Origin: a candidate division KSB1 bacterium | GTDB lineage: Bacteria; Electryoneota; RPQS01 | Reading direction: 5' to 3' | DNA length: 64,000 bases | NCBI GenBank assembly: GCA_016214895.1 | Contig: JACRMR010000013.1 | Location: 66,971 to 130,970, forward strand | Shown: piece by piece, positions 1 through 64,000 of the stretch | Layout: every line of letters begins with the position of its first letter | How positions within the stretch are numbered: position 1 is the stretch's first letter | The notes under the pieces: generated by a model | The model's input: the letters and a program-made list of their open reading frames with translations, nothing else | Database searches by the model: none | Told to the model about the DNA's origin: nothing | Position numbers and translations under genes: made by a program

Positions 1-64
1 GTGGGTTCCCTCGTTTCCACGCCCCTGTCGGCTGACTCATCGTTTGACCCAATATTCAGCAAAG

Positions 65-616
65 ATGACCGTCATTACCAAAGCAACGCTCGTTGACCAA
101 GCCGGGTTTAATCGCACGATCACCCGGCTCGCGCACGAGATCATTGAGCGCAATCGCGGGACCGCACAACTCGGCCTGATCGGGATGCAGACCCGGGGAG
201 TCTTCATTGCCCGGCGAATCGCCGCGAAAATCGCCGAAATCGAACAGTCGAATTTGCCCGTCGGCGTGCTCGATCCGGTCATGTATCGCGACGACTATCG
301 CCGCGCACTGAAACAGCCGCAGGTGCAGGTGACCGAGATTCCCTTTGATCTGGATCACATGAACGTGGTGCTCGTGGACGATGTGCTATACACCGGGCGG
401 ACGGTCCGCGCGGCGCTCGATGCACTCATGGATATCGGCAGACCGCGGCGCATTCAGCTCGCGGTACTCGTCGATCGCGGACACCGGGAATTGCCGATCA
501 AAGCGGACTTCGTCGGCAAGAACGTACCCACCAGTATCAATGAAGAAGTCGCCGTGCGCATGTCGGAAGTGGACGGCGATGATGCCGTGTTGCTGGTCGA
601 GGTGCAGAATCCATGA
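65..616 (+). CDS. pyrR: PyrR bifunctional pyrimidine operon regulator / uracil phosphoribosyltransferase
   Basis: Cytoplasmic 183-aa protein of the type I phosphoribosyltransferase fold. The PRPP-binding motif VVLVDDVLYTGRT lies at residues 101-113, and an MYRDDYR segment typical of PyrR precedes it. Family knowledge: PyrR binds pyr mRNA when UMP is high and also has weak uracil phosphoribosyltransferase activity. I chose ATG at 65; an in-frame TTG at 44 would add seven residues that the family does not need. The stop overlaps the pyrB start (ATGA), so the genes are translationally coupled as in Bacillus-type pyr operons. Only 64 bases precede the start, so any PyrR-binding attenuator cannot be judged here. 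Confidence 0.93.
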   Translation: MTVITKATLVDQAGFNRTITRLAHEIIERNRGTAQLGLIGMQTRGVFIARRIAAKIAEIEQSNLPVGVLDPVMYRDDYRRALKQPQVQVTEIPFDLDHMNVVLVDDVLYTGRTVRAALDALMDIGRPRRIQLAVLVDRGHRELPIKADFVGKNVPTSINEEVAVRMSEVDGDDAVLLVEVQNP

Positions 617-1554
617 GTCTGCTGTCCCACAAGCACATGCTTGGTCTGCGTGACTATTCCGAGCAGGATATCACGATCATCCTCGATACTGCCGAGCGCA
701 TGCGCGAAATTCTCGATCGACCGGTCAAGAAAGTGCCCACGCTCCGCGGCGTCACGGTCGTCAACCTCTTCTTCGAGTCCTCAACGCGGACGCGCACCAG
801 CTTTGAACTCGCCGAAAAACGACTATCCGCGGATACGCTGAACTTCTCCGCCTCGGGCAGCGCCGTCGAAAAAGGGGAAACGCTGCTCGATACCGCCCGC
901 AACATTGAAGCGATGAGAATCGACGTCGTGGTGATGCGCCACAAGTCGCCGGGCAGTCCGCACTTCCTCGCCCGGCACCTCGATTCGATCATCGTGAATG
1001 CCGGTGACGGCCGCCACGAACACCCCACGCAGGCGCTGCTCGATATGCTCACACTGCGGGAGAAATTCGGAACCCTAAAGGGGCTGCGGGTCTGCCTCGT
1101 CGGAGATATCCTGCATTCGCGCGTGGCGATGTCAAATATCGTCGGACTCAAGACGATGGGCGCCAACGTGGTGCTCTGCGGTCCGGCCACCCTGATCCCG
1201 CGCGGGATCGAACGCTTCGGCGTCGAAATCACGCATAGCCTCGACGACGCCATTCAGCACTGCGACGCGTTGAATATCCTGCGGATCCAGTTAGAGCGAC
1301 AGCAGAGCGGGTTGTTCCCGTCCTTGCGTGAATACCAGAAGTATTTCGGCCTGACTCGCGAGCGGCTCGACAAGGCGCCCAATCCGTTGACGGTACTGCA
1401 TCCCGGTCCGATCAACCGCGGAGTAGAGATCACCTCCGATGTCGCCGATGGCGAGCACTCGGTGATCCTGCGGCAGGTTACCAACGGCGTCGCCGTGCGG
1501 ATGGCCGTGCTCTACCTGCTCGCGGGCGGCCGTGCCGAACCGGAGAGCAAATGA
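613..1554 (+). CDS. pyrB: Aspartate carbamoyltransferase catalytic subunit
   Basis: Catalyses carbamoyl phosphate + aspartate to carbamoyl aspartate, the first committed step of UMP synthesis. The carbamoyl-phosphate motif STRTR is at residues 57-61, the swinging-loop region SAVEKGET with its Lys near residue 87, HPTQ at 137-140, and a C-terminal HPGPINRG motif. The length (313 aa) is normal for catalytic chains. No regulatory PyrI gene follows; pyrC is next, so the enzyme is probably of the class lacking PyrI. It overlaps both pyrR and pyrC by four bases. Confidence 0.96.
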   Translation: MSLLSHKHMLGLRDYSEQDITIILDTAERMREILDRPVKKVPTLRGVTVVNLFFESSTRTRTSFELAEKRLSADTLNFSASGSAVEKGETLLDTARNIEAMRIDVVVMRHKSPGSPHFLARHLDSIIVNAGDGRHEHPTQALLDMLTLREKFGTLKGLRVCLVGDILHSRVAMSNIVGLKTMGANVVLCGPATLIPRGIERFGVEITHSLDDAIQHCDALNILRIQLERQQSGLFPSLREYQKYFGLTRERLDKAPNPLTVLHPGPINRGVEITSDVADGEHSVILRQVTNGVAVRMAVLYLLAGGRAEPESK

Positions 1555-2870
1555 AGTCCAGCTCCATGAACCCCAAGTACGCGTCCATCGATCATCCCGC
1601 ACCGGCCCGCTCGATCTACTTTGAAGGCGCTCGTTTGATTGATCCGCGCTCCGGAATCGACCAGGCCGCCGGCCTGCTCATTCGCGACGGCCTGATCTCG
1701 GTCAATCCCCAACAGATCCCCGAGGGAACCGATCGCTTCGACCTGCGCGGGCACTGGATCACTCCGGGCTGGTTTGATCTGCATGTGCATTTGCGTGAGC
1801 CGGGCCGCGAAGTCGCGGAGACGATTGTCAGCGGATGTCACGCCGCTATGGCCGGCGGCTTTACGGGCGTCGCCTGCATGCCCAATACCGATCCGCCGCT
1901 CGATAACGCGGGCCTCGTCGGCTGGGTTCGCGACCAGGCCAAGGGCCTGCCCATCGACGTCCACGTCATCGCCGCGGCGACGCGTGAACGCAAGGGTAAA
2001 GAACTGGTGGATATGTCAGAACTGGTCGAAGCGGGTGTTCGCGCGTTCACGGACGACGGCTCGCCGATTCGCAGCAGCGCGGTCCTGCGGCATGCCATGG
2101 AATATGCCAATATGCTCGGCGCGCGCATCTTCGAGCATGCAGAGGACAGTGAACTCGTTCAGGGCGGCGCCATGAACGAGAGCGAGTGGTCCACCAGCCT
2201 TGGACTCCCCGGCATGCCCGCGATCGGCGAGACGATTGATGTGGTCCGCTGCATACTCATTTCGGAATATACCGGCGCGGCGATCCACCTCTGCCACGTC
2301 TCGACGAAGGAATCCGTGCACTGGATTCGTGAGGCCAAGCGCAGGGGCATCCGGGTTACCGCGGAGGTGTGTCCACACCACTTGCTGCTGAATGACTCGG
2401 CGTGCAAAGAATTCGACACGAATTTCAAAATGAATCCACCGCTTCGCGCTGAAGCGGACCGGCTGGCCTGTATCGAGGGCTTCCGCGACGGCACACTCGA
2501 TGTTTACTGCACGGACCACGCGCCGCATCCGTGGGAATCCAAAGCGCAGGAGTTCGATGTCGCGCCGTTCGGAGTGGTCGGTCTGGAAACGGCGATGGGG
2601 ATTGCGCTCACTCACTTTGTTCCGACCATGATGGACTTGAACACGTTGCTGGAGCGCGTCGTGTACGCGCCCCGCGCGATTCTGGCACAGCCGGTTCCAA
2701 GTCTCGTGAGTGGTGCGCCCGCGAACCTGACGCTGATTGATCCGGATGCAACCATGACCGTTGACCCGGCCACGTTCCGGTCGCGGTCGCGCAACACTGC
2801 TTTCGCGGGTTGGCCGTTGAAAGGCAAGGCCATGGGTGTGGTGAACCGCGGGCTGGCCTACATCGCCTGA
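1551..2870 (+). CDS. pyrC: Dihydroorotase (class I type)
   Basis: Zinc amidohydrolase that cyclises carbamoyl aspartate to dihydroorotate. It shows DLHVHLREPG (His78, His80), MPNTDPP, a His in HVSTKE, PHHLLL and a catalytic-type DHAPH near the C-terminal third. The length (439 aa) fits the long class I enzymes found beside PyrB rather than the short E. coli type. The start ATG overlaps the pyrB stop; an ATG five codons later is an alternative. It is the last gene of the pyr operon in view and a gap of 100 bases follows. Confidence 0.94.
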   Translation: MKSSSMNPKYASIDHPAPARSIYFEGARLIDPRSGIDQAAGLLIRDGLISVNPQQIPEGTDRFDLRGHWITPGWFDLHVHLREPGREVAETIVSGCHAAMAGGFTGVACMPNTDPPLDNAGLVGWVRDQAKGLPIDVHVIAAATRERKGKELVDMSELVEAGVRAFTDDGSPIRSSAVLRHAMEYANMLGARIFEHAEDSELVQGGAMNESEWSTSLGLPGMPAIGETIDVVRCILISEYTGAAIHLCHVSTKESVHWIREAKRRGIRVTAEVCPHHLLLNDSACKEFDTNFKMNPPLRAEADRLACIEGFRDGTLDVYCTDHAPHPWESKAQEFDVAPFGVVGLETAMGIALTHFVPTMMDLNTLLERVVYAPRAILAQPVPSLVSGAPANLTLIDPDATMTVDPATFRSRSRNTAFAGWPLKGKAMGVVNRGLAYIA

Positions 2871-2970
2871 CCACGCGCCGAAGCAAGGGGAACTGTGCGT
2901 TCGCGGTGAGAGTATCGCAAGTAGTGTATTCCTTCGGCAGGTCGTCGCCGCTAACTCATCGATAGCGATT

Positions 2971-3969
2971 ATGCCTCATTCATCGAAAATTTTCGCGATC
3001 CCGTCGCTCGTTGCTGCCTTGATGGCCGTGGCATTGCTTGGATGTTCAAAGCGGGAAATCACGGATGGCACGGTCGTCTCGATCCTCTATACCAGCGATG
3101 TTCGCGGAAAGGTCGAGGGTTGCGGCTGCAAGCACAACGGAGGCGGAATAACCAAGCGCAGCGCCAAGATCAAGTTGATTCGAGCGGAGGATGCCAGTGC
3201 CGTTTACTGTGACGCGGGAAATTGGGCCACCGGGACACCCGCAGCCGACAGCAGCAAGGGCATGCTCAGCGTCGCGACTTACAATCAGATGGCAACCTCC
3301 GTGGTCAATGTCTCGGAACGCGAGTTGGCATTCGGCTACGACGCTTTCAGAAGCGCGCGCAAGGATTCCAAGTTCGCCTACGTATCCGCGAACTTGAAGG
3401 TCGGTGGTTCGGCGGTCGCGGACCCGTACATTGTCAAGGAGGTTAAGGAAGCTCGTGTCGCGTTCATTGGCTTGTGTGGCACACGCGACGTCATGCGATT
3501 CGACAGTTTGAAATTGCCGGCGGATGCCACCGTTGAAGATCCACTGACCGCCGCTCGGCGGAACGTCGCCGCGCTCTTGGACGAAGTAGATCTGATCATA
3601 TTGTTGTCAACCTGCGGCGATGCTGTGGATTCGAGCCTGGCCGCCGCGCTTCCCCAAATCGCGTTGATTGTCGGCGGACGAAGTTACCGGCCAAATAGCG
3701 ACGCCCCGTGGGTTGTCGGGAACACCCGCGTCGTGCGAGCCGCACGCGATGGGCGCTCGATGGGAAGGATGGACATGGTCTTCGGACCGGATCGCAAAAT
3801 TAAGATGTACAATCCGACGACGATCACGATGGAAGTCGGTGATCCGAGCGACGATGTCATGCTCGCCGTAGTGCGGAAGTTCATCCCGAAGTTCATTGAC
3901 AATCCGACCGATGGAGTACGAATCGAGCCGGCCGACGTGTCCGTCGCGAGTTCCAAACCGTCGGAATAA
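2971..3969 (+). CDS. Lipoprotein related to the 5'-nucleotidase/UshA-like metallophosphatase family
   Basis: A 332-aa predicted lipoprotein. An N-terminal signal ends in the lipobox ALLGC (Cys25). The mature part opens with SILYTSDVRG followed by GCGC (Cys51, Cys53) and a Gly-rich stretch. This resembles secreted 5'-nucleotidase/metallophosphatase-like proteins that carry a conserved Cys pair near the N-terminus. The canonical metal ligand motif DxH reads SDVRG here, so the usual His is absent and phosphatase activity is doubtful. No partner gene is adjacent. The function is inferred only at family level. Confidence 0.6.
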   Translation: MPHSSKIFAIPSLVAALMAVALLGCSKREITDGTVVSILYTSDVRGKVEGCGCKHNGGGITKRSAKIKLIRAEDASAVYCDAGNWATGTPAADSSKGMLSVATYNQMATSVVNVSERELAFGYDAFRSARKDSKFAYVSANLKVGGSAVADPYIVKEVKEARVAFIGLCGTRDVMRFDSLKLPADATVEDPLTAARRNVAALLDEVDLIILLSTCGDAVDSSLAAALPQIALIVGGRSYRPNSDAPWVVGNTRVVRAARDGRSMGRMDMVFGPDRKIKMYNPTTITMEVGDPSDDVMLAVVRKFIPKFIDNPTDGVRIEPADVSVASSKPSE

Positions 3970-3999
3970 CAACGCCAAACTCAGGTACTAAATTGCAGA

Positions 4000-4025
4000 G
4001 AAGCCCGGTCAATCGACCGGGCTTC
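4000..4025. terminator. Hairpin between convergent genes
   Basis: An 11-bp perfect stem (GAAGCCCGGTC with its complement) around the loop AATC, lying between the convergent lipoprotein and M42 peptidase genes. No long T-run follows on either strand, so it may be a weak bidirectional terminator or an mRNA-protecting hairpin. Confidence 0.6.
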
Positions 4026-4047
4026 TGCATGTCTTGCCGGCTGATGG

Positions 4048-5097
4048 TTACAGCTTGTCGCCCAATTCGTAGCCTGTGCCGCGGGAGGTCTCCAGATAGG
4101 CAGACAGTAGGTCAACACAGGACTCCAGGTCCGCTTTGCTCACGGTTTCGACTGTCGAGTGCACATATCGCACCGGCACGGAAAGCGTCGCGACCGCGCA
4201 ATGCCCGCTGAACATCCGCAATCCCCCCGCATCGGTGCCGCCGCGCGGCAGAATCTCCAGTTGGTACTTGAGCTTGCGCTGCTTGGCGAGATCGCGCAGC
4301 TCGCGAATTAACTTCGGATTCGAAATCGACGCACCATCCATAACCTTGAGTGCTGCGCCGTCGCCGAGTCGCGTGATGTGATCCTGCGCCTGCGATCCCG
4401 GCGTGTCCACCGCAATCGTGATGTCGAGCGCAATCCCGACATCCGGCCGAATGTCCTGCGCCGACGCAATCGCTCCGCGAATCCCCACTTCTTCCTGGAC
4501 CGTGGCGACTGCGTAGATATCGACCGTATGCTTTTTCACGCGGCGTAGTGCTTCGACCATCAACCACACCCCGAAACGGTTATCGACGGCCTTGCCCGTG
4601 AAGCAATCGCCGATCTCTTCCAGCGTACGCGCCATCGTTACCGGATCTCCAACTTCGACCATGGACTGCACGGGCTTGGCCGGCAACCCGAGATCCACAA
4701 AGTAATCCGTGACCCTGAGCGGCTTCTTGGCCTCCTCTTCGGAGAGCACGTGGACCGGTTTGCTTCCGATTACTCCCAGCAGCCGTTTCTTCGCCGTGTG
4801 GACATAGACACGCTGTGCCATCATCGTCCGGGGGTCCCAGCCGCCAACCGGCTGCAGCCGAAGAAACCCTTCCTTGTCCACATGACTGACCAGAAATCCG
4901 ATCTCATCCATGTGGGCGGCAAGCATCACCTTCTTCTTGCCCGATCCCTTCTTGTAACCGATCAGGTTGCCCATCGAGTCGGTGGTCACCTTGCACCCCA
5001 CCGTCGTCAGCTCCTTGCGAATCAGTGCCCGAATGCCTTCCTCACGGCCGGATACCGCATGGGCGTCGGCCAGCGTCTTCAGCAGACTGAAATCCAA
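4048..5097 (-). CDS. M42 family metallopeptidase (glutamyl/tetrahedral aminopeptidase-like)
   Basis: Cytoplasmic di-metal aminopeptidase of 349 aa. The metal and catalytic motifs are in order: AAHMDEIGF (His62, Asp64), VDNRFG (bridging Asp), QEEVGIRG (Glu pair), ALDIT (Asp) and a late HSTVE His. Members assemble into large tetrahedral shells and trim peptides; older databases call some of them endoglucanase M. A strong ribosome site AGGAGG (5104-5109) stands six bases before the ATG. It is transcribed alone, downstream of the ftsZ terminator. The exact substrate is not inferable. Confidence 0.92.
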   Translation of the reverse strand: MDFSLLKTLADAHAVSGREEGIRALIRKELTTVGCKVTTDSMGNLIGYKKGSGKKKVMLAAHMDEIGFLVSHVDKEGFLRLQPVGGWDPRTMMAQRVYVHTAKKRLLGVIGSKPVHVLSEEEAKKPLRVTDYFVDLGLPAKPVQSMVEVGDPVTMARTLEEIGDCFTGKAVDNRFGVWLMVEALRRVKKHTVDIYAVATVQEEVGIRGAIASAQDIRPDVGIALDITIAVDTPGSQAQDHITRLGDGAALKVMDGASISNPKLIRELRDLAKQRKLKYQLEILPRGGTDAGGLRMFSGHCAVATLSVPVRYVHSTVETVSKADLESCVDLLSAYLETSRGTGYELGDKL

Positions 5098-5140
5098 AGC
5101 AAACCTCCTTTGTCCGTATGTTCACGCGCACACGAAATCC

Positions 5141-5168
5141 AATCTAATGATTCAGAGACCATTAGCAA
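5141..5168 (-). promoter_or_regulatory. Possible promoter of the M42 peptidase gene
   Basis: On the minus strand TTGCTA (5163-5168) is followed after 16 bases by TAGATT (5141-5146), between the ftsZ terminator and the M42 ATG. It is a weak match, supported mainly by position. Confidence 0.35.
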
Positions 5169-5191
5169 GCCGTTTGTTGCGGCATGCATGC

Positions 5192-5225
5192 AAAAGAGCC
5201 GTCACGATCTGACTCGTGACGGCTC
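5192..5225 (-). terminator. Rho-independent terminator of the dcw operon
   Basis: A perfect 12-bp stem (5196-5207 with 5214-5225, arm GAGCCGTCACGA) and a 6-base loop. On the minus strand it is followed by TTTT (5192-5195). It lies 26 bases after the ftsZ stop and closes the division and cell-wall cluster. Confidence 0.85.
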
Positions 5226-5250
5226 AAACTCAATTCCCGCAACCGGCCGA

Positions 5251-6480
5251 TCAGTCCATCTGCCGCCGCAGGAATGCCGGGATCTCGAATCGCGAGTCTT
5301 CACCGAATTCCTCGCCCACAATCAGCGGCTCGGGTCGTCCGTTGATATCGCGTGTGAGCCGGCGAATGTTCGACGGATCGCCCGCCCGGCTGGCTACCGC
5401 ATCAAACGATCGAAATTCCGGCGATACCGGGCGGATCGACTCCGCCGCGCGCTGCACCACGACCGGACGAGTAGCCGAAATCGCGGCTACCGAAATCGGC
5501 TTCGCGGACTGCTGCTGGTTAAACCCCGTCGCGATTACCGTCACGCGCAGCTCACCGGTCAAATTCGGATCAATCACCGCGCCAAAAATGACCTCTGCAT
5601 CCTCGCCGGCAGCGTCATAGATCGTCTGTGTCGCATCCGATACATCGTGCAATGCGAGATCGGTGCCGCCCGAGATGTTAATCAGAATCGCGCGCGCGCC
5701 GGCAATCGATACCTCTTCGAGCAGGGGCGAGGAGATCGCCTTCTGCGCGGCTTCGATCGCGCGGTGTTCGCCGGTCCCGGTGCCGACGCCCATCAGCGCG
5801 TCTCCCATCTGTGCCATGACGGTCCGCACGTCCGCGAAATCTACGTTCACCATACCCGGTACCGCGATCAGGTCGGAAATGCCCTTCGTCGCCTGCAACA
5901 GCACGTTGTCCGCCATGTTGAAGGCTTCGACCAAGGTGGTATTGCGGTCCACGATGGAGATCAGCCGCTGGTTCGGGATGACGATCAGCGTATCGACATG
6001 TTCCTTAAGCTCGGACAATCCGCGTTCCGCCTGCGCGCTGCGCTTCTTGCCCTCAAACGAGAAGGGCTTGGTCACGATGCCGACCGAGAGGGCGCCGATT
6101 TCCTTCGCAATCCGGGCCACCGTCGGGGCCGCGCCGGTTCCCGTACCGCCGCCCATGCCGGCGGTGATGAATACCATGTCCGCGCCTTCAATCGCCTCGC
6201 GGATATCGTCGCAATTCTCGGCGACTGCCTGCCGCCCCACTTCCGGATTTGCGCCCGCCCCCAACCCGCGCGTGACCTCGCGGCCAATCTGAATGCGGCG
6301 CGGCGAGCGATTCTGCTGAAGCGCCTGCGCATCCGTGTTCACTGCTATGAAATCCACGCTCTGCAACCCGGCATCGATCATGCAGTTCAGCGCATTGCCG
6401 CCCGCGCCGCCGACGCCGACGACCTTCATCTTCGCGCCGCCGCTGATTTCGTCCGCAAACCGAAAACGTACGGGATCCAT
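5251..6480 (-). CDS. ftsZ: Cell division GTPase FtsZ
   Basis: Tubulin-like GTPase that forms the Z-ring. The nucleotide-binding GGAGGNA begins at residue 24 and the tubulin signature GMGGGTGTG spans 108-116. A variable linker leads to the conserved C-terminal peptide IPAFLRRQ, which binds FtsA and other tethers. The length (409 aa) is typical. A consensus ribosome site AGGAGG (6488-6493) lies seven bases before the ATG. This is the strongest site in the cluster and fits the high dose of FtsZ needed. It is the last gene of the dcw operon. Confidence 0.97.
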
Positions 6481-6510
6481 CGATTGACCTCCTGAAGAAA
6501 GACTATATTT

Positions 6511-7770
6511 CTAAAAGATTCCTTGCAACCATTCCCTGACGCGACCGGAGGCCGCGTTCGACCATTTGCGGCCGTTGGCCATCGCCAGCGGTTCGCGCTC
6601 CACCCGCGTCAGCGCGTACCGAATCAGTCCGAGCGCCGTCGAATACTTCGGACCGATATGAATCGAATCGTGCGCCGGAAGATCACGCGGCGCTCCGATG
6701 CGCACCGGAAGCGCAAAAATCTCCTCCGCCAATTCCGCCATTCCCGCCATCGACGCTCCGCCCCCGGTCAAAATGACCCCGGCGGCCGCATGCTCGAGCA
6801 TCCGCGCACGCTGCAGTTCCTCCCGCGCCAGCGTCAGAATCTCCTCAACCCGCGGCGCAATGATTCCCAACAGCATCGATCGACTCAGTGCGCGCGGCTC
6901 CCGGCCGCCGACGCCCGGGATTTCCAAGAACTCGTTCTGGCTGATGGCGCGCGCGTGAGCAGCGCCCTGCTCGATCTTGATCGTCTCCGCCGACTCCACC
7001 GGCGTCCGCAGACCTACGGCGATATCGCGCGTGATGTAATCACCGCCGTACCCCACTACCGCGCTGTGACGAATCGTGCCATTGTGAAACACCGCGAGAT
7101 CAGTAGTGCCGCCGCCAATGTCGAGCAGGATTGCGCCCAGCTCCATCTCGTCCCGCGTGAGCACACTGGTCGCGGAAGCCAACGGCTCCAGCACCAGGTC
7201 CATCACGTTCAAGTCCGCTCGCTTGCAACACGTCAGGATATTCTGCGCCGACGACAGCGCGCACGTGACAATGTGAACGTTGGCCTCTAATCGCACTCCC
7301 GCCATGCCGACCGGCGAGCGAATACCGCGCTCTGAATCCACGACAAATTCCTGCGGAATAACATGCAGCACGCGTCGATCCAGCGGCAAGGCTACCGCGC
7401 TGGCGGCCTCGACGACTCGCTCAACGTCCGGACTCGTGACCTCGCCGGTCTGCGATCCCCGACTGCGGCTCACCGGAATCGCGCCGCGGGAATTCAGACT
7501 GCGCACGTGCTCGCCGGCCACGCCCACCCAGACCGTGTGAATCCGCTCGCCCGAATCCGCCTCCGCCAGCTCAACGGATTTCTCGATGTCTTCCGTCGTT
7601 TGCTCAAGATTAATCACGACGCCGCGCCGCAAGCCCCGCGATGGCACGCAGCCAACACCGAGAATGTGCAGCGCTTCGCGTTCGCCCGGTTCCGCGACGA
7701 CCGTCAACACTTTGGTCGTCCCGATGTCCACCCCGCAAATCAGGTCGCGGTGACTGGCTGACTTCTTCAT
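6511..7770 (-). CDS. ftsA: Cell division protein FtsA (actin-like membrane tether of FtsZ)
   Basis: Actin/Hsp70-fold ATPase, 419 aa. A phosphate-1 motif CGVDIGTTKV lies near the N-terminus and phosphate-2 DIGGGTTDL near residue 210. The last ~15 residues (VREWLQGIF end) form the short amphipathic helix that anchors FtsA, and so FtsZ, to the inner membrane. It overlaps ftsQ by four bases and lies directly upstream of ftsZ, the usual order. Confidence 0.96.
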   Translation of the reverse strand: MKKSASHRDLICGVDIGTTKVLTVVAEPGEREALHILGVGCVPSRGLRRGVVINLEQTTEDIEKSVELAEADSGERIHTVWVGVAGEHVRSLNSRGAIPVSRSRGSQTGEVTSPDVERVVEAASAVALPLDRRVLHVIPQEFVVDSERGIRSPVGMAGVRLEANVHIVTCALSSAQNILTCCKRADLNVMDLVLEPLASATSVLTRDEMELGAILLDIGGGTTDLAVFHNGTIRHSAVVGYGGDYITRDIAVGLRTPVESAETIKIEQGAAHARAISQNEFLEIPGVGGREPRALSRSMLLGIIAPRVEEILTLAREELQRARMLEHAAAGVILTGGGASMAGMAELAEEIFALPVRIGAPRDLPAHDSIHIGPKYSTALGLIRYALTRVEREPLAMANGRKWSNAASGRVREWLQGIF

Positions 7771-8600
7771 CCGTTCAGTCGCTCCTCAATTGGACGTCCA
7801 GCCGTAACGATTACCTTTCCCGCAAATCGTAAGTCGATCAATTGCGTCGCCCCGTCGGCGGGGCGATCCTCGCCGTATGCAAAGTAGCTCGCCAACGCTG
7901 TCCACGCCAGTTCTCCAACGCCGTGGCCCAATCGCAGCTCCACCGTCGGGCGCGCCAGCGACGCGTAAATTTCGTCACCACGGTAGTACAACTCGCTGAG
8001 GTTCTGCCAACTGTCCACCGAGACTCTTCGCACCGTCACGGCCTCGTTCAACAGCGCGAGCGTTTCCGCGTCTCGCAGCACTCGCCCCACCGTGGTTTGA
8101 ACCGAGTGGGGAGGAAGCAACAGCGGCAGATCCCAAACCCAGCGCTCCGACGGCGGCGGAACCGCCATACTGTCCGCCGTGACAATGATCATCGATTGCT
8201 GCCGGATCGCCGCAATTGGCTCGCGTTCCGTGATCAGAATCTCAATCGTATCCGGAAACCGTCGACTGACCCGGGCTCGTTTGATCCACGGCTGCGACTC
8301 CAACCGGGTTTCGACGACTTCCGTTGAAACCCGAAACATCGCGGACGCCAGCGGAACACCGGCCGCCTTCAATACGGCGTCCTTCGTCAGCAAGTGCTCC
8401 CCGTCCACAAGCACTTGCCGCACGCGAAATCGTTCGGCGATCGTTACCAACCGTCCGGATACCGCGCGGAACAGCGGACCGCGGAAAACAACCAGCAGTA
8501 ACGCCGCCACGACCAGAACTCCCACGGAGATCAGTCGCAGCTTGCGTACTCGGCGCCGCGCCTCAGAGCGCGATCGCGAAGGGGTCTTCCTTGAACCCAA
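7767..8600 (-). CDS. ftsQ: Cell division protein FtsQ/DivIB
   Basis: Bitopic membrane protein with a basic cytoplasmic head, one membrane segment (VGVLVVAALLLVVF) and a periplasmic POTRA domain starting around FRVRQVLVDG, then the FtsQ beta domain (PDTIEILITEREPIA). It scaffolds FtsL, FtsB and FtsW/I at the septum. The frame is open up to 8699, deep inside murB. I chose TTG at 8600 because GAGGT stands eight bases upstream and no later ATG or GTG precedes the membrane segment. This gives 277 aa and a 38-base overlap with murB. Confidence 0.85.
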   Translation of the reverse strand: MGSRKTPSRSRSEARRRVRKLRLISVGVLVVAALLLVVFRGPLFRAVSGRLVTIAERFRVRQVLVDGEHLLTKDAVLKAAGVPLASAMFRVSTEVVETRLESQPWIKRARVSRRFPDTIEILITEREPIAAIRQQSMIIVTADSMAVPPPSERWVWDLPLLLPPHSVQTTVGRVLRDAETLALLNEAVTVRRVSVDSWQNLSELYYRGDEIYASLARPTVELRLGHGVGELAWTALASYFAYGEDRPADGATQLIDLRFAGKVIVTAGRPIEERLNG

Positions 8601-9492
8601 TTGGCAGTACCTCGGTTTCCAACAAGATGTGGAACTCGCGATAGACGCGTGACCGAATCTCGCGCACCAAAGCGCAAACATCCGCCGCCGTCGCGCCACC
8701 CGTATTCACAAACATGCCCGCGTGCTTGTGGGGCACCAGCGCGCCGCCGACGCGTACGCCCTTGCCGTCCACCGCTTCGATCAACCGCCCTGCAAAATCG
8801 TTCGGTGGACGCTTGAAGATCGAGCCGGCGCTGGGAAATTCGAGGGGCTGCTTGGCCCGTCGCAGCTTCCACACCCGTCGCATCTCGGCAATGATCTTCG
8901 CTTGCTCGCCGCGCGCCAATCGATAACGACTGTTCAACACGATGACGTCGCGAAAGGCCGGCGCTGACCGATAAGAAAAGCCCACATCGCGCTTCTCGAC
9001 GGTGAGCGTGGTCAAGTCGGGACTCAGCACGTCCGCGCTCACGAACGTATCCGCGATTTCCCCGCCATAGGCACCGGCGTTCATGTACAGGCCGCCGCCG
9101 ACCGTCCCCGGAATGCCGGATAGCGGCTCGATCCCCGAAAGCGCGCGCACCGCGGCGTGTGTGGTCAAGTCCAGCAGCCGGGCGCCGGGTCCGGCATGCA
9201 GAACTTCTGCGTCTGAACGGATGCCGGTCAAATCTCCGCTCGCTCTGACGACAACGGCGTCGATTCCTGCATCGGATACCAATAGGTTCGTGCCCAAGCC
9301 AAGGTAGAAGTGCGCCGCCTGCTCCTCACCGATCAGCCGGAACAGCTCCACAAGTTCCGCGATCGTGGCGGGTTCCGCGAGCAGCGCCGCCGGACCACCG
9401 ATCTGAAAGCTGGTCAATGGTGCCAGCGGAATGTCGGCCCGAACCCGGCAGCGCGCGTGCCGCATGATTCGTGACCGGGAAGTGGAGTTCAT
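8563..9492 (-). CDS. murB: UDP-N-acetylenolpyruvoylglucosamine reductase
   Basis: FAD enzyme reducing UDP-GlcNAc-enolpyruvate to UDP-MurNAc. It has GLGTNLLVSD and SGIPGTVGGGLYMNAGAYG of the FAD domain, and a SAGSIFKRP active-site segment. YRSAPAF and the compact 309-aa length match type II MurB enzymes. The ATG overlaps the murC stop (ATGA). Confidence 0.95.
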   Translation of the reverse strand: MNSTSRSRIMRHARCRVRADIPLAPLTSFQIGGPAALLAEPATIAELVELFRLIGEEQAAHFYLGLGTNLLVSDAGIDAVVVRASGDLTGIRSDAEVLHAGPGARLLDLTTHAAVRALSGIEPLSGIPGTVGGGLYMNAGAYGGEIADTFVSADVLSPDLTTLTVEKRDVGFSYRSAPAFRDVIVLNSRYRLARGEQAKIIAEMRRVWKLRRAKQPLEFPSAGSIFKRPPNDFAGRLIEAVDGKGVRVGGALVPHKHAGMFVNTGGATAADVCALVREIRSRVYREFHILLETEVLPIGFKEDPFAIAL

Positions 9493-10871
9493 GACAAGGC
9501 CTGCGAGAGTTCCTCGGAAACCCGGGTGATATTTCCCGCGCCCATGACCAATACGACGTCACCGCGCTTGATGCGAGCGAGCGCGGAGCGGGTGATGTCC
9601 GGCGTCGCCAGGATCTCGACGGAGGACGCGCCGTGCGCGCGGGCGGAATCGGCAATCAGCTCGGACGTGATTCCAACCATCGATTGCTCGCGGGCGCCGT
9701 AGATCTCGGTTAACAAAACGCGGTCGGCCAGCGCCAGCACCCGGCCAAACTCATCGAAAAAGTCCCGTGTGCGTGTGAATAGGTGCGGTTGAAACAGGGC
9801 CACGAGTCGCCGATCCGGCCAGCTCAATCGCGCCGTGCGCAACACATTCTCGACCTCGGTTGGATGGTGCGCATAATCGTCAACGATTATTACCCCGGAG
9901 AATTCGCCCTTGACTTCAAAGCGCCGCCGTACGCCGGTGAACCCGGCCAGCCCTTCGCACGCGATCGCGCGCGGAATTTCGAGTTCATCCGCCGTGGCCA
10001 GCGCAGCCAGCGCATTCAATACGTTATGCCGTCCCGGAACTTGAAGCTCAAGCGTGCTTTCCGCCAAGCGGTTCGACAAGACCCGGCAACGCGAATGCGT
10101 CCCCAAAAACGCGAGGTCCATACCACGCAACTCACTGGCTTCCGAGAAGCCGTAAGTCAGGGTTGGGCGCTTGATGCGCGGCAGTACCGACTTCACCTCG
10201 GCGTCATCGCCGTACACGATCACGGTGCCGTAAAAGGGGACCCGTGACGCGAATTCCACGAATGCATCCTTGACCCCCTCCAGATCCCCATAAGTATCGA
10301 GATGCTCCGCTTCAATCGTTGTGATCACGGCCAGAGTCGGGGAGAGCTTGAGAAACGAACGGTCGAATTCATCGGCTTCGACAACCATGTAGTCACCGAT
10401 CCCGATGCGAGCGCCCGAGTCAATCGCGCGCACGATGCCGCCCACGATCAGCGTTGGGTTCCAGCCCGCGTGTTGCAGGATCGCGCCGACCATTGATGTC
10501 GTCGTCGTCTTGCCGTGTGTGCCCGCCACGGCGATTCCCGTCTTCATCCGCATCAACTCCGCCAGCATCTCGCTGCGCGGAATCGTCGGAATCCGCGCAT
10601 CCCGCGCGGCGCGCAACTCGACGTTTTCCGGTCTCACTGCCGATGAATACACGATGACGTCCGCCCCAATAATCTGCTCGGCCTGATGCGCGGCGTGAAT
10701 CCGCGCCCCCAGCCCCTGCAGTCGCTCGGTCACCGCTGACAGCTGCAGATCACTTCCGCTGACCGTGAAGCCGCGATTCAGCAACACCTCGGCTATGCCG
10801 CACATGCCCGCGCCGCCGATGCCAATCATGTGAACGTGCTTGATCCGGCGGAACGGACGCTGATTCGTCAT
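9489..10871 (-). CDS. murC: UDP-N-acetylmuramate--L-alanine ligase
   Basis: ATP-dependent Mur ligase that adds L-Ala to UDP-MurNAc. An N-terminal UDP-binding glycine loop (MIGIGGAGMCG) is followed by the ATP motif GTHGKTTTT (117-125) and DDYAHHPTE, characteristic of MurC. The length of 460 aa is standard. It overlaps murG and murB by four bases each. Confidence 0.96.
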   Translation of the reverse strand: MTNQRPFRRIKHVHMIGIGGAGMCGIAEVLLNRGFTVSGSDLQLSAVTERLQGLGARIHAAHQAEQIIGADVIVYSSAVRPENVELRAARDARIPTIPRSEMLAELMRMKTGIAVAGTHGKTTTTSMVGAILQHAGWNPTLIVGGIVRAIDSGARIGIGDYMVVEADEFDRSFLKLSPTLAVITTIEAEHLDTYGDLEGVKDAFVEFASRVPFYGTVIVYGDDAEVKSVLPRIKRPTLTYGFSEASELRGMDLAFLGTHSRCRVLSNRLAESTLELQVPGRHNVLNALAALATADELEIPRAIACEGLAGFTGVRRRFEVKGEFSGVIIVDDYAHHPTEVENVLRTARLSWPDRRLVALFQPHLFTRTRDFFDEFGRVLALADRVLLTEIYGAREQSMVGITSELIADSARAHGASSVEILATPDITRSALARIKRGDVVLVMGAGNITRVSEELSQALS

Positions 10872-12001
10872 GACTTGCTCGCCAATTCCATGGCAATGGC
10901 CGCGATGCGACGGGCCGCGTCCGGCTTTCCCAGACTTCGCATCGCCGCGGCCATCCCGCTCAGCCGCGCCGCGTCCCCCAGGAGTTCACTCACCGCGTGC
11001 AGTACGCGCGGACCCTCCAGTTCGCGATCCGCTATCCACGTTGCCGCGCCGACGGCCACTACCGACTGGGCATTGACGGTCTGATGATCGTCGGCCGCAT
11101 GCGGATACGGAACGAGGATCGCCGGCAGACCGGCCAACGCAAGTTCGGCGAGTGTCATGGCACCCGCGCGACACACAGACAAGTCGGCCGCCGCGTACGC
11201 AGTAGCCATGTCCTCAATGAAATCCAATACGGCCAGACGCCCTGCCGTGCGAGCTTCATGAATGAACTCGCGGCTGACACTGACCGGCACGCCGGACCGT
11301 CCGGTCTGCCAGATCACGTTGTAGGTCGCGATCATTTGCGGAAGTACAGTAGCCAGCGCCTCATTCACCGAACGCGCGCCCAGCGATCCGCCGAACACAA
11401 GTAGTGTCTTTCGCGATGGATCGAGTTTCCACCGTGCAAGCGAGCTTGCGCGGTCCATCACCCTGAATTCACTGCGAACCGGATTGCCCGTGAAGACGGC
11501 CTTCGCCGATCCAAGACGCTGCCGCGAATCGTCGAACCCCACGCAAATTGCGCCGGCACCGGCCGCCAGCTTGCGTGTCGTCACTCCCGGCAAGGAGTTC
11601 TGTTCCTGAATCAATGTGGGATATCCGAGTTTCTGTGCCACAAGTAGTACCGGACCCATGACGTAACCGCCGCTGCCAATGACGATCTGCGGGCGAACCG
11701 CGCGGAGCAAGCGGTAGCACTGCCCGAAACTGACGATCAGCTTTAGTGGCAGCGCGAGATTCTTCAAGATCCGCCGGCGCGCAAATCCCGAAATCCAAAT
11801 CGTCCGGAGGGCGAAGCCCGCGTGCGGAACGACCCGGTTTTCGACTCCCGCTTTGGTCCCGACGAATTGGATTTGCGCAGAAGGGTAGGACTCTTGGATC
11901 GCCTGTGCGATCGCGATTGCCGGGAAGACATGTCCGCCCGTGCCGCCCCCCGCGATCAGCACTCGAACTTCGTGCTGATTCGCTGATCCCCGCAAGTTCA
12001 T
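10868..12001 (-). CDS. murG: UDP-GlcNAc:lipid I N-acetylglucosaminyltransferase
   Basis: GT28 glycosyltransferase at the inner face of the cytoplasmic membrane that converts lipid I to lipid II. It shows VLIAGGGTGGHVFPA at the N-terminus, IGSGGYVMGP, QEQNSLPG and a late Gly-rich donor site. The frame is open far upstream into ftsW, but that part is only ftsW read in another frame. ATG 12001 gives 377 aa and a four-base ATGA overlap with the ftsW stop, the pattern used across this operon. Confidence 0.95.
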   Translation of the reverse strand: MNLRGSANQHEVRVLIAGGGTGGHVFPAIAIAQAIQESYPSAQIQFVGTKAGVENRVVPHAGFALRTIWISGFARRRILKNLALPLKLIVSFGQCYRLLRAVRPQIVIGSGGYVMGPVLLVAQKLGYPTLIQEQNSLPGVTTRKLAAGAGAICVGFDDSRQRLGSAKAVFTGNPVRSEFRVMDRASSLARWKLDPSRKTLLVFGGSLGARSVNEALATVLPQMIATYNVIWQTGRSGVPVSVSREFIHEARTAGRLAVLDFIEDMATAYAAADLSVCRAGAMTLAELALAGLPAILVPYPHAADDHQTVNAQSVVAVGAATWIADRELEGPRVLHAVSELLGDAARLSGMAAAMRSLGKPDAARRIAAIAMELASKS

Positions 12002-13158
12002 GCGACCCGGCTGCCGACCGATTGCGACTGACGCGAAATGTTCAGCAGGACTCCGATGGCGCCCAGCGTCATGAGCAAGGACGATCCTCCGTACGAAAAG
12101 AGCGGCAGTGGCTGACCGGTGGCCGGCAACACGCCCATCGTCACGCCCATGTTTACGACGGCGGACAACGCCAGCGTCGCCGTGATGCCGGCCGCCACGT
12201 AATACCCAAATGTGTCGGGTGCGTTCCGCGCGATTCGCCACGCCCGACTGATCAGCAGCAAGTACATTCCGATCAGAGTCGTCGCGCCGACAAAACCCCA
12301 CTCTTCGCCGACAATCGAAAAGATGAAGTCCTTGAACGGCTCCGGGAGGAAAAAGTGCTTCTGGGTTGACGCTCCCAGGCCGACGCCCGCAAGTCCGCCT
12401 TGCCCAATGCCGATCAGTGATTGTTTCACGTGATAGCTTGACTGCAGCGGGTCGAGAATCCCCGCGAAATAGGACGACAGTCGGTCATGCATATAGGGCG
12501 TGAACCAAGCCACCAGTGCGAAGACGACGATCGCGCCGAGGCCCGGCAGAATAAACGGCTTCAGCCTGACTCCCGATAGGTACAATAGTACTGCCGCCGT
12601 GCCGAGGATCAAGACCGCCATCGACAAGTTGGGTTCGAGCATCACAAGACCGAGCACGACACCCACTGTCATCAGATACCCTTGGTACAGCTTGCGCGCA
12701 GCGTGCCGGCTCTGTTGTTCCTGCGCTGAGACCCGCATGGCGAAGTAAATGATGAGCGCGAACTTGGTCAGTTCGGCCGGTTGAAAACTGATTCCGAATA
12801 GGGTCAGCCAGCGGTGGGCGGTCGCGCCGTGAGGTTGTTTCACAAAGAGCACCGCAATCAACATCAACACCGCGGCGATCACCGCCCATCGCGCAATCCG
12901 TTGCAACCAGCGATAGTCCGTGAACATCATCGCGACCAGGACCAGGGCACCCAATCCCAGCCGCGCCACGTGATTCCAGAAGATCGCCCCGATCTGTCCA
13001 AGGTGGAATTGCCACGAGTGCACGGCCGATGACGTCAGCACAAACAGCGCACCATACATCGAAATCGCCGTGGCCGCGACCAACAGCCAGATATCGTAGC
13101 CCGCGCGGCGTTCAAGCGTACGTACCGATCCGGTAGAGGATGTCGTGGGGGAGTTCAT
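11998..13158 (-). CDS. ftsW: Septal SEDS peptidoglycan polymerase FtsW
   Basis: Multi-spanning SEDS-family glycosyltransferase, 386 aa with about ten hydrophobic segments. SEDS landmarks include the AELTKFALI segment, the large loop with the LSSYFAGILDPLQSSYHVKQSLIGIGQGGLAG stretch (broken here only for naming), and a late FSYGGSS motif. It polymerises lipid II together with FtsI, which is encoded in the same operon. It overlaps murD and murG by four bases. Confidence 0.95.
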   Translation of the reverse strand: MNSPTTSSTGSVRTLERRAGYDIWLLVAATAISMYGALFVLTSSAVHSWQFHLGQIGAIFWNHVARLGLGALVLVAMMFTDYRWLQRIARWAVIAAVLMLIAVLFVKQPHGATAHRWLTLFGISFQPAELTKFALIIYFAMRVSAQEQQSRHAARKLYQGYLMTVGVVLGLVMLEPNLSMAVLILGTAAVLLYLSGVRLKPFILPGLGAIVVFALVAWFTPYMHDRLSSYFAGILDPLQSSYHVKQSLIGIGQGGLAGVGLGASTQKHFFLPEPFKDFIFSIVGEEWGFVGATTLIGMYLLLISRAWRIARNAPDTFGYYVAAGITATLALSAVVNMGVTMGVLPATGQPLPLFSYGGSSLLMTLGAIGVLLNISRQSQSVGSRVA

Positions 13159-14498
13159 GATTCGCGTACCAGATTCTTGAATTCCGTGCCGCGCTGCTCA
13201 AAGTCTCGATACTGATCGAAAGATGCGCACCCCGGAGACAAGAGAATCGTATCTCCAGCCACCGCCTCGGAACGGGCGATCACCAATGCGCTCGCAAGAT
13301 CATCCGTGGTCTTGACGGGGAATTCGTCTGGGAGTTCCTGCGACAGCTTCTGCCGGGACTCCCCGAAGGCGATGATCGATTTCAGTGGCTTGCCGAGTCG
13401 CTCGGCCAGTGGCGCAAACGACTCCGGTTTTGCACGCCCGCCAAAAAGCAGAATTACATTGCTTGCGAACGAGTCAAGCGCGGTCATGGTGGCAATCAGA
13501 TTCGTGCTTTTCGAATCGTTGAAGTAGCGGATGCCCGATCGTTCAGCCACAAACTCAATGCGATGTTCCACGGCCCTGGCCGACCGAAGTCCCTGCCTGA
13601 TCGCGGCCACGCTGCAGCCGAAACTCACCGCCGCCCCCGCCGCCGCCAGTGCGTTCAGTGCGTTGTGCCGACCGGGCAACGGGAATTCGTCGCGATTCAG
13701 TATGATTTCGATGTTCCCGTCGTGCGCCCAAACCAGCTTGTTCTCTTCAAGACGGAACTCTGCGTTGCCGTCCGCGCCGAAGTGTACTTTGCTTGACCCG
13801 ATGCCCGCTTCCACGGACTGCACCCAGGTGTTTGCCGAGTTCAACACGGCGAATTGTGAACTGGTTTGATTCCGGAATAGCCGCGATTTCACTTCCGCGT
13901 AACTTGCCATGTCACCGTGACGATCGAGATGGTTCTCATACAGATTTAGCAACACGCCGACGTCCGGCTTGATCGTAGGACTGTACTCCAATTGATAGCT
14001 GGAAACCTCTACGACGAATACCCGGGTCTCGGGCGCGGGCAGGCGAGTTGACCACGCCGTCCCGACGTTCCCCGCCATCTCTACGTGCAAACCCGCGGCT
14101 CGCAGGATTCCGGCGATGAGATTCACCGTGGTCGTCTTGCCGTTCGAGCCCGTCACGGCGATCCACCGACCCTGCCAGACCCGCGACGCCAACTCGAGCT
14201 CCGACCAAATCGGTACCCCACGGTCCAGCCAGCGGCGTACCCACGCGTCGGGCGGCACGACGCCGGGCGAGAGAATCACCAAATCGAACTCTTCGCTCTC
14301 CAGCCGCGCATGCCCGCCCGTCTCGCAGCGGATGCCTCGGGCGATCAGCTCCTCCAAGTGATCGCCCAACTCCTGCTGCGATTTCCGATCGGAAACCAAC
14401 ACACTCCCGCCGAGCCGTTTGGCAAGCAGTGCGGCGCCGATGCCGCTGCGTGCCATTCCTACCACCGCCACTTGTTTGCCGCTCAGAAATCTATCCAA
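13155..14498 (-). CDS. murD: UDP-N-acetylmuramoyl-L-alanine--D-glutamate ligase
   Basis: Mur ligase adding D-Glu. The N-terminal domain carries VVGMARSGIG and the ATP loop VTGSNGKTTT is at 115-124. C-terminal motifs include FNDSKSTN and LLSPGCASFDQY, both diagnostic of MurD. The start is TTG at 14498, one base after the mraY stop; no nearby ATG or GTG gives a better N-terminus. 447 aa. Confidence 0.94.
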   Translation of the reverse strand: MDRFLSGKQVAVVGMARSGIGAALLAKRLGGSVLVSDRKSQQELGDHLEELIARGIRCETGGHARLESEEFDLVILSPGVVPPDAWVRRWLDRGVPIWSELELASRVWQGRWIAVTGSNGKTTTVNLIAGILRAAGLHVEMAGNVGTAWSTRLPAPETRVFVVEVSSYQLEYSPTIKPDVGVLLNLYENHLDRHGDMASYAEVKSRLFRNQTSSQFAVLNSANTWVQSVEAGIGSSKVHFGADGNAEFRLEENKLVWAHDGNIEIILNRDEFPLPGRHNALNALAAAGAAVSFGCSVAAIRQGLRSARAVEHRIEFVAERSGIRYFNDSKSTNLIATMTALDSFASNVILLFGGRAKPESFAPLAERLGKPLKSIIAFGESRQKLSQELPDEFPVKTTDDLASALVIARSEAVAGDTILLSPGCASFDQYRDFEQRGTEFKNLVRES

Positions 14499-14499
14499 A

Positions 14500-15618
14500 T
14501 TACCGTACCTTGAACATCGTCAGACTTACCAGCACTAACAGCACTTCCATGATCCAGAATCTCACCACAACTTTGGACTCGTGCCACCCCAACTGCTCAA
14601 AGTGATGATGCAGCGGTGCCATCAAGAATACCCTTCGCCCGGCGCCGTACCTTCGTTTTGTGTACTTGAAGTAGAGCCGCTGCACGATCACGCTGAGGGC
14701 CTCGATCACAAAAATGCCGCCGATTACAATCAGGAACAGCTCCTTCTTGAGCAGAATCGCCATGGTCCCCAACGCCGCGCCGAGCGCTAAGGCACCGGTG
14801 TCGCCCATGAACACCTGCGCCGGATAGCCATTGTACCACAAGAACCCAAGCCCCGCGCCGACCAGCGCCGCGCAGAATACCGTGAGCTCGCCCGCCCCCT
14901 CCAGGTAAATTACATTCAGATAGTCCGCGAACTTGACGTTTCCCGTGACATAGCTCATCGCGGCAAACGCCATCGCCGCAATCGAGATGACGCCGATGGC
15001 AAGCCCATCCAGGCCGTCCGTAAGATTCACACCGTTCGACGTTCCCGTCACGACCACCACGACCACCAGCGGATACAGGATGCCGAAGTTCAGCATCACG
15101 TTCTTCAAGAACGGGAGCGTGGTTAAGGTGATGTTCTCGGAGAAATTTAGACCGAAGACGTGGGGATAGAGCAGGATGAACACCAGAATCAGCAGGCCGA
15201 GCCCAATCTGTCCAGCCAACTTGTACTTGGCCACCAGCCCCTTCTTGATCTTCTTTACCGCCTTCAAGTAGTCGTCGAAGAAGCCGACCACCCCCATCCA
15301 TAGAAACGATACCAACGTCAACAATACGTAGAAATTCGTAAGATTAGCAAAGAGCAGCGTGGGCACGGCCACGCAGAATAGAATCATCAATCCACCCATC
15401 GTCGGCGTTCCTGCCTTGGCCAGATGAGTGCGCGGACCGTCCTGGCGAATCTCCTCGCCGATCTGGTTCTGCTGTAACTTGCGGATCATCCATGGCCCGA
15501 CAAGGAATGAAAGGAGCAACGCGGTCACCGCCGCAGCCGCCGAACGAAATGTGATGTAACGAAACAGATTCGCTCCGACCACCACATCCCGCAGCGACAT
15601 GAACAGGTGGTATAGCAT
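14500..15618 (-). CDS. mraY: Phospho-MurNAc-pentapeptide transferase
   Basis: Integral membrane enzyme attaching phospho-MurNAc-pentapeptide to undecaprenyl phosphate (lipid I). It shows PTMGG, the catalytic DDYLK aspartate pair, NGVNLTDGLDGLA, FMGDTGALALG and a late PLHHHFE motif. There are about ten membrane segments, and the length of 372 aa is normal. The stop of murF and this start overlap by one base (TGATG). Confidence 0.96.
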   Translation of the reverse strand: MLYHLFMSLRDVVVGANLFRYITFRSAAAAVTALLLSFLVGPWMIRKLQQNQIGEEIRQDGPRTHLAKAGTPTMGGLMILFCVAVPTLLFANLTNFYVLLTLVSFLWMGVVGFFDDYLKAVKKIKKGLVAKYKLAGQIGLGLLILVFILLYPHVFGLNFSENITLTTLPFLKNVMLNFGILYPLVVVVVVTGTSNGVNLTDGLDGLAIGVISIAAMAFAAMSYVTGNVKFADYLNVIYLEGAGELTVFCAALVGAGLGFLWYNGYPAQVFMGDTGALALGAALGTMAILLKKELFLIVIGGIFVIEALSVIVQRLYFKYTKRRYGAGRRVFLMAPLHHHFEQLGWHESKVVVRFWIMEVLLVLVSLTMFKVR

Positions 15619-16994
15619 CAGGCAAACAACTTGCGCAGTTGAGGCATCAGCTGATCCAATTGCACGCTGCGTGAACCCTTGAGAAGCAGCACGTCAATCC
15701 CGTCAACCAGCCGCGGCAGACTCGCAGCCATCTCAGAAACCGACGCCGTCTCCATGGCATTGATCCCGCGCTCGGCGAGGCGTGCAGCCGCTCCGCTCCA
15801 TCCGGATCCAACGAAAATGACTCGCGGAATTCCGAACGAACTCAGGTCGTTCGTCAGTCGCCGATGCTCTTCCTCCGAAAATTCGCCCAGTTCCGCCATC
15901 GTTCCAAGTATCGCCATTTTATTGCCGGAGAAGGTCGCGAGCGTTGTCAACGCTGCGCGCATACTTGCCGGATTCGCATTGTAGCTGTCGTCTAATACGC
16001 GCAAGCGGCCCAGTTGTTCGACGCGCATGCGCCCGGGTACACCCACCCAGTTCCTGACCGTATCACGACAGGCCTCCAAGGGAACTCCGAGGCTGCCCGC
16101 GATGGCGAGTCCGGCCAGCGCCGCCAGCGCGGCTGGTTGCCCCGGAATGTTCAGCTCATACGAAACGTCGCGCAGTGTAAACCTCATCCCCCCAAGCTCA
16201 TTTGTGCTCCGTTCCTGCGCGCGAAAGTATTCGCCGGACCAGCCTTCGCCAGGTTCGCCAAAGCCGTAGCCAATTACCTGTCGGCACCGGCTGGACTCAA
16301 TTCGGCAGAGCTCGTCGCCCGTGTGAACAAATGCCACACCCGCTTCCGCAACTGCATCATAGAGTTGGCCCTTGGTGCGCGCCACGGCGGTAAGTGTGCC
16401 GAATCCCGCCATATGTGCCCGTGCGATTGAGGTCACCAGTCCGTGAGTGGGCTGCGAGATCGCGCACAATTCCCCGATCTCGCCCGTGCGCGAAGCCCCC
16501 ATTTCAACCACAAGTACTTGTTTCTCGCCGGACATTGATAAGAGGGTGAGGGGGACGCCGAGCTGGTTGTTGAGATTGCCTTCCGTGCCGCCAACATCGT
16601 ATCGTACCGCAAGCAGCTTCAGCAAGATGTCCTTGGTGGACGTCTTGCCGTTTGACCCGGTAATGCCGACCACCGGCACGGAGAACTGCCGGCGCCACGC
16701 TTTACCCGCAAGTTGCAAGGATGACAGTGTATCATCGACCACGATCTGTCGATGAGCCTGCGCCGGATTTCGCGATGCCCACTGCGCGCAAACAATCGCC
16801 GACTTCGCGCCCGCGGCAAACGCGCGCTCAACGTAATCGTGCCCGTCATGCTCGCCGACCACCGCGATGAAGGTGTCCCCGGCTTGAAGCTTACGCGAGT
16901 CGTAACAGACGGGTCCCAGCGGTGCGTCTGCCATCCCGCTGGGACAACTTGCCCCAACCGCGGCGCAGAACCAACCGATCGTCGGCAGCCTCAC
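15618..16994 (-). CDS. murF: UDP-MurNAc-tripeptide--D-Ala-D-Ala ligase
   Basis: Mur ligase that completes the pentapeptide precursor. It has the ATP motif ITGSNGKTSTKD, EMGASRTGEI and LDDSYNANPASM, typical of MurF. The start is GTG at 16994, overlapping the murE stop (GTGA). 458 aa. No ddl gene for D-Ala-D-Ala synthesis lies in this cluster. Confidence 0.95.
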   Translation of the reverse strand: MRLPTIGWFCAAVGASCPSGMADAPLGPVCYDSRKLQAGDTFIAVVGEHDGHDYVERAFAAGAKSAIVCAQWASRNPAQAHRQIVVDDTLSSLQLAGKAWRRQFSVPVVGITGSNGKTSTKDILLKLLAVRYDVGGTEGNLNNQLGVPLTLLSMSGEKQVLVVEMGASRTGEIGELCAISQPTHGLVTSIARAHMAGFGTLTAVARTKGQLYDAVAEAGVAFVHTGDELCRIESSRCRQVIGYGFGEPGEGWSGEYFRAQERSTNELGGMRFTLRDVSYELNIPGQPAALAALAGLAIAGSLGVPLEACRDTVRNWVGVPGRMRVEQLGRLRVLDDSYNANPASMRAALTTLATFSGNKMAILGTMAELGEFSEEEHRRLTNDLSSFGIPRVIFVGSGWSGAAARLAERGINAMETASVSEMAASLPRLVDGIDVLLLKGSRSVQLDQLMPQLRKLFA

Positions 16995-18445
16995 GCGAGA
17001 TATCCTGTCCGCTGCAGCCAGCCCCTCACGACTTCGCGATCGTCGAACGGATACTGCTTCCCCGCGATCTCCTGATACAATTCGTGCCCTTTTCCGGCAA
17101 CGACAATCACATCTCCGGCGACAGCTTGTTGCAATGCGCTTTCGATGGCCGCCCGCCTGTCCGCGGTACGTTCGTAAGCGTATCCAGTCGGGAATCCAGC
17201 GGCGATCTCATCGAGGATTGCCTCCGGATCCTCGCTGCGGGGATTATCGCTCGTGATCCAGACCTGATCGCACCATCGCGCCGCCGTGGCGGCCAGCAAC
17301 GGTCGCTTGCCCCGGTCGCGGTCACCCCCCGCGCCGAAAACCGATACGACCCGATGCGGCTTCAACGCGCGAACGGTCTGCAAGACTTTCTCGAGTGCAT
17401 CGGGCGTATGTGCGTAGTCGATGATGACGGTGAACGGCGCCCGGCTCGGCACGGCTTCCGTCCGGCCCCTCGCAGCGTGAATTCCGCGCAACGACTCAAC
17501 AATGGGATCGAGACTCAAACCAACTTCCCGGGCGGTCGCGATTACCGCCAGGACGTTTGACACGTTGAATCCGCCGACGAGCGGTGTCGTGACCCGCGGC
17601 GTCGATGATCCTTCTGCGAGCTCAAACTCGATCTGCCCGGCCCGCAATTCCAAGTTCGTCGCGCGATAGCGAGCGCCGGGTCCAATCCCGTAAGTGACTT
17701 TGTGGCCCGCTGCCGCCGCCAGGAATCGATCGGCCAACGGACTGTCCAAATTGATCACAGCGCTCCCGCCCGATTCCTGCTCGCGGAACAACCGTAACTT
17801 CGCGTCGATGTACCTTTCCTCAGTTCGATGGTAGTCGAGGTGATCGCGCGTGAGGTTCGTAAACACGGTGACTCGGAACGGCAACTTCCAGGTGCGCTCC
17901 AGATCAATGCCGATGGACGTTGCCTCCATCACCACATGACTGACGCCCGTTCGGATCATCTCCGCAAGGTGCGTGGCGATTACCGGGGCCTCGGGAGTCG
18001 TGCGTGATGATCCGGCAGCAAACACGCCGTACTCAACGCCCAGCGTTCCGATCACGCCGCAGTTCAGGCCGTTCGTCGCCAGCACCTGCCGCAGCACGGT
18101 TGCAACCGTCGTCTTACCGTTCGTCCCGGTCACTCCGATCAGGGTGAGCGCCCGTTCGGGATGTCCGTAAACCGCCCACGACGCTTCGGCCATCGCGCGT
18201 CGCACATTCCCGGCGACCAGAGTCGGCAATCCCGCGATCGGAGCCTGTGCCATGAGCGCGACCGCGCCGCGACTTCGCGCTTCATCCACATACCGTATGG
18301 CATCAACGTTGAGACCCGGAACCGCTACAAACAAGTCGCCGGTCCGCACCGTCCGCGAGTCGTTCGTGATCCCCGTGACCGCGACGTCCTCGCCGACCGC
18401 GCGGCAGCCCTCAATCTCACGAGCCAGCTCAGATAACCGAGGCAC
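16991..18445 (-). CDS. murE: UDP-MurNAc-L-Ala-D-Glu ligase, meso-diaminopimelate type
   Basis: Mur ligase adding the third stem residue. It has the ATP motif GVTGTNGKTT and, near the C-terminus, SDNPRSEDP. The DNPR motif is the known signature for meso-DAP rather than lysine, so the wall is DAP-type as in Gram-negatives. The start is GTG at 18445, 18 bases after the ftsI stop; an ATG just upstream is out of frame. 484 aa. Confidence 0.95.
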   Translation of the reverse strand: MPRLSELAREIEGCRAVGEDVAVTGITNDSRTVRTGDLFVAVPGLNVDAIRYVDEARSRGAVALMAQAPIAGLPTLVAGNVRRAMAEASWAVYGHPERALTLIGVTGTNGKTTVATVLRQVLATNGLNCGVIGTLGVEYGVFAAGSSRTTPEAPVIATHLAEMIRTGVSHVVMEATSIGIDLERTWKLPFRVTVFTNLTRDHLDYHRTEERYIDAKLRLFREQESGGSAVINLDSPLADRFLAAAAGHKVTYGIGPGARYRATNLELRAGQIEFELAEGSSTPRVTTPLVGGFNVSNVLAVIATAREVGLSLDPIVESLRGIHAARGRTEAVPSRAPFTVIIDYAHTPDALEKVLQTVRALKPHRVVSVFGAGGDRDRGKRPLLAATAARWCDQVWITSDNPRSEDPEAILDEIAAGFPTGYAYERTADRRAAIESALQQAVAGDVIVVAGKGHELYQEIAGKQYPFDDREVVRGWLQRTGYLA

Positions 18446-18463
18446 GTGCGATTTCCATGTCGC

Positions 18464-20476
18464 TCAATTTGTGATCCCGACAACTTGACAAACCGTCCCC
18501 GCCTGCACTCGCGTGCCGGCCTGGGGCGACTGCGTTTTCACAATCCGACTGCCGATCAGTTCACAGCCGAGATTGCGCCGGGAGAATTCCTGCACGGCAA
18601 GCCGCATCGGCCAACCCTCAACGCTCGGGACCGAGATCCAATTCGTATCCGTTCCGCTTTCCGGCGCTGCACTCAAGCTCGCAACCGTCGTCCCGTCCAC
18701 GCTGCGCACGGGCGCCGCGGCCAGCCGCGCATCATGCGCGGCGCCGGTTGGGCCGCTGTCCGTTGTTTTAGGATTCACCAGCTCTTCAGGCGGAGTCTTG
18801 CCGCGCAGCATTCTGCTCGCGTAAACTTCTTCGACGATTGCCTTGTAAACCGGACCGGCCACCGTGGAACCGAAATACTCGCCCCGGGGATCATCGACCA
18901 ACACGAGCAGCGCGTATTGCGGATCCTCGGCGGGAAAGAAGCCGACCAACGACGACACAAATCGCTTGTCGAAGTATGTATGATTGACCCGGTCAACCTT
19001 TTGCGCCGTCCCCGTCTTGGCCGCGATGCGTATTCCTTCCACTGCGGATTGCTTCGCCGTGCCGTATTCGACCACATTCTCCAGCATGTCCGTCAGCTCG
19101 TGCGCCACCGAAGGCGACACGACCTGCCGCACCGCTTCGACCGGGATTTCCTGCCGTGTGCCGTTCGGAAACTCGATCGAGCGAACCAACCTCGGCTTCA
19201 TCAACAGGCCGTCGTTCGCGATGGCGGCGTATGCCATCAAAAGCTGCAACGCCGTGCAGGATACGCCGTGTCCGTAACATAAGTTCGCTTGCGTCGGACC
19301 CGACCACTTGGCCGGTCGCGGAACGACTCCCGACTGTTCGCCGAGCATCTCGACAAACGTCGGATTGCCGAACCCGAAGGCCCGAATCCGGTCGTACAGT
19401 TCCGTCGGAGTGAATCGCTGACCGATCTTGGCCGCGCCGATGTTGGACGAAAAGGCCAACACGTCGTCCACCGTGAGCGTGCCGTGGGCATGCGCATCGT
19501 GAATTGTCGCGCCGCGAACGCGATAGGAACCGCCTTCGCAATCGACCGGTGTCGTGCGCGACACGCGGCCCGCCTCCAACGCGGCCACAATCGGAATCAT
19601 CTTGAACGTCGAGCCCGGCTCGTAAACGTCGGTGACCGGCCAACAGCGACGCGCCGGCAGGGTCGAGCTCTCCGGATGATTCGGATCGTACGTCGGATAC
19701 GTGGACATCGACAGAATGTCTCCCGTCTTTGGATCCACCAAGATCGCACAGCCGCGCTCCATCTTGCGCTTCGAGAAATCCGCCAACATCTGCTCTTCGA
19801 CAATCGTCTGCAATTGCAGATCAATCGACAGGGTGACATCGGCGCCGAAATATTCGGCGGGATATTCGTCCGCGACCGGAGCGACCGCCTTGCGCAGCGC
19901 ATCGACTCGGCAGAGTTCGCGATATCCCGCGCCTGACAACACGCTGTCGTAGGCGACTTCGATCCCCTCCTGACCGCGCCCGTCCACATCCGCGAATCCG
20001 ACGACGCACGCCGCCTGCACGCCGCCCGGATATGTCCGTCGCGGTTCTTCGTCAAACACCAGGCAAGCCAGATCCAGCGCTTCCAGTCGGCGTTTCAGCT
20101 GCACGTCAACCCGGCGCGCGAGGTACACAAAGCTGTCGCGACGCATCCGCTTCCGCAGTTCCGAGTCGGAGAGGTTCAGGATCGGCGCAATTCGGCCTGA
20201 GATCGCGACTCGATCCACGCCCGCGATCGGCCGAAAGCCAACCGCGTAGGTCAACGGCAACGTCGTGGCCATCGGCCAGCCGTTGACGTCCCTGATCTCC
20301 CCCCGGGCTGGCTTCTGATAGACCGCAAGCAACGACTGCTTGCGCGCAATTGCGGCCCATTTCGAGCCTTCGATCAGTTGAACCTGAACCAGCCGCGCGA
20401 CGTAGCACGCGACGATGAGCAGAAGCGTCCCCGCGAGGGCGCGCTCGCGCAGCCGCTGCCGGTCGGCGTCAGTCAT
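18464..20476 (-). CDS. ftsI: Septal class B penicillin-binding protein (FtsI/PBP3) with C-terminal PASTA domain
   Basis: A 670-aa transpeptidase that cross-links septal peptidoglycan. It has a short cytoplasmic head, one membrane segment (about 14-32), a PBP dimerisation domain, and catalytic motifs STFK (Ser289), SSN (343-345) and KTGT (487-490). Residues about 612-670 form a single PASTA domain (WISVPSVEGW and TQSPQAGT). PASTA is usual in Gram-positive PBPs and also occurs in several FCB lineages. It overlaps the ftsL stop by eight bases. Confidence 0.93.
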   Translation of the reverse strand: MTDADRQRLRERALAGTLLLIVACYVARLVQVQLIEGSKWAAIARKQSLLAVYQKPARGEIRDVNGWPMATTLPLTYAVGFRPIAGVDRVAISGRIAPILNLSDSELRKRMRRDSFVYLARRVDVQLKRRLEALDLACLVFDEEPRRTYPGGVQAACVVGFADVDGRGQEGIEVAYDSVLSGAGYRELCRVDALRKAVAPVADEYPAEYFGADVTLSIDLQLQTIVEEQMLADFSKRKMERGCAILVDPKTGDILSMSTYPTYDPNHPESSTLPARRCWPVTDVYEPGSTFKMIPIVAALEAGRVSRTTPVDCEGGSYRVRGATIHDAHAHGTLTVDDVLAFSSNIGAAKIGQRFTPTELYDRIRAFGFGNPTFVEMLGEQSGVVPRPAKWSGPTQANLCYGHGVSCTALQLLMAYAAIANDGLLMKPRLVRSIEFPNGTRQEIPVEAVRQVVSPSVAHELTDMLENVVEYGTAKQSAVEGIRIAAKTGTAQKVDRVNHTYFDKRFVSSLVGFFPAEDPQYALLVLVDDPRGEYFGSTVAGPVYKAIVEEVYASRMLRGKTPPEELVNPKTTDSGPTGAAHDARLAAAPVRSVDGTTVASLSAAPESGTDTNWISVPSVEGWPMRLAVQEFSRRNLGCELIGSRIVKTQSPQAGTRVQAGTVCQVVGITN

Positions 20477-20861
20477 GGCTGGACCCCATCGTCCTGCTCT
20501 CCTGAAGTGCGCCCGGTGTGAGATCCCGGGACGAGATCACCAGTGTGCGGACCGCCGCTTCATTCTTGCGCCAGCCGCGCTGATCGCGCGCCCAGGGCTG
20601 AATCTTACTCACCGCCGTCTCGTTCTTGACCTTGCCTTCGAGATGCTTGATTTCCTTTTCCAGGAATTCGATTTGCGACCATTGCTTCGACACTTCACGA
20701 TCGAGTCGCTCGTGTGACAGATTCCGCCATGCCACCGCCACAAACAGCGATCCGATCGCGACGACGCCGCCCACCAGCCAGAAGACCGGGATCTGCCGCC
20801 GCATCGGACGAATAATTCGCTTGGGTCGAAAAAAGGACATGCTGGCCGCCGCCGTGGACAT
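20469..20861 (-). CDS. ftsL: FtsL-like bitopic cell division protein
   Basis: A 130-aa protein with a basic N-terminus, one membrane segment (IPVFWLVGGVVAIGSLFVAV) and a periplasmic coiled-coil (VSKQWSQIEFLEKEIKHLE). Sequence identity in this family is low, so the call rests on architecture and on position between rsmH and ftsI. The ribosome site GAGGAG overlaps the rsmH stop, nine bases before the ATG. It probably forms the FtsQ-L-B complex that activates FtsW/FtsI. Confidence 0.82.
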   Translation of the reverse strand: MSTAAASMSFFRPKRIIRPMRRQIPVFWLVGGVVAIGSLFVAVAWRNLSHERLDREVSKQWSQIEFLEKEIKHLEGKVKNETAVSKIQPWARDQRGWRKNEAAVRTLVISSRDLTPGALQESRTMGSSHD

Positions 20862-20867
20862 CGACGC

Positions 20868-21791
20868 TCACTCCTCTGATTTGATCTTCTCGATTGCCCT
20901 GAGCTTCGCACTCCGCGAACGCGGGTTCCGCTCGATTTCGGTCTGACCGGGCACTACCGGCTTCTTGGTCAAAGCCCGCGCTACCCTCCCGGCGTCAAGG
21001 TCCACCGGAATCCGGATCGACGGCAGCGGCGGCGAGACCAACGACGCCATAAACTGCTTGACAATCCGGTCTTCGAGTGAATGGTAACTGATCACGACCA
21101 ACCGCCCGCCGATTCGGAGTAGTCGAAACGCCCCGCGCAACCCTGCTTCGAGTTCGTCAAGTTCCCCGTTCACCGCGATCCGTAGTGCCTGAAACACGCG
21201 AGCCAGGCTCTTGACTCGTGTCGCGGGCACCGCGTTCCCAATCACCCGCTCCAATGCATCCGTCGTCCGGATCGGCGCCTCCCCCCGGGCTTTGGCGATG
21301 AAATTGGCGATGCGGCGCGCCTGAGGCTCCTCGCCGTATTCGCGAAGTAGCCTGGTGAGGTCTAGCTCGGCCAGTCTGCCCAGCAGGTCGGCCGCAGTCT
21401 CGCCGTGTGAAGGGTCCATCCGGAGGTCCAACGGGCCCGCAAAGCGGTGGCTGAATCCACGACCGGGGGTGTCGATCTGGTGAGAACTTATCCCCAAGTC
21501 CATGAGCACGCCTTCAACACCGTCGGGGAATTGGTTGGCGAGTCCGGAAATCTCCGAGAACGGCGTTTGATAGAGCAGGGGGGAGCCGGGAAGAACGGCC
21601 CGCGACTGGGCGATGGCATCGGCATCGCGGTCCAAGCCGACCAGAATTCCGGCCGGAGCAAGGCGGTCAATCACCAGCGCCGCATGGCCACCTCCGCCAA
21701 CGGTCGCATCCACGTAGATACCGGACGCGTCCGTCATCAGCAGGTTCACGGCTTCAAGCGCCAGTACTGGCTCGTGGTACGGGCGGTTCAC
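20868..21791 (-). CDS. rsmH: 16S rRNA (cytosine1402-N4)-methyltransferase
   Basis: SAM-dependent MraW/RsmH enzyme. It opens with YHEPVLALEAV, then VDATVGGGGHA (SAM loop), a GVLMDLGISSHQID stretch and late SYHSLEDRIVK. The frame is open to 21902, but family members begin a few residues before HEPVL, so GTG at 21791 is chosen (307 aa). No clear ribosome site precedes it. It follows mraZ as in most dcw clusters, but a small STAS-like gene stands between them. Confidence 0.93.
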   Translation of the reverse strand: MNRPYHEPVLALEAVNLLMTDASGIYVDATVGGGGHAALVIDRLAPAGILVGLDRDADAIAQSRAVLPGSPLLYQTPFSEISGLANQFPDGVEGVLMDLGISSHQIDTPGRGFSHRFAGPLDLRMDPSHGETAADLLGRLAELDLTRLLREYGEEPQARRIANFIAKARGEAPIRTTDALERVIGNAVPATRVKSLARVFQALRIAVNGELDELEAGLRGAFRLLRIGGRLVVISYHSLEDRIVKQFMASLVSPPLPSIRIPVDLDAGRVARALTKKPVVPGQTEIERNPRSRSAKLRAIEKIKSEE

Positions 21792-21929
21792 CGTGCGTGT
21801 CTTTGTCGAAGTGTGAAGACCTTGGAGTGATGTCTCCGCCCGATGCGGAGGCACAACTGGGGAAGGAATGCGAAAAACGCCCAATAACCACCGTGTTGGC
21901 ACTGGACATTTCGCCGAATTGTTTCTAAA

Positions 21930-22244
21930 TTATGTGCCGAGCAGAGAAGGTCCCCTGCAGCCCGGTTGCGGCCGGGCTGCAGAGGTATCCGCCAAACGGC
22001 GGACGGCGCAAGAAGTTTTCGGGGGAATGGCAAGCGGCCGGCCCAAAAGGGCCCCAAGTTGCCTGCGCTGGCGGGGTGTGACGGGAGCGAGCTTGGTCAG
22101 GTCTATCACGAAGCGGCGGCAGCCGCGAGCATAAAGATGACTCAGAATCGCCCGTATCTGGAGCATCCCGGACGACTGAAGTTGGCCGCCGAGACTGATG
22201 ATCGCTGAACTCTGTTCCTGATGAACGGTCGCATGAAGACCCAT
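21930..22244 (-). CDS. Small STAS-domain-like protein in the dcw cluster
   Basis: A 104-aa protein starting one base after the mraZ stop (TAG, C, ATG), with AAAGGAA about ten bases upstream. Residues about 13-70 look like a STAS/anti-sigma antagonist core: strand AIISLGGQL, helix LQIRAILSHLYARG, strand RRFVIDLTKL. The usual phosphorylatable DSSG segment after the second strand is replaced by VTPRQRR, so classical kinase control is unlikely. A Pro/Arg-rich tail follows. The assignment is from pattern only; a structure search could change it. Confidence 0.55.
   Translation of the reverse strand: MGLHATVHQEQSSAIISLGGQLQSSGMLQIRAILSHLYARGCRRFVIDLTKLAPVTPRQRRQLGALLGRPLAIPPKTSCAVRRLADTSAARPQPGCRGPSLLGT
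21955..21982. other. GC-rich hairpin upstream of rsmH
   Basis: An 11-bp perfect stem (arm CTGCAGCCCGG) with the loop TTGCGG, at the very end of the STAS-like frame and about 160 bases before rsmH. No U-run follows on either strand, so it is not an intrinsic terminator. It may modulate rsmH translation or mRNA stability. Confidence 0.4.
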
Positions 22245-22245
22245 G

Positions 22246-22755
22246 CTATCGCGGTTCCTTTCCATTACTCCCATGGCCGGTGTCGATCACGCGCTGCCAA
22301 GCCTCACCTGCATTGATCCCGATCTGTCCGCGGTGAGTCCCGAACGCCCCGGCGTCCCAAACTGTGAAGTGCGTCCGGCGGCCCATGAATACGACGTCTT
22401 TGCCGATTCCCGCCTGCTTCAGGATTCCCTGCGGCAGCGTGATTCGGCCCTGATTGTCCAATTGACGGTACACGGCCTCTCCAAACAGCAGCGTGTCCCG
22501 CTCCAAATTGCTGAATGATGCGAATTGGGCCGAGTCGGACTCGACCTTTTCCCACATCGCATTGAAGAAGTCCAACGGAAAGGCGTTCAGGAAATTGCGG
22601 GTCCCGAGGGTGAACACAAGATACCCATCGCATTCCGGAGGCAGGGCGTGACGATAGTCCGCTGGAATACTCAAGCGGCCCTTGTCATCTACCGAACCCG
22701 GGAAATTGCTTAGAAAAGGTAGCTTCAAACCAGTCGATAAACCACTTTCATCCAC
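22246..22755 (-). CDS. mraZ: Transcriptional regulator MraZ
   Basis: AbrB-like DNA-binding protein with two repeats: VDDKGRLSIP then DNQGRITLP, each with the expected Asp/Gly-Arg core. MraZ forms a ring and represses its own dcw operon. The open frame begins at GTG 22755 (169 aa), which lies inside the operator repeats. TTG at 22728 would give 160 aa and an N-terminus nearer the family norm, but neither has a good ribosome site. It is the first gene of the 16-gene cluster. Confidence 0.92.
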   Translation of the reverse strand: MDESGLSTGLKLPFLSNFPGSVDDKGRLSIPADYRHALPPECDGYLVFTLGTRNFLNAFPLDFFNAMWEKVESDSAQFASFSNLERDTLLFGEAVYRQLDNQGRITLPQGILKQAGIGKDVVFMGRRTHFTVWDAGAFGTHRGQIGINAGEAWQRVIDTGHGSNGKEPR

Positions 22756-22768
22756 TCCGGCCCACTTT
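22739..22768 (-). promoter_or_regulatory. MraZ operator: three tandem 10-bp repeats
   Basis: On the minus strand three units follow without gaps: AAAGTGGGCC, GGAGTGGATG and AAAGTGGTTT. They match the known MraZ target pattern of (A)AAGTGG-type boxes at 10-bp spacing. They lie downstream of the -10 element and overlap the GTG start codon, so bound MraZ would block early transcription. Confidence 0.8.
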
Positions 22769-22785
22769 AGGACGATTCGTGCCTA

Positions 22786-22814
22786 AATATAGGTGAGGAA
22801 TCCCATCGAGTCAA
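22786..22814 (-). promoter_or_regulatory. dcw operon promoter
   Basis: The -35 TTGACT (22809-22814), a 17-base spacer and the -10 TATATT (22786-22791) on the minus strand. The predicted start near 22779 leaves a leader of about 24 bases before GTG 22755. Confidence 0.8.
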
Positions 22815-22846
22815 GCACAATTTTCGTCATAAATATCTGCCCTGCG

Positions 22847-22941
22847 TTGACTTCTCTCACGTAACTTTAGAAAATCATTAACTATGCCGGACAGCACTCA
22901 GGCTCTACTCTATCCCTAAGAGGTTATCACCTCTTTTTTTT
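22847..22941 (+). ncRNA. Candidate short transcript or attenuator ahead of the efflux genes
   Basis: The plus strand carries TTGACT (22847-22852), a 17-base spacer and GAAAAT (22870-22875). About 45 bases later an intrinsic terminator follows. A transcript of about 60 nt would result, with no coding potential. Alternatively it is a leader attenuator for the HlyD-type gene starting at 23166. The 410 bases between mraZ and that gene hold only these signals. Confidence 0.35.
22918..22941 (+). terminator. Intrinsic terminator with no upstream plus-strand gene
   Basis: Stem AAGAGGT / ACCTCTT (22918-22924, 22929-22935), loop TATC, followed by a run of T to 22941. It is clearly oriented on the plus strand although the nearest upstream gene is on the minus strand. 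Confidence 0.75.
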
Positions 22942-23165
22942 GTATCTTGCCTCGCATGGCGGCGAGAGTGAGGAACATTTCGATTACCCAGCGAATCTCA
23001 TGGACAGCAGCCCCTGAGTTTCCAGCGTCGATCCACCATGTCGGACTCCTCCGGCCCGCGAATAAGTCCGAAGGTCCGAATCCAAGCATATCTATCTATG
23101 AACGTCCGTTCACCCGCGCGACAATTCGACCTCTAATGAGTCTCTCCGTTCCACCCCGACAAACC

Positions 23166-24311
23166 ATGAGTCTTTTCAGCGACCGCAAACTGACGAGCCT
23201 TCTCCTCGGCCTGCTCCTGACCGGCTTTACCGGTCCTCTCGGCTGCAAGCACGCGGACTCCACGGCGGCCAAACTTCGCACCGCCGTCGTCGAACGGGGC
23301 GACATCGTTCAAACCGTTGTGGCGACCGGACGCGTCCGGCCGCTCCAGCAAATCGAAATCCGCTCCAAGTCTGGTGGCACGGTCCGAAAGCTGTATGTAG
23401 AGGAAGGCGACTTTGTCGAAAAGGGCCAAAAGCTGTTTGAAATCTCCCCGGAATCCTCCCCGTCGGAGCAGGTCCGCGCCCGCGAAGATCTGCGAAATGC
23501 CGAGGTCCAGGTCCGCGAGACCGAGGACAAGCTGCGTATTGCCAAGGAACTTTTCGACAAAAGCCTCTCGCCGGAACAAGATTACCTCGAGGCTCAGCGC
23601 GCCGTCGATCGGGCCCATGCCCGACTGGCCGCCGCTGAGGCCGAATGGGCGTTGATCCAGCGCGAGCAGCTCGGAGAGTCGCAATCGGAGGACAAGAATC
23701 TCGATATCGTGCGGACTAGCACTACCGTACTCGCCCCGATCAGCGGCCTGATCTTCACCCGTGAAATCGACGAAGGTGCCAGCGTCACGCCCACCACCTC
23801 GGCCTCGGGGGGGACCGTGGTGATGACCATGGGCGACGATGAAAAACTCGAATTCCGCGGGGACATTGATGAGGCCGATGTCGGCAAGATGCGGCTTGGT
23901 ATAGACGTCGCGGTTACCGTTCAGGCCTTTCCCGGTAAGCCCTTCACCGGAACGATCACGCATATTTCACCGGTGGGCAAGTTGGATGCGGACGAGGATC
24001 GGCAAACCGTGTTCGGTGTACGCGCGCGGGTCGAAAACCCCGAGAAGCTCCTGCGCGTGGGGATGAGTGCGACCGCCAAGATCGTCGTGGACGAAAGCAA
24101 AGACGTACCAATTGTCGACGAAATCGCGCTTGTCTTTCAGGGCGACTCCACCTTCGTTCGGATCGTCGAAGATTCAGCCCTGGCCAAGACTCGCCTGCAA
24201 GTCGTGAAACTGGGCATCTCCAACGGGATTCGCGCCTCCATTTCCGAGGGACTTAGCGGCGGCGAAGTGGTCAGTCTCGGCAACAGCGATGAGGACAAGA
24301 AAAAGCGCTAA
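23166..24311 (+). CDS. MacA/HlyD-type periplasmic adaptor lipoprotein
   Basis: Membrane fusion protein of 381 aa. A signal ends in the lipobox GPLGC (Cys27). A barrel-sandwich half (VVATGRVRPLQQIEIRSK) leads to a long alpha-hairpin (QVRAREDLRNAEVQV and following), the second lipoyl half (VLAPISGLIFT), then beta-barrel and membrane-proximal domains. It bridges an inner membrane exporter to an outer membrane channel. The frame is open from 22947, but only ATG 23166 places the signal peptide at the N-terminus. It overlaps the next gene by one base (TAATG). Confidence 0.88.
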   Translation: MSLFSDRKLTSLLLGLLLTGFTGPLGCKHADSTAAKLRTAVVERGDIVQTVVATGRVRPLQQIEIRSKSGGTVRKLYVEEGDFVEKGQKLFEISPESSPSEQVRAREDLRNAEVQVRETEDKLRIAKELFDKSLSPEQDYLEAQRAVDRAHARLAAAEAEWALIQREQLGESQSEDKNLDIVRTSTTVLAPISGLIFTREIDEGASVTPTTSASGGTVVMTMGDDEKLEFRGDIDEADVGKMRLGIDVAVTVQAFPGKPFTGTITHISPVGKLDADEDRQTVFGVRARVENPEKLLRVGMSATAKIVVDESKDVPIVDEIALVFQGDSTFVRIVEDSALAKTRLQVVKLGISNGIRASISEGLSGGEVVSLGNSDEDKKKR

Positions 24312-25546
24312 TGGGCTTCGTTGAACTCATCCGCCAGGTGGTCGCAAACCTCCGCGCCAATAAGTTGCGCAGCACCCTGACCATGTTCGGGATTACGTGG
24401 GGGATCGCCTCCGTCATGTTGTTGTCCGGTATTGCCAGCGGGTTCAAGGTCGAGCAACAGAAGAACTTCAAGGCACTCGGCAACGATGTCGTGATTGCCT
24501 GGGGCGGCAATCGCTCCATTTCAGTCGGCACGAACAAGAAGGGCGATCGTGTCCGCTGGAATGAAACATCCATCGAGGCTCTGAAGGCGAAGGCTCAGTA
24601 CTTCCGGTTCAGTCCCGAACTCTCCAGTTGGAGCACGGTCATGCGCGCCGGACCGCGTGTGTTTAGCACCCGGCTGGTCGGCGTCGCACCCGAATTCGGC
24701 GAGATCCGCAATATCAGTCCTGACCATGGACGGTGGTTGAACCAGCGCGACGCCGATGAGTTGCGCCGCGTCTGTGTCATTGGTGACGAGGTCCGCAAGA
24801 AGCTGTTCGGAGCGGAGGCTGACCCCTTGCATCAGACCATGCTGATCGCGGGCCGCGAGTTTCTAATTGTCGGCTGGAAATCGGATAAAGAGCAGGACCG
24901 CTACTATATGGGCGGCCCGGACAACGAACTGGTCTTCGTTCCCTACACTACGCACATGGCGATGACGGACCGACGCTGGTTCGGGAACATCGTCTTTGCT
25001 CCGAATCGGGTCGAAGATCACGATCTCGCCGTTCACGAATTTCGCTCGATTCTTGGCAATACCCACAAGTTCGATCCGACGGACGAAGAAGCCATCCGCA
25101 TGTGGGACACCGTCGAAGATGCCAAGACGACGCTTCAGCTCTTTGATGCCATCAATATGTTGATGGTCGCCATCGGCGGGATTACGCTCATGATCGGCGG
25201 GCTCGGTGTCATGAACATCATGCTCGTCTCCGTCGTCGAACGCACCCGCGAAATCGGTGTGCGCCGAGCCATTGGCGCCCGCCGGGGTGACATTGTGCGA
25301 CACTTCTTCCTGGAAGCCCTGGCGATCACCGCCTTCGCGGGCTCGGCCGGGATTGTCCTCGGTTGGGGACTGATAAAGCTGCTCCAAAATGTCAAAATGC
25401 CGGAAGGATTTCCGGCACCGGCATTGCTACCCATCACGATGATTGTCTCCGTGGCCATGATCGGCCTTGTCACGCTGCTCTCGGGTCTCTATCCCGCCTT
25501 TCGCGCTGCTAAAGTTGACCCCATCGAGGCCCTACGCTATGAGTAG
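24311..25546 (+). CDS. MacB-like ABC transporter permease (FtsX/MacB_PCD family)
   Basis: A 411-aa permease. One N-terminal membrane segment (about 20-40) is followed by a large periplasmic MacB domain and three C-terminal membrane segments, with the conserved NIMLVSVVERTREIGVRRAIGA coupling region (named in part only). No fused or adjacent ATPase is present, unlike E. coli MacB, so an ATPase must come from elsewhere. It probably works with the adaptor just upstream as a mechanotransmission exporter. Confidence 0.88.
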   Translation: MGFVELIRQVVANLRANKLRSTLTMFGITWGIASVMLLSGIASGFKVEQQKNFKALGNDVVIAWGGNRSISVGTNKKGDRVRWNETSIEALKAKAQYFRFSPELSSWSTVMRAGPRVFSTRLVGVAPEFGEIRNISPDHGRWLNQRDADELRRVCVIGDEVRKKLFGAEADPLHQTMLIAGREFLIVGWKSDKEQDRYYMGGPDNELVFVPYTTHMAMTDRRWFGNIVFAPNRVEDHDLAVHEFRSILGNTHKFDPTDEEAIRMWDTVEDAKTTLQLFDAINMLMVAIGGITLMIGGLGVMNIMLVSVVERTREIGVRRAIGARRGDIVRHFFLEALAITAFAGSAGIVLGWGLIKLLQNVKMPEGFPAPALLPITMIVSVAMIGLVTLLSGLYPAFRAAKVDPIEALRYE

Positions 25547-26489
25547 ACTTGCCGCGGTTCTGCTGCCCGTGCTGCTCCTGTCCGGCTGCATGAACGATGA
25601 CGGCGGCGGAAGCGCGCATTGGGTAACTGCCGTACTCCTCGACAATGGCTCCGCTCCGGCGGCCGATTCCGCCGGTTGGCGTGTGCTGTTTTCCCGGGAA
25701 GATGGTGCGGCCGGGCTGTACCTGTACGACTACAACTTCGGCAGCGTCCGCCACATCCGCGTCGGAGCGGATCTCGTCACGCGCACCGACTACGCGTGGG
25801 CCCATCACGGCGACCGCGTCTGCGTCTCCACCCCGGCCGACGGAATCTATGTCTGCAATGCAGTCGACTCGACGGACCAGCTGCACGTCTGGTCCATCGG
25901 CGCCCATCCGCGCTTCTTGCCCGGAGATTCGCTGATTGTCTGTGCCGGTCCGGAAGACGGCAGCGCCAATCAGGGGGTTCGGATCATGGCTCTCGATGGC
26001 TCGCTGCGTCAGCAACTCACGACATTCGGCAGCAGTCCCGAACCCTCCCCTGACGGACACAAAGTCGCTTTCCTCGCGCTGTCCGGAAGCTCGCTCGGGC
26101 GCACGCTGATCGTGTACAATCGCGTCACGCAGATCTTCGACACGCTCGGACAGCAAGTGTTGAGCTATGCTTGGCTCGGTGACTCGGAGATGATGGCTTA
26201 CGAAGGTCAGGACTCGCTGCGCTCGGGCATCTACCTGGCAGCGCTCGGGAACCCGATTCCCGTGCGCCTTGCTGACGGCACGCACCCCTCGTCGTGGCCA
26301 CATTCCAACGACTTCGTTTTCGCGACGGCGGAGGAGGGCGTCAGCACCGGGATTCGCCTACGGCTCGCCAACGGAACCATCGAAAGTGTCACCGATTTCG
26401 GATCCGCGCCCCGCATGATCGATCCGTTTCGGCTGCTGTTTCAGTCCGCGGGCAGTCTCCACCAAGCCGCCTACTTCATTCCGCTCTGA
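25539..26489 (+). CDS. TolB-like beta-propeller lipoprotein
   Basis: A 316-aa predicted lipoprotein with a signal peptide and lipobox LLSGC (Cys17). The mature part consists of short repeats like GVRIMALDGSLRQQLTTFG and EPSPDGHKVAFLAL, typical of TolB/WD40-like propeller blades. It overlaps the permease gene by eight bases and so belongs to the efflux operon. Its role in that system is unknown. Confidence 0.75.
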   Translation: MSRLAAVLLPVLLLSGCMNDDGGGSAHWVTAVLLDNGSAPAADSAGWRVLFSREDGAAGLYLYDYNFGSVRHIRVGADLVTRTDYAWAHHGDRVCVSTPADGIYVCNAVDSTDQLHVWSIGAHPRFLPGDSLIVCAGPEDGSANQGVRIMALDGSLRQQLTTFGSSPEPSPDGHKVAFLALSGSSLGRTLIVYNRVTQIFDTLGQQVLSYAWLGDSEMMAYEGQDSLRSGIYLAALGNPIPVRLADGTHPSSWPHSNDFVFATAEEGVSTGIRLRLANGTIESVTDFGSAPRMIDPFRLLFQSAGSLHQAAYFIPL

Positions 26490-26505
26490 CATCGCGCCAA
26501 TGCTC

Positions 26506-26541
26506 AATCACAAAACCCGCCTCCCGGCGGGTTTTGTGATT
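26506..26541. terminator. Bidirectional terminator between convergent operons
   Basis: A perfect 16-bp stem (26506-26521 with 26526-26541) and a 4-base loop TCCC. Each arm has an A/T stretch at its outer part (AATCACAAAA / TTTTGTGATT). It separates the efflux operon (+) from mlaF (-). Confidence 0.8.
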
Positions 26542-26571
26542 CGACTCTGATCCAAGCGCGCAGCCAGCGCG

Positions 26572-27327
26572 TCAGTAATGCGTGATCACCGTCCGTGGAT
26601 CGTCGGACTCCCCGTTTACAAACTTGCGCACCAGTTCATTTGAGGAGTTCTGCGTCTCCGCGGGAGTCCCTGAATGCACGACCCGTCCGTCGTGCAGCAT
26701 GATGATCCGACTCGATACCTTGTACGCCGACACCATATCGTGGGTCACCACAATCGTCGTCACGTCCAATTCCTGATTCATCTGGATGATCAGATCGTTG
26801 ATCGAGTCCGCCGTGATCGGATCGAGTCCCGTTGTCGGTTCATCATACAGGATATAGCGCGGCCGCATCGCAATCGCCCGCGCCAATCCCACGCGCTTCT
26901 TCATACCGCCCGAGAGCTCCGCCGGTTTCAGCTTCCGCGTGTTGGGCAGCCCGACGTGCGCCAGGCACTCATCCACCGTTCGATCGATCTCGGAGGGGGA
27001 TGCCAACTTGTGCATGTGCAATGCCAAGCCCACGTTCTCCTCAACCGTCATGGAATCCCACAACGCCGCGCCCTGAAACAGTACGCCGAACTTCTTCCGC
27101 TGTTCGTACAGTTCCTTCCGTTTCGCATGCACGATCGAATGCCCGTCCACGAGAATCTCACCCGCGTCAGGCTTCAATAGACCGACCAGGTGTTTGAGCA
27201 AGACCGACTTGCCGCACCCGGATCGACCGATGATCGTGATGGATTCCCCGGTCTCCACCGTCAGACTTACGCCGCGCAATACCGGCGTGTCCCCGAAGGA
27301 GCGCTCAAGTTCGCGTACTTCAATCAT
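26572..27327 (-). CDS. mlaF: MlaF-like ABC transporter ATPase (lipid transport)
   Basis: A 251-aa ATPase. Walker A GRSGCGKS is at 34-41, the signature LSGGMKKRVGLARA and Walker B YILYDEPTTGLDP follow, then the H-loop VTHD. Sequence style and the adjacent permease place it in the MlaF/Mkl/TGD3 group, which moves phospholipids between membranes. The open frame extends upstream into mlaE, but ATG 27327 begins the domain exactly and overlaps the mlaE stop by one base. Confidence 0.9.
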   Translation of the reverse strand: MIEVRELERSFGDTPVLRGVSLTVETGESITIIGRSGCGKSVLLKHLVGLLKPDAGEILVDGHSIVHAKRKELYEQRKKFGVLFQGAALWDSMTVEENVGLALHMHKLASPSEIDRTVDECLAHVGLPNTRKLKPAELSGGMKKRVGLARAIAMRPRYILYDEPTTGLDPITADSINDLIIQMNQELDVTTIVVTHDMVSAYKVSSRIIMLHDGRVVHSGTPAETQNSSNELVRKFVNGESDDPRTVITHY

Positions 27328-28112
27328 CAGAATAGCATCATCGCAAGTATGAAATCCAGCGACAGAATCGCCAGACACGCGGTCACGAACGCGAGAATCG
27401 TGGACATCCCGACGCCCTCCGCGCCGCCCTCCGTGCGAAATCCGATGTAACAACCCACCATCGCCGCGCTCATGCCGAAAAACACCGATTTGATTAACCC
27501 GGCGATTACGTCGTAAACGTAAAAGAAATTCGGAATCAGTCCCCAGAACTGATTCGAGGTCATATTCAGAAACGTCGTGCACACAAACGCCGCACCCAGT
27601 ACCGCCACAAAATTCGCCTGAATCACGAGAATCGGCATCATCACCGTCATCGCGGCGATGCGCGGGACCGCCAGATATCGCACGCTCGAGATCGCCATCG
27701 ACTCCAAGGCGTCGATCTGCTCCGTCACCTTCATCGTGCCCAATTCCGCCGCAATCGAGGCCGACACTCGCCCCGCGATCACCAGCGCCGTCAAGACAGG
27801 CCCCAGCTCGAGCACAATTGCCTTGAAGGTCGCCGGCCCGATCAAATCAAATGGTAAGTACCCTTCGAGCTGATAGTGGCCCTGCCAGCCCGAGACCGCG
27901 CCGGTGAACGCACCCACGGTCAACACCAACGGCATGCTTTCGATGCCCAACCTTCGACACTGTGCGATGAACAGGTGCCGCTCAACGAACACGCCGTTGA
28001 TCTCGGCGATCACACGACCCATCAACTGGCCGAAGCGACCAAACTCGCCGACAAATCGAAGGACTCGCCGCCCGATGAAAGCGACCAGGTCGCCCGCGGC
28101 GTTAGTAATCAC
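27327..28112 (-). CDS. mlaE: MlaE family ABC transporter permease
   Basis: A 261-aa inner membrane permease with an amphipathic N-terminal helix and five to six hydrophobic segments. It carries the MlaE landmarks VLTALVIAGRVSASIAAELGTMKVTEQIDAL (short form: SASIAAELGTM) and LAVPR. It forms the transmembrane part with the downstream mlaF product. No MCE/MlaD gene follows, which is unusual. Confidence 0.92.
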   Translation of the reverse strand: MITNAAGDLVAFIGRRVLRFVGEFGRFGQLMGRVIAEINGVFVERHLFIAQCRRLGIESMPLVLTVGAFTGAVSGWQGHYQLEGYLPFDLIGPATFKAIVLELGPVLTALVIAGRVSASIAAELGTMKVTEQIDALESMAISSVRYLAVPRIAAMTVMMPILVIQANFVAVLGAAFVCTTFLNMTSNQFWGLIPNFFYVYDVIAGLIKSVFFGMSAAMVGCYIGFRTEGGAEGVGMSTILAFVTACLAILSLDFILAMMLF

Positions 28113-28130
28113 GCGTCACCTGCATCAGCC

Positions 28131-31100
28131 TCAGTACTCCGCTCCAATCGACATGTAGTAGAGCGGCTTTGATGTATCAACCCCATCGGTGTTCCAGGCC
28201 ACATCCCAGCGCAGGATGAAGAACCCCAGCCACGATCGCATGCCCAAGCCGTAGGCCGTCTGCACATCTTCCAGCCGCCGCCGGCCGAATTCATCCTTCT
28301 TCGTGAAGTGGAACTGATCGCCGTACCACGCGGCGCCGATGTCCGTAAACAGCGCACCCCGGATGTCCCGAATTCCGATCGGCAAAGGCCAACCCAATTG
28401 CAGGTAACGCACCATTGGAAATCGGAATTCCTGATTCGTCAGGAAGAACCGGGTGCCCGTCCCGCGCTGCTCGAAGTAGTCCCCGCCGCGAAACGGCGTC
28501 ACAAAATTCGAGAAATAAAAGTCATCGATGTTCTCGGTCGGAATGCTGTCATTCTCAAACCGCCGGTTGATCCAATTGGACACTCCGCCCAGAAAGAACC
28601 GCTGCGGTTCATCACCTTCGGAAAAACCGGCCGTCAAGCGCGAGGCCCAGGAGTAGTCCCGGCCCAGTCGAATGTAGTCCCGAGCATCCGCCTTCATCGT
28701 CAGAAACTGCGATGACCATTTGTCGTTCGGCGACGGACTGCTGTCCAGATCAGGACTGTAACCCAGCGATAGCCGGTAGCGGGTGCCGTTCACCGGCCCC
28801 GTCGATCCCCACACGACCGTGTCGTGGACATACGCCAGCTCGGGTTGAAATACGCGTCGCCTGCTCGTCTGGCGATAGCGCTGGTCGTAGCCGTCCCAGC
28901 GCGCGCGATCAATCGCGAATCCTTGCAGATTCAGTTCGGTCCGCGTGTATTTCGAGAGCGGGTACTGGAAGTCCATTCCCAGTTGCCACGTCTGATCGCG
29001 AATGTCGCCCGCGTCGAGATAGTAAACGTAGCGGTACAATCCCAGACCGTAATTCACCCGTCGCGGGAGATACAGATACTGTACCGAGAAATTCGAATTG
29101 TCGAGATTGTTGAAATCGTAGTAGAGGTCGGTGTTCACATAGATGAGCTGATTGCCCAGCACATCCGAAAACAGAATCTGCCCCCGGCCCTGCGCGCCGA
29201 AAAACGAACTGTACGCCGCCGTTGCGTACACGAAGTCCGGTGTGAACCGCGTGCGATATTTCTTGCTGAAGAACCCGCCGCCCGCCTTGCGCGTCGTCGC
29301 CGTGTCCGCGTAGGCCGTTGCCACCGGCTCACCGTTCTCCACCCCGCCGGTGTTCGCAAAGATGTATTGCCCGTAAGGCCGCTGCGTGTCCCCGATCTCA
29401 ATCGACGCGCGATCCGCGGCGCCGCTCTGCTCCGCCGAACTCGGCAATGGCTCCGGAGACCCGTGCAACCGCAGATTCGTCGAACTCAAGCTCAACGCCG
29501 GAAGCTCTTCCGCGTTCTTGACCAAATATACGTCGTATCCGCCTTCGTAAAACGAGGCGAACGTCATGCGCTGTGTGTTCAGCGAGTAACTCGGCTGCAA
29601 GCAGCCGGTCAGACAGTTCGTCACCGCTTCGGCCGCGCCCGACTCCAGATCGTACCGGTATAGATTGTAGATCCCGCTCGCGTCCGACGAATACATCAAG
29701 TACTGCCCGTTCGGCGTCAACGTCGGCGTGCGCTCGTTCGTTGGCGTGCGGGTCATCCGCTGCGCGTCCATCTCGCCGACCCGGACCAGATAGATATCCG
29801 TCTGCCGGTAATCCGCCGTCCACATGGCGGATTCCGCTGAATAACCGCGCACCCGCAGCGAATCTCCGCGATCCGAAGTAAAGTACAACGACTCTGAATC
29901 CGTGGACCAGGCCGGATCATCGTCCGAATACGGATCATCGGTCACCTGCCGTAGCTGCCGCTGCGCAAGTTCATACACATAGAGATCCGACTGTCCCGAC
30001 TTGATTCCCACGAAGGCGATCCGCTGACCGTCCCGCGACCACGTCGGATTGAAAATCGCATCCATGTCGAACCGTAATTGCTCCGTCACACGACCGCGCT
30101 TCACGTCGAGGATATTCACCGCGTCGATGCGGCCGGACTTCGAGGCAAACGTGATGCGCTCGCCGTCAGGCGACCACGAAATGCGCGCGTCCAGCCATTT
30201 CAACTGCTCAAAATTCCCGCTGCGTTCGCCCTGCAGCACGCGGTCCTGCTTGCCGCTCTCGATTTCCAGCAGCCACAAATCGAAGTAATCCGAACGATCC
30301 GAAAGAAAAGCCAGCGTTGATCCGTCCGGCGAAATCGCGCCGCCGTTGTTTACGAAATTGCGCCACTTCTCGTGGTCGGTCATCCGTTCGGAAAAATCCG
30401 TCGGCGGCTTCAAATCCGTGACCGTCGGCCAATAAATCTTGCGCAGCCAGCTTTGCCAGGAACGGTTGAACTCCTCCATATCCATGCCAACCGCGCTCTT
30501 AATCGAACGCTCAACGTCACGGGTGTTCTTGACCTTGTTGACGAATTCGCCGACCTTCTCCGAGCCGTACTTGCGGTCCAGATAATAGAACACCGACTGC
30601 CCACCCTTGTAAGCAAAGTAGCCGTAAAGATCGTCCACATTCGGCAAATATCCGGAAATCGTCGCATCGCGCATAAACATGTCGGCTTCGACATCCCACC
30701 CGCTGCGAGACTCGTATTCCGCCAGACCCTCCGTGAACCAGAGCGGAATATTCGATGTCGCCGTACCGATCAAAATCGACTGAAACCCCGAGCCGTAGAA
30801 CATCCGCAAATTCACCGCATGCGTGAGCTCGTGGTGAATGACGTGCCGAAAGCTCTCCCAATTCCCGGTGAACGGCAATACCACGCGATTCTTGAAGAAC
30901 TCCGTAAAGCCACCCACGGACTCTTCGGGTATCCCCGACGAGACATTTGTCTGCTGAAAGTTGTTGTGCGAACGGTAAATGACGATGGTGACCCGCGTCT
31001 CAAGATCGTAATTCCAGTGCTGCTCGATCTGCTTCAACGAGTGCTCGGCGGTTTCCGCCGTAAACTCCGCTAACCGCTCACCGCCCGGCGAGAAGTAAAC

Positions 31101-31229
31101 ATCGAAGTGCTCGGACTGAATGTACCGCCATTTGAAGTACTCAAACTGCACCTTATTCTGCCCAAAGTCCTGAGCCGGCAGCCGGCCAATTACGGCCAGC
31201 AATAAGAGTGCGAATGTCAGTCTGCGCAT
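28131..31229 (-). CDS. Three-part outer membrane protein: MA-type metallopeptidase, TolB-like propeller, Omp85-like barrel
   Basis: A 1032-aa exported protein. Signal peptide (1-19); gluzincin zinc site HELTH (133-137) with the downstream WFTEGLAEYE glutamate; then several blades such as GGAISPDGSTLAFLSDRSD and ARISWSPDGERITFASK (about 290-600). The C-terminal ~380 residues are rich in alternating aromatic strands and end in tyrosine, as in BamA/TamA-type surface-antigen barrels. ATG 31229 is chosen because GAGGGGG precedes it by eight bases and it opens the signal peptide. The fusion is seen directly; its function is unknown. It sits 18 bases upstream of mlaE. Confidence 0.8.
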   Translation of the reverse strand: MRRLTFALLLLAVIGRLPAQDFGQNKVQFEYFKWRYIQSEHFDVYFSPGGERLAEFTAETAEHSLKQIEQHWNYDLETRVTIVIYRSHNNFQQTNVSSGIPEESVGGFTEFFKNRVVLPFTGNWESFRHVIHHELTHAVNLRMFYGSGFQSILIGTATSNIPLWFTEGLAEYESRSGWDVEADMFMRDATISGYLPNVDDLYGYFAYKGGQSVFYYLDRKYGSEKVGEFVNKVKNTRDVERSIKSAVGMDMEEFNRSWQSWLRKIYWPTVTDLKPPTDFSERMTDHEKWRNFVNNGGAISPDGSTLAFLSDRSDYFDLWLLEIESGKQDRVLQGERSGNFEQLKWLDARISWSPDGERITFASKSGRIDAVNILDVKRGRVTEQLRFDMDAIFNPTWSRDGQRIAFVGIKSGQSDLYVYELAQRQLRQVTDDPYSDDDPAWSTDSESLYFTSDRGDSLRVRGYSAESAMWTADYRQTDIYLVRVGEMDAQRMTRTPTNERTPTLTPNGQYLMYSSDASGIYNLYRYDLESGAAEAVTNCLTGCLQPSYSLNTQRMTFASFYEGGYDVYLVKNAEELPALSLSSTNLRLHGSPEPLPSSAEQSGAADRASIEIGDTQRPYGQYIFANTGGVENGEPVATAYADTATTRKAGGGFFSKKYRTRFTPDFVYATAAYSSFFGAQGRGQILFSDVLGNQLIYVNTDLYYDFNNLDNSNFSVQYLYLPRRVNYGLGLYRYVYYLDAGDIRDQTWQLGMDFQYPLSKYTRTELNLQGFAIDRARWDGYDQRYRQTSRRRVFQPELAYVHDTVVWGSTGPVNGTRYRLSLGYSPDLDSSPSPNDKWSSQFLTMKADARDYIRLGRDYSWASRLTAGFSEGDEPQRFFLGGVSNWINRRFENDSIPTENIDDFYFSNFVTPFRGGDYFEQRGTGTRFFLTNQEFRFPMVRYLQLGWPLPIGIRDIRGALFTDIGAAWYGDQFHFTKKDEFGRRRLEDVQTAYGLGMRSWLGFFILRWDVAWNTDGVDTSKPLYYMSIGAEY

Positions 31230-31349
31230 GGTTGATTCCCCCTCATTGCCGTACTCCTTCCCTTTCCCCGCTCCGGTGGTCTCCAAGCCCCTGATTCAGA
31301 CAGCCTCTTACCTCAAACCCGCCTGACCGACTCCAAAGTTCCATGAGGC

Positions 31350-31381
31350 AAAAATGCCCCGAAGCTGAACTCTTCAGGGCA
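31350..31381 (-). terminator. Terminator after the MerR-REC regulator gene
   Basis: A 10-bp stem with one mismatch (TGCCCCGAAG facing CTTCAGGGCA) and a 7-base loop; on the minus strand it is followed by TTTTT (31350-31354). Confidence 0.75.
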
Positions 31382-31416
31382 CTCAAAGATCCAGGCCTCG
31401 GCTGTCACTCGTCAAA

Positions 31417-31983
31417 TCACGAACCGCCCAGTACTTCATCGACCATCGCCAACAGCTCTTCCGTCTTGATCGGCTTCGTGAGGTAATTGTAGGCGCCTTC
31501 CTTGATTACCTGTACCGTGTCTTCGATCTTCGGATACCCAGTCAGGATCACGATCGTCGCCTGCGGGTCCACCGTCCGAATTTCCCGGAAAACATCGATT
31601 CCGCTCTTCCCCCTTAACTTCACATCAAGGAATGTAAGTGCCGGAGCCTTGTCGGTATGGAACTTGACTGCCTCATCACCCGTCATCGCCGTTAACACGT
31701 CGTAGCCCGCCGCCTTTAGCAGGTCTGACATGACCTGCAAGATCATCGTGTCGTCGTCAACTACTAAAACAGCGCGCGAACGCGGGGACTGCTCCTCTAA
31801 GCGCTGTCTCTCAATGTTCTGCTTTATCTCTTCAAGATTACGGGCATCATACAACCGCCAGCCGCGCCAGTCGCGACGCACCTTGGTGATTAGTCCCTCA
31901 CGTTCCCACTTGAAAAGCGTGGACTTAGAAATCTGTAGCTGCTCGCAGACTTCCTTGGACGAATAGAACTTGCCGTCGCTCAT
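31417..31983 (-). CDS. MerR-like HTH fused to a response-regulator receiver domain
   Basis: A 188-aa protein. Residues 1-60 form a MerR-type winged HTH (YSSKEVCEQLQISKSTLFKW, then WRLYDARNLEEI). Residues 70-188 form a receiver domain with the acidic pair Asp76/Asp77, phosphoacceptor Asp120, a switch Thr in VILTGYP and Lys in LTKP. This order, DNA-binding domain first and receiver last, is the reverse of usual response regulators. It is preceded by its own promoter and an inverted repeat, suggesting autoregulation. No sensor kinase gene is nearby. Confidence 0.88.
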   Translation of the reverse strand: MSDGKFYSSKEVCEQLQISKSTLFKWEREGLITKVRRDWRGWRLYDARNLEEIKQNIERQRLEEQSPRSRAVLVVDDDTMILQVMSDLLKAAGYDVLTAMTGDEAVKFHTDKAPALTFLDVKLRGKSGIDVFREIRTVDPQATIVILTGYPKIEDTVQVIKEGAYNYLTKPIKTEELLAMVDEVLGGS

Positions 31984-32003
31984 GGCTTCAAGGTTCCGGT
32001 AGA

Positions 32004-32028
32004 TTCAACTATATTTAGTATAGTCAAA
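32004..32028. promoter_or_regulatory. Inverted repeat over the regulator's transcription start
   Basis: Perfect 6-bp core arms ACTATA and TATAGT separated by TTTAG, extending to 8 of 10 matching positions per arm. It overlaps the -10 element at its edge and covers the predicted start near 32020. A likely operator for the MerR-REC protein. Confidence 0.6.
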
Positions 32029-32055
32029 TATACCACTTCGACGACCCAAAATCAA
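32027..32055 (-). promoter_or_regulatory. Promoter of the MerR-REC regulator
   Basis: On the minus strand TTGATT (32050-32055), a 17-base spacer and TATATT (32027-32032), 44 bases before the ATG. Confidence 0.78.
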
Positions 32056-32091
32056 GCGATTTCAGCATCTATGGCCCCAAGCGCCGTTGGC

Positions 32092-32250
32092 CTACTGCTT
32101 TTTCTGATCGTCCTTGTCGCTGTGAAGTCCCTCTTTGAACTCCCGCGCCCCTTGCCCCAAGCCGCGCATCAGTTCAGGGATCTTCTTCCCGCCGAACAGC
32201 AGAAGCAAAACGGCCACTATCAGCACGATCTCAACCCATCCGAAACGCAC
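32092..32250 (-). CDS. tatA: Sec-independent translocase component TatA/TatE
   Basis: A 52-aa protein too short for common length cut-offs. It begins at GTG 32250, with GGAG nine bases upstream. The order is classic: short N-terminus, one membrane helix ([15 protein letters not shown]), the hinge FGGKKIPEL, then an amphipathic helix ([16 protein letters not shown]) and a charged tail. TatA oligomers form the twin-arginine pore. The hinge begins [10 protein letters not shown], close to the canonical FGxxKLPEL. No tatC is nearby. Confidence 0.9.
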
Positions 32251-32335
32251 GGCGAGACTCCCGGTAGATTAGTAACTTAGTTCAAAGGTAGCGATTTCCC
32301 TGACCCTCCGCAAGCCACCAAAACAGCGTTCGAGT

Positions 32336-35209
32336 TCATGGGGCAGAGGAAGACACCACCTGATAGAATAACGATGACCCCGCCCCAATCGCTCCCAAAT
32401 CAAAGAACACCGTGTCCATTGTAGCGCCCTCGACCGTGGAATACGGTCCTCCAGGAATCAACGCACTGTAAATTCTGTAGTAAGGCGATCCTGTCGAATT
32501 CCAGTTCAGCCGGACATCATTCCCTGACCGCGAGGCTACCACCGTCGGCGGGAGCATCATCCAGCCCTGAACCCGGATCATCCGGTTTCCGAGCCGAGCA
32601 TTGGAGTCACCGGCCGCTTCGCTCAGCCACGTGTGGTCGCATGGGTCATAGACGTACGATCTGCCCGCCTCCACCAGTGTCTGATCGAGGCCGAATGCTT
32701 CGTTACCTCCCGGTGGGTTTGAAACCGCTACGTAGAAGTCGCCGTTGAATGCAAGGGGCGCGCCCTCATCACTGAATAGCACTGACCGCACCCAATCTGC
32801 CGCAGAGGGACCGCCGACGAGGTTTCCGAGCGAACCCTTCAGGCTCTCGTACAACACCGTTCCGGGTTGGCCCCCGGGGCCATCTGCGTCCAGCAGTTGA
32901 ACTCGGATCTGCGAGTGAACAGAATCCGGATGACTCGCGGCGATGAACAACTCGGTTGCACAGATGATGAACGGCGAACCGGGAGGCGTGAATCTTACCG
33001 CCCACGCGAACGAGTCCTGTTGCGACCAGTTGAACAGCTCGGCCGTTCCGTCGTCATACGCGAGCGTCGTCCCGCAAGAAGGTTCGACCTGGAACACAAA
33101 TGTGTCAGTCTCGGCGGTAAGACTCTCCGTATCGTAGGCGCGGATCCGGTAGTCAAATGTTCCCGGGGCGAGCGTCGGCGTTGCCGCAAACTCATCGGGA
33201 TTGCCCGTCGCGATCAGTGGAAGCGAATCAAACACGACAGCGGGTTCTTGCCGGTAGAAGAGCGTGCCACTGACGCCCGGCAGATCGTCGCTCAATAATG
33301 CCGTGAAGACCACCGGTCCCGGTAAGGCATCCGCGTGCGGATCGTGAACAACCGAGGGCGGCGTGGCCGCCGCGCGAATCTCAAAATTTGCGTTCGAGGT
33401 GTCGCGCTTGGTCGTGTCCGACAGGAGCGTCACCCGAATTCGCGCGGTCGTAGTCAGCGGCGACGTGACGGTCCACGGAATCAGTTGGTCCTCCACGGCA
33501 ACCGCGGCTGCCAGCGTGGACCACGTCGCCGACGGGAAGCTGCGATTCAACTCAATCCTCGCGTTTCCGCTAACACCGCCGAAGCTCCAGGTAATATCCC
33601 TGGTCGAACCCACGGGCCAGGACTCGCCGCCGTTGGGAGCATCCATTTGCACATACGGGTTGGCAATCGTGAAATCCGCAAGTGATGTGTCCCCGACTGC
33701 CGGCTGATTGATGCTGTATATTCGAAGCCGGGCATGCGTCGTCGTCGGCCCGCTCACGGACCATGTTTCCGCGCCGTCATTTACGGCACTGCCATACAAA
33801 ATCGACCAGCCACCGAGCGGATAGTCCCGGTTCAGCTCGATCCGCACATTGCCGGAAAACCCGCTGCCCGCCCAGAGCATGGACAGCCCGCTGCCGATGA
33901 AGAACGTCTCGCCCCCGTCCGGCGATACAAGGTTCAGCGCCGGGTGCTGAATGAAGAAGTTTGCGTCCGAGACATCGTTCACGGCTGGCTGCGCGTCGGA
34001 AACCACCTGAATCCGCGCCGTGACGGTCGTTGGATCGTTGATCGTCCAGGTGAAAGCGCCGTCGTCGGTGGTCCCACTCACGATGTCCACAAAGTTGCCC
34101 GAGGGGTACGTGCGATTGATCCGCAAGCTTACCGTCCCGCTCAAATTCTGACTCGCCCACAGGATCGTGTACGGCTCCCCGGTGTACAACAGTTCCGAGC
34201 CATTCGGCTGCAAGAGGGCGATGGACGCGATGGCCTGCGACTGCCGCACACACTTGAAATAGACCGGAAGATGATCCGAGCAAAGATGCAGTGCGTCCGG
34301 GATCGTATCCGGCACCGACAAATTGGGGCCGTCGTTTACGTCGAGATTGAAGTGATTGCCGTCTTGGCCGACAGTTCGATAGCTCCCGCTGACATAAACC
34401 CAGCCGTTCCCGGATTGAAACTCGTAGGAAAGCAGCGCGAAATCAAATCGATCGTCCAGGCCTCCCGTGGAACCACCATCCCCCAAATTGTTCAAACGCG
34501 TGGATTGGGAATGAACGGACGCGAAGCTCGCGCTGGAGTGCCAATTGCCCGGCGTATTGATCGGATCATAGAGCCGGCCCGAATTATCGGCCTGGCTGCC
34601 CGTGAGTTCCACATAGGCCGGCTCGCTGCTCGTGTAGAGATTGAAATCCCCGCAGGCCACGAAATAGCCCGGTGCCAGCGCGTTCAAGTGGTTGCGCAAC
34701 GTATCCGCTTCGCCGAATCGCTCACTTTCAAACCCCTGCGATGCCTTCAAGTGCGCGGAGTAGATTTGCAGGTCAACCGTATCCGCTCCCACGCCAACCG
34801 GCCGCAACCGATACCCATTGATATCGCGGAGTTGAGTCTCCAGCACGGTCTGCGAAATGAAATTGACCTTGGCCGCCTTATAGAACATCGCGTTGTCCGT
34901 GTCCGGGCCGTTGATGAACGGCGCCGCGCTGTACGTGCCCGGCTGCCCGAAGTTCAACACCTGACTCAGAAACTCGCTCACGCCTGCCGCGCTGGTCATC
35001 TCCTGAACCACCAGGATATCGGGGTCCACGTACCGCAGCGTCTTCCTGAATTCCGGGTTCCGCGTCGCCGAATTCGACCCCGGGTAGTTCAACAGATTGT
35101 AAGACATCACCAGCAGCGTGTCCGAGGTCTGAGCATAGACTCCGCCGCACGCCGGGAAGATCAGCACCGCCAACACCATCCCAATACGAATTCCAGTCAG
35201 TCGCTTCAT
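32336..35209 (-). CDS. Secreted endonuclease/exonuclease/phosphatase-family protein with three Ig-like repeats
   Basis: A 957-aa exported protein. Signal peptide to about residue 26; EEP nuclease fold at about 30-315, with the catalytic-type VVQEM, ACGDFNLY and CSDHLPVYF segments. Three tandem domains of about 90 aa follow, each with an NGGE/NGSE-like opening and ITW/ILW strand; a further domain and a C-terminal Fn3-like region (about 880-957) come last. EEP enzymes cleave nucleic acids or phosphoesters. Extracellular nutrient scavenging is an inference. It is transcribed alone, upstream of tatA. Confidence 0.82.
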   Translation of the reverse strand: MKRLTGIRIGMVLAVLIFPACGGVYAQTSDTLLVMSYNLLNYPGSNSATRNPEFRKTLRYVDPDILVVQEMTSAAGVSEFLSQVLNFGQPGTYSAAPFINGPDTDNAMFYKAAKVNFISQTVLETQLRDINGYRLRPVGVGADTVDLQIYSAHLKASQGFESERFGEADTLRNHLNALAPGYFVACGDFNLYTSSEPAYVELTGSQADNSGRLYDPINTPGNWHSSASFASVHSQSTRLNNLGDGGSTGGLDDRFDFALLSYEFQSGNGWVYVSGSYRTVGQDGNHFNLDVNDGPNLSVPDTIPDALHLCSDHLPVYFKCVRQSQAIASIALLQPNGSELLYTGEPYTILWASQNLSGTVSLRINRTYPSGNFVDIVSGTTDDGAFTWTINDPTTVTARIQVVSDAQPAVNDVSDANFFIQHPALNLVSPDGGETFFIGSGLSMLWAGSGFSGNVRIELNRDYPLGGWSILYGSAVNDGAETWSVSGPTTTHARLRIYSINQPAVGDTSLADFTIANPYVQMDAPNGGESWPVGSTRDITWSFGGVSGNARIELNRSFPSATWSTLAAAVAVEDQLIPWTVTSPLTTTARIRVTLLSDTTKRDTSNANFEIRAAATPPSVVHDPHADALPGPVVFTALLSDDLPGVSGTLFYRQEPAVVFDSLPLIATGNPDEFAATPTLAPGTFDYRIRAYDTESLTAETDTFVFQVEPSCGTTLAYDDGTAELFNWSQQDSFAWAVRFTPPGSPFIICATELFIAASHPDSVHSQIRVQLLDADGPGGQPGTVLYESLKGSLGNLVGGPSAADWVRSVLFSDEGAPLAFNGDFYVAVSNPPGGNEAFGLDQTLVEAGRSYVYDPCDHTWLSEAAGDSNARLGNRMIRVQGWMMLPPTVVASRSGNDVRLNWNSTGSPYYRIYSALIPGGPYSTVEGATMDTVFFDLGAIGAGSSLFYQVVSSSAP

Positions 35210-35386
35210 AGGTTCGTCCGGGCGATTCGCCCCGTCTGTTTGTCGGGCTGACCCGGAGGGGTGTCCTCCCGGTCCGGCCCGGAATCCTCAATCAAAACTC
35301 GATCTCATCGTAGTCTGCCAATCCCTTAATGTAACAAAAACGGTCCGGTTTAGCAAGCCGACCTGATCGCCAACTTCAAATATTAC

Positions 35387-35415
35387 TTGATATTTACGCG
35401 TCGGGTCACTATATT
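35387..35415 (+). promoter_or_regulatory. Promoter of the hsp20-lon-comF operon
   Basis: TTGATA (35387-35392), a 17-base spacer, TATATT (35410-35415), 53 bases before the hsp20 ATG. No CIRCE-like inverted repeat is seen, so heat control, if any, works differently. Confidence 0.78.
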
Positions 35416-35468
35416 CAACCAGTCGGTCCGCCTGCACTACCCAGCCGACGACGGTACTTCCTAAACCA

Positions 35469-35936
35469 ATGGATTCTCTCATGATACGTCTGCTGCGCAT
35501 CGAAATCCTCACCGCGCCACCGGGGAAGCCCGATTCCCGGGTCGTGCGCATCCACCCGGCAGGCCGGGCGTTTGCCACGGGCGGAATTCCCGCGTGGGAG
35601 CCACCTGCGGACCTCTACGAGACCGAGCACCATGTCGTGGTGGAGTTCAATCTGGCCGGAGTCCAGCCGTCCGTGGTCCGGATCGAAATGACCCCGCGCA
35701 TGGTACAGATCACAGGATCCCGCTTGGAACCTGTAGAGACGAATCCGCGTGCCTATCACTTGCTGGAGATCGAGCGCGGCGCCTTCGCCCGGGCGATTAA
35801 ACTCCCCGCACCCGTTCAACCTTCATCCGCGCAGGTCAACTACGCTGACGGACTACTTACCGTCCGTTTGAACAAGGCGGTAGGGGGACACCTGCACGCT
35901 TGTGATATCGCCGATTCAGTGGAGGGCTTTGAATGA
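35469..35936 (+). CDS. Hsp20/alpha-crystallin-family small heat shock protein
   Basis: A 155-aa protein with the alpha-crystallin domain at about 45-140: PPADLYETEHHVVVEFNLAGV at its start and YADGLLTVRLNK (the usual A-x-x-x-GVL-type end). Small Hsps hold unfolding proteins in a refoldable state. The start is ATG 35469; ATG 35481 is also possible. It overlaps lon by four bases, so holdase and protease are made together. Confidence 0.86.
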   Translation: MDSLMIRLLRIEILTAPPGKPDSRVVRIHPAGRAFATGGIPAWEPPADLYETEHHVVVEFNLAGVQPSVVRIEMTPRMVQITGSRLEPVETNPRAYHLLEIERGAFARAIKLPAPVQPSSAQVNYADGLLTVRLNKAVGGHLHACDIADSVEGFE

Positions 35937-38359
35937 GCGACCCTGAAATCAAAGAGCCCAAAGCCTCGTCACCGCCTCCCGCAGGCAACGGCGGCAGCGA
36001 TACGATTCAGATCCCGACGGTACTCGGCGCCATGCTGCTGAACGACGTGCTGATCTTTCCCAATACCATCGTTCCACTCGTCGTCTCGGCCGATCCGATG
36101 ATCAAGTTGGTCAACGATGCCCTCTCCGGCTCGAAAATCGTCGCGGCCTTCGCCCGGAGTAGCGACCCTGCCTCCGAACAGCCCTCCGATCAATTCCATG
36201 AGGTCGGCACGGCATCGCAGATCCTCAAAATGTTCCGCGTCCCCGACGGCTCCATGCGGCTGCTCGTGCAGGGGCTCACCCGGATTCGGCGCACACGGAT
36301 TGTCGAGACCGACCCCTACCTGCGTGTACAGGTCCAGCCGCTGCCGATGGACCGCCGCCGGTCGCTCAAGGTCGAGGCCCTCGACCGCAAGATCAAAGCT
36401 GATTTCACCAAACTCGCCGAGTCCGGTTCCGGCATCAGCGAAGAAGTGAAGATCGCCGTTTTCAATATCAGCGATTCCGGTTCACTCGCTGATATTGTCG
36501 CTTCCAATCTGAATCTCACGCTCGAACAGAAACAGAGCGTCCTCGAGGCATCCGAACTCGATGAGCGGCTGACCCTGGTCGGGACCCTACTGGCCCGCGA
36601 ACTGAAGATCGTGACGCTCGGCAGCGAGATCCAGACCAAAGTCGATAACGAGATGGCCGACAACCAGCGCGAATACTACTTGCGCGAGCAGATGCGCCAG
36701 ATTCGCAAAGAGCTGGGGGAGGACAACGAAGGCGCGCAGGAACTCACGGATCTCGAACAGAAGATCAAACAGGCGGGCATGACGCCCGCCGCGGCGGAAG
36801 TCGCCGCCAAAGAGCTCGATCGCCTGAAACGCATGACGCCTGCGTCAGCGGAATACACCGTCTCCCGCACCTATCTCGAATGGCTCGCGGCCCTGCCGTG
36901 GCAGAAGTCCACCGAAGACGAACTGGATATTGACCGCGCCAAGCGCATCCTCGACCGCGATCACTACGGCCTCGAGGACGTCAAGAACCGCATTATCGAA
37001 TTCCTGGTGGTCCGCAAACTTCGCCATACCGGAAAAGGCCCCATCCTCTGCTTCGCCGGGCCGCCCGGCGTCGGAAAAACCTCGCTCGGCAAGTCGATCT
37101 CCGTGGCCTTGAATCGCGAGTTCATCCGCATGAGTCTCGGCGGCGTCCGCGACGAAGCCGAAATCCGCGGCCATCGCCGCACTTACATCGGGGCCCTGCC
37201 CGGACGGGTGATGCAGTCCATCCGCCGCGTCGCCGTGAACAATCCCGTCATCATGCTCGACGAAATCGACAAACTCGGCAATGACTTCCGCGGAGATCCC
37301 GCCTCGGCGCTACTGGAAGTGCTCGATCCCGCCCAGAATTCGAGCTTTCAGGATCACTACCTCGACGTCGAATTCGATCTGTCGCGCGCGTTCTTCATCA
37401 CCACCGCCAACGACATCAGCATGATCCCCCCGCCATTGCGCGATCGCATGGAGATCATCGAAATCCCCAGCTATGTGACGCCCGAAAAAATCAAGATCGC
37501 TTCGCACTACCTCGTGCCGCGGCAGATCGAAGAGAACGGCCTGAAGAAGCAGCACGTCACGTTCACGCCGTCGGGCTTGGCCGAAATCGTGGATTCCTAC
37601 ACACGGGAAGCCGGCGTCCGCCGACTCGAACAACAGATCGGCGCCGTTTGCCGTAAGGTCGCCCGCGGCGTCGTCAGCGGTAAGCGCCCGCGTATTACCA
37701 TCACCGCGAAAAACGTCGCCAACTATCTCGGTCCGCAGCAGTTCCTCGACGATGAACTCATGACGCGTCCGCGCGTCGGAGTGGCGGTCGGCCTGGCCTG
37801 GACGCCGGTCGGCGGAGACGTCTTGATCATCGAGTCCACCTGGATGCCCGGAGCCAAGCAGTTGCAGGTGACCGGCAGACTGGGTGACGTCATGAAGGAG
37901 TCCGCCCAAATCGCGCTTTCCTACCTGCGCGCAAATGCTGAGCAGTACGGCTTCTCCAATGACACGCTGGCCAGCCGCGACATTCATATTCATGTACCGG
38001 AAGGCGCGACACCCAAAGAAGGTCCGTCCGCGGGCATCACCATTGCCACCTCGTTAGCATCACTCTTCACCGGACGCCCCGTGGACAATCGCGTCGGCAT
38101 GACCGGCGAAATTACCTTGAGCGGCAACGTGCTGCCGATCGGCGGCCTGCGCGAAAAGATCGTCGCTGCCCACCGGCACGGACTGCGGCGCGTCATTATC
38201 CCGCGCCTGAACGAAAAGGACCTCTATTACGTCCCGGCGCACATCAAACGGGCGATGAAGTTCCACTTCGTTGACACCGTGGATGAAGTGCTGAACGTCG
38301 CGCTGCTGAAATCGCCTGCGCCGACGTCGCGGCGGACAAAGTCCCGCGCGCACGCATGA
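35933..38359 (+). CDS. lon: ATP-dependent protease Lon
   Basis: An 808-aa AAA+ serine protease, full length for LonA. LON substrate-binding domain at about 25-220, coiled-coil, Walker A GPPGVGKTS near residue 377, Walker B VIMLDEIDK. The proteolytic domain carries the catalytic Ser in EGPSAGIT (about 698) and Lys in LREKIVAA (about 742). It degrades misfolded and regulatory proteins in the cytoplasm. It overlaps hsp20 and comF by four bases each. Confidence 0.97.
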   Translation: MSDPEIKEPKASSPPPAGNGGSDTIQIPTVLGAMLLNDVLIFPNTIVPLVVSADPMIKLVNDALSGSKIVAAFARSSDPASEQPSDQFHEVGTASQILKMFRVPDGSMRLLVQGLTRIRRTRIVETDPYLRVQVQPLPMDRRRSLKVEALDRKIKADFTKLAESGSGISEEVKIAVFNISDSGSLADIVASNLNLTLEQKQSVLEASELDERLTLVGTLLARELKIVTLGSEIQTKVDNEMADNQREYYLREQMRQIRKELGEDNEGAQELTDLEQKIKQAGMTPAAAEVAAKELDRLKRMTPASAEYTVSRTYLEWLAALPWQKSTEDELDIDRAKRILDRDHYGLEDVKNRIIEFLVVRKLRHTGKGPILCFAGPPGVGKTSLGKSISVALNREFIRMSLGGVRDEAEIRGHRRTYIGALPGRVMQSIRRVAVNNPVIMLDEIDKLGNDFRGDPASALLEVLDPAQNSSFQDHYLDVEFDLSRAFFITTANDISMIPPPLRDRMEIIEIPSYVTPEKIKIASHYLVPRQIEENGLKKQHVTFTPSGLAEIVDSYTREAGVRRLEQQIGAVCRKVARGVVSGKRPRITITAKNVANYLGPQQFLDDELMTRPRVGVAVGLAWTPVGGDVLIIESTWMPGAKQLQVTGRLGDVMKESAQIALSYLRANAEQYGFSNDTLASRDIHIHVPEGATPKEGPSAGITIATSLASLFTGRPVDNRVGMTGEITLSGNVLPIGGLREKIVAAHRHGLRRVIIPRLNEKDLYYVPAHIKRAMKFHFVDTVDEVLNVALLKSPAPTSRRTKSRAHA

Positions 38360-39024
38360 TCCGGGCGCTGCCGCGAAACTGGCCGATCTGGGATCTGTTC
38401 TTTCCGCCGCTGTGCGCGCAGTGCGGTCGATCGCTCGCCGCGGCGGAGGTCTGGTTCTGCCGCCAGTGCTGGGTGGACGCGCCGGTCTCCGACCCCAAGC
38501 GGGCGCTGAAAGTACCGGGCGTGGACATGCTACGGGCCGGATATGACTTCCACGAAGGCAATCTCGTTCGCTGCGCCGTGCATGGCTTGAAGTACTTTGG
38601 CCACCTCCGGCTGGCCTGTGAGATGTCGCGTCAACTTGTGCCGCGCTTGCCCGCTACGTTCGTCGAGCCGGGGTTGACCTGGTGCGTCGTTCCGCTGCAT
38701 TGGTCGCGGCGACTCCTGCGCGGATTTAACCAGAGCACGCTCATCGCCCGCGCGCTGGCGTCGGAAGTCGGACACGCCGAGCCGGTGGACTTGCTGCGAA
38801 GAACTCGTTATACACCATCCCAAACTTCCCGCTCGGTGCGCGAGCGGCGAGCAAATGTGAAAGGAGCGTTCTCCCTGACGCGTCATGCGGTTGTTCCAAA
38901 GTCTGTGTTGTTGATCGACGACGTGATTACCACCGGCGCGACGGTTAACGAATGCGCGACCGTCCTCAAAGCCGCGGGCGCCGAATGGGTCGGTGCCCTG
39001 TCGTTTGCGCTCACCAGGGCTTAA
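38356..39024 (+). CDS. comF: ComF family phosphoribosyltransferase-like protein
   Basis: A 222-aa protein with an N-terminal zinc-ribbon (CAQCG then CRQCW) and a C-terminal phosphoribosyltransferase domain with the PRPP motif VLLIDDVITTGAT. ComF/GntX proteins are linked to DNA uptake in naturally competent bacteria, but the biochemical role is unsettled. The link with lon is by a four-base overlap. Confidence 0.9.
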   Translation: MIRALPRNWPIWDLFFPPLCAQCGRSLAAAEVWFCRQCWVDAPVSDPKRALKVPGVDMLRAGYDFHEGNLVRCAVHGLKYFGHLRLACEMSRQLVPRLPATFVEPGLTWCVVPLHWSRRLLRGFNQSTLIARALASEVGHAEPVDLLRRTRYTPSQTSRSVRERRANVKGAFSLTRHAVVPKSVLLIDDVITTGATVNECATVLKAAGAEWVGALSFALTRA

Positions 39025-39046
39025 CCCAACCGCATACAGGGTCCAC

Positions 39047-42000
39047 ATGCTCCCCATCCAATCCGCCTCACGTCCGTACTCCGCGCTTGTCGGCTGCCTC
39101 GCGTTCCTGACGCTACTCGCCATCGCGCACTCCGCGCTTGCAGCATTTACACCCGGCCAATTGATCGTCAAGTTGGATCGCGCCCCCGCCCGCACGCTCG
39201 ACAATCAAATCGGCGAAACCCGCATCGAAGCCATCGACCGGCTCGTACGCCACGGTGCCGCGACGCTCGATGCGCCACTTGGCGCCGCCGCGACGGCTTT
39301 CCCGGATATGGATCCGATCCTGCGAATCAATTTCCCCGCGACACTGCCCATCGACTCGCTCCAGTCCGCGCTGGAACGCGCCCCGGGAGTCGTATGGGTC
39401 ACGCGCAACTACCACTACCGACCCAACGACGCGCGTCGAGCGCTGGATGACTTCCCAAACGATTCCCTGATCTCCGACGAGTGGTGGCTGCAAACCATCG
39501 CGGCTTTCGATGCGTGGGACATGACGCACGGCGATAGTAACATCGTGATCGGCATCATTGATACCGGTATCGATTACCTGCATCCAGACCTCGCGGCAAA
39601 CATCTGGCATAATTGGGCCGACTTCGATTCCAACGGCATCGACGACGACAACAATGGCTTCATCGATGACGGCGTGGGATGGGATTTCGTCGATGCGCCC
39701 GCCTTTCCCGCGCAAGGCGACCACACCGTCCGCGACAATAACCCGCAGGAGGAGCCCGGACTCGCCGAGGGCCACGGTACCTATGTTGCCGGATTCGCCG
39801 CCGCCGTAACCGACAACGGCTCGTGCGTGGCCGCCATCGGTCGTGACTGCCGACTCATGCCGCTGCGCGCCGGCAACGGCGACGGTTTGCTCGAAGAGGA
39901 TGATATCGCCGCCGCGATTCTTTACGCGACCGCCAACGGCGCCGACATTCTCAACATGAGCTTCGGCGACGTCGTGGTCTCGCCGCTGCTGTGGGAAGCG
40001 GTTGCCATCGCCCACGCCGCCGGACTTGTGCTCGTCGCCTCCGCGGGCAATGGCTCTTCAGCGGCGATTCATTACCCCTCGGGTTTCCCGGAAGTCATCT
40101 CCGTTGGCGCGACAGACCAGCTTGACCGCCGCGCTGACTTTTCGAACTATGGCCCATCCGTGGACGTGATGGCGCCGGGCCGCGATCTGCTGTCCACCAT
40201 CGTGCACGGCGAATGCGGCGACTGGGTCTATAGCGCCGGGACAAGCTACTCCTCGCCAATGTGCGCCGGCATGGTTGGGCTGGTGCTCTCCGTAAATCCT
40301 GCGTTATCCCCTGATGACGTGTTGCAGCTCGTGCGCACGAGCGCTGACGATATCCGCTCGGAAGGTTGGGACCCGGAGACGGCGCACGGTCGCATCAATG
40401 CGCGCCGCGCCGTCGAGCAAGCCGCTTTTGGCGCTGACGTGATCGCGACAATATCCTCACCCGCCACCGACCTCGGAATGATCTCCGATTTCTGGGTCAC
40501 CGGCAGCGCATGGGGCGCCGCCTTCGACCACTATGACCTCTACTACGGCCTCGGCGAAAGCCCGCGAACATGGACGCACGTCGCTACCGGTACTGAGCGC
40601 GTCTTCGACGGAGCCTTGGGCGAGGTCCAGTTGCCGGAAATGGATACAGTTCTCGTCGTGCGGCTTCAGGTCTCGGGAAGCGCCGGCCAGGTCTCGCTCG
40701 ACCACCGCCACTTGTATGTCCAACGCTCGGCCCCCGCACTTGACAGCATTCGCGTGCAACGTATGCTCGACGGCGCGGATTACGGCGACCTCTATCAGGT
40801 CACGACGGATCAGGTGACCACCGCCAGCTTCATTCTCACCAACGCATTGGGCGACTCGGTCCGCGAGGATTTTGGATATGTCGCCGACACCCATGCAGGC
40901 TTCTTGTCACATACGCTGCATCCCGGCGAATGGGTGGTGCGGATCCGCTTGCAGAATCAAGCGGGACTGGTCACCCTGTCTGAGTCGTTCAATTTCGTTG
41001 TCACCGAGCCCGAAGTCAACCGAAACCTCTGGTCGCGTTCCGAGACCACTGCCGAGCGCGGCTACATCGGGCCCTTCTCAACCGATTACGACTGTGACGG
41101 CGCGCCCGAAATGTGGCTCTGGCCCATCGGTCCGGAATTAGTCACTGATAAGCCGCTCCAAATCTATGAGTGGAATGGCAGCGACTTCGTTGCCACTGGC
41201 AACACGTATGCCGATCATATTCCGCGAGGAACCGGCGATGCCGACGCCGATGGCCGCATTGAGATCATGGGCGGCAACGGTTCGCGAACGCGAATCTGGG
41301 AGCAAAGTGATCCCTGCGAACCTCCCAACACCGTCGTCTTCGAGGCCCTGAGCAACTTTTATGGCTCCGGATTCTATGATCTCAATCCCGCTGACTCCGG
41401 TGCGGAAATCGTGGCTCGCAAACCTACCGCGCCCGACAGCGGCAGCCGCCATCGGTTCATCATCTATGATGTTTCCAGCGATTATCGGCTATCGGTGTTC
41501 GACACCCTGCCCAACGAATCCGCCGGTGACGATAATCTCGGACAGCCCAAGGTGTTGGTCGGCGACCTCGATGGCGACGCCGCAACTGATGTGCTCTACG
41601 CTGACTACGACGGTGATCTGATATTCTGCGAACTTGACGGCGACCACTACACGCAGCGCTGGACCACCCGGCTCCCCTTGAACGATGCCACCGCGTGGTT
41701 CGCCGCGGGGGATTTCCGGGGAACCGGCCAACTGCAACTTGTGGCGGGCTGTCGATCCAATAGCAGTGGCGGCACCGAGAGTCAACGTCGCGCACGCCAC
41801 TGGGAGTTCTTCATCTTCAACGTTACGGGCGACAATACGTTCGTCCTAGCCGATTCCTTCTTCGTGCTCGGCAATGAAGATGTCTCTACTCACCCTTCGT
41901 CAGTCACGGCGGCCGACGTCAATGCCGATGGCCGCGACGAGATCCTGCTCAGTCTCTACCCGGATCTGTACATTGTGGGCTTCGATGAGGCCACGTCGCA

Positions 42001-43309
42001 TTACATCCCGCTGTGGTACTACTTCCCGGGCGAATCCAACACCGCGCTCGTCGCGGACTGGAATCTGAACGGAGTTCGTGAATTCTACTTCAGCGACGGC
42101 AGTCATATCCTGCGGGCCGAGTCGCCCGGTGGCGGCAATGATCGTCCACTCGCACCCGCCGGATTGGTCGTCGAACCTGCCGGACCTCACGACCTGTTTC
42201 TCTCCTGGAATGCGGTTGCCGGAGCGGACAGCTACCGTGTCTATCGCGCGGCCACGGTCCCGGATTTCGACTTGATCACCGTGACACCTGACGTGGCATC
42301 GGTGCTGACGGATCAGCCGGAAAATGTGCCGTTCACTTATGCCGTCACCGCGATCGACGATGCCCTGCCGATTCGCGAATCCGTGTTTTCCAATTATGTC
42401 ACCGCCGCCGCGAATCGGGCACCGGCATGCGACGACACGGCGCAGTTCACGGAACCGCATTTCGTCACCATTAACTTCAGCGAGCCGATGGGTGAATCCG
42501 CCCTGCGACAGTGGGCGTACCGCCTCGACAGCACCGATTTCCCTTCCGTCATCTCGTCGGGTGAAGGCGGCCGCAGACTGGTGCTCTCGTTCGCCGACAC
42601 CTTGGCCGTCGGTTGGCACACGATCACCATGAACGGACTGCGGGACGTTCAGAACTCCGAGCTTCCGGAGTCGGAATCCACCGTGTTCGTTCACGTCGCC
42701 CGTGGCGCCGATAGCGCGCCGCACTTGTCCTCGCATCGACTCGTGGACGGCCCGATCGGAACGATCGTCGAAGTTGGATTTTCGCTGCCAATGGATGCAT
42801 CGGTCCTCGACCTCGCGAACTATCATGTCGTTTCGCCGTTCGCTGTCCAGTCCGTGGAAGCGACTGAGACCGATCGCAGCCTCGTCCGCCTGCACCTCGA
42901 TCCCGCCGCGCCCGTTGGAGCGCTGGGCCGTACCGCCCGAATTCAACTCCGCAACCTCCGGTCTGAATCGGGAATCGCCATGGACACCACCGCGGGACGC
43001 GCGGATCTGGTAATCGGCACCGCCGCGACCTCACTGGACGAAGTTTTCGCCTATCCCAATCCCTATGCCGGACGCGGTCCCGGCGGCGTTGACGTGATCA
43101 TGTTCGCCGGACTGCCTGCTGAAGCGCACATCCGGATTTTCGATCTGCGCGGTGTGCTCGTGCGGGAAATCAAACACCACAGCCCGCTCGGCGGAGCCAG
43201 CTGGGATCTGACGAACGACGATCACGAGCGGGTCGCCGGCGGTGTGTACATCTTTACGGTCGAATCCGGCGGCGAAAAGACGCATGGCAAACTGGCCGTG
43301 CTCAGATAA
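39047..43309 (+). CDS. Secreted subtilisin-like serine protease with FG-GAP-like, Fn3 and C-terminal sorting-like domains
   Basis: A 1420-aa exported protein. Signal peptide (to about residue 32), an inhibitor-like propeptide, then an S8 domain with Asp172 (IIDTGID), His243 (GHGTYVAG) and Ser400 (GTSYSSP). A region with DxDGD-like repeats (DADADGR, DLDGDAATD, DVNADGRDE) suggests a calcium-binding FG-GAP/VCBS propeller. Fn3-like and Ig-like domains follow. The last ~85 residues (FAYPNPYAG, DLRGVLVRE, GVYIFTV) resemble FlgD/T9SS type A sorting domains. ATG 39047 opens the signal peptide. Confidence 0.88.
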   Translation: MLPIQSASRPYSALVGCLAFLTLLAIAHSALAAFTPGQLIVKLDRAPARTLDNQIGETRIEAIDRLVRHGAATLDAPLGAAATAFPDMDPILRINFPATLPIDSLQSALERAPGVVWVTRNYHYRPNDARRALDDFPNDSLISDEWWLQTIAAFDAWDMTHGDSNIVIGIIDTGIDYLHPDLAANIWHNWADFDSNGIDDDNNGFIDDGVGWDFVDAPAFPAQGDHTVRDNNPQEEPGLAEGHGTYVAGFAAAVTDNGSCVAAIGRDCRLMPLRAGNGDGLLEEDDIAAAILYATANGADILNMSFGDVVVSPLLWEAVAIAHAAGLVLVASAGNGSSAAIHYPSGFPEVISVGATDQLDRRADFSNYGPSVDVMAPGRDLLSTIVHGECGDWVYSAGTSYSSPMCAGMVGLVLSVNPALSPDDVLQLVRTSADDIRSEGWDPETAHGRINARRAVEQAAFGADVIATISSPATDLGMISDFWVTGSAWGAAFDHYDLYYGLGESPRTWTHVATGTERVFDGALGEVQLPEMDTVLVVRLQVSGSAGQVSLDHRHLYVQRSAPALDSIRVQRMLDGADYGDLYQVTTDQVTTASFILTNALGDSVREDFGYVADTHAGFLSHTLHPGEWVVRIRLQNQAGLVTLSESFNFVVTEPEVNRNLWSRSETTAERGYIGPFSTDYDCDGAPEMWLWPIGPELVTDKPLQIYEWNGSDFVATGNTYADHIPRGTGDADADGRIEIMGGNGSRTRIWEQSDPCEPPNTVVFEALSNFYGSGFYDLNPADSGAEIVARKPTAPDSGSRHRFIIYDVSSDYRLSVFDTLPNESAGDDNLGQPKVLVGDLDGDAATDVLYADYDGDLIFCELDGDHYTQRWTTRLPLNDATAWFAAGDFRGTGQLQLVAGCRSNSSGGTESQRRARHWEFFIFNVTGDNTFVLADSFFVLGNEDVSTHPSSVTAADVNADGRDEILLSLYPDLYIVGFDEATSHYIPLWYYFPGESNTALVADWNLNGVREFYFSDGSHILRAESPGGGNDRPLAPAGLVVEPAGPHDLFLSWNAVAGADSYRVYRAATVPDFDLITVTPDVASVLTDQPENVPFTYAVTAIDDALPIRESVFSNYVTAAANRAPACDDTAQFTEPHFVTINFSEPMGESALRQWAYRLDSTDFPSVISSGEGGRRLVLSFADTLAVGWHTITMNGLRDVQNSELPESESTVFVHVARGADSAPHLSSHRLVDGPIGTIVEVGFSLPMDASVLDLANYHVVSPFAVQSVEATETDRSLVRLHLDPAAPVGALGRTARIQLRNLRSESGIAMDTTAGRADLVIGTAATSLDEVFAYPNPYAGRGPGGVDVIMFAGLPAEAHIRIFDLRGVLVREIKHHSPLGGASWDLTNDDHERVAGGVYIFTVESGGEKTHGKLAVLR

Positions 43310-43944
43310 TGCCGCTGACTGTCGGACTCACCGGTGGCATCGGAGCCGGAAAAACCACCGTTGCCCAGCTGCTCGCCGAGCACGGCGCGGAAGTTGTCTC
43401 CGGTGATGAACTCGGCCGGATCGCTGTCGAGAGTTCCCCCGCCATCCTGGACCACATCCGGCTCCGCTTCGGTCCGGCCGTGTTCGACGACTCCGGCCGG
43501 CTTCGGCGTCGCGAGCTCGGTCAACGTGTGTTTGCCGATCTCGCCGATGCTCGCTGGCTCACCGAGATTACCCGCGACCCCATCCTCGAGCTCTGGAACC
43601 AACGGGTGCGCGAATGCCCCGCTGACGTGATTGTATTCGACGCGGCTCTGATCTATGAGTGGGGAGTCGAAGACGAATTCGATCTACTCGTTTCTGTGAG
43701 TGCGCCGCCCGACTGCGTCGCCGAGCGCATGCGGTCGGGTGGCCGCCTCACCGCCGATGAGGTCGCCAGCCGGATGACTGCGCAGCTCGATCCACGGCAA
43801 AAGGCCAGGCGATCTCAGGTCCTGATTCACAATGACGGCACGCGCGAACTGTTGGTGTCACGTGTGGCCAGTCTGTGGTCCACAACCATTCAAACGGAAT
43901 TGATGAGGAAACCAGAGTCCAAGCATGATCATCCGCGTTCGTAA
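43309..43944 (+). CDS. coaE: Dephospho-CoA kinase
   Basis: Last step of CoA synthesis: ATP-dependent phosphorylation of dephospho-CoA. The P-loop LTGGIGAGKTTV is at residues 7-18 and the substrate-site segment SGDELGR near 31, then FDAALIYE of the lid region. 211 aa, usual for the family. It overlaps the protease stop by one base (TAATG) and the next gene by 20 bases. Confidence 0.94.
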   Translation: MPLTVGLTGGIGAGKTTVAQLLAEHGAEVVSGDELGRIAVESSPAILDHIRLRFGPAVFDDSGRLRRRELGQRVFADLADARWLTEITRDPILELWNQRVRECPADVIVFDAALIYEWGVEDEFDLLVSVSAPPDCVAERMRSGGRLTADEVASRMTAQLDPRQKARRSQVLIHNDGTRELLVSRVASLWSTTIQTELMRKPESKHDHPRS

Positions 43945-45790
43945 GCTCCCACTGCTGTGCTTTGCCCTGCTGCTGCTGAATCTGGCCGCGTCCGCCACCG
44001 GCTATTCGCTCGCGCAGTATCTCGACATCCAGAACGCCGCGAATCCGACGTTCAACCCGTTGTGCAGCGAAATCCTGTATCGCACAAACATCTCCGGTGT
44101 GCCGCAGATGTGGCGGATGGCGATCCCCGACGGATACCAGCACCAAGTCACCTTTGATACCAACGGAGTGTCCGGAGCGTGGTGGTCGCCGCTCGACCCG
44201 AACTTGATCGTCATCGCCGCCGCGGTGGGGGGAAACGAGCGAACCCAGCTCTATTTCGGCAGTCCCGACGGCGGTCTCTGGAAACGAGTTTCGTCAGACT
44301 CCACGGCAGTCTATCGCTTCGGAGTCTGGGCGATGGACGGCTCACGATTTGCCTACTCCAGTAACCAGCGCAACAAACGCGATTTCGACGTCTATGAGTA
44401 TGGAATTGCGGAGCAAAGCGCACTGCTTCTCGTCCAGGGCGAAGGCGATCATCATCCGGTCAACTATTCTCAGGATAATGTCAAACTGCTCATTGAGAAG
44501 ACCTATTCCAACAGCAACCAATCGCTCTACCTCTACGACGGCAGCATCAATCGCACGAAGCTGATCACCCCGCACGACGGCGACGTCGTTTACACCGATC
44601 CGGTCTGGGATCCGGAGGGTAAGGGCTTCTACTTCATCTGCGACAAAGACCGGCCGTTTCGCGGCGTCGCCTTTTGGCCGACGGACAGTGCGAACTTCCG
44701 CTGGGTCGAGACGCCTGAAGCAGATATCGACCTGCTGGCACTCGCTCCCGACGGCTCGTGGCTGGTCTGGACCTTCAATGACCGCGGCTACTCGGCGTTT
44801 CAGGGCCGGAACTTGTACAGCGATGCCGTCGTTGACGCCTACCGGCTGCCGCAAGGTGTGATCCGCTCACTGCAGTTCTCACCCGACGCGGCTAAACTCG
44901 CAATCACTCACGGCACTCCGTCGAAGCCCACGGACATCTGGGTCTGGGACTGCCGTAATGATCGCATGGCGCAATGCACGATGGGTGCCACCGGCGGCAT
45001 CCCGCCGCTCGAGTTCCGCGAGCCGGACTTGATCGAGTATTCTACCTTCGACGGCCGCCATATTCCTGCCCTCTACTACAGGCCGCTGCTGGACGCTAAG
45101 CAGACGCCCGCAATCGTTGTCGTGCACGGCGGGCCGGAGGGTCAAGCCCGACCGGCCCTCAATGGCTTGCATCAGTATTTTCTCAGCCGCGGCTATGCCA
45201 TACTCGAACCCAATATCCGCGGCTCCACGGGCTTCGGCAAGGAGTACGCATTATTGGACAATGGCAGGAAACGCATGGACTCCATGCACGACGTCGAGTA
45301 TGCCGCGCGCTGGCTCGCCGCCCAACCCGGCATCGACTCCACACGGTTGGTCGTGATGGGTGGAAGTTACGGCGGCTTCGCGACGCTCTCACAGCTGACG
45401 ACTTATCCCGACCGCTGGGCGGCCGGCGTCTGCGTTGTGGGCATCGCGAACTTCGTGACCTTTCTGGAAAACACGGCGGCCTACCGTCGCGCCTTGCGCG
45501 AGGTCGAATACGGTTCGCTGGCTGCCGACCGCGAATTTCTCGCCTCCATTTCACCGGTCAATCATGTGGACCAGATCAAGGCCCCGCTGTTCCTGATTCA
45601 CGGCGCCAACGATCCGCGAGTCCCGGTGGGAGAGGCCACGCAGATGGCCACGGCGATCCGCGCTCGGAACGGAGTCGTCGAGTTCCTCCAATTCGATGAC
45701 GAGGGGCACGGTCTCGCCAAGCTGAAAAACAAGGTCACCGCCTACACGCAGGTTGCCGACTTTCTGGACAAGCACGTGGCCAAAAAGTAG
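43925..45790 (+). CDS. Exported S9-family (prolyl oligopeptidase-type) peptidase
   Basis: A 621-aa protein with an N-terminal signal peptide (LPLLCFALLLLNLAASATG). It has a seven-bladed propeller region with WDPEGKGFYFICDKD-type blades and a C-terminal alpha/beta hydrolase with nucleophile GGSYGGF (Ser near 480), Asp in NDPRVPV (about 561) and His in DEGHGL (about 594). The type is dipeptidyl/acylaminoacyl peptidase acting on short peptides, likely periplasmic, complementing the secreted subtilase upstream. Confidence 0.92.
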   Translation: MIIRVRKLPLLCFALLLLNLAASATGYSLAQYLDIQNAANPTFNPLCSEILYRTNISGVPQMWRMAIPDGYQHQVTFDTNGVSGAWWSPLDPNLIVIAAAVGGNERTQLYFGSPDGGLWKRVSSDSTAVYRFGVWAMDGSRFAYSSNQRNKRDFDVYEYGIAEQSALLLVQGEGDHHPVNYSQDNVKLLIEKTYSNSNQSLYLYDGSINRTKLITPHDGDVVYTDPVWDPEGKGFYFICDKDRPFRGVAFWPTDSANFRWVETPEADIDLLALAPDGSWLVWTFNDRGYSAFQGRNLYSDAVVDAYRLPQGVIRSLQFSPDAAKLAITHGTPSKPTDIWVWDCRNDRMAQCTMGATGGIPPLEFREPDLIEYSTFDGRHIPALYYRPLLDAKQTPAIVVVHGGPEGQARPALNGLHQYFLSRGYAILEPNIRGSTGFGKEYALLDNGRKRMDSMHDVEYAARWLAAQPGIDSTRLVVMGGSYGGFATLSQLTTYPDRWAAGVCVVGIANFVTFLENTAAYRRALREVEYGSLAADREFLASISPVNHVDQIKAPLFLIHGANDPRVPVGEATQMATAIRARNGVVEFLQFDDEGHGLAKLKNKVTAYTQVADFLDKHVAKK

Positions 45791-45793
45791 CCC

Positions 45794-45822
45794 TTGATTT
45801 TTCCGCGAGATGCAACTATATT
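45794..45822 (+). promoter_or_regulatory. Promoter of tRNA-Gly
   Basis: TTGATT (45794-45799), a 17-base spacer, TATATT (45817-45822), placing transcription start about seven bases before the mature tRNA. Confidence 0.8.
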
Positions 45823-45835
45823 GCGGTCCTATGCT

Positions 45836-45907
45836 GCGGATGTAACTCAATGGTAGAGTGTCAGCTTCCCAAGCTGGAGGTTGCGGGTTCGAGTCCCGTC
45901 ATCCGCT
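45836..45907 (+). tRNA. tRNA-Gly (anticodon CCC)
   Basis: A complete cloverleaf: acceptor GCGGATG / CATCCGC, D-arm ACTC-GAGT, anticodon stem TCAGC / GCTGG with loop TTCCCAA (anticodon CCC), and T-arm GCGGG-TTCGAGT-CCCGT. The discriminator is U73, followed by encoded CC but not A, so CCA is completed after transcription. The accessory island begins directly downstream, a common integration position. Confidence 0.95.
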
Positions 45908-45914
45908 CCTAATG

Positions 45915-45946
45915 AAAACAGTCACTTGCGTGGCTGTTTTTGTTTT
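45915..45946 (+). terminator. Terminator of tRNA-Gly
   Basis: An 11-bp stem AAAACAGTCAC / GTGGCTGTTTT with loop TTGC and one G-T pair, followed by further T-rich sequence. It lies seven bases past the tRNA. Confidence 0.8.
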
Positions 45947-45992
45947 TGAGTGGTTTTGTAAGTTCAGTATTTAGAGCTCAAATTGTCTATTT

Positions 45993-46009
45993 CTTTCTAC
46001 GGTAGAAAG
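45993..46009. promoter_or_regulatory. 17-bp palindrome upstream of the first island gene
   Basis: CTTTCTAC, a central G, then GTAGAAAG: perfect 8-bp arms. It lies 54 bases before ATG 46063, a position suited to an operator. Confidence 0.4.
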
Positions 46010-46062
46010 TGGAGAGGCATGGTTAGTGGATGGTGGGAACGAACGTGCGAAAGGCAACTCTA

Positions 46063-47790
46063 ATGGAACATCGAGGCGACAATAGTCCAGACGGCATTGA
46101 GGAATCGGGACAGGAAGATCCACGAGGAAAGCTCATAGCTCGGAATCGCGACTTTCTGGAAGCCAAAGCCGGTGTGATCGCCACAGACTACGGAATTCGT
46201 CATGACCGCGTGTTCACCATACTGCGCGACACAATAATGGAGGATCTGGGCGGGGTCTACTTTTGGCCGTCCTTCTCGGAAGCACTATCGTACCTCAAGC
46301 CAGAGGTAGCGATTACTCTATTTGAAGAGCAAGGTGTCAAACGCATTGCCGAGCGTGACGGGATCGTCCGAGTCCTCGCCAATCCAGCAATTCCTCTCCT
46401 AAGTCTCGACGAGCTAAGAGCGGCGATAGATGATTTCGTTCCTCATCTTGAGTCAAATAGACAGCACGTTGTGGAAACGGGGCTGCCGTTGCAATCATTC
46501 GGTCGTTGTCCATGGCTTGATCATCTGCTTGGCTGCTTGTATCCATGCAAACTTCCGGCAAGAGTTGTGTTTAATCCGAGTGATTGTGGGGGAACTAAGT
46601 ACTCCTACTCGTGGGCGGGGATTACTCCCGTTCATCCCAAGCGGAAGTGTAGCCCAGAACTGATCAGGCACTTCAGCATGGGGGCAGAATCGACCCGGCG
46701 TGCGTTGGCTGAAATACCGGATTCAGAAGAACTAAGATGGGAACTCAATCCTGACGCGATCGAATTCTCAAGGCTTGACTTCGCAGGCAACTTGCCGTTC
46801 TTTAGTGAGGCATATTCGGCTGCGGCATGTGCTCCTGGATTGTCGCACCGCGACGAAGAGCGAGTCCGAGCATTGCGCCCACTTCTACTCGATCTGATTG
46901 TCGAAATTCTCGATTGCTTGTCGGACTCTCTTGGCAGCATGAACGCAAACGAGGCATGGACAAATTGCAGTCGGATTTTGTCCAATGGTGTCGGCGTCGA
47001 CACCGCAGCGTTTCTTTCTGAGATCCAGAAAGATCTCTGGAACAACAGTCAATTCTGGTTCGAACGCGACGGCGTCTTTCTCGGTATTCCTATTGAACAG
47101 TCAGGAGGAATTGATGGAATACTCGAACTAATATCCCACTGCGTAGTGGAGATCAAGATTCGCTGGCATGATACTGTCAGACAAGCACTGGGGGATCTTG
47201 TGTCTGTCGCCCCGAATCGCGAATCGAACTTGTTGCACCGAACATATTTCGGAATGGTGGCGGCAGGCGAAATGCAGCGGGTTGCTGTTGCGTGTAAATT
47301 GGATGCGACAAAGAGAAGTGCTCGGCGAGGAGTGCTGCCGGACTTAACCAGCATTTGGGGTTCTCAGTTTCAGGTGAAAGCGGATGCCCTCCGCGCTCAA
47401 GAGAGCGCTGACACTTCGACGGTCCGCGGTGTGCCGGGTCTTGACCCCGCAAGCGACTTCTCAAGCCTAATTTGGCACTCTGGTGATGTCTTTAGAAAGA
47501 AGAGACGCAAGAAATCGGTCATCTTCAGATTCTCGGAACTGCGGCGCCCAGCCATAAAACTCCTGTTTGAGCGATTGCGCGACAACCCAGGCAACCCCTG
47601 GGTGACAGCTGATGCGATCCTCAAGTGCTCGTACAATGTGCTTCAAACTGAAACTTCTCCAATTAGATTGAAGAAAATGCTCAAAGGCTACAAGGTTGCT
47701 GACCTCTTCAAGGGATGCAAAGCGTTCAGCTCCATCATTCAGGGTGGACGTGCTCACGGCATGAGTGGTTATTACCGTTTAGCATCATAG
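46063..47790 (+). CDS. Unrecognised 575-aa protein, first gene of the island
   Basis: I do not recognise this family. It has no signal peptide or membrane segment and is a soluble, mixed-charge protein. Two Cys pairs lie near residues 150-170 (FGRCPWLD, LYPCKLPARV), and a basic patch FRKKRRKKS lies near the C-terminal fifth. The last ~70 residues (VTADAILKCSYNV, IRLKKMLKGYKV) could form a winged helix. ATG 46063 has AAAGG eight bases upstream; an in-frame ATG at 46030 would add 11 residues. Codon use and GC are unlike the core genes, consistent with acquisition. It lies between the tRNA and the primase gene. Confidence 0.65.
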   Translation: MEHRGDNSPDGIEESGQEDPRGKLIARNRDFLEAKAGVIATDYGIRHDRVFTILRDTIMEDLGGVYFWPSFSEALSYLKPEVAITLFEEQGVKRIAERDGIVRVLANPAIPLLSLDELRAAIDDFVPHLESNRQHVVETGLPLQSFGRCPWLDHLLGCLYPCKLPARVVFNPSDCGGTKYSYSWAGITPVHPKRKCSPELIRHFSMGAESTRRALAEIPDSEELRWELNPDAIEFSRLDFAGNLPFFSEAYSAAACAPGLSHRDEERVRALRPLLLDLIVEILDCLSDSLGSMNANEAWTNCSRILSNGVGVDTAAFLSEIQKDLWNNSQFWFERDGVFLGIPIEQSGGIDGILELISHCVVEIKIRWHDTVRQALGDLVSVAPNRESNLLHRTYFGMVAAGEMQRVAVACKLDATKRSARRGVLPDLTSIWGSQFQVKADALRAQESADTSTVRGVPGLDPASDFSSLIWHSGDVFRKKRRKKSVIFRFSELRRPAIKLLFERLRDNPGNPWVTADAILKCSYNVLQTETSPIRLKKMLKGYKVADLFKGCKAFSSIIQGGRAHGMSGYYRLAS

Positions 47791-47799
47791 CAGAAAAGG

Positions 47800-47828
47800 A
47801 CTCCACCAAAACTCCACTTGGACTCCAC
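47800..47828 (+). repeat. Three ACTCCAC direct repeats at 11-bp spacing
   Basis: ACTCCAC at 47800-47806, 47811-47817 and 47822-47828, all in the same orientation and on the same helix face. They sit just after the 575-aa gene and about 190 bases before the primase start. They resemble iterons or integrase arm-type sites. Confidence 0.55.
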
Positions 47829-47920
47829 ATTTTTGGGTAGACTCTGCGCTTCACTTTCGGTAGATTCCCTGCCGAGACCTGCGTAAGTCCCCCTTGAATT
47901 CTCACCCTTAGGGGTGCGAT

Positions 47921-47974
47921 GAGAAAGCCCCGAGAAGACGCGCAGGTCTCGCTCGGGGCTTCTCGTTTTGTCTA
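47921..47974 (+). terminator. Branched hairpin terminator
   Basis: Outer stem AGCCCCGAG (47926-47934) with CTCGGGGCT (47952-47960), extended by GAGA/TCTC, and an inner AGAC/GTCT stem; TTTT follows at 47966-47969. It ends transcripts coming from the 575-aa gene before the primase. Confidence 0.65.
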
Positions 47975-48015
47975 ATTTGGTAGCGGGCCGCAGTCAGTTG
48001 GGAAAGGAGTCTACA

Positions 48016-50256
48016 ATGCCTCGTGGGGTCTTAGAATTTGTTGCTGGCTACCGCGCGCTCGGTTTCAAGCCGACGCCCTTGAAAGGCAAGAAAGCTCTGT
48101 TAAATAGTTGGCAGCGGACTGATCTTCCTGAAGATCAGGATTCGCTGCACTTCCGACCGGGCGTCAACGTTGGAATCAGGTCGGGAGATCCGTCAGGCGG
48201 GCTGGTCGATGTAGACCTCGATAGCTCGTTAGCCGTCGCAATCGCACGGTTCTTCTTGCCCCATACGCCATTTGTGTTTGGGCATGCCAGCAAACAGTGC
48301 TCACACTACTTCTACATTGTAAACCCAACGCCGAAGACAAAGAAGTTCGTGGCCCCAGATGGGACCACACTTGTCGAGCTCAGAGGTACCGGAGGACAGA
48401 CGATGGTGCCGCCTTCACGCCACCCGTGTGGCGAGGATGTTGTCTTCTCAACAGAGGGGGGAGCGTTGCCGGGCTGCCCCGCTCGTGTAACACAAGACGT
48501 ACTCCTCTGGGCCGTGAAGCAGATTGCCGCCGCGACCCTGCTCGCCATGCATTGGCCTATAAAGGGAGCAAGACAGGATGCGGCCCTTGCGCTGGCTGGT
48601 GGGCTGTTACGAGCGGGATGGACGCCAGACCATAGTTGTCGATTAATTGAAGCGGTTGCGACTGCCGCTGGCGACGACGAGGTTCAGTTACGCCTTGGCA
48701 CAGTCGGTTCGACGGCTGCAAAGCTTGGCAGCGGAGTCGACTTACGCGGATGGCCGACCTTGGCGGAATTGGTGGGTAGGCGAGAAGTTGAAAAGGTCTG
48801 CGACTGGCTGGGTGTGAGACGAAGCGCAATCCATATTGCCGCCGCCGAAGATGCAAAGGTAGTTCAGGATATCTTTCACTGTTCAGACATCGGGAACCCC
48901 CAAAGGCTTGCCAACACTCAGGCTGAAACGCTCAAGTTCGTGTCCTCTGGAAAGCAAGGGGGGCTGTGGATGATGTGGGATGGAATACGTTGGATAAATG
49001 ACCAGCCGGGAGCGGAACGGTCGGCGAAGGACGTGGCGCTCCGAATCTATGCTGAGACTGCAAATGCCGTGTCGCAAGCCGAACGGGAGCAGGTTTCAAA
49101 GTGGGCAATGCGTTCCGAATCGGCTGAGCGGATTATGGCCATGCTAAAGTTGGCGCGAAGCGAGATCTCGTTACAGGCCAAACCGGAGGACTTCGATTCA
49201 GATCCAATGCTCTTAAACGTCCAGAATGGGATTCTGGATCTAAGGACCGCACAGTTGTCCCCGCATGTGCCAACTGCTTTGATGACCAAAGTCGCGGGTG
49301 TGCCCTATGACCCAAATGCCGAGTGCCCGACTTGGCAGAAGTTCCTTCACGAGATCATGGATGAGAACGAAGAGCTAATCGCATTCCTTCGGACCTGTGC
49401 AGGCTATTCTCTGACTGGCTTGACCTCTGAGCACAAGTTCTTCTTCTGTCACGGCGCAGGAGCAAATGGAAAGACCACATTCCTCGAAACGAATAACGAG
49501 ATGCTTGGCGGCTATGGCCAACAGGCTGAATTTAGCACGTTCCTTCGCTCGCAACACGGAAGAGATGGAGCAAGGAGTGACATTGCAAACCTCAAAGGGG
49601 CACGTTTAATTGTTGCAGGCGAGGTGCCTCCGGGGCAGCAGTTCGATGAGAGTTTGTTGAAGCAATTGACCGGTGGCGACAGGGTCAGGGCTCGCCACCT
49701 TTACCAAGATGAATTTGAATTCAGCCCTCAGTTCAAGATTTGGCTGGCAGCAAATCATAAGCCGCGTCTCAGGCCTGACCCAGGAATCATGCGTCGGATT
49801 GTTCTGATCCCCTTTGGTGTCATGATCCCACCTGACCGGCAAGACAAGCAACTTCGAGATAAGCTTCGAGCTGAACTGCCCGGCATTTTGTCTTGGGCTG
49901 TTCAAGGATGCCTTGTCTGGCAGCGAGATGGCCTGATAATTCCGGGTGAGGTTCATGCAGCTATCAACGAATATCGCGCGGAGAATGACCCGATTGCTTG
50001 CTTCATCGCCGAATGCTGCGAGCGTGATGTTTCTGCATCGACCTCGGCTACAGGACTTTACAATCGTTATAAGGTTTGGTGGCTTGCTAACCACGACGCC
50101 CGTGGTCACGATGTCAATGTGCCTTCTCAGCGGTGGTTCGGTGAGAGGCTTGGCGACATGGGCCTGAACAGACGCCGACTGACTGATGGGACTTACTGGG
50201 ATGGGATTTGGATTGCGGAAGACCTCCCTCATGATTCGGGACCCACGTCCTTCTGA
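48016..50256 (+). CDS. Primase-polymerase / SF3 helicase (phage-plasmid D5/P4-type replication protein)
   Basis: A 746-aa replication protein. The N-terminal ~200 residues look like a bifunctional primase-polymerase domain (GYRALGFKPTPLKGKK, DVDLDSS metal motif, SHYFYIV, VPPSRH). The D5-N linker region follows at about 380-470. The SF3 helicase core has Walker A GAGANGKTT (about 478) and later GGDRVRARHLY and WLAANHKP. It primes and unwinds the element's own DNA. ATG 48016 follows a GGAG ribosome site. The frame is open from 47968, but the terminator region lies there. Confidence 0.9.
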   Translation: MPRGVLEFVAGYRALGFKPTPLKGKKALLNSWQRTDLPEDQDSLHFRPGVNVGIRSGDPSGGLVDVDLDSSLAVAIARFFLPHTPFVFGHASKQCSHYFYIVNPTPKTKKFVAPDGTTLVELRGTGGQTMVPPSRHPCGEDVVFSTEGGALPGCPARVTQDVLLWAVKQIAAATLLAMHWPIKGARQDAALALAGGLLRAGWTPDHSCRLIEAVATAAGDDEVQLRLGTVGSTAAKLGSGVDLRGWPTLAELVGRREVEKVCDWLGVRRSAIHIAAAEDAKVVQDIFHCSDIGNPQRLANTQAETLKFVSSGKQGGLWMMWDGIRWINDQPGAERSAKDVALRIYAETANAVSQAEREQVSKWAMRSESAERIMAMLKLARSEISLQAKPEDFDSDPMLLNVQNGILDLRTAQLSPHVPTALMTKVAGVPYDPNAECPTWQKFLHEIMDENEELIAFLRTCAGYSLTGLTSEHKFFFCHGAGANGKTTFLETNNEMLGGYGQQAEFSTFLRSQHGRDGARSDIANLKGARLIVAGEVPPGQQFDESLLKQLTGGDRVRARHLYQDEFEFSPQFKIWLAANHKPRLRPDPGIMRRIVLIPFGVMIPPDRQDKQLRDKLRAELPGILSWAVQGCLVWQRDGLIIPGEVHAAINEYRAENDPIACFIAECCERDVSASTSATGLYNRYKVWWLANHDARGHDVNVPSQRWFGERLGDMGLNRRRLTDGTYWDGIWIAEDLPHDSGPTSF

Positions 50257-50275
50257 CCCAATGAAATGTATGATT

Positions 50276-50350
50276 GTGTACCTTTTCCCCGAACTTTCCT
50301 GCGGAGACACTCTTACAGGAGTTTTCGGGGAAAGGTACACAAAGGTACAC
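50276..50350. repeat. Long imperfect inverted repeat plus AAAGGTACAC repeats (possible origin)
   Basis: Between 50276 and 50340 two arms of about 25 bases pair imperfectly, beginning GTGTACC and ending GGTACAC, around a centre of about 14 bases. The motif AAAGGTACAC occurs twice directly (50331-50340, 50341-50350) and once inverted at the left arm, with one extra T. The position just after the primase/helicase suits a replication origin; a structured RNA is the alternative. Confidence 0.5.
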
Positions 50351-50399
50351 CCGACTGCAAAACCCATCGCACCGAAGTAGTTAAGTCCTTGGACTGACC

Positions 50400-50705
50400 G
50401 TGCACTCCCAGCGCCAAATAGCTCAACCCCCGCAACCCACTCGTCTCCTAACCGGAGCCGAGGTCTGTGCGTTGCTGAGTGTGAGTCCGAGCTGGCTGGG
50501 GCGGCATCGTGATCGATTGGACCCGGTTGCAATCCCCGGTCGGGGGCGAAACGGAAGGGAATATCGGTATCCCGTAGCGAAGGTGGAAGCATTCATTGCG
50601 CGGGGGAGGGAAGAGGTTTGCAGGGCGGATGATAGCTTCGAGGGAAAATCGATGGAAGACATTATTCAAATCATTAGGCTGCGGCGCGGCAGTCTAATCG
50701 AATGA
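50400..50705 (+). CDS. AlpA/excisionase-like HTH protein
   Basis: A 101-aa protein. Residues about 15-70 carry a MerR-like excisionase fold (LLTGAEVCALLSVSPSWLGRHRD followed by REYRYPVAKVEAFI). Such proteins act as Xis factors or activators of integrase genes in P4-like elements. The start is GTG 50400 and no ribosome site is evident. It lies between the primase and the left dif-like site. Confidence 0.7.
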   Translation: MHSQRQIAQPPQPTRLLTGAEVCALLSVSPSWLGRHRDRLDPVAIPGRGRNGREYRYPVAKVEAFIARGREEVCRADDSFEGKSMEDIIQIIRLRRGSLIE

Positions 50706-50728
50706 TATTGCCACCTCTTCACCGGGAT

Positions 50729-50756
50729 GAGTGCTGAAATCTGCATTATCGCACTC
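50729..50756 (+). other. Left dif-like recombination site candidate
   Basis: 28 bp built as left arm GAGTGCTGAAA, centre TCTGCA, right arm TTATCGCACTC. The right arm is identical to that of the second site at 61422-61449, and identity starts two bases into the centre (CA). Arm length, 6-bp centre and inner TTAT match the architecture of Xer dif sites. Confidence 0.6.
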
Positions 50757-50843
50757 AAATAAGGTTACGTTCGCGTGCGTGAGAGAGTCAATTGAATCTG
50801 ACGAAATTAGAGATCGAGGCGCAACACGATCAGGGGGGCAATC

Positions 50844-51218
50844 ATGCGGAGCAAACGAAACATTGAATCATCGCGAAGGCGGGCGATTCGTGTTTTAAAA
50901 ACGAACTACTCAGCGAATCTGACGAATGTCGCCGCGCAAATTGGAATCAGTCGAATGCACCTTTATCGCTTGGCTCGGCGGTTTCCGGACGTGCGAGATT
51001 ACTACACGGCGATCCACTGGTCTAATGACTTCGAGGCCGAGATGCTCGCCTTAGCCGCTGCGATGGGAAATCCAGGAGGCGGGCTGGCGTGGCTGAATCG
51101 AGTAATTCACCGTGGCATGAAGAGTCGATACTACCTCAAGTGCTGGGAGCGCCGAGCGCGAAGGGAGGCAATCGAGCGCGAGCGAAGAGTCACGTTAGAC
51201 CTCACATTATTCCGATGA
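50844..51218 (+). CDS. Small HTH protein of unknown role
   Basis: A 124-aa basic protein. Residues about 25-50 (NLTNVAAQIGISRMHLYRLARRF) form a Fis/AraC-like helix-turn-helix. The remainder is Arg-rich and helical. It is the first gene inside the segment bracketed by the two dif-like sites, 87 bases after the left site, so it may control the cassette or act as a recombination directionality factor. That role is inference from position only. Confidence 0.6.
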   Translation: MRSKRNIESSRRRAIRVLKTNYSANLTNVAAQIGISRMHLYRLARRFPDVRDYYTAIHWSNDFEAEMLALAAAMGNPGGGLAWLNRVIHRGMKSRYYLKCWERRARREAIERERRVTLDLTLFR

Positions 51219-51343
51219 CCGGTGAAGTCCCGAATCGGAGTTCGCAATTGAATTCAAGTAATAACAATGTTTTACTTGGTCGGCGAGCGTAACTTGATTG
51301 ACGGACCTGCCTCCAAGGCCATTCCTTGCCGAAAACTAAACCC

Positions 51344-51372
51344 TTGCGATTTAGCTCCTTACGGTGTAAATT
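51344..51372 (+). promoter_or_regulatory. Possible promoter of the hsd operon
   Basis: TTGCGA (51344-51349), a 17-base spacer, TAAATT (51367-51372), 76 bases before the hsdM ATG. A moderate match, supported by position. Confidence 0.45.
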
Positions 51373-51448
51373 GATGCTGTTCGTCTCCTGCCTACTGACG
51401 CACCGGGCTCCGGCTGACCCCGGTCACAAATTCGCATTCAAATAGACC

Positions 51449-53839
51449 ATGGCCATTAAGAAATCTGAACTCTACAGCTCGCTCTGGAAGAGTTGCGACG
51501 AACTGCGCGGGGGCATGGACGCTTCGCAGTACAAGGACTACGTGCTGGTGCTGTTGTTCGTCAAGTATGTTTCGGATAAGTACGCCGGGCAGAAAGACGC
51601 CTTGATCGAGGTGCCAAAAGGCGGCGGCTTCGCCGACATGCTAAAGCTGAAAGGCGACAAGGAGATCGGCGACAAGATCAATAAGATCATCGGCGAGCTT
51701 GCGAAAGCCAACGATCTTCGAGGAGTGATTGATGTTGCCGATTTTAATGACGATGCGAAGCTCGGTAAGGGCAAAGATATGGTGGATCGGCTCTCGAATC
51801 TTGTCGCTATTTTCGAGGGATTGAATTTCGGCAGCAATCGCGCGGACGGTGACGATCTGTTAGGCGATGCTTATGAGTATCTGATGCGCCACTTTGCCAC
51901 GGAGTCAGGCAAGAGCAAAGGACAATTCTACACTCCGGCGGAAGTCTCGCGGATCATGGCGAAAGTGATTGGCGTCGGTTCAGCCAAGAATAATATGCAG
52001 ACGATTTACGATCCGACATGTGGCTCGGGTTCATTGCTGCTGAAAGCACATGATGAAGCCAAGAGCGAGACTGGGTTTGACCTCGCGCTCAACGGACAGG
52101 AGAAGGACAACGCCACGGCTGCCTTGGCGCGCATGAACATGTTTCTGCACGAATGCCCGACGGCGGAAATCTGGAATGACAATACGTTATCTTCGCCACA
52201 CTTCACGCAGAAGGATGGCCGCTTGAAGATTCACGATTTTGTCGTTGCCAATCCGCCGTTTTCGGATAAGGCTTGGAGCAACGGCCTCGACGCGGAACAT
52301 GACCAGTATAAGCGGTTCGACTACGGAATCCCGCCGCAGAAGAACGGCGACTATGCCTTTCTGTCGCACCTGCTTGCGTCGCTGAAGAGTACCGGCAAAG
52401 GCGCAATCATTCTGCCGCATGGCGTGTTGTTTCGCGGAAATGCCGAGGCGGATATTCGCAAGAAAATTATTCAGCGCGGGTATATTAAGGGCATTATCGG
52501 CTTGCCTGCGAATTTGTTTTACGGCACGGGTATTCCCGCGTGTATTATTGTGCTGGACAAGGAGAGTTCGGTCGGTCGCAAGGGGATCTTCATGATTGAC
52601 GCGAGTAAGGGCTTCGCGAAGGATGGCCCTAAGAACCGCTTGCGCGCGCAAGACATTCACAAGATCGTGGACACGTTTACGAAGCAGCTTGAGCTTCCCA
52701 AGTATTCGCGGATGGTGCCGCTGGCGGAAATCAGCGCTGCCAAGAACGATTACAATCTCAACATTCCGCGCTATATCGACAGCACGGAGCCGGAGGATTT
52801 GCAGGACATTGAAGGGCATTTGCAGGGTGGAATTCCTGACCGCGATATTGATGATCTCGCGAACTACTGGAAGGTCTTTCCCAGTCTGAGGTCGGAATTA
52901 TTCAAGCCGTTCGGCAGGCCGGGCCATTGTCAGCTCAAAGTTGCGGCGAGCGAGATTAAGCCGACGATTTTCGGTCATGCGGAATTCACGACGTTTAATA
53001 AGTCGATCAGCAAGCTGTTCGCAAAATGGCGGGACACGAATCGGCCAAAGCTCGAAGCGATCAAGCTCGACGACCGCCCCAAGCTATTGATTGGCGAGCT
53101 GGCCGAGGATTTGTTGGAGACATTTCGGAAGGCGAAATTGCTTGATCCCTACGACCTCTATCAGCATTTGATGGACTACTGGGACGAGGCGATGCAGGAC
53201 GATCTGTATCTGATCGTGCAGGAAGGCTGGAAGGCGGTCTTAGATGGCAAGCCGAATACCGATCTGATTCCGCAAACCCTCATCGTCGCGCGCTACTTTG
53301 CGACGGAAGCCAAAGCGATTGAGCAGCTCGAACAGGAGTGCGACGCGATTACGCGGGAAATGGAAGAGCTTGCGGAGGAGCACGGCGGCGAGGAGGGATT
53401 GCTGTTTGACGCGAAGAACGAGAAGGACAGGCTGACCAAGGCGAGCGTGAAGGCGCGGCTGACGGAGATTGAAGGGAAGAAGGAGGACAAAGAGGAGCGG
53501 AAGCTCTTGACTCGCTACATGGCGCTGATCGAGCAGGAAGGGGCTGCCAAGAAGGCCGTGAAGGACGCGCAGAAAGAGCTGGACACGAAAGTCACGGCCA
53601 GGTACGGAAAGCTGACCAAAGCGGAAATCAAAGAGCTGGTGGTGGGTGACAAGTGGCTGGCGCGACTCGCGGCGGATGTGCAGAGCGAACTGGATCGCGT
53701 CTCGCAGGCGCTCACCGGACGGATCAAGCAATTGGCCGAACGCTACGCCACGCCGCTGCCCGACCTTTCCAAAGAAGTAAACGACCTCACCGCCCGCGTG
53801 AACAAGCATCTCAAGCAGATGGGGTTCTCGTGGAAGTGA
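51449..53839 (+). CDS. hsdM: Type I restriction-modification methyltransferase subunit HsdM
   Basis: A 796-aa N6-adenine methyltransferase subunit. An N-terminal helical domain (LWKSCDELRGGMDASQYKDY) precedes the SAM motif DPTCGSGSLL (about 188) and catalytic NPPF (about 267). The C-terminal ~250 residues form a long charged coiled-coil region that is larger than in E. coli HsdM. With HsdS it methylates the target site. The stop overlaps the hsdS start. Confidence 0.95.
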   Translation: MAIKKSELYSSLWKSCDELRGGMDASQYKDYVLVLLFVKYVSDKYAGQKDALIEVPKGGGFADMLKLKGDKEIGDKINKIIGELAKANDLRGVIDVADFNDDAKLGKGKDMVDRLSNLVAIFEGLNFGSNRADGDDLLGDAYEYLMRHFATESGKSKGQFYTPAEVSRIMAKVIGVGSAKNNMQTIYDPTCGSGSLLLKAHDEAKSETGFDLALNGQEKDNATAALARMNMFLHECPTAEIWNDNTLSSPHFTQKDGRLKIHDFVVANPPFSDKAWSNGLDAEHDQYKRFDYGIPPQKNGDYAFLSHLLASLKSTGKGAIILPHGVLFRGNAEADIRKKIIQRGYIKGIIGLPANLFYGTGIPACIIVLDKESSVGRKGIFMIDASKGFAKDGPKNRLRAQDIHKIVDTFTKQLELPKYSRMVPLAEISAAKNDYNLNIPRYIDSTEPEDLQDIEGHLQGGIPDRDIDDLANYWKVFPSLRSELFKPFGRPGHCQLKVAASEIKPTIFGHAEFTTFNKSISKLFAKWRDTNRPKLEAIKLDDRPKLLIGELAEDLLETFRKAKLLDPYDLYQHLMDYWDEAMQDDLYLIVQEGWKAVLDGKPNTDLIPQTLIVARYFATEAKAIEQLEQECDAITREMEELAEEHGGEEGLLFDAKNEKDRLTKASVKARLTEIEGKKEDKEERKLLTRYMALIEQEGAAKKAVKDAQKELDTKVTARYGKLTKAEIKELVVGDKWLARLAADVQSELDRVSQALTGRIKQLAERYATPLPDLSKEVNDLTARVNKHLKQMGFSWK

Positions 53840-55014
53840 AGCAGGGGTACAAGCTCACTGAAGTGGGCGTGATTCCGGAAGATTGGGACGTTAAGACTGC
53901 TGGTGAAGTTGCCCTTAAGATTCAAGACGGCACGCACTTCTCCCCCACCGTCGGTGGGAACGATTATCTTTATGTGACATCAACACATATCAAATTTGGA
54001 ACGCTCGATGTTTCCAGCGCTGATCGAATCGACACGGCGCAACATAAGGCGATATACAGTCGTTGCGATGTCAGAAAAGGGGATATTCTCTTAACCAAAG
54101 ACGGAGCGAATACTGGCAACGCTGCGCTGAATCAACTTGATGAAGAAATCAGCCTATTATCAAGCGTTGCTTTCTTACGCTTTGACAAACGCGGTCATGA
54201 GGCAGCATATTATTTACAGCAGATTCTCTCACAGGGTGGTCAGAGAAGAATTAAAGAGTTGATGGTTGGCAATGCCATCACAAGGTTGACTCTCGATAAA
54301 ATCAGTAAGCTGCGATTCTCGACACCTCGACTTCCCGAGCAGCGCGCAATCGCCGAAGCATTGTCCGACGCGGATGCTCTGCTCGCCAAGTTAGATCAGC
54401 TCATTGCCAAGAAGCGCGACATCAAGCAAGGCGCGATGCAGCAGCTCCTTACTGGCAAGCAACGGCTCCCGGGGTTTGGTGGGAAGTGGGAGGTGAAGAA
54501 GTTGGGGGAGGTTGCGGATATCGGCACGGGAAAGCGAAACAACGAGGATAAGGTAGAGGATGGCACGTATCCATTCTTTGTTCGTTCCCAGACTGTAGAG
54601 AGGATCAACAGTTACTCAGTCGATGGTGAAGCGATCCTTGTGCACGGCGAAGGTAACATTGGGAGCATCCTGCACTACGTCAACGGCAAGTTTGACTATC
54701 ACCAGCGGGTTTACAAAATCAGTGATTTTAGCAGCGATACGTTTGCAAAGTTCCTTTACTTCTGCATGATTGAAACCTTTAACAAACATGCCATGCGCAA
54801 CACGGTCAAAGCTACGGTGGATTCCCTTCGACTTCCGACCTTTCTTGCTTTTGAATTCGTGGCTCCGTCGTTTGACGAGCAATCCGCGATCGCTTCCGTT
54901 CTTTCCGACATGGATGCCGAAATCGCCACGCTGGAGCAGCAGCGGGAGAAGACCCGCGCGCTGAAGCAAGGGATGATGCAGGAACTCTTGACGGGGAGGA
55001 TTCGGCTGGTATGA
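53830..55014 (+). CDS. hsdS: Type I restriction-modification specificity subunit HsdS
   Basis: A 394-aa subunit with two target-recognition domains, each followed by a conserved helical spacer: LPEQRAIAEALSDADALLAKL then KQGAMQQLLTG, and FDEQSAIASVLSDMDAEIATL then KQGMMQELLTG. This twofold design reads a bipartite target. GTG 53830 (or GTG 53836) fits the start at VKQGYKLTEVGVIPEDW; the open frame upstream is only hsdM read in another frame. It overlaps hsdM by ten bases and the next gene by four. Confidence 0.94.
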   Translation: MEVKQGYKLTEVGVIPEDWDVKTAGEVALKIQDGTHFSPTVGGNDYLYVTSTHIKFGTLDVSSADRIDTAQHKAIYSRCDVRKGDILLTKDGANTGNAALNQLDEEISLLSSVAFLRFDKRGHEAAYYLQQILSQGGQRRIKELMVGNAITRLTLDKISKLRFSTPRLPEQRAIAEALSDADALLAKLDQLIAKKRDIKQGAMQQLLTGKQRLPGFGGKWEVKKLGEVADIGTGKRNNEDKVEDGTYPFFVRSQTVERINSYSVDGEAILVHGEGNIGSILHYVNGKFDYHQRVYKISDFSSDTFAKFLYFCMIETFNKHAMRNTVKATVDSLRLPTFLAFEFVAPSFDEQSAIASVLSDMDAEIATLEQQREKTRALKQGMMQELLTGRIRLV

Positions 55015-56513
55015 CCCTGCGCGTCTTCATCAGCAGCGTGCAGACCGAGTTTGCCGAGGAGCGCAAGGAACTGCGAGAGTACTTGTCCTGCGATCCGTTG
55101 CTGCGGCGGTTCTTTGAGCCGTTCATCTTCGAGGACGTGCCCGCGGCGGACAGAAGAGCCGATGAGATCTACCTTGGCAAAGTGCAGGAATGTGACATCT
55201 ACCTTGGCCTATTCGGATGTCAGTATGGCCGCGAAGATGCAACCGGCAAATCGGCCACGCATCAGGAATTTGACGAGGCGACCCGCCGGCACAAGGAACG
55301 CCTGATTTTCATCAAGGGCGGCGACAGAACAGCCCGCGAGCTGAAAATGCAGGCGCTGATCCGTCAAGTGGAGGCGGAGTTGGTTCGCAAGCGCTTCGCT
55401 GACCTGAGCGAACTGAAGGCAGGAGTCTACGCGGCGCTGATTCAATGTCTCGGGGACCGAGGTCTGCTACATACGAAGCCGTTTGACGATTCGGTATGTC
55501 CGGGCGCGACGCTGGAAGATCTGAACCACGAGCGCATGAAGTGGTTTTTGAGACAGGCCGGTGCTACCCGCAACTTCCCGCTGCCCGAAACCACATCCCC
55601 TGCCGAACTTCTGACGCATCTGGGCCTTCTGGAAAACGGAGTTCCGAAGAACGCGGCGGTTCTGCTGTTCGGAAAGGAGCCGCAACGCTTTCACCGCACG
55701 TCGGAAGTCAAGTGCGCGCATTTCCACGGCGTGCAGAAGACCAAGCCAATCCCGTCCTATCAGATCTACAAGGGGACGGTCTTCGAGTTGGTGGATCAGG
55801 CCGTGGACTTTGTGCTCTCCAAGATTAACCTCAGAATTGGGACACGTGCGGAGTCAACCCAAGTGCCGACCGAGTACGAGATTCCACAGGCTGTGGTCAG
55901 GGAAGCCATTGTGAACGCCGTGGCGCACCGTGACTACCGGACCAACGACAGCGTGGAAGTGATTCTTTACGCCGACCGGCTGGAAATCTCGAATCCGGGG
56001 CGGTTGCCGCCGACGCTGACCGTCGCGGACCTGCGCCGTCCGCACCGGTCTCTTCCGGCCAATCCCTTGCTCGCCGACCCGCTTTATCATGCTGGCTACA
56101 TCGAGAAGCTCGGAACGGGCATTCCGGATATGATTCAGCGCTGTAAGGTCGCCGGAGTGTCTGAACCGGAGTTCATCGTTTATAATGGATTTACAACGAC
56201 TATCAGGCGGACGGTTGTCGCCCCGCAAGTTACCCCCCAAGATACCCTACAAGTTACCCCCCAACAAGCCCCACAAGTAGCGGAAGAAGTCAAGAGGCTG
56301 GTGCTTTCGCTACAGGGGGAAATGGAGCGGGTGAAGATACAAGAAGAACTAAACTTGAGTGACCGGCAAAACTTCCGTACGCTTTACCTGCTGCCAGCAC
56401 TTGAACAAGACTACGTGGAAATGACCATTCCGGATAGACCCCACAGCAAGAGCCAGAAATACCGTTTGACCGCCAAGGGCAGAGCCTTGAAAGCGCAACT
56501 GGAGAAGCCATGA
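55011..56513 (+). CDS. DUF4062 - AlbA_2/HATPase_c_4 protein inside the hsd operon
   Basis: A 500-aa soluble protein. Residues 1-110 are DUF4062-like (LRVFISSVQTEFAEERKELREYL), a domain often found at the N-terminus of STAND-type signalling proteins. Residues about 150-390 resemble RecG-like AlbA_2/HATPase_c_4 regulators, with an ATP-site motif EAIVNAVAHRDY, DRLEISNPG and GTGI. A linker with TPQ/APQV repeats leads to a C-terminal winged helix. It overlaps hsdS and hsdR by four bases each, so it is co-translated with the R-M subunits. Its function is unknown; regulation of the system or a second defence arm are possibilities. Confidence 0.78.
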   Translation: MTLRVFISSVQTEFAEERKELREYLSCDPLLRRFFEPFIFEDVPAADRRADEIYLGKVQECDIYLGLFGCQYGREDATGKSATHQEFDEATRRHKERLIFIKGGDRTARELKMQALIRQVEAELVRKRFADLSELKAGVYAALIQCLGDRGLLHTKPFDDSVCPGATLEDLNHERMKWFLRQAGATRNFPLPETTSPAELLTHLGLLENGVPKNAAVLLFGKEPQRFHRTSEVKCAHFHGVQKTKPIPSYQIYKGTVFELVDQAVDFVLSKINLRIGTRAESTQVPTEYEIPQAVVREAIVNAVAHRDYRTNDSVEVILYADRLEISNPGRLPPTLTVADLRRPHRSLPANPLLADPLYHAGYIEKLGTGIPDMIQRCKVAGVSEPEFIVYNGFTTTIRRTVVAPQVTPQDTLQVTPQQAPQVAEEVKRLVLSLQGEMERVKIQEELNLSDRQNFRTLYLLPALEQDYVEMTIPDRPHSKSQKYRLTAKGRALKAQLEKP

Positions 56514-59500
56514 CCGACGTCGGCCAGAAAGAGAAGCTCACACAAGATCGCGTTGTCAAGCTGTTCCGCGACACGCTGGGGTACGATTATCTCGGCGACT
56601 GGACGGATCGCGAGGGCAATTCGAATATCGAGCCGGAGCTGCTTAGCTCTTGGTTGAAACGGCAAGGACACGACGAAACGCTGATCACGAGAGCACTGCG
56701 CGAAGTCGGAAGGGCTGCGGACGATCAGACGAAGAGTCTGTATGACCGGAACAAGGCCGTCTATGGGCTGCTACGTTACGGTGTCAAAGTCCGGCCAGAG
56801 GTTGGTGAGGACACTAAAATAGTCTGGCTGATCAATTGGAAGGAACCACTCAAGAATGACTTCGCGATTGCGGAGGAAGTCACCGTCTCCGCCGCAGATG
56901 CAAGAGCGAACGACAAGCGACCGGACATCGTGCTCTATGTCAACGGGATTGCGCTCGGTGTGTTGGAGCTCAAGCGCTCGATAGTCTCGGTGGCCGAGGG
57001 CATTCGCCAGAATCTTGACAATCAGAAGCCCGAGTTCATTCTGCCCTTCTTTTCCACGATCCAACTCATCATGGCGGGGAATGACACCGAAGGGTTGCGT
57101 TACGGCGTCATCAAGACTCCCGAAAAGTATTATCTGAAGTGGAAAGAGCCGAGCGCGATTGAAAGCCTGCTCGACCGGCCACTGACGCAACTTTGTAGTA
57201 AGGAGCGCCTGTTAGAGCTAATTCACGACTTCATCGTGTTCGACGCCGGGACAAAGAAGATCAGCTACCCGAACCAGTATTTCGGGGTCAAGGCGGCGCA
57301 AACAGCGGTACGCAAGCGCGAAGGCGGGATCATCTGGCACACGCAGGGGTCAGGCAAGAGCCTAACGATGGTCTGGCTTGCGAAGTGGATTCGCGAATTT
57401 AACTCAGCCGCTCGTATCCTGATTATCACCGACCGCATCGAACTCGACGAACAGATCGAGAAGATCTTTCTCGGGATTGACGAGCATATCTACCGCGCAG
57501 AAAGCGGGACTGATCTGATCGAAAAGCTTAACTCGACAAAGCCGTGGTTAATCTGTTCGCTGATTCACAAGTTCGGTCGCGTAGAGGAGGGCGAAGAAGT
57601 CGGCGACATTGATGCGTATATCGAAGAGGTGAAGAAGGCGCTGCCACACGATTTCAAAGCCAAAGGCGACCTCTACGTGTTTGTAGATGAATGCCACCGC
57701 ACGCAGTCCGGTGAATTGCACAAAGCCATGAAGGCGATTCTGCCGGACGCCATGTTCATCGGCTTCACGGGGACTCCGCTACTCAAAGCCGACAAGCAAA
57801 AGAGCGTCGAAGTCTTCGGTCCGTACATTCACACCTATAAGTGGGACGAGGCGGTGAAAGACGGCGTCGTCGTGGATTTGCGGTATGAAGCGCGTGATAT
57901 TGAACAGAACATCACGTCTCAAGAAAAGATCGACCACTGGTTCGAGGCGAAGACTCGCGGCCTCACTGATTTGGCTAAGGCACAACTCAAGCAGAGATGG
58001 GGAACACTCAAGAAAGTGCTTTCCAGTCAGTCACGCTTGGAGAAAATCGTTGCTGACATCATGCTCGACATGGAAACAAGACCGCGATTGATGGACGGGC
58101 ACGGTAACGCGATGCTGGTTTCTGACAGCATTTATTCAGCATGTAAAATCTATGAGCTGTTCTCCTACACGGATTTAGCGGATAAGTGTGCGATTGTAAC
58201 ATCGTATCGGGCTTCTGCTTCGCAGATTAAAGGCGAAGAGAGTGGCGAAGGAATGACGGAGAAGCTGCGGAAGTACGATATCTATTGCAAGATGCTGGCG
58301 CAGTGGTTCAATGAACCGGTCGATAGCGCCATCAAAAGGATCGAGGAGTTTGAAAAGGAAGTCAAAGAGAAGTTCATCAAAGAGCCGGGCCAGATGAAAC
58401 TCCTCATCGTGGTGGACAAGCTGCTGACCGGATTCGACGCGCCATCGGCTACCTACCTCTATATTGACAAGCAGATGCAAGATCATGGCCTGTTTCAAGC
58501 CATCTGCCGAGTCAATCGACGTGATGGCGAAGATAAGGACTATGGATTCATCATCGACTACAAGGACTTGTTCAACAGCCTTGAAACAGCCGTACATGAC
58601 TATACATCTGGCGCACTTGATAACTACGAGAAGGAAGACGTCGCCGGACTCTTGAAAAACCGAGTTGCCAAAGCAAGAGAAGACTTGGAGGAGAAGCGCG
58701 AGGCGATCAAGGCGCTGTGTGAGCCGGTAGAGATGCCCAAGGATTCCGACGCTTACCGGCACTTCTTCTGTACATCTGAATCGGGCGATGCCGCGCAATT
58801 GAAAGAAAATGAACCGAAGCGGCTCGCACTCTACAAGATGACTGCATCACTATTGCGGGCATTTGCCAACATCGCCAATGATCTGGAAGATGCTGGCTAC
58901 ACACCAACCGAGATCACGGCACTGAAGGAAGAAGTCGATCACTTTGACAAATTACGGGACGAAGTGAAGCTTGCCAGCGGTGACTATATTGATTTAAAGC
59001 AGTATGAACCCGCGATGCGCCATCTCATTGACTCTTACATTCGCGCTGAAGACAGTCGAAAGATTTCCGCACTCGACGACATGTCGCTGATCGAGCTGAT
59101 CGTCGAGCGTGGTGCAGATGCTGTGCGGGAACTTCCCAAAGAACTGCGGGAAAACAAAGAGGCAGTTGCCGAGACTATCGAGAACAATGTTCGCAGATTG
59201 ATTGTCGACGAGAAGCCGTTCAATCCGAAATATTATGAGCGCATGTCGGAGCTATTAGACGCCCTCATTGCCCAGCGTAAGGCCGAGACGGTGAAATATG
59301 AGGAGTACTTGGCCAAGATCGTGGACTTGACCAGACAGGCTAAGAATCCGGACGGTGGAATTGCCTATCCGAAAACATTAGACACTTACGCCAAACGCGC
59401 GCTTTATGATAATTTGAATAGGAATGAAAAGCTGGCCATTGACGTTGACCGTGCTGTGATGACAAGTCGACAGGATGATTGGCGATCCAACCCGTTCAAG

Positions 59501-59599
59501 CTTAAGCAAGTGCGGCTTGCCATCAAATCAGTACTCGGCGAGGACGAGGCTGTAATTGATCAAGTTCTCGAATTGATAAAGAACCAACGTGATTACTGA
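56510..59599 (+). CDS. hsdR: Type I restriction endonuclease subunit HsdR
   Basis: A 1029-aa motor-nuclease. The N-terminal PD-(D/E)xK nuclease shows Asp in RPDIVLYVNG (about 139) and ELKRS (about 152). The SF2 translocase has Walker A TQGSGKS (about 278) and DECH (about 392), then LTGFDAP of motif V/VI. The C-terminal helical domain docks on HsdM. It cuts unmodified DNA at a distance after ATP-driven translocation. It is intact, with no frameshift. Confidence 0.95.
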   Translation: MTDVGQKEKLTQDRVVKLFRDTLGYDYLGDWTDREGNSNIEPELLSSWLKRQGHDETLITRALREVGRAADDQTKSLYDRNKAVYGLLRYGVKVRPEVGEDTKIVWLINWKEPLKNDFAIAEEVTVSAADARANDKRPDIVLYVNGIALGVLELKRSIVSVAEGIRQNLDNQKPEFILPFFSTIQLIMAGNDTEGLRYGVIKTPEKYYLKWKEPSAIESLLDRPLTQLCSKERLLELIHDFIVFDAGTKKISYPNQYFGVKAAQTAVRKREGGIIWHTQGSGKSLTMVWLAKWIREFNSAARILIITDRIELDEQIEKIFLGIDEHIYRAESGTDLIEKLNSTKPWLICSLIHKFGRVEEGEEVGDIDAYIEEVKKALPHDFKAKGDLYVFVDECHRTQSGELHKAMKAILPDAMFIGFTGTPLLKADKQKSVEVFGPYIHTYKWDEAVKDGVVVDLRYEARDIEQNITSQEKIDHWFEAKTRGLTDLAKAQLKQRWGTLKKVLSSQSRLEKIVADIMLDMETRPRLMDGHGNAMLVSDSIYSACKIYELFSYTDLADKCAIVTSYRASASQIKGEESGEGMTEKLRKYDIYCKMLAQWFNEPVDSAIKRIEEFEKEVKEKFIKEPGQMKLLIVVDKLLTGFDAPSATYLYIDKQMQDHGLFQAICRVNRRDGEDKDYGFIIDYKDLFNSLETAVHDYTSGALDNYEKEDVAGLLKNRVAKAREDLEEKREAIKALCEPVEMPKDSDAYRHFFCTSESGDAAQLKENEPKRLALYKMTASLLRAFANIANDLEDAGYTPTEITALKEEVDHFDKLRDEVKLASGDYIDLKQYEPAMRHLIDSYIRAEDSRKISALDDMSLIELIVERGADAVRELPKELRENKEAVAETIENNVRRLIVDEKPFNPKYYERMSELLDALIAQRKAETVKYEEYLAKIVDLTRQAKNPDGGIAYPKTLDTYAKRALYDNLNRNEKLAIDVDRAVMTSRQDDWRSNPFKLKQVRLAIKSVLGEDEAVIDQVLELIKNQRDY

Positions 59600-60317
59600 A
59601 ACGCGACGCATCACCGTCAGCGGTATGTCGATTGACATTGTGCGCAAGAACATCAAGAACTTGCATCTCGGCGTCTATCCACCGAACGGACGAGTGCGAG
59701 TTGCCGCACCGCTCTTGATGTCTAACGAGGCCGTGCGACTTGCGATAATCAGCAGACTCGGCTGGATCAAGCGGCAGCGGGCCAAGTTCGAGGAGCAGTC
59801 ACGGCAATCTGAGCGGCAATACGTGTCTGGTGAAAGCCACTACTTCCTTGGGCAGCGGTATCGTCTTCGCGTCCATATTAATGAAGGCCCAGCCAGAGTA
59901 GCTTTGAAGGGCAAGACCTCGATTGACTTGTATGTCAAGTCCGAGTCCAGTGCCGAATTCCGCTCGCGAGTATTTCAGCGTTGGCACCGCGATCACTTAA
60001 AGGCGCTGATTCCACAACTGTTAGAGAAGTGGCAATCCCGCCTGAACGTGAAGGTAGCAGATTGGGGCATAAAGCGGATGAAAACGAAGTGGGGAAGTTG
60101 CAATGTCGAAGCTCGACGGATCTGGCTAAACCTCGAACTCGTGAAAAAATCAGAGCAGTGTATTGAGTACATCGTCGTTCATGAACTCGTGCATTTGATT
60201 GAACGACACCACAGTGACCGATTCACCAAGCTTATGGACAAGCACTTGCCGAATTGGCGCAGCCGGAAGCAAGAATTGAACTCCGCGCCGCTGGCCCATG
60301 ATGCTTGGGAGTATTGA
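59589..60317 (+). CDS. YgjP-like (DUF45) zinc metallopeptidase
   Basis: A 242-aa protein of the YgjP/SprT-like family. The zinc site VVHELVHLIERHHSDRF is near residue 200 and is preceded by the conserved RMKTKWGSCN. GTG 59589 overlaps the hsdR stop by 11 bases. These genes often sit directly after type I hsdR genes, but their contribution to restriction is unproven. It is the last gene of the five-gene operon. Confidence 0.88.
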   Translation: MITETRRITVSGMSIDIVRKNIKNLHLGVYPPNGRVRVAAPLLMSNEAVRLAIISRLGWIKRQRAKFEEQSRQSERQYVSGESHYFLGQRYRLRVHINEGPARVALKGKTSIDLYVKSESSAEFRSRVFQRWHRDHLKALIPQLLEKWQSRLNVKVADWGIKRMKTKWGSCNVEARRIWLNLELVKKSEQCIEYIVVHELVHLIERHHSDRFTKLMDKHLPNWRSRKQELNSAPLAHDAWEY

Positions 60318-60361
60318 TGTCCACCACGGATCTCGGAAGTCAATTATGTGAACGCCTCCGC

Positions 60362-60390
60362 TTGCAATTAATGAAATCATTTATTACATT
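60362..60390 (+). promoter_or_regulatory. Candidate promoter of recombinase 1
   Basis: TTGCAA (60362-60367), a 17-base spacer, TACATT (60385-60390), 40 bases before the recombinase ATG. Flanked by AT-rich DNA. Confidence 0.5.
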
Positions 60391-60429
60391 AATTCCAATT
60401 CGCCGTTCCATGAATAGAGATATCGAGCT

Positions 60430-61401
60430 ATGTCGAGTAATATTAACACAATGGCAGTTTCGTCTGTCGGCGCTCCGAATTACACCGACCTGATTGCAAC
60501 CGGAAATCTCGTCCAGGCTTTCTTGGCCGGGAGAAAATCGACGACGCTGGCCGCGTACCGCCGGGACATCGAGGATTTTGCTGCGTTCACGAACATGCGG
60601 TCTGCCGAGATGGCCGCGCAAGCTCTGATTGAGCTTCCGCACGGTGAGGCGAATGCAATTGTGCTTGCATATCGCGCGAATCTGATAGCACGCTCACTAC
60701 AGCCAGCCACGGTTAATCGGAGACTTGCTGCACTTCGTTCCTTGGTCAAGCTGGCGCGCACTCTTGGACGCGTAAACTGGACGCTCGAAATCGAGGGTGT
60801 GAAAGGGCAGGCATACCGCGACACGCGAGGCCCGGGTCGTGTGGGCGTGAGCAACCTCTTCGCTGCGGCAACTGGCCGAGGAGATCCGAAGGGGATCAGA
60901 GATGTGGCCATCGTCCGGTTGCTCTATGATCTCGGCCTGAGACGCGGTGAGGTTGTCAGCCTAAACGTAGAGCATCTCAATTTGAAGGAAGGCACGCTTG
61001 CCGTACTTGGAAAGAGTCGCTCAGCACGCGAGACTCTGACGCTGCCAGAGTCAACTCAGCGCGCGCTTCGCAATTGGATTGAGGTTCGGTCATACCTGAG
61101 GCAAGCCGGACACCTCCCGCTGTTCGTGAACATGGACCGGGCCAGAAAGGGCGGGAGATTGACTGGTTACAGCATTGCGCGAATCGTGGCTGCGCTTGGG
61201 GCGGCGGTTGGGTTAAAGGTGAATCCGCACGGACTGCGCCATGCGGCGATCACCGAAGCTCTGGACCTAATGCACGGAGACGTGCGCAGTGTTCAACGAT
61301 TCTCGCGACACAAGGATATTCGTACCCTCACCGTGTATGACGACAATCGGCGGGACATGGGCGGCGAGGTTGCCAAACTGGTTGCTGCGTCTATAGACTA
61401 A
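60430..61401 (+). CDS. Tyrosine recombinase 1 (XerC/XerD-like)
   Basis: A 323-aa recombinase with an N-terminal SAM-like core-binding domain (AGRKSTTLAAYRRDIEDFAAF) and no arm-binding domain. Catalytic residues are present: Arg in LGLRRGEV, Lys in LGKSRS, HGLRH (His-x-x-Arg), His in SRHKDI and the nucleophile Tyr in TVYDDN. The simple Xer-like build fits a short dif-type target. Such a candidate site begins 20 bases after its stop (61422), and its twin lies 10.7 kb upstream. Confidence 0.92.
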   Translation: MSSNINTMAVSSVGAPNYTDLIATGNLVQAFLAGRKSTTLAAYRRDIEDFAAFTNMRSAEMAAQALIELPHGEANAIVLAYRANLIARSLQPATVNRRLAALRSLVKLARTLGRVNWTLEIEGVKGQAYRDTRGPGRVGVSNLFAAATGRGDPKGIRDVAIVRLLYDLGLRRGEVVSLNVEHLNLKEGTLAVLGKSRSARETLTLPESTQRALRNWIEVRSYLRQAGHLPLFVNMDRARKGGRLTGYSIARIVAALGAAVGLKVNPHGLRHAAITEALDLMHGDVRSVQRFSRHKDIRTLTVYDDNRRDMGGEVAKLVAASID

Positions 61402-61421
61402 TTGTGCCTAAGATTCTCCAT

Positions 61422-61449
61422 GAGTGCGAAAAGGCACATTATCGCACTC
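61422..61449 (+). other. Right dif-like recombination site candidate
   Basis: 28 bp: left arm GAGTGCGAAAA, centre GGCACA, right arm TTATCGCACTC. The two arms are near-perfect inverted copies (10 of 11). It shares the right arm and the last two centre bases with the site at 50729, in the same orientation. Confidence 0.65.
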
Positions 61450-61483
61450 ATAATAATTCCTGATACGCTTGCGGAACAGACCT

Positions 61484-61801
61484 ATGCCCGACCGGAAACC
61501 TCCAAGACCCTCTAACCGCGTCCGTGGTCGATCCGCTGGCTCCAGTGTGCGGAAGTCCAAGGTCGAAAAACAAACCGGACACACTAAACTTGTGAGCGTC
61601 ACCGTCAGAGTTGATCCAACAACCGTCTCACGAATCAAGGGGGCGGCCTATGAGCTTCGGATTCCACTATCGCGGCTTGTCGAACAGGCGTTGGTGTTTT
61701 GGCTGGAAACTAGCGAGGGACTGCGAGGCAAGCCATTTGTGAAACGGGAGAAACTTGCGAGTGGCAGGCCGCTTGACATGTCAAAGCCTGAGAGGAATTA
61801 G
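61484..61801 (+). CDS. Ribbon-helix-helix-like small protein
   Basis: A 105-aa basic protein. The Arg/Pro-rich N-terminal tail is followed by a ribbon-helix-helix pattern: strand LVSVTVRVD, helix PTTVSRIKGAAYELR, helix PLSRLVEQALVFWLE. It is likely a DNA-binding repressor or accessory factor for recombinase 2, whose ATG lies two bases after its stop. ATG 61484 is preferred over an upstream TTG at 61469. Confidence 0.65.
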   Translation: MPDRKPPRPSNRVRGRSAGSSVRKSKVEKQTGHTKLVSVTVRVDPTTVSRIKGAAYELRIPLSRLVEQALVFWLETSEGLRGKPFVKREKLASGRPLDMSKPERN

Positions 61802-61802
61802 G

Positions 61803-62903
61803 ATGCCCTCAGTTTACAAGCGAAAGCTCAAGTCAGGCGAATACTGGTTTGGCGCGGTGAAGACTAAGGATGGCAAGTGGAAGAAGTTCTCTACGGGTCT
61901 GAAGACGACCGAATGCAGCAAACGGAACGCAATAGAGATCGTTCAGGGCATGCAATCGGAGCTGAAGGCAGGGAGAAACCCTCTGCGACCGGAAGGCCAC
62001 GATTCCAACACTGTTCAGACAAACGCGCAACGCTACTTGGACACGCGCTCACACGAGCTTCTGAAACCACGCGTGCTCTGGCTGCACAAGAACACACTTT
62101 CTCTATTCCTTGATAACTACAGCGACCGGCCAATTCGCAGCATTTCATTGGCTGATTTGATCGACTTTCGCAATTGGCTGATACAGCGCGGAAGTACGAG
62201 ACGCGGGAGCCGAGAAGAGCTATCGCCAACGACGGTCAATAATCACATGATGCGCGTAGGTACGTTTCTTGGTTGGTGCGGCAGCATTCTCGACTGGACA
62301 CCGCCGCGCCTCAAAAAGCTTAAAGTTCAGCGTACTAAGCCAATCCGCTACTATAGCACGGAGGAGTGTTCCCGCTTGCTCGCTGGCGCTTCAGCGGCGA
62401 CTTACAATGGCGAGCCCCTCTCATGGTTCTTGGGTTTCTTATTGTACACGGGTATGCGTAAATCCGAGGCACTGGCTTGCGAATGGTCTTGGATCGACTA
62501 TACCGCCAACCGGATCTTTGTGCCCGCCATGAAATCGGCGAAGACGCGAGCCGTTCCTATTGCTCCTGTCTTACGTGCCTTGCTCGATGAGATACCCCAA
62601 ACTCGTGTCCGGCTGTTCGGCAACATCTCGAATCTGCATCGCGGCAGTGGTCACCTCGACGACGTTTACAAGCGTGTTCAAGCCGACGCGCAACTTGACG
62701 CCCTGACCTTCCACGATCTCAGGCGGACGTTCATCATTCATTGCCTTGTCTCTGGAATTCCGCTGGAAATGGTCATGGACTGGGTCGGGCACCAGTCAGA
62801 CAAGACCACACTGGAGTACTACACATCGTTCGCTCGCGAAGATCAATCGAAAATGTTGGCTCGTGTTGAATTTGGTCATGGAGTCGAACGGTTGCCTGTT
62901 TGA
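61803..62903 (+). CDS. Tyrosine recombinase 2 (phage-type integrase)
   Basis: A 366-aa integrase with an N-terminal AP2/arm-binding-like region (VYKRKLKSGEYWFGAVKTKDGKW), a core-binding domain (about 85-165) and a catalytic domain with Arg in YTGMRKSEAL, HDLRR (His-x-x-Arg), GHQSDKTT and the nucleophile Tyr in LEYYTSF. The arm-binding part distinguishes it from recombinase 1 and suggests conventional att sites. It forms the right edge of the island: the gene on the far side is cut at its stop. Confidence 0.92.
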   Translation: MPSVYKRKLKSGEYWFGAVKTKDGKWKKFSTGLKTTECSKRNAIEIVQGMQSELKAGRNPLRPEGHDSNTVQTNAQRYLDTRSHELLKPRVLWLHKNTLSLFLDNYSDRPIRSISLADLIDFRNWLIQRGSTRRGSREELSPTTVNNHMMRVGTFLGWCGSILDWTPPRLKKLKVQRTKPIRYYSTEECSRLLAGASAATYNGEPLSWFLGFLLYTGMRKSEALACEWSWIDYTANRIFVPAMKSAKTRAVPIAPVLRALLDEIPQTRVRLFGNISNLHRGSGHLDDVYKRVQADAQLDALTFHDLRRTFIIHCLVSGIPLEMVMDWVGHQSDKTTLEYYTSFAREDQSKMLARVEFGHGVERLPV

Positions 62904-63354
62904 TTTTATAGTCGCCTTCGCCGTCAATGGAGTAGCCGACGAAATCGCGCAGGCCGCTGTTCCACGCCTCGCGCATCTTGCCCGCAAGTTCATCGTCAAC
63001 GAGCGTCAATGTGCAGATGATGCCTTCGTTGCCCTCGTCGTCCGTGCCCCAATGTGGCTTTCTGTATTCGCCGACTTTGTTCTTCGCAATCCCGGCCTGT
63101 TGCTTGATCGGAATTGCGCCGTCGGGGACATGATTGAAGTACTCCGGGCTGAACTCGAAGGCATAGGCGAGCACGCCGTCAAAGAGAGGCATGGCCTCTT
63201 GGAGCATGGCCGCATCGTAGAAGTAGCGATTGCCTTCCGGGCACAGGTTATGGGAGAGACCGGCCCTGATGACCATGACCTCCCACTTGCGACCGGTCTG
63301 ATCGCCCGCCAGAATCCGGGCTTCCGAAATCCGTCTGAACCTGATACGGTGCAT
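62904..63354 (-). pseudogene. Truncated phage prohead protease-like gene
   Basis: A minus-strand frame of about 150 residues with the general pattern of phage capsid maturation proteases: an NRYFYDAAMLQEAMPLFDG segment, later VGYSIDGEGDY. Family-like sequence stops near 62904, where the frame runs antisense into the 3' end of recombinase 2 with no further homology-like pattern. The remainder of the gene is absent in the window, so it looks cut by an integration or deletion event. The family call is from pattern only. Confidence 0.5.
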
Positions 63355-63713
63355 GTCCTGAACATACGTCCCTTGATGATCTGCATCAAGCCCTTGATAA
63401 ACAAACCCCTACAATATTCGTACGAAGATTGTAGGGGATTTCGGCTGACGTGCCATGTCTGGTCGGGAGAATTTTGCCAGTCGCACAGAAAGGTTAACCT
63501 GACTTATTGATTCATATTATGATAGATTCAAGTGTTCGCTGCCTAAGCCCTTGAATTCGTGCAAAAAAAACTATACTTACGAGTGAGTCTTAAGCCGAAG
63601 ATTCCCACTTTGGCGTGCGCCTGTGATCGAGCGAATCTCCGCTGGAAGTTTGGCATCTTTCGCTCGCATGGAATCTTAGGCATTGGTTCAGGCCATGATG
63701 TTAGGAGTACATT
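63355..63713. other. Intergenic stretch with a 32-bp palindrome
   Basis: About 360 bases between divergent genes. It holds a near-perfect palindrome at 63406-63437 (arms CCCCTACAAT / ATTGTAGGGG around TTCGTACGAA, with one mismatched pair). A weak plus-strand promoter candidate also lies here, TTGAAT (63551-63556), a 17-base spacer, TACTTA (63574-63579). No further gene is seen. Confidence 0.5.
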
Positions 63714-64000
63714 ATGCAGATTCGTGCCTGGCTATTCGTCCTTTTGTCTGTAGGGGTGCAAGGTGCTCTTGCGCAGCCTGTTGACACGGCATGGACAAGG
63801 ACATTTCCATCATGCATATTTGAACGTTTAGCAGTGATGACGAACGGTGACGTCGTCGCATGCGGACTTGATAGAACAAACTACCCGACTCTTGTGGTCC
63901 GGTATACGCCCGCCGGAGACACTGTCTGGTCGCGCCGAACGCAGCAATTGGATGGGCAAATATCGAAGGCTATCTGCGCAACGTCCAGCAATGGATGTAT
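63714..64000 (+). CDS. Start of an exported propeller-type protein (cut by window end)
   Basis: Open from ATG 63714 to the window end (95 residues visible). AGGAG stands eight bases upstream. A signal peptide (LFVLLSVGVQGALAQ) is followed by a pattern typical of secreted beta-propellers with short repeats: NGDVVACGLDRTN, VRYTPAGDTVWSRR. Such proteins in FCB bacteria often end in a sorting domain, which would lie outside the window. Confidence 0.7.
   Translation, partial: MQIRAWLFVLLSVGVQGALAQPVDTAWTRTFPSCIFERLAVMTNGDVVACGLDRTNYPTLVVRYTPAGDTVWSRRTQQLDGQISKAICATSSNGC

Follow-up and report, generated by a model that had tools for sequence, protein, structure and literature searches.

A peptidase, a propeller and an Omp85 barrel fused in one protein encoded beside mlaE and mlaF: a candidate outer-membrane partner of a split MCE transporter

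The window analyzed here, a stretch of 64,000 nucleotides from a candidate division KSB1 bacterium (GTDB phylum Electryoneota; contig JACRMR010000013.1 of assembly GCA_016214895.1), contains a gene for a secreted peptidase/TolB-like propeller/Omp85-barrel protein of 1032 amino acids, hereafter FUS (28131..31229, minus strand, as are all window features given below). Its bounds are exact, with the ATG at 31229 and the stop codon at 28131-28133; residue numbers count from this ATG, and the alignments and the structural model begin one residue later. The N-terminus is a signal-like segment. It is followed by a gluzincin domain of the Peptidase MA clan (residues ~21-286; 30372..31169), which matches PF13485 (Peptidase_MA_2) above the cut-off (E=1.9e-12) and carries the motif HELTH at residues 133-137 (30819-30833) in the sequence. 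Judging from the alignment, E167 is likely the third zinc ligand; FUS thus combines the HExxH motif with the downstream glutamate ligand by which this clan is recognized. A TolB-like beta-propeller comes next (residues ~287-579; 29493..30371), detected through PD40 repeats (E=2.9e-30), a sequence search against TolB in the PDB (E=4e-20) and a Foldseek match to TolB 1crz (E=2.4e-16). The TolB equivalog profile gives E=7.8e-39, yet this score lies under the profile's cut-off.

A variable linker of low model confidence (residues ~580-656; 29262..29492; pLDDT <50 at 595-641), which bears long insertions in family f5 of the home phylum, leads from the propeller to a 16-stranded Omp85 beta-barrel (residues ~657-1032; 28134..29261) found by modeling and Foldseek. 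The barrel has both signatures that, together with 16 strands, mark the Omp85 superfamily, namely the L6-type Arg-Gly pair R914-G915 (28485-28490) and the F-x-D-x-G signature near D963. Pfam Omp85 is not among the matches listed at E<=1 for the window copy on its own, whose only named barrel profile match is the TamL barrel (E=1.6e-8). No POTRA domain was found in Pfam scans of the window copy and 41 homologues, or in the model.

The AlphaFold2 model, built with 60 homologues (mean pLDDT 86.9, pTM 0.86), comprises from N- to C-terminus an alpha-rich peptidase domain, the propeller, the disordered linker (595-641) and 16 barrel strands. When this model was compared with the PDB using Foldseek, TolB ranked first, followed by the barrels of BamA and TamA (E about 1e-11), and the best solved barrel by TMt was that of TamA (4n74; 0.64). 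Among the matches listed, no structure covers the peptidase part, whose assignment is based on Pfam and the motif. A sequence-only reading of this DNA had proposed that a HELTH zinc peptidase, TolB-like blades and an Omp85-like barrel share one chain, and Pfam together with the structural model and Foldseek now bears this out. The model strongly supports placement of the barrel in the outer membrane; by analogy with Omp85 topology and with PlpD, the peptidase and propeller are probably periplasmic.

Directly downstream lie mlaE (27327..28112; PF02405, E=3.1e-67), a lone permease subunit gene and the sole MlaE match in the whole genome, and mlaF (26572..27327; ABC_tran, E=4.7e-36), which encodes the ATPase subunit and matches the NCBIfam MlaF profile under its cut-off (E=1.8e-57). 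The start of mlaE is 18 bases past the FUS stop codon and mlaE and mlaF overlap by one base, a spacing that makes a predicted three-gene operon FUS-mlaE-mlaF likely. Scans for promoters and terminators gave results at chance level. As the sequence-only reading had held, no MCE gene is present in this operon. Upstream of FUS, the window encodes a hybrid regulator that joins a MerR-type DNA-binding domain to a response-regulator receiver (31417-31983), kept at this place in families f1 and f2, and a secreted protein of 957 amino acids that contains Kre9/KNH-like repeats in addition to an endonuclease/exonuclease/phosphatase domain (32336-35209).

FUS is a real, deeply conserved fusion. Homologues, mostly 40-68% identical over its length, were found in all 34 genomes of the home phylum, and 113 of 118 Cloacimonadota genomes also encode one. 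A profile scan of named genomes returned at least about 500 relatives, the best 80 of which come from KSB1, Calditrichota, Delongbacteria, Eisenbacteria, Cloacimonadota, Gemmatimonadetes, Latescibacterota, Poribacteria and WOR-3 records. Most genomes in these comparisons are metagenome assemblies with genes called by simple ORF rules, and the labels for Cloacimonadota and other groups follow record titles, some of which look mislabeled (L212). In a Pfam scan of 41 diverse members, the peptidase and the propeller were each detected in 41/41, which argues against a chance ORF; PF01103 (Omp85) was detected at E<=0.001 in 24 of them. Analyzing 60 diverse homologues, we found that the histidine, glutamate and histidine of HExxH, the glutamate of W-F-x-E-G-x-A-E, and the barrel residues R, G, E, R and D are invariant. 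The invariant columns number 44 in total, with 23 in the peptidase, 17 in the barrel and 4 in the propeller. The peptidase active site is therefore the most conserved part of FUS, and this pattern suggests that catalysis is essential rather than vestigial. Most genomes of the home phylum additionally encode a divergent peptidase-propeller-barrel paralogue of about 1030-1110 amino acids and about 30% identity (in this genome G000:C8:122715-124517(+), L004; in G027, L142, where it is not linked to mla genes).

By its predicted architecture, FUS is a peptidase-bearing variant of the WD40-Omp85 subfamily, which Heinz and Lithgow named in 2014 for a propeller joined to an Omp85 barrel (PMC4104836). 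As in FUS, the propeller in that subfamily is closest to TolB and lies directly N-terminal to the barrel, and no POTRA domain is reported for it; Omp85 subfamilies that lack POTRA are known. The word peptidase is absent from the main text of the study, whereas a gluzincin domain is invariant in the FUS family. The architecture of propeller and barrel was thus already on record. Open-access literature yielded no report of a peptidase-Omp85 fusion tied to MCE transport.

A profile search of the whole genome, as the sequence-only reading had suggested, revealed exactly one MCE gene over the cut-off, at 454770-454994(-) of contig C12, and thereby rules out that the genome lacks MCE. It stands at the end of the gene order HPF, HprK, EIIA, EIIB, MCE, in which the first four names are read from sequence. 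The wider arrangement with an orphan MCE gene, SecA...TopA-XerC-HPF-HprK-(EIIA-EIIB)-MCE, also occurs in KSB1 and Calditrichota records, and an EIIB-MCE arrangement occurs in Delongbacteria (loci with the HPF-HprK-(EIIA-EIIB)-MCE synteny: L143, L288, L293, L296, L304, L287 and L301). Genomes of these three groups that carry the orphan MCE gene have a lone mlaE-mlaF pair elsewhere, often before radA. In the MCE tree, the HprK-linked orphan MCEs group with those of Cloacimonadota in a single clade (87/90); the MlaE tree has a corresponding clade of lone MlaEs (100/98), which the Cloacimonadota and WOR-3 MlaEs adjoin. WOR-3 is placed beside Cloacimonadota in both trees, and both WOR-3 and Eisenbacteria have kept the related E, F and D genes together. 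A tree test that held the MlaEs of split systems together without the canonical WOR-3 and Eisenbacteria copies gave p-AU 0.043, as expected if these canonical operons belong to the subtype of the split transporter.

Congruent trees and shared synteny identify the orphan MCE and the lone mlaEF as the halves of a single split MCE transporter that is FCB-wide. The separation of MCE from mlaEF is thus a rearrangement common to several FCB phyla, not a loss. The Mla system (MlaFEDB-MlaC-MlaA, or the minimal MlaEFD of Veillonella) is thus represented here by a lone MlaE, MlaF and a cognate MCE protein, the latter, unlike in the known systems, encoded apart from EF. In E. coli, mla also lies near hpf-ptsN-rapZ-npr, which, taken with the HPF/HprK-PTS-MCE synteny, suggests an ancient common neighborhood. 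A transporter that appears incomplete in its operon can accordingly keep the missing subunit at a conserved distant locus.

Linkage of FUS to the genes of this transporter varies with lineage. In the home phylum, every genome of families f1, f2 and f4 has the order FUS-mlaE-mlaF (17/17), with FUS 46-68% identical to the window copy, and none of f3, f5 and f6 does (0/17), which rules out a universal linkage. In genomes G003 and G023, which have a second, canonical mlaEFD operon, FUS adjoins the lone pair and not the canonical operon. The Cloacimonadota are linked differently: in 35 of 38 informative genomes, FUS directly follows an MCE gene of the same subtype, which in turn is often preceded by mlaF, and mlaE is found elsewhere, beside dnaB. 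Conservation of the gene order across FCB genomes, which the sequence-only reading had put forward as a check, therefore holds in part of the home phylum and takes another form in Cloacimonadota. That reading would have been refuted by an MCE gene co-regulated elsewhere together with an unconserved gene order; a distant MCE gene does exist, but the order is conserved.

The FUS tree places the mlaEF-linked and the MCE-linked copies apart, with unlinked lineages in between, and as order and partner also differ, the two linkages are probably separate events, although an ancestral cluster with many losses may be the alternative. Under random gene order, two or more of 10-15 lineages would show linkage with a probability of about 7e-5 to 1.5e-4, a post hoc value that ignores functional or envelope-gene clustering. 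We consider it improbable that the neighborhood is without functional meaning, that is, that FUS came by accident to lie in a ccsA-mlaEF region and beside MCE in Cloacimonadota. In favor of such an accident, ccsA, a cytochrome c assembly gene, lies directly upstream of FUS in f2, f3 and f4 (Pfam; loci L118-L133), in f3 without mlaEF, and genome G043 carries ccsA-mlaE-mlaF-radA without FUS (L347), so that one FUS insertion may explain the window arrangement. However, the FUS-mlaEF linkage has outlived the deep divergence of the linked copies, and a second linkage exists in another phylum.

The components of this transporter leave room at the outer membrane. MlaA was found in 0/34 home-phylum genomes in a search whose E. 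coli control was positive. A model of a FUS-linked MCE protein, of low confidence and based on an alignment of 2 sequences, has only helices after the MCE domain and no barrel, and a published survey describes the MlaD proteins of the FCB group as lacking the outer-membrane beta-barrel that is present in Veillonella (PMC10665443). Taken together, these observations imply that an outer-membrane partner is wanted, and the two separate linkages to one MCE subtype, combined with the absence of MlaA, make this role plausible for FUS.

We tentatively favor, if only slightly, the interpretation that FUS is the outer-membrane partner of the split MCE lipid transporter, with protease-based upkeep. Its TamA/BamA-type barrel would reside in the outer membrane, with the zinc peptidase and propeller facing the periplasm where POTRA domains usually sit; MlaE-MlaF, encoded next to FUS, would occupy the inner membrane, and the MCE ring would be supplied from the HprK/PTS locus. 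The propeller and peptidase may dock the MCE protein or client proteins, the peptidase may trim or remove misassembled clients at the barrel, as BepA does at BAM, and lipid would pass at or along the barrel. Gene linkage is what points to a physical FUS-MCE partnership, and the protease clients are likewise putative. There is precedent on both sides for such a barrel: in TamAB, a trans-envelope phospholipid route, a TamA-type barrel is the endpoint of phospholipid transport (PMC12800296), while work on the Bacteroidota Omp85 protein TamL concluded that it is unlikely to transport the main lipids (PMC12045153). FUS resembles both proteins in its barrel, as TamA and TamL are its best solved structure by TMt and its sole named barrel profile, respectively, but it has a peptidase and propeller in place of POTRA domains and is linked to MCE/MlaEF, not to TamB, as its inner-membrane system.

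The earlier suggestion that FUS could provide the lipid path with its outer membrane end is thus partly supported: it gains from the two linkages, the missing MlaA and the barrel-less MCE, and loses on two other counts. An invariant protease site is not explained by a lipid conduit, and FUS is distributed more broadly than the split transporter. It is kept in f3, f6 and 4/6 f5 genomes, where no lone mlaEF or HprK-linked MCE was detected, and in G034, a small genome (100% complete) with zero MlaE or MCE matches; FUS function can therefore outlive the transporter. Moreover, FUS of KSB1 and Calditrichota adjoins a GWxTD-type gene and not Mla: at 24 KSB1/Calditrichota/Gemmatimonadetes loci, a gene for a secreted protein of ~430 amino acids with a GWxTD-like motif comes immediately after FUS or one gene later (including L157, L159-L163, L169, L172, L173, L195 and L197-L200), and is a third conserved neighbor.

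These same features give weight to the other proposal of the sequence-only reading, processing of proteins at the barrel, which is almost equally open. In its general form, FUS would be an outer-membrane protein assembly and quality-control factor, uniting a BamA/TamA barrel, a BepA-like protease and a BamB/TolB-like platform and acting on barrel proteins or lipoproteins, and the MCE linkage would reflect envelope-gene clustering only. We regard this as a strong contender, hardly less credible than the partner role. FUS is near-universal in FCB phyla, even where the split MCE system is missing, its peptidase is its most conserved part, and the Omp85 signature residues are kept. Heinz and Lithgow propose a function in assembly for WD40-Omp85 proteins (PMC4104836), and BepA, an M48 zinc protease, works at BAM (PMC8423444). 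Similar to what is predicted for FUS, BepA is an HExxH protease that acts in the periplasm at an Omp85 machine, but it is a separate TPR protein and not fused to a barrel. However, the genome has separate BamA-type and other Omp85 genes (five matches), which rules out FUS as the sole BamA, and an assembly role leaves unexplained why two phyla place FUS by different subunits of one MCE subtype.

It is very improbable that FUS uses its own barrel to deliver the peptidase to the cell surface or to secrete it. Protein translocation does occur in Omp85 relatives, FhaC among them, and a secretion model like that of PlpD was once proposed (PMC4104836); the enzyme domain of PlpD was later shown to remain periplasmic (PMC11116518), and in our model the folded peptidase and propeller of FUS are N-terminal, at the POTRA position. 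PlpD, a patatin-Omp85 protein, thus parallels the predicted layout of FUS, with an enzyme domain attached to an Omp85 barrel and facing the periplasm, but it is a phospholipase with POTRA, whereas FUS is a peptidase with a propeller.

Extending the favored partner role, FUS could supply many FCB bacteria with the outer-membrane terminus that their MCE transport is missing: a protease-controlled Omp85 barrel that would take lipid from an MCE conduit, gate or clear it by proteolysis, and replace MlaA-MlaC and the MlaD barrel; in this broad form we consider the proposal rather unlikely. For most phyla, the question arises how lipids travel to or from the outer membrane in the absence of MlaA and MlaC, and FUS, nearly universal in several little-studied phyla and with its gene adjoining those of two distinct subunits of a single MCE subtype, provides a named and directly testable candidate. 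A third type of MCE operon, common to several phyla, was also observed; it encodes MCE, an ABC_trans_aux lipoprotein (PF03886), a secreted protein of about 520 amino acids, MlaE (about 365 amino acids) and MlaF (L149:7000-11900, L290, L294, L295, L299, L307 and L312).
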